Shown: piece after piece, positions 1-28,936 of the stretch
Layout: each line of letters begins with the position of its first letter
Numbering within the stretch: position 1 is the stretch's first letter
From: a virus
IMG/VR virus record: IMGVR_UViG_3300003702_000019
Coordinates: 1 to 28,936 of that record
Direction: 5' to 3' (one strand)
Length of the DNA stretch: 28,936 nt
Notes under the pieces: generated by a model
Seen by the model: only the letters and a program-made list of their open reading frames with translations
What the model was told of the DNA's origin: nothing
The model's database searches: none
Made by a program: the position numbers and the translations under genes

Positions 1-26
1 ATTTATACAATTATATTATCTCCTAG

Positions 27-278
27 ATGAGCTCTCCAGCAAAAAACTTTTTTATTAATATTATGCAAAACATATCAGAATTCGAACGTACTAAACCAAC
101 ACAAGCATATGCTGCCCTTGATAGCGCAATTGCTAAGTACCGTCAAATAGTTAACGAGCATACTTACGACGGTCGACAATTACTCATGGAGAGTGGTGAC
201 GCGCAACGCGCGTCATTAGCACAACAAATTGTTAGTGACCTTGAGAATATAAAGAGAGTGTTTTTGACTGGAGCTTAA
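27..278 (+). CDS. Small hypothetical helical protein
   Basis: This 83-residue protein is not recognised. It is polar and probably mostly helical, with no signal peptide, membrane segment or metal-binding cysteines. An in-frame TAG stands directly before the ATG, so translation starts here or at the internal Met13. No Shine-Dalgarno sequence is visible upstream. It is one of only three plus-strand genes. Its TAA stop interlocks with the TAA of the large minus-strand gene that converges on it: the four bases TTAA serve both stops. A terminator-like hairpin follows about 90 bases downstream inside that opposing gene, which supports a genuine short transcription unit. A GC-rich perfect hairpin lies inside the coding sequence at 197-215. 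Confidence 0.6.
   Translation: MSSPAKNFFINIMQNISEFERTKPTQAYAALDSAIAKYRQIVNEHTYDGRQLLMESGDAQRASLAQQIVSDLENIKRVFLTGA
197..215. other. GC-rich perfect hairpin, 8-bp stem
   Basis: TGACGCGC, loop AAC, then GCGCGTCA form a perfect 8-bp inverted repeat in an otherwise A+T-rich region. It lies inside the small plus-strand gene. It is also about 60 bases beyond the stop of the long minus-strand structural block. Neither strand has a T-tract after it, so it is not a classical intrinsic terminator. It could protect or define the 3' end of minus-strand mRNA, or be a by-product of coding. Confidence 0.35.
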
Positions 279-3200
279 GAAATAGATATCTGTTCAGCCT
301 CGTCGAAATATGGAGTTATTTTCCTCAGCTCATGTACTATTCTTTTTTGAATCTTATCAATAAGTAACTGGTCTGTTAGACCGGTATTTTTAATATTAAT
401 ATTAAATTTATTACTAAGCTTCTCCGGGTAGTTAAATTTAATTAATTTATCAATAGTATCAATGTATGTTCTTTGTCCTAGAGGATAAGACCAAATTACA
501 TTTTTATTTTTCATATGATAATTATAATGAGCTAATATGTCAAAATAATTCATAGTTTTATTATAAATCTTAAATCCTTTAATTTTCGTATTATGTACAA
601 AATATTTTCTAGGTTGTAATAATCTATTAGCTAATGTTAAATAGTAAGGTGTACTTACTGCTCCAATATATACACCAGTGCCCAGTATATTATTTAATGC
701 ATATTTTACTCCAGAGAATTTTACTTTTTCTATTAACTTACCGTTTATAAATAAACACATAAAACCGCTTGTTAAAGATACATTAATAAAGAAATGGTTA
801 TAACCAGGATTCAATTTAGTAATATCAAAATCGATAATTGATTTTGTTTTATATAACACTCCTGCACTAGAGAATTTAGGTGTTTTGCTTAAGACGATTT
901 TAACTCTCTTTTTATTTGCTCCAGTCTTTTTTAGGTAAGAATATGCTGTAATTGTTTTAGTTAGATCCAGTCTCCCTATATCGGTATTTTTGAACATCTT
1001 ACTATCTACAATTGTTAAATTTGTAGGATCAATTTTTATTAACCGGAAACCAACGCCATGTTTAAATTCTTGTAAGAATAAAATATATTTTTTATAATTA
1101 CGGCCTTCAAAATCATATATTAAATCAATATAAGAAATTTCATTCTCCTTATTTAACGAGTCACAAAATTCTCTAGTTCTAATTAATTTACGATTATTGT
1201 CGAGTATAGAAATAGTATTTTTATCATGTAATACAATTACATTATCTTCATCATCTATTAACACACTATTAATAGATGATCGTTTATCTAAACCAGATAA
1301 AATTTTATTTTTATCGTCTGTACCAGTTCCTTTGCGTAAATGATTTCTGTCATTATTAATATCAGTAGGATCATCTTGCTGGATAGTAAAGGGAACATTA
1401 TTACTATCAAACGCTACTTCGTTACCAAAGCCGTTGTCATCAACTTCAAATATGTAACTTTGCTTGTTTCCATATTCATCATTTTTTCTTATAATTTTAC
1501 CTTTTTTACCCTTTGTACTTTTATATGAAATATTTCCAAGGTTTTTAATATTAGAAGTATTGTTTTTAATATCATATGTAAAATATTTCATCTCATCAAT
1601 CGGATTAAACAATACATATAACTTATCTTCATCGACTTCAAAATCATCAATTTTTAAGTCAGCATTTATATCTAGCTCTTTTAAGTCTTCTATCTTACTA
1701 ATTAAATTATTATTATTGTTATAAACATATATAATATGTTTCTTTTTATTGTTAATTTTTTCTCCATCACCGAAAGGTACTGTTGTATGTGCAAGTACAT
1801 AAAATTCAGAAAAATTATCTTTACGTGCTATACCATCTATTTCTACTTCCTGCTGTCCTTCTTTTATAATAAGAAAATCATAAATCTCAAAATCATTATT
1901 TAAAAATATTAACTTACTGGTATATTTTTTCGAAAGATTATTTTTATTTGTTTTATTTACAACAGGTAGAATAATATTCGGTGTAACAAGATCAGTATTA
2001 AAAATGCTTATACCTTGATCGAAATCATCACTAAAAGAATTACCCATTATTTTATAGCAAAATGGTATATTATTATTTTTAGTATGCATCCAGAAATTGA
2101 TACTAAAATCACCTTGTACATTTGTCTTATTTTTTGCAAATGTGGTACCATCAAGAATTATTTCTCGATCCTTTTTTATAAAAGTTTCTGGTAGTGGTAT
2201 ACCTTTAAAACTCAAATATTCAGTATCTATAGTAGTAGTGTATACACTATCAAATGCTTTAAATAAATTTTCATAATCTTGATCTCCTATATGATAATAA
2301 CCGTAATCATTATTAGGCTCGAAAGTAAGACTTGATGATACATCAAAAGTTTCTGTTGTTTCAGCTCCGGCGGCTGTTATAACTCTATAATGTGATGTTC
2401 CTGAAAGAGCTTCAGAGAAATTAGATGCGAGAGGATTATAATATCTATCAACCCATTTTGTATCCCCATCAATATTACCAGACAACCAACTACATAAATA
2501 CATTGGATTCACAGCATCACTAAAGGTATTATTTTTTATTATCTCTCTCCTCTTAAATACTTTATCTGACATTAACGGATTACTACCTGGTGTGGCTCCA
2601 AGGTTTTCAATTTTAGAATCATTAATATTAAGCACTGTGTATGGCGACATAGAATTAGGTGTTGTAAAATAAGTTAACTTATTAGGTTTAAACTCCATAT
2701 CATATGTACCGATATTATATGATAATCCTATATTAGGATATCCGTGCTGTTGGTGTGTGCCTGCATTTATTTTTTCATATACTCTGTTAGTAGTATCATC
2801 TTCATAGTTATAGTGATTATTTTCAGAATAATATTCGTGTAGAGTTGCTTGGTTTTTTAAAGGGAAAAAATCTGCATGAGCGATAAATTTATTTTCCTTA
2901 TTATTTTGATAATAATTGTAATTATTATTAAACACAAAATAATTATTATTAACAGGTGTTGCAGTATTTAACGCTACTGTATCTGAGTTATAGTTTGATT
3001 TATATTTACTAAAATTGTTTAATATAGTTTTAAAGTCTTTAGTTAGTAAATTTCTATTAATATCAAAAAAACTATCATCTAAATCGGTTATAGTGCTTTG
3101 CCAGGAACCAGGTGCCTTCCAGTACCATGAGTTAGATGAATTAACTAATATATTTGCTGCACTTTCATTGTGAATAGTAATTTTATTATTATCTAAAGTA

Positions 3201-3751
3201 TATCTAAAATATGATGGCCCGGTATCAGTCCATTTTGCTGTTGTGTCTTGAATTTCGGGAGCGCTTAAATAATATGTTACACTATTATATGTTTGACTTA
3301 TAGAAACTAGATCTTCTCGATTTTTTCCTGCTTGATTTAATCCTACACTACTAACAGTAAAAGTAAAAAAGAACTGACTACTTAATCCTTTGGAATCAGT
3401 AAACTGTGAGCTTGCTACAAAATCTGATGAAATAGAAGTTATATCAGTTGTATAATCGGTCTTGAGATAATAAACACCTTGTTGTATAGTCGTAGTAAAT
3501 GTACTTACAGCATTTGTTGTGAATGGTATATTAAGTTCTGCTATCGTAGATAGTGAATATGCGTCTGTTAATGTATATTGTGTGTTAAAATTTGTTTTTT
3601 TATCTTTAGGTGTTTTATCAAAATAATATTGATTTACAGTTAATCCGAAATTAAAATTCTCTCTATATTTACGGAATGATATCTTTGAATCGTGTATATG
3701 TTTATACTCAATTATTGGAAGACTTTTACTATCAATAATTTGGACTTTCAT
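275..3751 (-). CDS. Large baseplate/fibre-type structural protein with split LamG-like domain
   Basis: This 1158-residue protein is probably a virion part, either peripheral baseplate or receptor contact. Residues about 533-600 (GDFSINFWMHTK) look like the first half of a laminin-G/concanavalin-like sandwich. Residues about 980-1080 (HFFINVSLTSGFMCLFING) look like its second half, the classical strand pair of this fold. Between them, about 600-960, is a run of short beta repeats reminiscent of a propeller. The C-terminus (about 1085-1158) carries a GQRTYIDTIDKLIKF and NINIKNTGLTDQ stretch that I associate with C-termini of structural proteins in marine T4-like phages; this is memory, not a search. 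It is the last gene of the minus-strand block, starting 5 bases upstream of... after the stop of the preceding gene with only a two-base gap. No catalytic motif is visible. Confidence 0.75.
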   Translation of the reverse strand: MKVQIIDSKSLPIIEYKHIHDSKISFRKYRENFNFGLTVNQYYFDKTPKDKKTNFNTQYTLTDAYSLSTIAELNIPFTTNAVSTFTTTIQQGVYYLKTDYTTDITSISSDFVASSQFTDSKGLSSQFFFTFTVSSVGLNQAGKNREDLVSISQTYNSVTYYLSAPEIQDTTAKWTDTGPSYFRYTLDNNKITIHNESAANILVNSSNSWYWKAPGSWQSTITDLDDSFFDINRNLLTKDFKTILNNFSKYKSNYNSDTVALNTATPVNNNYFVFNNNYNYYQNNKENKFIAHADFFPLKNQATLHEYYSENNHYNYEDDTTNRVYEKINAGTHQQHGYPNIGLSYNIGTYDMEFKPNKLTYFTTPNSMSPYTVLNINDSKIENLGATPGSNPLMSDKVFKRREIIKNNTFSDAVNPMYLCSWLSGNIDGDTKWVDRYYNPLASNFSEALSGTSHYRVITAAGAETTETFDVSSSLTFEPNNDYGYYHIGDQDYENLFKAFDSVYTTTIDTEYLSFKGIPLPETFIKKDREIILDGTTFAKNKTNVQGDFSINFWMHTKNNNIPFCYKIMGNSFSDDFDQGISIFNTDLVTPNIILPVVNKTNKNNLSKKYTSKLIFLNNDFEIYDFLIIKEGQQEVEIDGIARKDNFSEFYVLAHTTVPFGDGEKINNKKKHIIYVYNNNNNLISKIEDLKELDINADLKIDDFEVDEDKLYVLFNPIDEMKYFTYDIKNNTSNIKNLGNISYKSTKGKKGKIIRKNDEYGNKQSYIFEVDDNGFGNEVAFDSNNVPFTIQQDDPTDINNDRNHLRKGTGTDDKNKILSGLDKRSSINSVLIDDEDNVIVLHDKNTISILDNNRKLIRTREFCDSLNKENEISYIDLIYDFEGRNYKKYILFLQEFKHGVGFRLIKIDPTNLTIVDSKMFKNTDIGRLDLTKTITAYSYLKKTGANKKRVKIVLSKTPKFSSAGVLYKTKSIIDFDITKLNPGYNHFFINVSLTSGFMCLFINGKLIEKVKFSGVKYALNNILGTGVYIGAVSTPYYLTLANRLLQPRKYFVHNTKIKGFKIYNKTMNYFDILAHYNYHMKNKNVIWSYPLGQRTYIDTIDKLIKFNYPEKLSNKFNINIKNTGLTDQLLIDKIQKRIVHELRKITPYFDEAEQISIS
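367..391 (+). terminator. Intrinsic terminator-like hairpin for the 27-278 gene
   Basis: ACTGGTCT, loop GTT, AGACCGGT form an 8-bp stem with one G-U pair. A five-T run follows after one A. The orientation is plus-strand, about 90 bases after the stop of the small plus-strand gene and inside the 3' end of the opposing 1158-residue gene. The reverse orientation lacks a T-tract at the right side, so it should act mainly on rightward transcripts. Confidence 0.5.
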
Positions 3752-3753
3752 TA

Positions 3754-4794
3754 TTAGAACATCCTTACACCCGAGAATGATGAATTTAATCTAAGTAACG
3801 CACCTGCATTATTATACTTTATAGTAATAACCTGTCCTGGTAGGACCCTATCAACAAAACTAAAATCATATATAAATGTCGTACCTATTTTTGCTGGATA
3901 ACTTGTTCTAACAAGCGCATCATTTTTATACACATGTAGGGGCAATGCTGTAGAGTTTGCACCAACACTACTATCATCTAATTCTACATACACACTAAAC
4001 GATATTGTACTTGTTGTATACTCTGTTTTCGGGTATGTCATAGAGAACGGACTCTCTTCTAGTGTACCTATAGCGGGAGTAATTTCTGTATTATTAAACC
4101 ATAGATTATTATCTGGCCCGACTGCCACACCAGATTCTGCTGTACCAGATATTGATACTTTAAAGTTAACAGATTTTATATTTCCAGAACTGTCTGATCC
4201 AGTGAGTTGTGCTGGTATGCTAATTAGATCAGTATCTGAACTAACTACTTCAAGATCTGCCTCTCCATGATCGTACCATTCATCGTCACCAGCCGGTTGA
4301 CCGGCTTTTTTGTGGCCGATCGGCCAATAGGATTGCGTTTTATGTAATCGTAGTTTTGTACCTGCCAATAAACCTGCTGTAGTTGGTTGTTCGAGTAGAG
4401 CTTGAATATGACCTAATCTAGATAAAATGTTTGCTATATCTCCGATGTTCTGATCTGGTTTTGCAGAATTACTTGCAACCCAAGTATATGCGTCATACAT
4501 TTTTACTGCAAGATCAATACTTCCTTTTAATTTACTATAATCTGGCCTATAATTATCATCTGTCGGAGATGTTAATACTTCAAACCCTCCTACTATTTTT
4601 TGAGTTACATTCCCGGTGTTATCTTCACCAGAGATTAAATGATAAAAACTAATATTGTCAAGACCAATAATAAAATCTTTAAAATCTAATAGTTTAGTAC
4701 CGTTACCAGATTCTACTATTAGCTTATCTGTTTTTAATATTTCATTTCCTACATCTAAATCAGATATATTAACAATTTCGTCTTCTATAGCCAT
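3754..4794 (-). CDS. Tail-fibre-like structural protein
   Basis: This 346-residue protein starts with a segment (ISDLDVGNEILKTDKLIVES, then TKLLDFKDFI) typical of phage fibre or short-tail-fibre N-termini that repeat an attachment unit. The middle (about 85-140) is helical. The rest is beta-rich with Ser/Thr/Gly-rich stretches, as in fibre shafts and tips. It lies between two other presumed fibre or adhesin genes in the same direction, two bases before the start of the 1158-residue gene. A TAAATAATT element ends two bases before its ATG, suggesting its own late promoter. It contains a G+C-rich patch with a terminator-like hairpin and a 14-base palindrome (4291-4326). The fibre assignment comes from style and context, not from an identified domain. 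Confidence 0.6.
   Translation of the reverse strand: MAIEDEIVNISDLDVGNEILKTDKLIVESGNGTKLLDFKDFIIGLDNISFYHLISGEDNTGNVTQKIVGGFEVLTSPTDDNYRPDYSKLKGSIDLAVKMYDAYTWVASNSAKPDQNIGDIANILSRLGHIQALLEQPTTAGLLAGTKLRLHKTQSYWPIGHKKAGQPAGDDEWYDHGEADLEVVSSDTDLISIPAQLTGSDSSGNIKSVNFKVSISGTAESGVAVGPDNNLWFNNTEITPAIGTLEESPFSMTYPKTEYTTSTISFSVYVELDDSSVGANSTALPLHVYKNDALVRTSYPAKIGTTFIYDFSFVDRVLPGQVITIKYNNAGALLRLNSSFSGVRMF
4291..4311 (+). terminator. Antisense terminator-like hairpin inside the fibre-like gene
   Basis: AGCCGG, loop TTGA, CCGGCT and an immediate T-run (six Ts counting the last stem base) form a compact intrinsic-terminator-like structure on the plus strand. All genes here run on the minus strand, so it would stop only antisense transcription. 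A 14-base palindrome follows directly. It may instead be a coincidence of the codons for KKAGQPAG. Confidence 0.35.
4313..4326. repeat. 14-bp perfect palindrome containing CCGATCGG
   Basis: TGGCCGATCGGCCA is a perfect palindrome in a very A+T-rich gene. Its core octamer CCGATCGG also occurs at 13010, 15784 and 27868, each time encoding Pro-Ile-Gly on the minus strand. A protein-binding or methylation site is possible; function is unknown. Confidence 0.5.
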
Positions 4795-4796
4795 AT

Positions 4797-4805
4797 AATT
4801 ATTTA
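4797..4805 (-). promoter_or_regulatory. TAAATAATT element before the 346-residue gene
   Basis: TAAATAATT ends two bases before the ATG. It resembles the T4 and cyanophage late-promoter core (TATAAATA), but it is so near the start codon that the mRNA would be almost leaderless. It could equally be an A/U-rich translation-initiation signal. Confidence 0.35.
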
Positions 4806-4811
4806 GTTTTA

Positions 4812-5915
4812 TTAATAATTTACAAACGCTGTTATTGTACTTATTCCTGTAGTAAGTGTGTTACAGCTAACAGGCTCATATAAATCCACCATAAAGTATC
4901 CTCCTGAGATTTTACCAGATACAGTAGTACCATAACCAGAGCTGACATTTGCGAAATAATAATCAGCTAGGTTTGGTGTTACACCTGTAATATCTAGTAA
5001 GGGGATTGTTACTGTTTTTTCAGCTAATTTTATATCTTTAATTATATCTCCACAATTCCAGTTTATATACCCGCTAAGATGTACGAATCCTGAATTAGCA
5101 GTAAGAGGATAATATGTAGCTTCTGTATTGCCCGGTATTGGTATATATTGATGTATATTTGGATCAGCTGCTCTTGTTCTATATCTTATTGTAATATTAT
5201 CGTTTTGTTTTGGTGTATTAGTAACTGGATTAATAATATCAGATAATTGTACGATAATACTATCTCCAGTGTTAGATTCAGCAGCTTCTATTTGTACGTA
5301 TTCAGTAGTAAATCCAATATTAAAAGATTCACTACTAATACTTTGACTATGACTTAATGTTGGATCATATTCACTTTGAGATAGAACATTTAAATCTATT
5401 AAATTTAATCCTAAAACTTCTGGATTTTTATTGATAAAGGTTAATAAAAGTTTTTCATCTTGGGCATTTTTTATATTAAAATAATCGGTATTAATTAAAT
5501 TAATATCTTCATAAGATTCAATACCCGGTTGGGTCATTGTGAATCCAATATCTATTACATCAACCTCAAGATCATCTCTATATAAAGTTAAATATACATT
5601 TTTTACGGAATTATCTATTACTTCAGTTTCAAGTACATGAGTAAATGTATTAGTAGATATCGCCGGTATTGTAGTTGTTGATATTGGTCTGTTTATTATT
5701 AATTCGTCAGATCCGTCTTTTTTAAAATCAACAATTACTTTATTAATTTTTTTAGTTGTGGTTGCATCATATGATGATAATCCAGATAAAGAAAATGTAA
5801 CATTTGTTGTACCAGTTAAAAAAGCTGAAAAGGTAGATAAGGATGCAGTATTATTTGGTACACCACCGACAATGTGTCGGTTACCACCACTAACTGTATA
5901 TGTATATGTATTCAT
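4812..5915 (-). CDS. Beta-rich structural protein, probable fibre or baseplate decoration
   Basis: This 367-residue protein is not recognised by family. It is Thr/Ser/Asn/Ile-rich, nearly all predicted beta-strand, with immunoglobulin-like stretches (for example VDFKKDGSDELIINRP and VYLTLYRDDLEVDVIDIGF). It lacks cysteine clusters, signal peptide and membrane segments. A strong Shine-Dalgarno (AGGAGG) overlaps the end of the upstream gene: its last codons and TAA form GGAGGATAA, and the ATG follows three bases later. This implies translational coupling. A 7-bp hairpin (5865-5881) lies about 35-50 bases into the coding sequence. Position within the adhesin block suggests a virion surface role. 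Confidence 0.6.
   Translation of the reverse strand: MNTYTYTVSGGNRHIVGGVPNNTASLSTFSAFLTGTTNVTFSLSGLSSYDATTTKKINKVIVDFKKDGSDELIINRPISTTTIPAISTNTFTHVLETEVIDNSVKNVYLTLYRDDLEVDVIDIGFTMTQPGIESYEDINLINTDYFNIKNAQDEKLLLTFINKNPEVLGLNLIDLNVLSQSEYDPTLSHSQSISSESFNIGFTTEYVQIEAAESNTGDSIIVQLSDIINPVTNTPKQNDNITIRYRTRAADPNIHQYIPIPGNTEATYYPLTANSGFVHLSGYINWNCGDIIKDIKLAEKTVTIPLLDITGVTPNLADYYFANVSSGYGTTVSGKISGGYFMVDLYEPVSCNTLTTGISTITAFVNY
5865..5881. other. 7-bp hairpin near the 5' end of the 367-residue gene
   Basis: ACCGACA, three-base loop, TGTCGGT form a perfect hairpin starting about 34 bases after the start codon on the minus strand. It has no T-tract. It might tune translation of this coupled gene, or be chance. 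Confidence 0.3.
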
Positions 5916-5918
5916 ACT

Positions 5919-8900
5919 TTATCCTCCTATAATCTCACCTTCATATAACGGTATTGGTTTGCAATCGTCTGTTATATACCAACCGTTTGTATCTTTAACA
6001 AGACCTTCTCCGCTCTCATATAAAAGCGTCACGTTGCCGCCGCCCGCGAGATTATAAACTTTCCATTCATATTTGGCATCGTTACAATTAATTGTAATTT
6101 CCTCATTACCTTCAGCATCAGTATTTGTATTAGTTCCAGTACCCGAAACTCTTGGTCCATCACCATCAATTTGTATATTAAAAGCTATATCAGCGAAATT
6201 CATCACGCTCGTGACATATGTAAATTTTCCTTTCGCGCTGGCGGTTTTACTCCAATCATTATTTTTTGCTAAAATAGTACTACAATTTGTTAATTGTAAT
6301 GTAATAGCAGCTTGTTTGTTTGGCTTGAGTGTAAAGAATTGACTAGCTCCTTCTTTAGATTGTCCGGTTACATCTCCAGTTATAATCCATGTACCGTACT
6401 TTATAATCGGACACCTTATTTTAAGATCATACTCTGAACTTCTGTTTGGAACATTTTGAATTGTGTAAGATTGAACTTCTTTAACAGCGTCATCTGTATT
6501 AGAGCCTCGATTAAATATAAATCGGAATTCAAACCCACCACTAGATCTAGGATTACCTGGGTTTGGAAGTTCGGCTCTGAGCCCTGAATCTTTATCGGAT
6601 GGGAAGTCAGTATCGGCTCCTAGGGTTATATTTGCAGTATTGCCTCCCAGTCCACCACCAATGAACTCATGCCCTTCAATAGTTGCCGGACATTCTCGCC
6701 ATTTGAACGCGGCTGCCCAACCTATGGTGTCTCCACCTACCGGTGGCGTTCCATAGGCTGTATGTATATTGATCCCTGGTTTTATATTTTTACCGCTGAA
6801 AGGCATGCTGGGATCAAAGCTTGGTGGAAGACCTACCGCCATGCCCCAGTCACCACCAACGATACCACCACTAGATCTAGGTTCTCTCTGTCGACGCAGT
6901 AAAAATCTCCCACCATCGGTAGTTATAACTTCCACCCAATCTGGACTATAGTCAGGGTCACTTTTGGCGTTCCCAGCTGACCAATATATAACATTATCTC
7001 CTGTCAACAGCATCCCGTCATAGGCGTCTCGATCAAATATAGTTGCAGTCTGTATAGATGGACCGATGCCCCAAGGATCCCACGTAGAATACCATCCCGA
7101 ACATCCCTCGGCGACTTTAAGAGTCTTTTTGTCTTCCTTTGGGGGGCCAGGTAAGTCACCTATGAGTCTATCTGTATCAATCCCAGTCCATATGGCATCA
7201 AGCTCAATATCAGTTATACTAGGTAGTGCATTACATAGAGATATTCTATCTACAAGTGACTGAATAGTCTGTCTCATTTCAATATCAACAAGACCAGATT
7301 TAAGAGAAATTAAACTTCTTCTTAAATTAGCAGAAGACTCTTCTAAGTAATTTACTGTTTCAACATTCTCTATTTTCTCTGGTGTCTTTCTAGGAGAATC
7401 TATTTGTACTCCGGTGACTTCAAACGATGATAATTCAAAAAAGCTACAATAATCTGATGTTGTAAATGTTAGCCCTACATTTAATGGTTCTATAGTTGGA
7501 GTTACAACCAACGGTTCACCGATATTACCCCATGCATCATAACCTATACAGCCATAAGTACTATTTAAATCTAATTGTAATATTGTATTATAATCAGTAT
7601 CGGTAGTTAATTTATTATATACTGTAATCTGTGTACCTTCGTTAGTTAAATCAACTCTATAATCTTGAAAATCTATATCAGATCCATTGCTTGTAGTTGC
7701 TTCTTCATGCATCGGTACTGGGGCGCCTGGTGAATCAGATAAAGAGATACAGGTTAATACTCTTGTCTGATGTGATCTATTTCCTCGTATACCAACAGAA
7801 CATGGCGCAGTGGTCCATGTATTAACTCCGGTACTATATGCCGAAAGAGCACCAATTTTAGTCTCAGAGGTAGTACAAAAATCTCCTCTTATATCAAACC
7901 CTACACCTAGAAAACTGTCAGCTATATATCCATCCCCAGACCCGATACAACCAGTATTAACAACTAATCCGTGTACCGAGGCGTCATTACCACCTATTTC
8001 ATTACCTACGTTACCTCCAGACGTATAACCTAATGTACTACCTATTCCGTTTGGTTCAACAATACCCTCTGAAGGGTTCTTATAAAAGTATACACAAAAC
8101 CCTGATCCTCCTCCTACAAGTGGAGGAGTTGTTGCATCAGTAACCTTTTCTATCCAACGCATAGCACTAAGTTTGTTTGTTGCTGTTTCAAGAAATCCTT
8201 CAGCTTGTTTAGACCTATATGCAGTCATTGCTGGTACAGTAAAAGATTTAGCTCTAAAATCAACACGAATACTATGTTTAGGATCATATGCTATATATTC
8301 TGGATTTTGTGTAATATATCCACCTGACCATAGTAATGGGAAATTTTTATCTCCTGTTAAATTTAATACAGTAGATGTATGATTATTAATTAAATTAAAA
8401 CCTAAACTATTATTATATTCAACGTGTATTGGTGGGACAAGATAATCTGTTACTCGCTCTTTATTAGTATCTATATATAAATCAGCAAATCTAACTGGAT
8501 TGCCACCTATGATGTAATCAGAATGTACGTATCCGTTTTTAAAAGTAAAGACTGTATTTTCAGCTTTACTCTTAGGAATAAGAATCTTAGAATCTAATAA
8601 ATGAAACCGAGTATCAATGTCTTGAAAAATATAATTTAAAACACCAAACCCATCTGATGTAGCAGTATATTTACCTATAAATGTAACTGAATATCTATCT
8701 GTACTCTTATTGTAGTTTATAAGAGGCTTTGTTATATGTGCAAAATTTGTACCTTCAGAGCACGATGGTAATAATTCATATAAATCAGTTTTTATATCAG
8801 TAACAAATGTAGTTAAGTTTATAGGATATACTAATGATTGATAATTTGTATCTTTGTCGATTTTATATATAATAGGTAATGCACCATATACTATAGTTTC

Positions 8901-9002
8901 TGAACCTTCACATCTCTTACCGGAGATAGAGCTTACTTTACAAACAAACATTTCTCTTGTTTGGTCGTTATAAAATACGTCTGATTGTTTAGTTGTGAAC
9001 AT
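5919..9002 (-). CDS. Large structural protein with legume-lectin-like domain
   Basis: This 1027-residue protein is probably a host-contact part of the baseplate or fibres. Residues about 230-535 carry features of an L-type (legume/bacterial) lectin sandwich: a GFCVYFYKNP strand, then LGVGFDIRGDF with the conserved Phe-Asp, a YRVDLTNEGTQITVY strand and a closing FFELSSFEV strand. Residues about 545-585 look coiled-coil-like. A Trp/Gly/Pro-rich module follows at about 610-830 and is encoded by clearly G+C-richer DNA (about 6510-7170) than its flanks. It contains PRSSGG twice, with a 17-base DNA repeat. The C-terminal 200 residues are beta-rich. The final codons contain the ribosome-binding site of the next gene. 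No enzymatic residues are evident. The lectin call rests on pattern recognition only. Confidence 0.7.
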   Translation of the reverse strand: MFTTKQSDVFYNDQTREMFVCKVSSISGKRCEGSETIVYGALPIIYKIDKDTNYQSLVYPINLTTFVTDIKTDLYELLPSCSEGTNFAHITKPLINYNKSTDRYSVTFIGKYTATSDGFGVLNYIFQDIDTRFHLLDSKILIPKSKAENTVFTFKNGYVHSDYIIGGNPVRFADLYIDTNKERVTDYLVPPIHVEYNNSLGFNLINNHTSTVLNLTGDKNFPLLWSGGYITQNPEYIAYDPKHSIRVDFRAKSFTVPAMTAYRSKQAEGFLETATNKLSAMRWIEKVTDATTPPLVGGGSGFCVYFYKNPSEGIVEPNGIGSTLGYTSGGNVGNEIGGNDASVHGLVVNTGCIGSGDGYIADSFLGVGFDIRGDFCTTSETKIGALSAYSTGVNTWTTAPCSVGIRGNRSHQTRVLTCISLSDSPGAPVPMHEEATTSNGSDIDFQDYRVDLTNEGTQITVYNKLTTDTDYNTILQLDLNSTYGCIGYDAWGNIGEPLVVTPTIEPLNVGLTFTTSDYCSFFELSSFEVTGVQIDSPRKTPEKIENVETVNYLEESSANLRRSLISLKSGLVDIEMRQTIQSLVDRISLCNALPSITDIELDAIWTGIDTDRLIGDLPGPPKEDKKTLKVAEGCSGWYSTWDPWGIGPSIQTATIFDRDAYDGMLLTGDNVIYWSAGNAKSDPDYSPDWVEVITTDGGRFLLRRQREPRSSGGIVGGDWGMAVGLPPSFDPSMPFSGKNIKPGINIHTAYGTPPVGGDTIGWAAAFKWRECPATIEGHEFIGGGLGGNTANITLGADTDFPSDKDSGLRAELPNPGNPRSSGGFEFRFIFNRGSNTDDAVKEVQSYTIQNVPNRSSEYDLKIRCPIIKYGTWIITGDVTGQSKEGASQFFTLKPNKQAAITLQLTNCSTILAKNNDWSKTASAKGKFTYVTSVMNFADIAFNIQIDGDGPRVSGTGTNTNTDAEGNEEITINCNDAKYEWKVYNLAGGGNVTLLYESGEGLVKDTNGWYITDDCKPIPLYEGEIIGG
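6535..6551. repeat. 17-bp direct repeat, copy 1 (PRSSGG)
   Basis: CCACCACTAGATCTAGG occurs here and again at 6865-6881 in the same gene. Both copies encode PRSSGG on the minus strand. It contains the palindrome CTAGATCTAG. Confidence 0.5.
6865..6881. repeat. 17-bp direct repeat, copy 2 (PRSSGG)
   Basis: This is the second copy of the CCACCACTAGATCTAGG repeat, about 330 bases from the first, within the G+C-rich module of the lectin-like gene. Confidence 0.5.
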
Positions 9003-9005
9003 TTA

Positions 9006-9014
9006 AATTATTTA
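9006..9014 (-). promoter_or_regulatory. TAAATAATT element before the lectin-like gene
   Basis: TAAATAATT ends three bases before the ATG of the 1027-residue gene, in the short gap after the preceding gene. It is the same element as at 4797, 16581, 16611 and 25542. A late promoter or initiation signal is likely. Confidence 0.35.
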
Positions 9015-9019
9015 CTACG

Positions 9020-11320
9020 TTAAGTGCTCAAAACTAGAGTCTTAGAGCTTGCATTAACTTTAAAAATATTTTCATCAAATTTATATTTTTCAGTTACAGT
9101 TTCAGCTGATGTTTGTATGTATATTGTGTTTTCTATAATATCAAAATCTATAATATTACTTGTTGATAATATATTAGATTTTGTGTTACCCGTATTGTGC
9201 TTGTTGAACACATTAACAAACGCTGTTGAGAGTGGTTCTATTAATTGTGTTCCTACATTTCGTATATAAATTTCACCAGCACTTACATATTGTTGATCAA
9301 ATAAATATACTGCGCTAGTAGCAAAATTATTAAGTGAAGTGCTTTCATATGTAGTTGCATTGTTAGTATAAATAGCTGTTGTATCTATTGTAAAATATGG
9401 TACAGTTGTATCTTGGAAATTTATTGAAATTAAATCTGTTGAATGTCCAGGATGGCCTATAAAAGAACCACAATCAATAGCTGATACAGCTGATATAGAT
9501 CCACATGATAAGGCTTGTGCATGTAAGATATCACAAGAACCACCTACACCTGCGTCAAAATCAGTTAATGGTGCAGTAAATGCATCAGCAGCTCCACCAT
9601 CACAAAGAGTATTATTACTTACTATAAATGTATCATATACTCCAGTGACACTGGTATATAACGTTCCTGATACTTCATACTCTGCAGCAGATATAGCAGA
9701 TAAAAGAGGCTCAAAAAATAGACCATCGTAATATTCAGCTGCAGTAATACACATACTAGTTGTTGTTGTTACTGATATATGATCAGCATCTGCAAGCCTT
9801 TTAGGATATACAGATTTTACAAAATAAAATTCATTACCATATATATCGTTTTTTAATTTTATTCCAGTTTTATTATGTATTAATAAATCATCTAATCGAG
9901 TTACTTCTGGATATACATTTAAATTCTCTATTGGATATGTATCTATATTTTTCCATGTTACGTGTTTAGCATCATCCCCCCAAAAACTAATAGTATCTTC
10001 TTTTTTATTAATACCTGTAAATGAATAGTCTAAGCTATTTTCCTTACTTTGATATCCATAATTACGTAATAATTTATTATTATAAACGTTAACTCCTGGG
10101 CTTATATTATCGTTTTTAAATTGGGCATTTTTTGCTTTAAAGTCTAATGGCGCTTTACGTTTTCTATGTATATTTTTAATTAATTTTCCTGTAGTACTGT
10201 CTTTGATAATACCAACACTTTTAACACCTGATTCAAATTTAGACGGGTCTGGTATAATATATTCTGCTCCTTGGAGACCAGTTAAATTTACTGTATAAGT
10301 TAAATTGCTCGAATAAAACGGAACAAGCCCTGTATTAGAAAAAGATAGTTGATGTGGATAAATCTCGTTATGTTTAATATTGATTAATTGTAAAAATGTA
10401 TTTGGATTGTATCTCTGAGAGAGATTATTTGTTGTATTGGTATGCTCATATAATTTGTTTACTTTTTTTGCAAGACTATTTAAATAGTATAGATCATTTG
10501 AAATATATTTTTCTGTTAAATCTTTTTCTAAAGTAAAAATTAAATTTTCTATTGTTTTAGTTTCACCTCTAAAATATCTTCCCGGTAACCTACCATAATT
10601 GGTAAATGATTGATTAATACCTAATATACTATTAGGGGAAGATATATTATCTATTCTTATTTTACGTGTACCACCCGCTGTATTAACAGATAATACTTGA
10701 ATGATATTAGGTATCTCTCTTAGAACTCTATTAGGTATATTTAAAACAAGATCTTTATCTACTTTGTGAATATTATATACAAATTCATCTGAAGCATATG
10801 TATTTAAATTAATTTGTATATTATTTGATATTTTTTGTATATTAATATCTTTAACTAAAGTATCTGTCTTTTCAGTAACAAACTCTTTATTAACAAGTAG
10901 TCTTGTTATAAAATTTTTAAGGTATTTTGTTATACCTAGTTTCGACGATTTGAGTTTATTTTTTATTTTAGTAAATTTAATCTCTTCTCTTACACTACGT
11001 ATATTTTTTAATTGTTCTTTTATTACAGTACTATAATAATGAGTCGCTAATTCTAATTCATAAATATCATTTGTATCAATACGGTTGAGAAATGTAACAA
11101 TATGTTTGTCTAATGTACTTAAATTTATATTCTTTAAAAATTGTGTGTATATTGTTTTAGTATAGTCAGTATTAGTTTTATCTTTTGCTACTTTTTTCTC
11201 TTTCCAGTCAGTAAGATAATTATTATATAGTGTGGGTAATTCAGACGCATCAAAAGAACTCTCGTAGTGGGCTTTCCACTCTTTATATGATAATGGATTA
11301 TGTGTATGTTGCGTTATCAT
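9020..11320 (-). CDS. Baseplate-associated structural protein (T4-like phage type)
   Basis: This 766-residue protein begins with a helical, Lys/Tyr-rich region (NPLSYKEWKAHYESSF, then TLYNNYLTDWK) of a kind I recall from structural proteins next to gp6 in marine T4-like phages. This suggests an internal wedge or inter-wedge role at the N-terminus. Residues about 457-465 are KNIDTYPIE, encoded by a 27-base sequence repeated exactly in the tube-like gene at 27087-27113. Residues about 525-625 contain five cysteines, unusual in this set. The last 130 residues are beta-rich with a propeller-like strand pattern. The gene's ATG overlaps the neighbourhood of the upstream stop by a single base, so the two are tightly coupled. 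The precise role is unassigned. Confidence 0.65.
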   Translation of the reverse strand: MITQHTHNPLSYKEWKAHYESSFDASELPTLYNNYLTDWKEKKVAKDKTNTDYTKTIYTQFLKNINLSTLDKHIVTFLNRIDTNDIYELELATHYYSTVIKEQLKNIRSVREEIKFTKIKNKLKSSKLGITKYLKNFITRLLVNKEFVTEKTDTLVKDINIQKISNNIQINLNTYASDEFVYNIHKVDKDLVLNIPNRVLREIPNIIQVLSVNTAGGTRKIRIDNISSPNSILGINQSFTNYGRLPGRYFRGETKTIENLIFTLEKDLTEKYISNDLYYLNSLAKKVNKLYEHTNTTNNLSQRYNPNTFLQLINIKHNEIYPHQLSFSNTGLVPFYSSNLTYTVNLTGLQGAEYIIPDPSKFESGVKSVGIIKDSTTGKLIKNIHRKRKAPLDFKAKNAQFKNDNISPGVNVYNNKLLRNYGYQSKENSLDYSFTGINKKEDTISFWGDDAKHVTWKNIDTYPIENLNVYPEVTRLDDLLIHNKTGIKLKNDIYGNEFYFVKSVYPKRLADADHISVTTTTSMCITAAEYYDGLFFEPLLSAISAAEYEVSGTLYTSVTGVYDTFIVSNNTLCDGGAADAFTAPLTDFDAGVGGSCDILHAQALSCGSISAVSAIDCGSFIGHPGHSTDLISINFQDTTVPYFTIDTTAIYTNNATTYESTSLNNFATSAVYLFDQQYVSAGEIYIRNVGTQLIEPLSTAFVNVFNKHNTGNTKSNILSTSNIIDFDIIENTIYIQTSAETVTEKYKFDENIFKVNASSKTLVLST
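9926..9952. repeat. 27-bp perfect repeat, copy 1 (KNIDTYPIE)
   Basis: The 27 bases encoding KNIDTYPIE on the minus strand are identical to 27087-27113, about 17 kb away, in another structural gene and in the same reading frame. Flanking residues differ (WKNIDTYPIEN here, LKNIDTYPIES there). Confidence 0.75.
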
Positions 11321-14235
11321 TATAATTGTAATCCTTTTCTAATTTGATAGTCTAGATTTTTAAATACTATTCCTCCATCAGGATCCCAGTTTGCACTAAG
11401 AGAAGACTGAGCTCTTGTAATAGTGTTGTATGGGTTATTATAATCTATTAAATTATTTTGTATATTTTCTGCTAATGCTGTGGTATCGTATGTTGTATAC
11501 GGATAAAATTCATAGAATAAATCTAATCCGGATGCTCCACTTACCGTTGTATCTAAAGTCCATCCCCAATTATTATATTCATTATATGCAGAGAGTGGAT
11601 ATTTAGTCGATATTCCAGAAGAAGATCCATCTATTCTTATTGTAGGAACTTTTTGTGGTTTAATTAAAATATATTCCTCGTTAAATTTTTGTTTAGCAAC
11701 AAAACTCTCACCTGCAGTTATTTCATATGTTAGTGAAGTAATTGGATTATTAAAGTCAATATTTCTACTCGCCGCTGATGAAGTATAAAACTGTGTATCG
11801 AAATTTTTATCAAACCTGTTATAATCTCCTAGCAGTTTGGTGATCTTTACACTGAATAAATTATATAGTCTTTTTAACTCCGGTGGTGGATCCGGTAACG
11901 AAAGATCTATATCTTCATTAAAAAATTCATAAAATGTTTCTAAATTTTCAATTTTACAAAAATCAACATCACTATTATTCATAGTAAAGTTGGCAATCTT
12001 TTCAAATATCGTTTTACCAAATGTTGTAGGGCTCGAGCTTGCTTCACCGACAAATGATGTAAATACACCATCAAACAAGTTATCATATTCATGTAGTAAA
12101 GATTGAAATCTATAACTTTTAAGTACTTGTGAATAATCTACATCTTCATTAATTTTATATATTTCAGCATCATTAGTAGATGGAAATACTGTAAAAGTAT
12201 AAGAACCTGTAATTAGATTATAAGCTATAACTCCGGGAGGAACTGTAGCACCAATACCTATTGATACCGGGCCTAGTGGTCCATCAGGATCGTAATCAAT
12301 TATTTGACCAACAGCTATCGCAGGATTATTTATAAATGAATCTAATCTTCCAGTTATATTTAATGTCCATGTTCCAGCGCTGAGTGGATCAATATTAAGA
12401 TATAAAAAACTACTTAATTCTGTTTTATTTGATGTTGTATTAAATGGTAAGTTAGTAGTACATAAACTACTTATATTACTTGTTGTTGTAGTAGTACCGT
12501 CGCTCCAGTTAGCATAAAATTGCCGAAGATCTAGTGCAATATCATCTACTTTACCTACAAAATCATGACTTGCTTGTATGTATAGTCGTTCCGGTTTATT
12601 ATTATCTGCATCAACAAGTATAATATGAGTTCCATTTCCCGTTATTCCGTCTTGATGGTATGGTGGTGTGGGGTCACTAGTACCAAGAAATACTCTTATA
12701 TGGCCTGCTCCATAACCAGATATAGTTAAAGTAATTTTATACTCATTTCCAAGAGTTGCATTTATATCTTGGTATAAATTATCAGCGCTCTCGGCTGCGT
12801 TTAATGTGTTAACATGTTGAGCATATCCGCTATTCCATGTCCATCCTGAATTATTATTAGAAGGAGTCGCACTATCTCCTATTCCGCCATCTACAGCAGG
12901 ATCACCATACGTCCATCCGTCGTGACTGTCAGTAGTCCAAATTGATGGATCTGCATATGTTCCTGATAGTGGTGACGAAAAATCACCATTAATTAAAGTT
13001 ATAAAATTACCGATCGGTTCATGGAAAAACGGTGAGTAATATTTTCCTATGTTTAATTTATCATCCCCTAGCGCAATGAATACTTGAAATTTATCACCTT
13101 GTCTTTTATATTGTATACTTGACATTTCTTTCATGCCAGTAGATGTGAAAGATAATCGACTTGTAAATGGTGTTATTACTTGCACAGGTACTCCGATCCG
13201 CTCACCTAGTTGTATATTAATAGTAGATTTATCTTTAACTATCGGTCGTGCTATATCTGTTTCTAAGAAATTTGTATTACTATTATTGATGTCAACGGTA
13301 ATGTTGTCTACGTAAAAGCTTTTTAGTCTATGACGACTTGTGTTTAATCTGATTAATAAATTTACTTGGTCAGTTGGTATATCGTCAAAGTAACTAAATT
13401 TAACAGGGTAAGGGATAGTAATAATTGTATCGCTAAATGTATTAATTTTATTAGTACTCGAATATAATAAAACGGCTTTATTAATCGTTATATTTTCTGC
13501 GAGTGATTCTTTAATAGTATTATCTGTATTAACGTAGAAATAACGCGGAGTGAGAGATATATTTAAACCGTTAACATTGTTAATTATATTATTTTCATCG
13601 TCGTAAAAAGCATTATATGGAACTAAATGAGCATATTTATTATTAAAATCATATGGTTTTGCTTTGCTACCGCTAGAGGTAAAGAATATTGTTTGTTTAT
13701 CGTCTGGGTCTAGTATATCTTGCCAAGAGGCGGAAACACTTAAATTAAAGGTCTTTTTTTGGCCAGCTGTTACAATTCTCGCCATCTGCCCATCTTCGAC
13801 TGTTATATTTGGAGTATCTACTGAGAGGTGTGTATTTGTATAATTATATACTGATATTGTTTCTGTAAAGGTTGTTTTATATGCATTACTATCTTTGTCA
13901 TATAAAAATACTGCTACTGTATATATTCCAGGAACATTATATATATGTTCTGCAGTAAATGCGTCAGTACCGCTTAATGTATAACCGTCACCAAAATCCC
14001 ACCTAGCAATACTATTAGATATCCCGTGAGGGAAGACATCTTCAATAGATGGATCGCCAGCAGATATTAAAGGTGTTAATGTAAATTTTGATATACGTGT
14101 AAATCCAGCGTGAGTATTAGATAGAGAATGAACATTTGTAACTGCTGTAGGAGTAGAACCAGATGTATTTACGGTAACCGTAAAGGGTACTGGTAAGGTC
14201 TTAGGGCAGTTACTACTTGTTGTTGTTGTACTCAT
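11320..14235 (-). CDS. Structural protein with PKD domain and carbohydrate-binding-like module
   Basis: This 971-residue protein follows gp6 and probably belongs to the peripheral baseplate. Residues about 60-131 form a PKD/Ig-like domain, with the hallmark WDFGDG followed by HIYNVPGIYTVAVFLYD. Residues about 415-572 resemble a carbohydrate-binding jelly-roll (CBM4/9 or discoidin style): NGDFSSP opening, Trp-rich SGWTWNSGYAQH, then DNLYQDINATLGNEYKITL and VDDIALDL closing. The C-terminal 300 residues are mixed helix and strand, with FSVKITKLLGDYNRFDKNF and a conserved-looking end (IVFKNLDYQIRKGL), which may be the baseplate-anchoring part. PKD and carbohydrate-binding folds often bind polysaccharide or peptidoglycan, so host-surface contact is the inference. 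One-base overlaps link it to both neighbours. Confidence 0.75.
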   Translation of the reverse strand: MSTTTTSSNCPKTLPVPFTVTVNTSGSTPTAVTNVHSLSNTHAGFTRISKFTLTPLISAGDPSIEDVFPHGISNSIARWDFGDGYTLSGTDAFTAEHIYNVPGIYTVAVFLYDKDSNAYKTTFTETISVYNYTNTHLSVDTPNITVEDGQMARIVTAGQKKTFNLSVSASWQDILDPDDKQTIFFTSSGSKAKPYDFNNKYAHLVPYNAFYDDENNIINNVNGLNISLTPRYFYVNTDNTIKESLAENITINKAVLLYSSTNKINTFSDTIITIPYPVKFSYFDDIPTDQVNLLIRLNTSRHRLKSFYVDNITVDINNSNTNFLETDIARPIVKDKSTINIQLGERIGVPVQVITPFTSRLSFTSTGMKEMSSIQYKRQGDKFQVFIALGDDKLNIGKYYSPFFHEPIGNFITLINGDFSSPLSGTYADPSIWTTDSHDGWTYGDPAVDGGIGDSATPSNNNSGWTWNSGYAQHVNTLNAAESADNLYQDINATLGNEYKITLTISGYGAGHIRVFLGTSDPTPPYHQDGITGNGTHIILVDADNNKPERLYIQASHDFVGKVDDIALDLRQFYANWSDGTTTTTSNISSLCTTNLPFNTTSNKTELSSFLYLNIDPLSAGTWTLNITGRLDSFINNPAIAVGQIIDYDPDGPLGPVSIGIGATVPPGVIAYNLITGSYTFTVFPSTNDAEIYKINEDVDYSQVLKSYRFQSLLHEYDNLFDGVFTSFVGEASSSPTTFGKTIFEKIANFTMNNSDVDFCKIENLETFYEFFNEDIDLSLPDPPPELKRLYNLFSVKITKLLGDYNRFDKNFDTQFYTSSAASRNIDFNNPITSLTYEITAGESFVAKQKFNEEYILIKPQKVPTIRIDGSSSGISTKYPLSAYNEYNNWGWTLDTTVSGASGLDLFYEFYPYTTYDTTALAENIQNNLIDYNNPYNTITRAQSSLSANWDPDGGIVFKNLDYQIRKGLQL
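13009..13018. repeat. 10-bp palindrome with CCGATCGG core
   Basis: ACCGATCGGT is a perfect palindrome encoding Pro-Ile-Gly (EPIGNF) on the minus strand. It is one of four CCGATCGG sites in the window. Confidence 0.5.
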
Positions 14236-16091
14236 TAATATTCGACTATAGCTTTACTCTTTATAACACTTGTAACTGTAATTTTACTCTTAAATTCAGC
14301 CTCGCTTTCTATATACGGAATTTGATATGGTTTTAATTTTAAACTCGTGTCAATAAACTTTATATCTTTTCCGTTATATACAGGGTTATATACACATAAT
14401 GATAATCCTGGTATTTTAATATTTGGTGTTATATCAGTTCGAACTGTATTAAATTCAACTATTCCTTTAATACCTTCAATATCATTGTTCATGTCTCTTA
14501 CATTTATTGTATCACCAAGTTTAAGCTGTTTGATATAGGTATTAATTACATTAAATACTTTTGATTTTAAATCCTCTTCATTCACTAATGATCTTGCTTC
14601 TCTTACTAATTGTAACTCTGTAGTGTCCTTGTATGATACTTTTTTAGGCTCTCCTGATGCTTTAAATGATAAATCTATATTTAAATATACTGGATCAATA
14701 AAAGAAATCTCACTGTTCAATAGTTTATAATTTTCAATTTCATTTTGAATTTTTTCTTTTAATGAGTTCGGTAGGTAATTAGATCGAGTTACAACAGATT
14801 TATTTTTTCGTAACTTCGGAACAATGCTTAAATATATATTATTAGCATCAGCGCTATCAGCGTAATAATACTGGTTAAATAGTGCATTTGTGTCTTGCGT
14901 AAAATCAGTTAATCCTAGATCATTATTAATATATTTTAAATAATCATTTACATAATCACTATTATTCAGTACAGTAACATCATATATAAGATTTTTATAA
15001 TTACGATCTATAAAAGTCTTATAATCTGCTTTTGTAGTTAATCTATATTCTGAACTAAAAAATCTTGGAGCGTTTTGTTTAATTTCTGCTGTAGTTTCTT
15101 CAACGCCAAATTCAGTACTATCCTCTGTATTACTAAGTGTAATACCTGTTGCATTTTCTATAGTTATATAGTTAAGTGACGTATCTTTTATATCTGTAAA
15201 GATTTGATCATATTGAGTAGTATTATAAACATTTAATGAAGTTGCATTCAATGTATTACTTGAAACTTTTCCTCTAGTACCTGAAGATTTTAAATAGTAT
15301 ATTGCAATTGAATCTCCTAGGTTTAATTTTGTCCCATTTACACTATTACCGAATTTAATTTCATATTTTTTATTTTCATTATAAGTAACTTCAAAATGTC
15401 TATCATTTGGTTTTGATAAAAATAAACTAGGTATTCTATTCCATTGATGCCATTTATTTTCTTCATTTACTTCTTTTACAAAAACAAAAATATTAAAATG
15501 ATCTATAATCGTATTATCCCCAGGTAAAAGATTTATAGTTTCGAATTTTTCTCCTATTGGGAATAATATTGGATACTCCTCTATAGTACCTTCATATGCT
15601 AGTGAATTGTCAATAGATTTAACTACTTCAGCAGTACTAGTTAATTTTTCGAATGTTAAGTCTTGAACTAGTGAGAATGTTTGACCTCCACCAGTCACAA
15701 AGGCGAATTTTGGTATAGTATAATATCCGATACTTAAAGCAGCTTTTGCGGATACGTTTATCGGTAAAATGCATGATTGTTTGCCGATCGGTTTATATCC
15801 TATTAGTTTTACTATTCGATTTATATTTTCATATAGTTCTGCATCCGCAAAATTACTCTCAGCACTTGTTTGATTTAAATAAAATAATAATGTATGATAT
15901 GAGTATGCAATTATATCTATGAGTGCGGAGATGTTACTACCTTCAAAATTTTGATCTGTAAAGTTAATAGTCTTATCGTTGTTAAGACGACTAATAATTA
16001 GATCGCGCATACTCTGGGCATCAAACCCTGTATATGCATTTGTCGGTAAATTAAATTCCGTTAAATTAGATCTGGTTGTGTGTTGACTCAT
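14235..16091 (-). CDS. 6: Baseplate wedge protein gp6-like (Baseplate_J superfamily)
   Basis: In T4, gp6 forms the continuous wedge ring of the baseplate. This 618-residue protein is close to the T4 length of about 660. The N-terminus has the typical opening of the marine gp6 group: FDAQSMRDLIISRL, FTDQNFEGSNISALIDIIAY, a long helix ending LFYLNQTSAESNFADAELYE, and NINRIVKLIGYKP. The middle is the beta-rich baseplate-J-like part (SIAIYYLKSSGTRGKVSSNT and APRFFSSEYRLTTKADYKTFI, a hallmark of the family). The C-terminal quarter (LREARS-type helix, LKLGDTINVRDMNNDIEGIKGI) matches the gp6 C-terminal arm. It starts three bases after gp25, as in many T4-like genomes. The assignment is from recognisable motifs and context. 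Confidence 0.85.
   Translation of the reverse strand: MSQHTTRSNLTEFNLPTNAYTGFDAQSMRDLIISRLNNDKTINFTDQNFEGSNISALIDIIAYSYHTLLFYLNQTSAESNFADAELYENINRIVKLIGYKPIGKQSCILPINVSAKAALSIGYYTIPKFAFVTGGGQTFSLVQDLTFEKLTSTAEVVKSIDNSLAYEGTIEEYPILFPIGEKFETINLLPGDNTIIDHFNIFVFVKEVNEENKWHQWNRIPSLFLSKPNDRHFEVTYNENKKYEIKFGNSVNGTKLNLGDSIAIYYLKSSGTRGKVSSNTLNATSLNVYNTTQYDQIFTDIKDTSLNYITIENATGITLSNTEDSTEFGVEETTAEIKQNAPRFFSSEYRLTTKADYKTFIDRNYKNLIYDVTVLNNSDYVNDYLKYINNDLGLTDFTQDTNALFNQYYYADSADANNIYLSIVPKLRKNKSVVTRSNYLPNSLKEKIQNEIENYKLLNSEISFIDPVYLNIDLSFKASGEPKKVSYKDTTELQLVREARSLVNEEDLKSKVFNVINTYIKQLKLGDTINVRDMNNDIEGIKGIVEFNTVRTDITPNIKIPGLSLCVYNPVYNGKDIKFIDTSLKLKPYQIPYIESEAEFKSKITVTSVIKSKAIVEY
15784..15791. repeat. CCGATCGG palindrome in gp6
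   Basis: The octamer encodes Pro-Ile-Gly (KPIGKQ) in the N-terminal region of gp6. The same gene encodes another PIG tripeptide (FPIGEK) with the A+T-rich codons CCA-ATA-GGA, so the octamer is not demanded by the peptide. Confidence 0.5.
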
Positions 16092-16093
16092 AA

Positions 16094-16576
16094 TTAATTA
16101 TAGTTAAATTCCGCTTCTGTTAAAATTCCTGTTGCAGTTGCATATTTATTATTTAATGAAGGTATAATAATAGTGATACTGATCTCATATTCGTTATCAT
16201 CAGGTCTAGCGACAACGTTAACTGAATCTACTGTTATACGAGGTTCATGTGTACCTAATTCTTCATATATTGTTTTACCGATAATATCTGCGTTTTCTCG
16301 CGAAATATTATCAAATAAAAACATTTCTAAATCTAAACCAAATGTTGGATTTAGAATTTTTTGGCCTTTTTTGGTATTAAAAATGTTCCGTATAGAATTT
16401 TTAATAGCAGATTCATCATAACTTAGCTTAAGATCCGCTGCATTTAATCTAATACCTACTGGTGTAGTTGGTACATGGCTATTAAGTTCTACGTCTAAAC
16501 TCAAATCCGCATAAGTAAATTGACGATAGCTATCCGTATTTTTTACATTTTTTAAAATATCTAAGTTAATAGCCAT
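16094..16576 (-). CDS. 25: Baseplate wedge protein gp25-like (GPW/gp25 family)
   Basis: gp25 is the lysozyme-named but non-lytic core wedge protein, conserved in contractile tails, that bundles with gp6 and gp53. This 160-residue protein has the family core: AIKNSIRNIFNTKKGQKILNPTFG, then LDLEMFLFDNIS, the conserved EPRI (residues about 113-116), and an alternating strand EYEISITIIIPS at the end. T4 gp25 is 132 residues; the extra length is an N-terminal extension. It precedes gp6 by three bases. A TAAATAATT element ends four bases before the ATG, and the gene begins a divergent pair with the plus-strand gene at 16623. Confidence 0.88.
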   Translation of the reverse strand: MAINLDILKNVKNTDSYRQFTYADLSLDVELNSHVPTTPVGIRLNAADLKLSYDESAIKNSIRNIFNTKKGQKILNPTFGLDLEMFLFDNISRENADIIGKTIYEELGTHEPRITVDSVNVVARPDDNEYEISITIIIPSLNNKYATATGILTEAEFNYN

Positions 16577-16580
16577 GTAT

Positions 16581-16589
16581 AATTATTTA
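16581..16589 (-). promoter_or_regulatory. TAAATAATT element before gp25 in divergent gap
   Basis: TAAATAATT ends four bases before the gp25 ATG. A TATAAATT sequence stands immediately upstream on the same strand (about 16590-16597), an even closer match to the T4-type late promoter. The 46-base gap 16577-16622 therefore probably carries back-to-back late promoters. Confidence 0.45.
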
Positions 16590-16610
16590 ATTTATAAGTG
16601 CTTAAAACAA

Positions 16611-16619
16611 TAAATAATT
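16611..16619 (+). promoter_or_regulatory. TAAATAATT element before plus-strand gene 16623
   Basis: TAAATAATT, preceded by A (AATAAATAATT), ends three bases before the ATG. It is the mirror partner of the minus-strand element at 16581, which argues that this is a real signal rather than composition. Confidence 0.45.
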
Positions 16620-16622
16620 GAA

Positions 16623-17144
16623 ATGAGTACGTTCGATACATTATTTGAAGAACAAATTGGTCAGTTTACTAAACCAGGTCCGGTTGCTGGAGATTATGTT
16701 AAGTTAAAGAGTAATTTAAAATCATCTGATTGGTATAAAGGGTTAGACGAGGCTCGTAAAAATTACGTACAAGAGATTTTAACTTTAGTTGAACAAGGTA
16801 AATATATTATGCTTTCTACAACTAAACGAGAAGCTTTCGATGTAAGAAGTGCTAATCAACCTGCATCTACAGATCCTACTACTTGGAGTGTCGCTGATAT
16901 AGTTGTTGAAGTTAATCCTGGCTTTTTCTCACATACGTTAAGTCTCCCAGTAGATCTTCTTGAGTTTGATATGTCATGGGCTGAGGCACGAGGAACACGT
17001 CCAGTTCAGGGTGATCAAGGAGAGGTTGACTTAAAGCCTAAAGATGTAGAAGATAAAGTAGTTGATTTAGGTCAGCAAACTAAAGTACCTGATGGTAATT
17101 ATAAGCTAGGGACTGCAGATTATATGCAATCCTCAAATTTGTAA
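16623..17144 (+). CDS. Hypothetical protein, acidic, plus-strand
   Basis: This 173-residue protein is not recognised. It has a helical N-terminal half (LDEARKNYVQEILTLVEQGKYIML), a beta-rich middle (WSVADIVVEVNPGFFSHTLSLPVDLLEFD) and an acidic, Gln/Asp-rich C-terminus (about 130-173). No cysteines, membrane segments or known catalytic motifs appear. It is transcribed alone, opposite to its neighbours. A late-promoter-like element precedes it and an intrinsic terminator follows 67 bases after its stop. Its end overlaps the gp44 end by 12 bases in opposite orientation. A late promoter would suggest a virion or late-function role. Confidence 0.65.
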   Translation: MSTFDTLFEEQIGQFTKPGPVAGDYVKLKSNLKSSDWYKGLDEARKNYVQEILTLVEQGKYIMLSTTKREAFDVRSANQPASTDPTTWSVADIVVEVNPGFFSHTLSLPVDLLEFDMSWAEARGTRPVQGDQGEVDLKPKDVEDKVVDLGQQTKVPDGNYKLGTADYMQSSNL

Positions 17145-18041
17145 ATCAAGTATACAGGAATAGAAGTTGATCTCTTGATCTATACACTGACTATTCTGAT
17201 AAAAGTATTTAGAGACTGTAATTAGACAGTCTCTTTTTGTTTCTTCAGGCATGAGGTTTACATACATATAATCAAACAAACGTTTGAATAATTCATCGTA
17301 ATCATTATTAAACAATGATTCATTTTCAATAATTTGGTTGCGAATTAAAAAATATTTCTTTTGCTTTAATAATTCTATTAGCCCATTAAAAAAATCATTT
17401 GTAAAGTTATTATTAATTTCCTTTCCACCTGAAAGATGATATTTTTGAAGCGCGTTAATACCTTTACGGAAATCTGGATAACAATTATCTATAATTTTAG
17501 TAAAGTGCTCTTTATTTATTTTCATTTCTTCAGCTTTTACAATAGTAATAAGCTGAGTAATATATTCATTTTTATCACAACTAATATCAAATACTTGACA
17601 TCTACTTTGTAAAGCTGGGATAATTTTATGTTTGTAATTTGCAGTAAGAACAAATCTTGTTAAGTCGTGATATTCTTCTATCGAATTGCGTAGCGCTTTT
17701 TGGGCATCAATAGATAATCCATCACACTCGTCAAGTATTATAACCTTAATTTGCCCAAAGAGACTCTTTGTCTGCGCGAAGTTTAAAACTTTTGTACGGA
17801 TTGTATCTATTCCGTTTTCATCTGATGCGTTTATATACAAATATTGGCATTTAAGAATATCCTTTACAATAATTTTAGCTAAAGAAGTTTTACCTATACC
17901 GGGCTTACCTACAAATAAAACATTAGGTATATTTTGTTCTGTTTGTACTTTATTAAAATAAGTCTTAGTACTTTCATCTAAGACTATTTCATTTAAAGTA
18001 CTCGGTCGATACTTTTCACACCAGATATCAGAAATTGTCAT
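17133..18041 (-). CDS. 44: Clamp-loader large subunit, gp44-like AAA+ ATPase
   Basis: gp44 with gp62 loads the gp45 sliding clamp on DNA for replication and, in T4, for late transcription. This 302-residue protein (T4: 319) shows EKYRPSTLNEIVL at the N-terminus, Walker A GKPGIGKTS (about 45-53), Walker B IILDECD (101-107), sensor 1 LTANYKHKI (about 132-140) and the SRC arginine-finger motif (146-148). The C-terminal collar domain follows with the sensor-2-like DFRKGINALQK. All key residues are intact. The ATG overlaps the dUTPase stop as ATGA, so the two genes are translationally coupled. The TGA stop lies inside the end of the convergent gene 16623-17144. A plus-strand terminator hairpin is embedded in its coding sequence. 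Confidence 0.93.
   Translation of the reverse strand: MTISDIWCEKYRPSTLNEIVLDESTKTYFNKVQTEQNIPNVLFVGKPGIGKTSLAKIIVKDILKCQYLYINASDENGIDTIRTKVLNFAQTKSLFGQIKVIILDECDGLSIDAQKALRNSIEEYHDLTRFVLTANYKHKIIPALQSRCQVFDISCDKNEYITQLITIVKAEEMKINKEHFTKIIDNCYPDFRKGINALQKYHLSGGKEINNNFTNDFFNGLIELLKQKKYFLIRNQIIENESLFNNDYDELFKRLFDYMYVNLMPEETKRDCLITVSKYFYQNSQCIDQEINFYSCILDLQI
17211..17238 (+). terminator. Intrinsic terminator of the plus-strand gene 16623, inside gp44
   Basis: AGAGACTGT, loop AATTAG, ACAGTCTCT form a perfect 9-bp stem followed by a T-run (17234-17238). It lies 67 bases after the plus-strand gene's stop and entirely inside the gp44 coding region, where it encodes RDCLITVS. It has a T-tract in the plus orientation only. 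Confidence 0.65.
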
Positions 18042-18547
18042 CCAGTAGATCCAAACCCATCTTCACCTCGCTCAGTGTCATCAATTTTATCTGTTTGAGA
18101 AATTGTTGCCGTAATATGAGGATATAATACTAATTGAGCAACTCTGCTGCCTCTTATTAAGGTTATATTTGTGTCGCTAAAATTATATAACTTAACACCT
18201 AGATCACCTCTATATCCATTATCAATAATACCTAAATGAGGTTGGAGATTATGTTTAACTCCTCACCCGCTTCTTGGTTCTACTCTAAACCAATAGCCAG
18301 GTGTGATATAGGCCAACGTTAAACCTACAGGTACTACTACAGAGCCACGAGCTGGTACAACAACTTCTTCCACACTATACACATCATACCCGGAATCATT
18401 ATCATGAGCCCTGTGTGGCAATTTAGCATCCGGGTGTGTTTTTACCACTTTAAGTTCAATCTCTTTATCACAGAGGGATATATTTGTGTTAACAAATGAA
18501 CGAATAGATGATAATGATTGGTATTGTAATGGTTCAAAATTGTCCAT
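18038..18547 (-). pseudogene. dut: dUTPase with in-frame TGA in motif 2
   Basis: dUTPase hydrolyses dUTP to dUMP and keeps uracil out of DNA. All five trimeric dUTPase motifs are present in one frame: NDSGYDVYS (motif 1), PRSG (motif 2), GIIDNGYRGD (motif 3), GSRVAQLVLYP (motif 4) and RGEDGFGSTG (motif 5). However, codon 95 (18263-18265), directly after PRSG, is TGA where the family usually has Leu. The upstream open part is 94 residues (18263-18547); the downstream part, about 74 residues, is intact and ends with an ATGA overlap with gp44. Codon TTA to TGA is one substitution. TGA is a normal stop in several neighbouring genes, so recoding as Trp is unlikely. The lesion may be recent, a sequence error, or a readthrough site. 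An N-terminal extension of about 25 residues precedes the core. Confidence 0.85.
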
Positions 18548-18553
18548 ACAATG

Positions 18554-18581
18554 AATATAGTATATAATTTAGATTTTTCAA
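18554..18581 (-). promoter_or_regulatory. Possible host sigma70-type promoter for dUTPase-gp44
   Basis: On the minus strand TTGAAA (18576-18581) and TATATT (18554-18559) are separated by 16 bases, upstream of the dUTPase. Replication genes are normally expressed early by host polymerase, which fits. A TATACT overlaps nearby as an alternative -10. In such A+T-rich DNA the match is weak evidence. Confidence 0.3.
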
Positions 18582-18582
18582 G

Positions 18583-18591
18583 TAAATACTT
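18583..18591 (+). promoter_or_regulatory. TAAATACTT element before plus-strand gene 18594
   Basis: TAAATACTT ends two bases before the ATG, a variant of the TAAATAATT element found before other transcription-unit starts. It occupies the divergent gap between the dUTPase and this gene. Confidence 0.3.
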
Positions 18592-18593
18592 TT

Positions 18594-19073
18594 ATGGATG
18601 ACTTTAATCCAGATGATTTAATATCACAATTAAAAACTGTACCAAAAGCTAGTAAGCAGTTAGTACAACAATCAGAGAAATTTAATATTTCTAAAGACGA
18701 GGTTGAAGATTTTATTATTCAAAAATCATCAAAATTAATTGAAGATTCTTTAGAATTAATAGATAATATGAAAGAGGTAGTTCATCATATGCCTGAAGCA
18801 GAGAATGTTTCTTCGCTTGCTGAACTTATTAAAGCGTCTACAGGCGCCATAGAAACATTAAACAAATTAGTAGTACAAGACAAAAGGTCAAATACAACTC
18901 TAAAAGCAAAACAATTGGATATAGATTCTAGAAAAGAACTTCAAGACGCTGATCAGCAACATGCATTAATGTTAAGTAGAGAAGAAGTTCTTGATCGTTT
19001 ATTGAAAGATTCAAAAATAATTAATGTAGATACAAAAGTTGGTGACGTAGATAAAATAGAGTCTACGCCTTAA
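18594..19073 (+). CDS. Coiled-coil protein, possible small terminase (gp16-like)
   Basis: This 159-residue protein is highly helical and acidic. A central segment (VSSLAELIKASTGAIETLNKLVVQDKR, about 75-101) has the layout of the T4 gp16 central coiled-coil that oligomerises into a ring (gp16 is 164 residues). N- and C-terminal arms flank it, as in gp16. In T4-like phages gp16 marks packaging substrates for gp17. The large terminase is not in the window, so context neither proves nor excludes this. Alternatively it is an unrelated coiled-coil assembly factor. It is transcribed alone on the plus strand and its end overlaps the opposing 364-residue gene by 11 bases. Confidence 0.6.
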   Translation: MDDFNPDDLISQLKTVPKASKQLVQQSEKFNISKDEVEDFIIQKSSKLIEDSLELIDNMKEVVHHMPEAENVSSLAELIKASTGAIETLNKLVVQDKRSNTTLKAKQLDIDSRKELQDADQQHALMLSREEVLDRLLKDSKIINVDTKVGDVDKIESTP

Positions 19074-20157
19074 TACTATCCATAGTAAATCTTCGATCTG
19101 AAGTTTCAATTTCTCTCATTAAATTATCTACAGTTTGTATGGAGTTTTCTATAACAACAGTATATACACCTGGTGCAGCAAATTGCCTGTTTGCTATCTT
19201 GTTACCGGTCATCCAGTACAATAACTTATATGATCCGCCTAATATTCTTCCAATCTCTGTCATAATATTTTCATGAACGGCTCCTAAGCGCTCATTATGA
19301 AAATGATCAGTAACTAAATTTTCACCATGTGCATCTCTTGCTGAGCTTCCGGAATTAATAACTTGTTGCATGTTACGACCAAATATAGCTTCAGCTCTTT
19401 TACTTAACCCTAAGATATTTTTACGAGTATCTACTTCCAATTTATCATCTATAATACTATTATATGAAAAAAGAGACACAGGATCTTCACCCGGTAGGGT
19501 GAATAGTTCATCGGCGTAATGTGTATCTCTACGTTGAGGTAGAAGATATTGAGTAAATAATAATCCAACACTTTCTGATGTAGTTTGAAGAATTGTATCT
19601 TCTATATTAAGTCTTTCTTTTAATATTGTCTTTACTTCACGATGAGCTTTACGAAATTTATCTAACCACCATGCAACAAATTCTCCACCTTTATCAGAAG
19701 CAGCGAGATCAAATCCTGTACTAATTTGACTTATTTGTTTATTTACATCAGCTGTTGTGTCTTTTGTTATAGGTATTTCTTTACCTTGTACGGTAGTAGC
19801 TGTTAATTGTCCTTTTTTAAATGTTAAAATAGGATTACCATTATTATCCACTTTAAGTGCATCGCCTTTTGGTACTTCAATCTCGATCTTTTTTATATAT
19901 TTTGTTGTTTTAGGGTTTTTTGCAAATTGTTGTAAATTCAAACTAGATGTTGCTATACCTTCCCAGAAATCAGCTTCTGCAGTTATTGGATCAGCTTCAT
20001 ATTTTATACTATCATAGTGTTTCGATAAAGCGAGAAAATTAATATATGATTGTAAGATAGAACTATAATTTGTAAAGGCAATATGAAAATCTACAGAGGT
20101 AGTAAGATTACTATCTACTATAGCTGGTATTCCTGTTTTTAAAGGTACTGCGCTCAT
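19063..20157 (-). CDS. Unassigned baseplate-region structural protein
   Basis: This 364-residue protein is not recognised by family. It is mixed alpha/beta: an N-terminal Ser/Tyr/Phe-rich region, a basic-acidic strand segment (IKKIEIEVPKGDALKV), a long helical middle (FVAWWLDKFRKAHREVKTILKERL) and a C-terminal part (GGSYKLLYWMTGNKIANRQFAAPGVYTVVIENSI). It is coupled to the upstream hub gene through an ATGA overlap and is the last gene of the hub block. Such coupling suggests a partner of the hub or wedge proteins. No lysozyme or peptidase residues are visible. Confidence 0.6.
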   Translation of the reverse strand: MSAVPLKTGIPAIVDSNLTTSVDFHIAFTNYSSILQSYINFLALSKHYDSIKYEADPITAEADFWEGIATSSLNLQQFAKNPKTTKYIKKIEIEVPKGDALKVDNNGNPILTFKKGQLTATTVQGKEIPITKDTTADVNKQISQISTGFDLAASDKGGEFVAWWLDKFRKAHREVKTILKERLNIEDTILQTTSESVGLLFTQYLLPQRRDTHYADELFTLPGEDPVSLFSYNSIIDDKLEVDTRKNILGLSKRAEAIFGRNMQQVINSGSSARDAHGENLVTDHFHNERLGAVHENIMTEIGRILGGSYKLLYWMTGNKIANRQFAAPGVYTVVIENSIQTVDNLMREIETSDRRFTMDSIKA

Positions 20158-21575
20158 GCTTTTTCTTTGTCTAATTGACTACAAACTAAAAATGTATTAA
20201 ACCCACCGTTAACAGTTAATGTAGTTGTATTTTGTAATATAAACCAAAGTCCAGATACTCTTCTCATAAAATCATTAGCTGGAATTCCACCTAATTCTAT
20301 TCCTATAAATTTCCCGCTAGAGGGAAAGAGGTTACCTGGTATAGTGAATGATACTCTATCAGCTGATTGAATTAATTTTGATTGTAAACTAATTTTACCT
20401 AAAAATTCTGAATTATTAGAGTTTTCATATACCATTCGTTGATTTTTATTTGCTATTGTTATATTATTTTTTTCTATATTAGCTTCTCTCGTTTCTCCAT
20501 ATGGGTAGTATGAAATAGTATCATTAAAAGTTTTCTTTAAATTATGAACTGATCCATGATTATTATAAAGTTTAAATGATTTATTTTTTGTATTATAAGA
20601 CGCTATAGAATGATTTACTATTTCATCAACAGCTGCATCAGGGTTTTTTGGATAAAATTGTACTTTAGAAATATGCACCGGTATTAATTGATATTTGTTA
20701 CTAAAATATGATGCGGTTTGACTGCTTGTATAATAAGATCTATTATCGTTAATTTCTATTTTTATAGCAGCAGTAGGCATACTTTCATTTTTAAAAATAT
20801 TAGTTAATGATAATAATTTAAATTTACCGGCATGGCGGTATAATAGTCCCATATCATTATGATCTTTTGAAACATATTTGGACATTAACTCACTTAATGC
20901 GTCAATCGGCGCTTGATTCATCTGTAATGAGTATGTAGTTTTTGATATACTATCATCCCATTTATTTTTATTAATAATACTATCAGTATCATTTTTGTCC
21001 TTACTACAAAAAGTAACTAATAAATCTAATATTGCATCACTAACATATACTTGCTTATCAACATCACTTAATTGCGATGAATTTGTTTGATTACTCGTTG
21101 ACCATGGCATTCTATTATAATATAATGATCCGAATTCTACATCTGCAAAATAGTAATTTAACATCGGTGTATTACCTGTCATAGATTCTGTAATTCTTTT
21201 TACAATAAAGGTTTTATTTAATATTACAAGTTGGTCAGTTCTTACAGCATTTATTTGTTGTTTTATACGAATATGTATAAACTCTCCACCAGTCCCAGTT
21301 GTATCATAGTTTGTATTTATAGCATGATTGCCAAGCGCTGGTTTTAGCTTATTTTGTTGTTCGTGTTCTATTAATTGTAAATGACCTATAACAAATGGAG
21401 TCGTATACACGGATTCAAATACAATTTTACTAAATTCAGTTTTATTAATGGTTTTCGTTTGACCTGTATCGTTTATAAATCTTATTGATACAAAGAAATC
21501 TGTACCATTTGCATTTATAACAAACGTACTTTCTGATTTACTTTCTGATAATATAGTAGATACAGCTGGTGTCAT
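20154..21575 (-). CDS. Baseplate hub protein, gp27-like candidate
   Basis: This 473-residue protein probably forms part of the central hub through which the tube passes. The segment PIDALSELMSKYVSKDHNDMGLLYRHAGKFKLLSL (quoted in part: ALSELMSKYVS and GKFKLLSL, about 230-265) has the layout seen in gp27-like hub proteins of T4-like phages, where a helix precedes a strand-turn-strand reporting on the structure. The rest is beta-rich, as expected of the two tube-like barrel domains. T4 gp27 is 391 residues. It overlaps both neighbours as ATGA (gp53 upstream, the 364-residue protein downstream). The gp27 label is inferred from pattern and order, not from a profile match. Confidence 0.65.
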   Translation of the reverse strand: MTPAVSTILSESKSESTFVINANGTDFFVSIRFINDTGQTKTINKTEFSKIVFESVYTTPFVIGHLQLIEHEQQNKLKPALGNHAINTNYDTTGTGGEFIHIRIKQQINAVRTDQLVILNKTFIVKRITESMTGNTPMLNYYFADVEFGSLYYNRMPWSTSNQTNSSQLSDVDKQVYVSDAILDLLVTFCSKDKNDTDSIINKNKWDDSISKTTYSLQMNQAPIDALSELMSKYVSKDHNDMGLLYRHAGKFKLLSLTNIFKNESMPTAAIKIEINDNRSYYTSSQTASYFSNKYQLIPVHISKVQFYPKNPDAAVDEIVNHSIASYNTKNKSFKLYNNHGSVHNLKKTFNDTISYYPYGETREANIEKNNITIANKNQRMVYENSNNSEFLGKISLQSKLIQSADRVSFTIPGNLFPSSGKFIGIELGGIPANDFMRRVSGLWFILQNTTTLTVNGGFNTFLVCSQLDKEKA

Positions 21576-21943
21576 TGTCTTAATTGTTGATTAATTTCAG
21601 CTAATATTCTACTAACTAAATCCGGTCTTATTAATTTATACACTTTACCTACGACTGGATTGTCTGTTGGGTTTTGTATTTTATTAGTACAACATATTAA
21701 CCACCATAGATCTTGAGTACCATATACTGTATGCGCAAATGTTGTCCACGGCATGTTTGATGTTATAAATTTTTCAAAATATATATCTTCCCCAATATCA
21801 TCTGGAAATGAAATTTTCTTTATAATATTATAAAAAAAATACTCATCTGCTTTTGCCATGTTAAAGATGTTTTCATATTGAGTTTCTAATATTGGAAATA
21901 ATCCTTTTACTTTATCGCGTGTTGATTGTAAGTCTGTAATCAT
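21572..21943 (-). CDS. 53: Baseplate wedge protein gp53-like
   Basis: gp53 is one of the three inner wedge proteins (with gp6 and gp25) conserved in contractile tails. This 123-residue protein contains WTTFAHTVYGTQDLWWLICCTNKIQNPTDN (about 65-95; key residues Tyr-Gly, Asp-Leu-Trp-Trp and the NP), a signature of gp53-like wedge proteins, followed by VGKVYKLIRPD, the typical LysM-like end. It is shorter than T4 gp53 (196 residues). It lies between the gp48-like and hub genes; its TGA overlaps the hub ATG. No strong Shine-Dalgarno precedes it, only an AATAATTAATT tract. Confidence 0.8.
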   Translation of the reverse strand: MITDLQSTRDKVKGLFPILETQYENIFNMAKADEYFFYNIIKKISFPDDIGEDIYFEKFITSNMPWTTFAHTVYGTQDLWWLICCTNKIQNPTDNPVVGKVYKLIRPDLVSRILAEINQQLRQ

Positions 21944-21952
21944 AATAATTAA

Positions 21953-22225
21953 TTATTTGGTCGGACCCTTCCAGCCAAAATTAGGGTCGTCTGGAATATC
22001 TTCATAGTATGGTTCAACATCAGTTCCCATCACCGGCACATGCGATTTGTTGTAATCTTTACGTTTTGCTTCCGAGGAAGTATATATATCAGATGTAACC
22101 GGACTATCAATACTATCGTACATTAAATTTTTAGTCTCAGGTATAAGGCTAGTTATTGTTAATTGTACTTCAAATCCTTCTGGCATAATAACAGTACTCA
22201 GTCGAGCGCCTTCACCGACGATCAT
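21953..22225 (-). CDS. C-terminal part of the gp48-like gene, out of frame
   Basis: These 90 residues look like the C-terminus of a larger tube/baseplate protein rather than an independent gene. The frame is open 58 codons upstream of the first ATG, back to a TAG at 22400-22402. The extra stretch (LPNRINHSAITPPVIYQSS, then LPGVFSYRWSYLSKLIVNFI) flows naturally into this part (MIVGEGARLSTVIMPEGFEV, then LTITSLIPETKNLMYDS), a strand pattern typical of T4-like tube-fold C-termini. The frame is -1 relative to the upstream 22333-23316 part. AAGGAGACC lies 11 bases before the ATG, so separate translation from 22225 is possible. Without the upstream half, function is doubtful unless the two pieces assemble. 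Confidence 0.6.
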   Translation of the reverse strand: MIVGEGARLSTVIMPEGFEVQLTITSLIPETKNLMYDSIDSPVTSDIYTSSEAKRKDYNKSHVPVMGTDVEPYYEDIPDDPNFGWKGPTK

Positions 22226-22332
22226 TTTTCTCGGTCTCCTTGTACCTATAAAATTAACAATTAATTTACTTAAATAGCTCCATCTATAACTAAAGACACC
22301 TGGCAGCGATGATTGATATATAACAGGAGGTG

Positions 22333-23316
22333 TTATTGCAGAATGATTAATTCGGTTTGGTAAGTTTTGATATAAAAGTAAATAAGTAAATATATCAATC
22401 TATAATTTTTTTCAGCATGTGAAACACCATCTATTACAGTATTATCGAGAAAGAAGTTAACATCATGACTCGGTCCTGAATCAGGATAATTATATGATTT
22501 TGCTAAGTCGACACCTACTGCTGGTGACGCTAATTTTAATAAATCACCTATTTTAGAAATCGTTTGTGTAACCATTCCACCAGTATCGTTGCCCCATGAA
22601 TTAGATATTTGTTTGTAATTATCTTCAAGATACGGTAATCGATATAAAAAGTTTGTTGGATTTACACCATAAATATTTTCATATTCTTTTAAGTAATCAG
22701 CCCAATTCCATAATGTATTATTTAGTGCCCCGAATTTAAATTTTTCAAATTCTTTTTTTAAGGTCTTCATATTCTCTTGTAGATTACCAGTGAATTCAAG
22801 GAATTGATTACTAGATATAAAATTTGTAATAAGATTAGCTTTTGGTTGTGGAGATGGTACGTCTAGACTTAATGCTGCTACTCTTTCGGCGTGATTAGTT
22901 ACAGCGTGTAAATTATTTTCTAAGGCAGTTGAGTCTGATGTTGCTGATTGATCTGTTAGACTTCTTAAAGCATTATTTGTCATAGGAACTATACCGTTCT
23001 TTCCAACAATTTGATTTAACATAGTTGTCATGTTATGAAAAAACGCAGGAGATACTACTTGCATTTCTCTTAAAGTAATCGTTGGAGTATTTTCTACAGT
23101 GATAGAAGTTAGTGCTGATTTTGTCCACCGGAATTGTTTAACTATATTAATATCTCTCGTTACACCCGGTGATGGGACTGGTACTTTTGCTGCGTACTCT
23201 CCAGTTTGGTTTTGTTGTATAACGCTTTGTATTAATTCAGTAGCACCACCTGTATCACCTGTCGGTTTATTAGGTGTAGGTTGTACAAATTTATATAATA
23301 TATCGTTTGCTCCCAT
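22333..23316 (-). CDS. 48: Tail tube/baseplate junction protein, gp48-like, N-terminal part
   Basis: In T4, gp48 caps the hub and starts the tail tube; its gene follows the tape-measure gene 29, as this one follows the tape-measure candidate. I chose ATG 23316 (MGANDILYKFVQ) because it is preceded by AGGAAAATAATT and starts just after the preceding stop; an earlier ATG at 23394 would overlap that gene by 68 bases. The protein is 327 residues here but ends in an unlikely hydrophobic tail after residue about 305 (LIYLLIYFYIK). The missing C-terminus is encoded in the -1 frame (22399-21953), giving about 450 residues in total if joined. A single-base deletion between 22399 and 22336 would explain it. 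The gp48 label rests on order and fold style. Confidence 0.65.
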   Translation of the reverse strand: MGANDILYKFVQPTPNKPTGDTGGATELIQSVIQQNQTGEYAAKVPVPSPGVTRDINIVKQFRWTKSALTSITVENTPTITLREMQVVSPAFFHNMTTMLNQIVGKNGIVPMTNNALRSLTDQSATSDSTALENNLHAVTNHAERVAALSLDVPSPQPKANLITNFISSNQFLEFTGNLQENMKTLKKEFEKFKFGALNNTLWNWADYLKEYENIYGVNPTNFLYRLPYLEDNYKQISNSWGNDTGGMVTQTISKIGDLLKLASPAVGVDLAKSYNYPDSGPSHDVNFFLDNTVIDGVSHAEKNYRLIYLLIYFYIKTYQTELIILQ

Positions 23317-23325
23317 AATTATTTT
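23317..23325 (-). promoter_or_regulatory. AGGAAAATAATT ribosome-binding region that fixes the gp48-like start
   Basis: AAAATAATT abuts the ATG directly, with AGG just upstream. It is a variant of the TAAATAATT start-proximal element combined with a weak Shine-Dalgarno, and it favours the 23316 start over the longer one. Confidence 0.35.
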
Positions 23326-23326
23326 C

Positions 23327-25534
23327 CTAAATATTTCCTTTAGGCGCATACCCCGGCGCCCATCCATTTTTTCTATTTTGTCTACCACCCTCAAAACTTT
23401 TGTTCACCGGGTCGGCGTTATCTAAAATTATCATTGCCGCAGGACCGGATGCTGGAGTTCCCTTGTATTCCTCCATCTTCCGCAAAATTTCATTAGTTAT
23501 TTGTTGCTCGCTCAAGATATTTTTTTGACCCTCTGTGTTAGATGTAATTTGAGCTTTAATAGCAGTTTCGTAAAACTCTTTTGGAGTTTCTCCTCCTTTT
23601 CCAGCTCCAAAACCTCCAGCGACCCAATCACCCTCTTCTGCTTTCAGTTTAGCGGCCGCGGCGCCTTCTTTGATTTTGTCCATATCCATTCCCATTTCTT
23701 CTGCAGCTCGTCTTGCTTCCTCAGCAGGAGCAATCCATGCTCTTGATCCCTCTACCACAGCCGACCCGCCTTCATATTTCATAGCCGTGCCACGAGAGTC
23801 ACTTCCTTCCGTTTTTCTTGCTTTTTTAGCATTATCACTTTTAGCTCTTGGCAAGACCACCTGGCTATATAAATTATTCAATTCCGGAAGAGTTGCATTA
23901 TCATATAATTCATTCTCTGTCCATACTCTTCCAATAAATTCTTTACCATCACTTAAGTGTAAAATCTTATTAATCATTCTATGTTTTTCTTGATTATCTC
24001 GCGTTATCAGCCGGACATCATCGTCTTTTAATACTCTCGTATAGCTCGCTATTTGTGCATTTCTTCTTATTTGGTCTGCAGTGAGTGACGACTTCTGGGC
24101 GAGCATTCCCGATAGGCCGGTGTGTCCAGCCATGTTCCCGGTGCGCTTGGCATTTATAGTTTTTGGATTCGCGGCGATAAATTGCTTTGCATCAAGAAAT
24201 AGTCCGGTTTCTGGGTCTTTTACTATAAGACCAGCTTGTTTACTTTTTAAAGCTCCTTGTTTCAGTTTAGTTTGGGCTGCAAGTTCACGTTCGATTTGTG
24301 TATCAGTAAACCAATCTTCAATGACATCAGCTAACAACATATCAGCAATTTGATATATTGTATATGCCCATAATCCAATTGTTATTGGGGCGCCGGCTCC
24401 TCCTGTTCCAGCAGCAATACCAATACCTTGAATAGCTCGAGCTGCTATTAATGCGGCTGCGCGCTTGGCTACGCCTCTACTAGCGCCGTTTCTAATAGCA
24501 TCCTTAGCAGCTATGACAAATGATCGCTTACCTACTCTACCGAATTTTGGATCTTTTTTAATGGCATTCCAAAGGCGTCGAAATGAATCAGCTGATGATG
24601 TACCTGGTACAGTTGGAACGCGCGGGATATTCGGTCGGATACCGGCGGCGACTGCTCCACCAAAACGTTGAGCGCCTCTATTTAACCAAGATCTAGCACC
24701 GATCACTCCTGCAAATCTACCACCAGCTAAAGTACTACCTCTATTTATTGCCGATCCCATTCCACCACCGTAAGCCCATTTTGCAGCGCCTAATGCTTTT
24801 CCACCGCCCCATAATGCTCCTCTACCAGCAAGTTTTGCTCCTGCCCATAACGGTTTTCTTCCAAGATAAGCACCAGCTCCGATCCCAGCTGTTGTCCAGG
24901 GATTATCTAACATCCAATCTGTTGGAGCGCTAAACCCTTTTCCACCTTCCGGTCCAAACGCGAGTTTTTGCAGATTCGCACCGGCGAGCATTTGTCTTAG
25001 AGTATCAGGATTCATCATACCACCGCCAGCGATCAAGCTTAATAGAAGTTTATTATCCCATAACGACCTCATTGGTTTAAAAGCAAGTGCTCCGCCAATG
25101 GCTGATTTAATTGGATTTCGTACTAACCAACTTCCTCCCATTTTATTAATAGCTCTTGTTATTCTTTGTTCTGATCTTCCTGTATTATCATAAGTGTCCC
25201 CTTTAAGGCGGCGACTCCCTGGGTCCATCTTTTCTAACATTCTAGTTTGACTAGCAGTTAATTTATTGGTCTTTTTTATTGCTTCAGATACACCACCTAA
25301 TGTTTCATTTAGTTTACCTAGCACTTCTTCAGTTTTTGATGCAGCTTTACCGAGATTGCCAATTTTAGTATCTAAGTCATTTATGGTTTTTTTCGGGATC
25401 GCATCACCGGCCATCTTATCTATTTTGTCAGTTAAAGAAGAATTAATGCTTCCCTGACTTTCTACAAAGGTGCCTAAAGCCTTCGCCTGGTTTGCAACAG
25501 CTTCAACAAGTCTACTAAACGATACATCATCCAT
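23327..25534 (-). CDS. Probable tail tape-measure protein
   Basis: A tape measure sets tail length and occupies the tube lumen. This 735-residue protein has an N-terminal coiled-coil region (about 20-115, with heptad-like SLTDKIDKM and NETLGGVSEAIKKTNKL), then Gly/Ala-rich hydrophobic segments at about 145-180 and 355-400 (the latter IAARAIQGIGIAAGTGG), and a Lys/Glu-rich C-terminus. Hydrophobic Gly/Ala runs amid helices are typical of tape measures. Its length would suit a tail of roughly 100 nm. It follows the gp26/gp51-like pair, and the gp48-like gene comes next, as around T4 gene 29. The DNA is strikingly G+C-rich in places (24601-24660 is 37 of 60 by hand count). Confidence 0.65.
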   Translation of the reverse strand: MDDVSFSRLVEAVANQAKALGTFVESQGSINSSLTDKIDKMAGDAIPKKTINDLDTKIGNLGKAASKTEEVLGKLNETLGGVSEAIKKTNKLTASQTRMLEKMDPGSRRLKGDTYDNTGRSEQRITRAINKMGGSWLVRNPIKSAIGGALAFKPMRSLWDNKLLLSLIAGGGMMNPDTLRQMLAGANLQKLAFGPEGGKGFSAPTDWMLDNPWTTAGIGAGAYLGRKPLWAGAKLAGRGALWGGGKALGAAKWAYGGGMGSAINRGSTLAGGRFAGVIGARSWLNRGAQRFGGAVAAGIRPNIPRVPTVPGTSSADSFRRLWNAIKKDPKFGRVGKRSFVIAAKDAIRNGASRGVAKRAAALIAARAIQGIGIAAGTGGAGAPITIGLWAYTIYQIADMLLADVIEDWFTDTQIERELAAQTKLKQGALKSKQAGLIVKDPETGLFLDAKQFIAANPKTINAKRTGNMAGHTGLSGMLAQKSSLTADQIRRNAQIASYTRVLKDDDVRLITRDNQEKHRMINKILHLSDGKEFIGRVWTENELYDNATLPELNNLYSQVVLPRAKSDNAKKARKTEGSDSRGTAMKYEGGSAVVEGSRAWIAPAEEARRAAEEMGMDMDKIKEGAAAAKLKAEEGDWVAGGFGAGKGGETPKEFYETAIKAQITSNTEGQKNILSEQQITNEILRKMEEYKGTPASGPAAMIILDNADPVNKSFEGGRQNRKNGWAPGYAPKGNI

Positions 25535-25541
25535 ATGATGT

Positions 25542-25550
25542 AATTATTTA
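25542..25550 (-). promoter_or_regulatory. TAAATAATT element before the tape-measure gene
   Basis: TAAATAATT ends seven bases before the ATG in the 25-base gap after the gp26-like gene. It is the same late-promoter-like element seen elsewhere in the window. Confidence 0.35.
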
Positions 25551-25559
25551 ATTAAGAAA

Positions 25560-26216
25560 TCAATAAAAAGAAGTTATATCAGCCTCTTGTTCTCTTATAA
25601 GATTAATATCTTGTAATACTTCTGATAATTTTTTTGTTATTTGTTGAAGGTGATTTATACTAAGAAGTTCGAATAATTTAAAAAAATCTTCTATAGATAC
25701 ATTCTCGATTAAGAATGCTTGTTCTCCTATCTTGATAGAATGAATAAAACGAAACATATCAAAAAATATAATAGACATACGTCCTGTTTTAGCTATTGGT
25801 TGATCTAATAGAAATTGTAATATTTTGTTTTCATGTAAAACATTAGATTGTTTAAATTGTATGGTTACAAGTGTATCGTTAAGTTGTAATTCAATTTCTG
25901 TTTTATCAAGTGTATCTATTACATTAAGTTTTAATTCTTCATCAAATTCAGCTTCGACATCAGATAGCCAATAATTAAGAATGTATAATTTATCTTTATA
26001 TGTAAAATTATAATCTCTATATAATGAACATATGTGTTCATTTATATAAAGAATGTAGCGTAAAACAGCAATATAATCATTTTCACTTTGCTCTACTTGT
26101 GTATGTAATGCGGATTGAAATTCAACGTTTAATTTATTAATTGTAATTTCTCCACCGTCCGGTAAAGTAATTTTGCTTGTACATATTTCTTGAAATTTAT
26201 TAAGTAAGCTGTTCAT
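25560..26216 (-). CDS. Baseplate hub assembly protein, gp26-like candidate
   Basis: This 218-residue protein has the size and layout of T4 gp26 (208 residues), which with gp51 acts in hub and tape-measure assembly. It starts with LLNKFQEICTSKITLPDGGEITINKL, a strand pair followed by a helical body rich in Leu/Ile/Asp and ending SINHLQQITKKLSEVLQDI. In T4-like phages this family (T4_baseplate) begins similarly with a short lipophilic beta hairpin. It overlaps the upstream gp51-like gene by 17 bases and is followed by the tape-measure candidate. The assignment is by length, composition and neighbours, so moderate confidence only. Confidence 0.55.
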   Translation of the reverse strand: MNSLLNKFQEICTSKITLPDGGEITINKLNVEFQSALHTQVEQSENDYIAVLRYILYINEHICSLYRDYNFTYKDKLYILNYWLSDVEAEFDEELKLNVIDTLDKTEIELQLNDTLVTIQFKQSNVLHENKILQFLLDQPIAKTGRMSIIFFDMFRFIHSIKIGEQAFLIENVSIEDFFKLFELLSINHLQQITKKLSEVLQDINLIREQEADITSFY

Positions 26217-26880
26217 GTCTATTCATTGTTTTTTTAATTATTTTTAAATAATCACGGATACTATTATATGATGTGTAGTTAAAATCTTGATATGTAAAAT
26301 TATATTGCTTCATAAGTAATAATTGTTGTTCTAATAAATGATCATAATTTTGAACAAAGCACAAGTATATTATATGAATAATTACTTCTTTACTATATAT
26401 AAATCTACTATTGTACTTTTTGCTTACATAATAAATGTAGGTATTGTTTAATTTATGTATATATTTTTTAATATATGGCATACATTTTTTAACTAATGAA
26501 AGAGGTATATTATTATAATCAGACGTATTAATATCTAATATTGTATTTTCATGTTGAATTTTCTTAATACATGATGCAGGTAGGATTAATGATATGGTCG
26601 GATATCCTATTGTAATATGATAGTTATCAATATTATATGTAGTTTGTTCAATTGAGGGTAAATTTGTAAGAAAGTCTTTTTTAAAAACTATTAATTCCTT
26701 TTTCTTTATTTGTAATTTTATACAATCGCTATCATCTATAAATCTTTCACTTATACATTGTTTAAAAAAATCTATAATATTTTCACTAGGGAGTTTTTTA
26801 TCAATAAATTGTAATATTTGGTCATATTGTTTATCTCGATAAAGCTTAGAGATCTTTATTACGTCATTGTAACTTATCAT
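26200..26880 (-). CDS. Probable tail-assembly protein, gp51-like candidate
   Basis: This 226-residue protein is mostly helical, Ile/Tyr/Lys-rich, with no membrane segment or signal peptide. Its size fits T4 gp51 (249 residues), a catalytic hub-assembly factor encoded beside gene 26, and it overlaps the gp26-like gene here. Direct sequence support is weak: no family motif was recognised. It starts two bases after the stop of the tube-like gene upstream. The alternative is a lineage-specific chaperone for the tape measure. Confidence 0.45.
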   Translation of the reverse strand: MISYNDVIKISKLYRDKQYDQILQFIDKKLPSENIIDFFKQCISERFIDDSDCIKLQIKKKELIVFKKDFLTNLPSIEQTTYNIDNYHITIGYPTISLILPASCIKKIQHENTILDINTSDYNNIPLSLVKKCMPYIKKYIHKLNNTYIYYVSKKYNSRFIYSKEVIIHIIYLCFVQNYDHLLEQQLLLMKQYNFTYQDFNYTSYNSIRDYLKIIKKTMNRHEQLT

Positions 26881-26882
26881 AT

Positions 26883-28439
26883 TTACGGACCAGGATCTTC
26901 ATCTTCTTCAGGATCCTTTCCTGTTCGTAGACCCTTTTGAATATTCGCCGGGACAAACGATTTTGGAGGATCATCAGTTCCGGTTGGAGGCTCGACACCG
27001 ATACCAGTCCAATGAGTGGTCGTTATATTTTCAGAATCGTCGACCTCATCTCGTAAACCTTCTTGAAGGAGCGGCGGAACAAGTGACTCTATTGGATATG
27101 TATCTATATTTTTTAGAGAATTTAAATCTGATTTATCTGGTTGTGGTGGTTCATTAGGATGAGACGGCTTTAGATTTGGGGCGGGTTCTTGTAGATCAAA
27201 AGCATTTCTTTTTGCGATACCACCGTATGGATGTCCCGGATAATCCGGATCAATTAGATCTAACCCGGTATCGATTGGATGCTCTTCTCGACGCGGTCCG
27301 GTATGAGATACAGGTTCAAGCTCTGAGAATGGTTCTTGTACTCTATTCATCTGAGCAGCAAACTCTGCATCCTCTTTTCTTTGCACGCCGGCGAGATTTT
27401 TCTGTAGAGCGGTGGACCTATTTTTCCAGTATTCTTCAGTATTCATCAAATTACCTTGATCGTCCTTCCAGAATTCTCTTTCCTGTTTTTTAATTATTTT
27501 ATCTGTTCTTTCCATTTCTTCTTGATTTCCAACATTACCTTCCGTAAATGCATTAAAGTCCACACCGCCAAAACTCTCAGACCCATCGTCAAATTCTGGT
27601 CTACCTGACGAGCTTGGCGGATTTGGATTACTATACACTGGTATACGGACATCATACCTAGAAAAACGCCAACCAACAGCTACAGATCCTAATTGTACGT
27701 CTCCATCATATTGTCCAATATTTGCTGATTTTATTATATATGGGATACAATCTTTATACGAATAAATTTTTGTAACTACTGGGGTTGTATCATATCCAGG
27801 TCTTGAAACAAATTGTGATGTTCCTTCAGAAGCTTCAATAGCAGCATCCCAAGTAGAATGCCCGGGCCCGATCGGGCTAGTTGAAATCGGGCTGTCCTTA
27901 AGACCGGGTTTTTGTTTTGATATAAAATATATTGTAACATCTGTTGATAGTGGTTTATCGCTCATATTACCATATACACTATATAATTGAATCCACGATC
28001 TAAATATAGTATCAATAATACTTATATTAGTTTCAGAGAATTGTATATCTAAGTCATTATCAGGATAATCTCTACTTTCCATAAACGGACCAACTGGTAG
28101 TAATCCATTAATTAGCTTGCCTTTATTATTTACACTTGTAGTTTCTGTAGTAAGATCAACACCAGTTGCTAAAAACATATAACCATTAAAGTATTTTTTA
28201 AAAATTGTATTTTTTGCTATATCTAATCCAAATGGGCTCACGTTTGAATTAGTTCGTATTCCTAAGTCACGTACGTTTCGTTCTGTTATAACACCACTCT
28301 CGGAGAGCGGTCCTCCAGGTACATCTTTAATATTAACTAGAAAGAAATTTTGCGAAGCAGGGAACGTTGCAAAATCTGTTAATAGTTCATAGAACTGTTG
28401 TCTAAGATTAAATGCTCCAGAAGGCTCTAGAATTGCCAT
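26883..28439 (-). CDS. Tube-like structural protein with long disordered acidic tail
   Basis: This 518-residue protein follows the tail tube gene. Residues about 1-265 have a tube-like pattern: NLRQQFYELLTDFATFPASQ, NGYMFLATGVDL, DNDLDIQFSETNISIIDTIF (the kind of strand-helix join seen in gp19/gp54-type proteins), DVTIYFISK and YKDCIPYIIKSANIGQYDGD. A tube-initiator or baseplate-tube adapter role (gp54-like) is likely. Residues about 270-518 are Pro/Asp/Glu/Gly-rich and probably disordered, with Arg/Glu-rich helix near 305-370 and two related units, VPPLLQEGLR and VPANIQKGLR. The tail carries KNIDTYPIE (443-451), shared with the 766-residue protein. The tail DNA is G+C-richer than the N-terminal half. 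Confidence 0.65.
   Translation of the reverse strand: MAILEPSGAFNLRQQFYELLTDFATFPASQNFFLVNIKDVPGGPLSESGVITERNVRDLGIRTNSNVSPFGLDIAKNTIFKKYFNGYMFLATGVDLTTETTSVNNKGKLINGLLPVGPFMESRDYPDNDLDIQFSETNISIIDTIFRSWIQLYSVYGNMSDKPLSTDVTIYFISKQKPGLKDSPISTSPIGPGHSTWDAAIEASEGTSQFVSRPGYDTTPVVTKIYSYKDCIPYIIKSANIGQYDGDVQLGSVAVGWRFSRYDVRIPVYSNPNPPSSSGRPEFDDGSESFGGVDFNAFTEGNVGNQEEMERTDKIIKKQEREFWKDDQGNLMNTEEYWKNRSTALQKNLAGVQRKEDAEFAAQMNRVQEPFSELEPVSHTGPRREEHPIDTGLDLIDPDYPGHPYGGIAKRNAFDLQEPAPNLKPSHPNEPPQPDKSDLNSLKNIDTYPIESLVPPLLQEGLRDEVDDSENITTTHWTGIGVEPPTGTDDPPKSFVPANIQKGLRTGKDPEEDEDPGP
27087..27113. repeat. 27-bp perfect repeat, copy 2 (KNIDTYPIE)
   Basis: This is the second copy of the sequence at 9926-9952, in the disordered tail of the tube-like protein, same strand and frame. 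In an alignment of proteins otherwise unrelated here, identity at every codon position is unexpected. Confidence 0.75.
27866..27877. repeat. 12-bp palindrome with CCGATCGG core
   Basis: GCCCGATCGGGC is a perfect palindrome encoding Pro-Ile-Gly (SPIGPG) on the minus strand. It is the fourth CCGATCGG site in the window. Confidence 0.5.
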
Positions 28440-28440
28440 G

Positions 28441-28450
28441 TAAATATTTA
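28441..28450 (-). promoter_or_regulatory. TAAATATTTA element before the tube-like gene
   Basis: TAAATATTTA ends one base before the ATG of the 518-residue gene. It is a variant of the TAAATAATT element. The tail tube gene ends six bases upstream of it, so this gene may also be transcribed separately. Confidence 0.3.
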
Positions 28451-28456
28451 AGGCAA

Positions 28457-28936
28457 TTAACCTAATACAGCGCCTGCTAATTTACCAATAGCATTAACAG
28501 TACCACGTATGGCAGGATCTCTCCTGAAGAATTGATATGCCATAGCTACAGTAACTGTAGCAACTTCTCCATCTCCAGACATCGTATAAGCAATTTCACC
28601 ACAGTCAACAGGGAAGACACCGTGAAGTTTATATGTACGCATTGGTTCGAACTTAGTATTTAATTGAACCAATGTAATAGTACTATTATTATGAAGGATA
28701 CCGTCACCTGTAGTAGTTTCATCATTATAGGTTTCAGTTATCCAGTTCTCCATGGCTACGCGAGCGTTTGTTGTTGCATCGCAATAAAAATCAATTGTAT
28801 AAGAGTCACTATTAGTATATGAAACAGTACCAGGGATCCGGAAAGAGAATCCATTATACGGAACATCCTTTGTCGCAATTGTTTTACCTGGTAAGGCGGC
28901 AGTCGTAGCATATACTAAATCATCTTCAGTAAAGAC
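28457..28936 (-). CDS. 19: Tail tube protein gp19-like, C-terminal part (start outside window)
   Basis: gp19 forms the inner tube of the contractile tail. Only the last 159 residues are in the window; the frame is open to the right edge. An internal ATG at 28753 is not the real start, because the 61 codons upstream belong to the domain: ATTAALPGKTIATKDVPYNG, then FSFRIPGTVSYTNSDSYTIDF and ARVAMENWITE match the gp19/gp54 tube family (PGK...V.Y.GF.F.IPG and a helix with ENW). The C-terminal part continues with ITLVQLNTKFEP, TYKLHGVFPVDCGEIAYTMSGDGEVATVTVAMAYQFF, the classical ending strand set. The window's gene order then continues with a second tube-like protein. Confidence 0.85.
   Translation of the reverse strand, partial: VFTEDDLVYATTAALPGKTIATKDVPYNGFSFRIPGTVSYTNSDSYTIDFYCDATTNARVAMENWITETYNDETTTGDGILHNNSTITLVQLNTKFEPMRTYKLHGVFPVDCGEIAYTMSGDGEVATVTVAMAYQFFRRDPAIRGTVNAIGKLAGAVLG

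Follow-up and report, generated by a model that had tools for sequence, protein, structure and literature searches.

Layout of the interrupted gene

The window analyzed here is the whole 28,936-nucleotide stretch of viral DNA (IMG/VR record IMGVR_UViG_3300003702_000019, positions 1 to 28,936), and the interrupted gene, a tail-building gene of an uncultured phage, lies on its minus strand. The features at the locus are listed with the evidence on which each assignment rests; L001 is the closest relative of the gene.

21572..21943, minus strand: adjoining gene, intact, probable baseplate wedge subunit (weak PHROG profile match, E 2e-4)
21953..22399, minus strand: C-terminal part of the gp48-like gene, 148 codons read in the -1 frame, start codon absent before 22225 (homology, frame analysis)
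22223..22225, minus strand: first ATG of the -1 frame, opening a 90-aa ORF at 22225-21953 (ORF list, alignment)
22333..23316, minus strand: N-terminal part of a gp48-like baseplate tube-cap gene (ORF; homology to residue 313 in relatives)
22367..22398, minus strand: inverted repeat TTGATATA ... TATATCAA flanking the duplication (sequence; same arms in L001)
22376..22391, minus strand: 8-bp tandem duplication ATTTACTT ATTTACTT (exact match and alignment with five relatives)
23327..25534, minus strand: upstream neighbour, intact, a long protein in the tape-measure position (role from position only)

The frame 0 ORF at 23316-22333 encodes 327 aa, from an ATG at 23316 to a TAA at 22335-22333. The -1 frame is preceded by a TAG at 22402-22400 and stays open from 22399 as far as a stop ending at 21953; its first ATG, at 22225, comes after 58 open codons. 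The two frames share 64 nt, and the shift zone is 22399-22336. An A7 run at 22412-22406 and an AAAA run at 22368-22365 were both located on the minus strand. On each of these points (the coordinates, both frames, the 58 codons and the positions of the two runs) the ORF list and the sequence agree with an earlier, sequence-only reading of this DNA.

The N-terminal part stays in frame to ~22392 and then runs into a 19-codon out-of-frame tail (YLLIYFYIKTYQTELIILQ region) that ends at the TAA; in the alignment, relatives have no counterpart of this tail. The C-terminal part is 79% identical to L001 and is under purifying selection. It is improbable that the ATG at 22225 is the gene start, because it lies inside a conserved domain. 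A peptide across NYRLIYLLLYQNLPNR would mark the full-length form, and the truncated form would end in TYQTELIILQ.

Relatives of the gene and the 8-bp duplication

With the C-terminal part as query we collected 24 relatives from IMG/VR, and a wider profile scan gave 78 loci. In each of the first 24 whose contig extends over both parts, the tblastn matches to the N-terminal part (to residue 313) and to the C-terminal part (from residue 4-6) overlap and share a frame, and both parts lie inside one ORF of ~370-510 codons from stop to stop. The gene of intact relatives has ~450-460 codons. Three of the 78 loci are cut by contig ends and were left out of the junction count; the remaining 75, which represent 70 distinct sequences, span the junction and are all continuous in one frame, and among them we found neither a homologue organized as two genes nor one that ends like the 327-residue form. 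These comparisons indicate that the ORF at 23316-22333 and the -1-frame continuation at 22399-21953 are one gene for one protein, and they bear out the earlier proposal that a change to the -1 frame within 22399-22336 splits a single gene. When either part or an intact relative was used as a tblastn query against 50,697 phage records, no annotated phage relative was recovered, nor were relatives of the gene found in bacterial or archaeal genomes; the clade of this phage thus appears to be one without annotated isolates.

An alignment with homologues, which the sequence-only reading had proposed as a check, puts the N- and C-terminal parts in one frame and reveals a feature that it had missed, a perfect 8-bp tandem duplication at 22391-22376 (the register is ambiguous by 1 nt, 22392-22376). 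Each of five relatives is exactly 8 nt shorter at the break, as shown by a gap of this length in the DNA alignment opposite the two copies of ATTTACTT. L001 has GATTGATATATTTACTTTTATATCAAAA where the window has GATTGATATATTTACTTATTTACTTTTATATCAAAA, and the DNA is otherwise near-identical. The window therefore has 8 extra nt, which place the downstream part in the -1 frame, and the duplication at 22391-22376 is, as judged from this alignment, what changes the frame (+8 nt = -1 frame).

About 0.8 perfect 8-bp tandem repeats per window are expected by chance and 2 are observed. The repeat by itself is thus not rare, and the telling evidence is the gain of 8 nt over the relatives exactly at the frame break. 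Two other perfect tandem repeats were considered as signs of a duplication-prone record and set aside: the one at 21527-21549 shows no length gain over relatives, and the one at 15159-15174 sits in an intact ORF. An exact pattern scan of IMG/VR, which misses variants and from which the window's own record was excluded, found no second record with the duplication.

The duplication is enclosed by a weak stem (z -2.9 for a 61-nt stretch), and of three stretches tested around the site, two have an ordinary fold. In L001 the arms TTGATATA and TATATCAA enclose an 8-nt loop without the insert, so the stem is no evidence for recoding. The stem site may nonetheless be prone to mutation or to low coverage, since polymerase stalling there would make a duplication, or alternatively a gap in coverage, more likely.

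Predicted fold, selection and neighbouring genes

We modelled the protein of the intact relative L001 with AlphaFold, using 14 sequences; confidence is moderate, with a pLDDT of 54 overall and ~70-85 in the core. The model has a tail-tube (gp19-like) fold with C-terminal strands. Its first-ranked Foldseek match is chain BE of the T4 baseplate-tube complex (5iv5_BE; E 1.1e-3, prob 1.00), with which it aligns over 154 residues at 4.1 A (VIA Z 9.4). The best 20 VIA rows are all baseplate or tube initiator proteins, and several of the BFVD matches are named gp48 or baseplate tail tube cap. In T4, the tube grows on a platform formed by gp48 (39.7 kDa) and gp54 (35.0 kDa) (PMC3004832). We take chain BE to be gp48 rather than gp54, because its numbering reaches 358, which fits the mass of gp48.

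The genomic surroundings are those of a baseplate cluster. The adjoining gene at 21572-21943 matches wedge profiles (E 1.7e-4 to 2e-4), 14235-16091 matches Gp6-like proteins below the cut-off, and 25560-26216 weakly matches a baseplate hub. An AAA+ clamp loader (gp44-like) is also found within the cluster, at 17133-18041 on the minus strand, with 37% identity to gp44 of the T4-like cyanophage P-SSM2. Profile searches of PHROGs (with 14 relatives) and Pfam gave no match to known gp48 families, and no meaningful sequence match came from the PDB. The gp48-like identity given to the gene by the sequence-only reading is therefore supported by predicted fold and genomic place, and not by sequence membership. 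The window gene resembles T4 gp48 (PDB 5iv5 chain BE) in the fold predicted for L001 and in its place within a baseplate cluster, where a gp53-like wedge gene adjoins it; its family differs from T4 gp48 in length (~450 aa versus ~364) and in sequence, and in this record the gene is interrupted.

On the L001 model, the break falls in a helix at residues 303-316, and tube-fold strands 332-390 are missing from the short form. With the loss of these strands, the short form would not be expected to work.

The first 50 codons after the break would stay untranslated unless recoding corrects it, and we compared their selection with that in intact relatives. Between the window and L001 there are 7.5 nonsynonymous and 15.5 synonymous differences (dN/dS 0.094); the corresponding dN/dS is 0.081 for the window and L002, and 0.130 for the intact pair L001 and L002. 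The stretch after the break thus shows purifying selection similar to that among intact relatives, with no sign of decay in these codons. Amino-acid change is not in excess on the window's side, so the break is either of very recent date, or corrected, or not real.

The other genes of the window are uninterrupted and collinear with those of relatives, and no comparable break was found among them, which argues that this is neither a decaying genome nor an error-ridden record. The 735-aa upstream neighbour (23327-25534, minus strand) appears to be fast-evolving, matching only the closest relative among those fetched (39% identity to L028). Two short plus-strand ORFs, at 16623-17144 and 18594-19073, lie among the minus-strand genes; their place and opposite orientation are kept in all relatives examined, at 57-87% identity. 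Neither has a family match in PHROGs or one above the Pfam cut-off, and their conservation indicates that both are real genes.

Origin of the frame break

The sequence-only reading had kept open programmed -1 ribosomal frameshifting, by which the gene would make a short and a long tube-cap protein. The overlap of 64 nt and the change to the -1 frame are compatible with such a mechanism, but the overlap contains no X_XXY_YYZ heptamer, and the only in-frame heptamer nearby, A_AAA_AAT at 22411-22405 in the A7 run, precedes the -1 TAG at 22402-22400. A slip there would run into that TAG, just as the sequence-only reading had noted, and the heptamer is not conserved (L001 has GAG AAA AAT). A slip would also leave extra residues relative to all homologues, and the fold around the site, ordinary in most of the stretches tested, lends no help. 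With no sign of frameshifting in any of the 75 junction-spanning relatives, none of which ends like the short form, we regard programmed short and long forms as very improbable. The loss of one base from the AAAA run at 22368-22365, another suggestion of that reading, can be given next to no credence. Restoring one base would rejoin the frames arithmetically, but the run is identical in L001, L002 and L003 (CAAAA in TATCAAAA; L001 has TATCAAAATTTACC), none of which has an extra base, so a base was not lost there. All five aligned relatives keep the AAAA run or an in-frame equivalent, and the window instead has 8 nt too many, ~10-25 nt upstream of it. A split into two working genes, of 327 aa and of 90 aa from the ATG at 22225, is likewise very hard to credit. 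An AAGGAG ~10 nt before this ATG could act as a ribosome site, but it belongs to conserved codons for GTRRP, and in the predicted fold the ATG maps within the C-terminal strands. Moreover, the 58 codons from the break to the ATG, which would be in neither protein, show the strongest conservation within the gene (dN/dS 0.09).

A further reading is translational bypassing, in which ribosomes hop 8 nt between the repeat copies (from one UUA or CUU to its copy, for instance) and make the full-length protein. Take-off and landing codons match anywhere in the repeat, the product would equal that of relatives through YLLLYQNLPNR, the downstream part is under selection, and a weak stem encloses the repeat. 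However, any tandem duplication yields matched codons, which makes these a trivial consequence of an 8-bp repeat, and a duplication only a few generations old would leave the same purifying selection. Bypassing of T4 gene 60 is reported to owe its efficiency to a stop after the take-off codon, a KKYK nascent peptide and a Shine-Dalgarno at the landing site (PMC5009743). None of these is present in the window: frame 0 continues with ATT TAC TTT TAT to a first stop at 22335, the upstream peptide is PSHDVNFFLDNTVIDGVSHAEKNYRLIYLL, of the same kind as in relatives that lack the insert, and no Shine-Dalgarno precedes the landing site. The likeness to gene 60 lies in two out-of-frame coding parts of one protein and an insert flanked by matching codons; the difference is that the insert there is 50 nt (PMC5009743), versus 8 nt here, and that here the stimulatory features are absent and the insert is unique to one record. 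Because the insert is not kept in related phages (75 of 75 spanning relatives are free of it), a bypass would need to be both new and instantly efficient. We therefore give the hop a slim chance, and a slightly slimmer one to its use by host ribosomes as a very short, freshly evolved bypass element that would let the phage cope with the duplication in an essential tail gene. If the hop were real, it would add to a very small set of natural bypass elements and be the shortest of those in phage structural genes.

Since the gene is whole in every relative checked, an ordinary sequence error or a fresh mutation is most likely. We thus favour, with a probability of about 0.9, a non-programmed frame break in this one record by an exact 8-bp tandem duplication, arising from a recent mutation or an assembly join. 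The duplication at 22391-22376 breaks the frame, and the gene as it stands would yield a truncated protein of 327 residues in which the last third, with the C-terminal tube-fold strands, is missing. The break is very recent or not real: either the sampled molecules carried a fresh mutation, or an assembly join left an 8-bp overlap in place twice, and two contigs joined in this way would give exactly the sequence seen. We infer that the break is left uncorrected in translation, and likewise the choice between these two origins. An assembly artefact has roughly even odds and a recent mutation somewhat under even, with little left for anything besides these. It is just as possible that the duplication is real and belongs to a minor or dead genome. 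The two leading options of the sequence-only reading are retained. The duplication itself, its absence in relatives and the intact selection downstream are shown directly.

Some observations sit uneasily with a non-programmed break. One would hardly expect a dead mutation to sit in an essential tail gene when the rest of the 29-kb record is intact, and matched codons 8 nt apart could in principle let a hopping ribosome make the relative-like peptide. Short-read assemblers do not usually produce 8-bp duplications without read support. As a recoding case, the locus is ordinary: it does not differ from other small frame-breaking tandem duplications, whether by mutation or artefact, having the same exact head-to-tail copy of 8 nt and a gene and neighbours that are otherwise intact. 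When a single metagenome record is taken by itself, a tidy tandem duplication of 8 bp can thus mimic a programmed frame shift, and caution is warranted; relatives resolve such a case at once.

Assembly blemishes do occur in this collection, since a scaffold gap of 10 N in a sister record (G005/L031, ~8709-8718) shifts the frame in the homologue of the window gene at 9020-11320. The frame change at ~8709 of that record was considered as biology and rejected, being this gap of N.

A further length difference was seen in the homologue of the window gene at 5919-9002. In L034 (G007, ~2216-2814), ~600 bp appear to lie between matched parts that are 12 residues apart in the window gene, a possible domain insertion.
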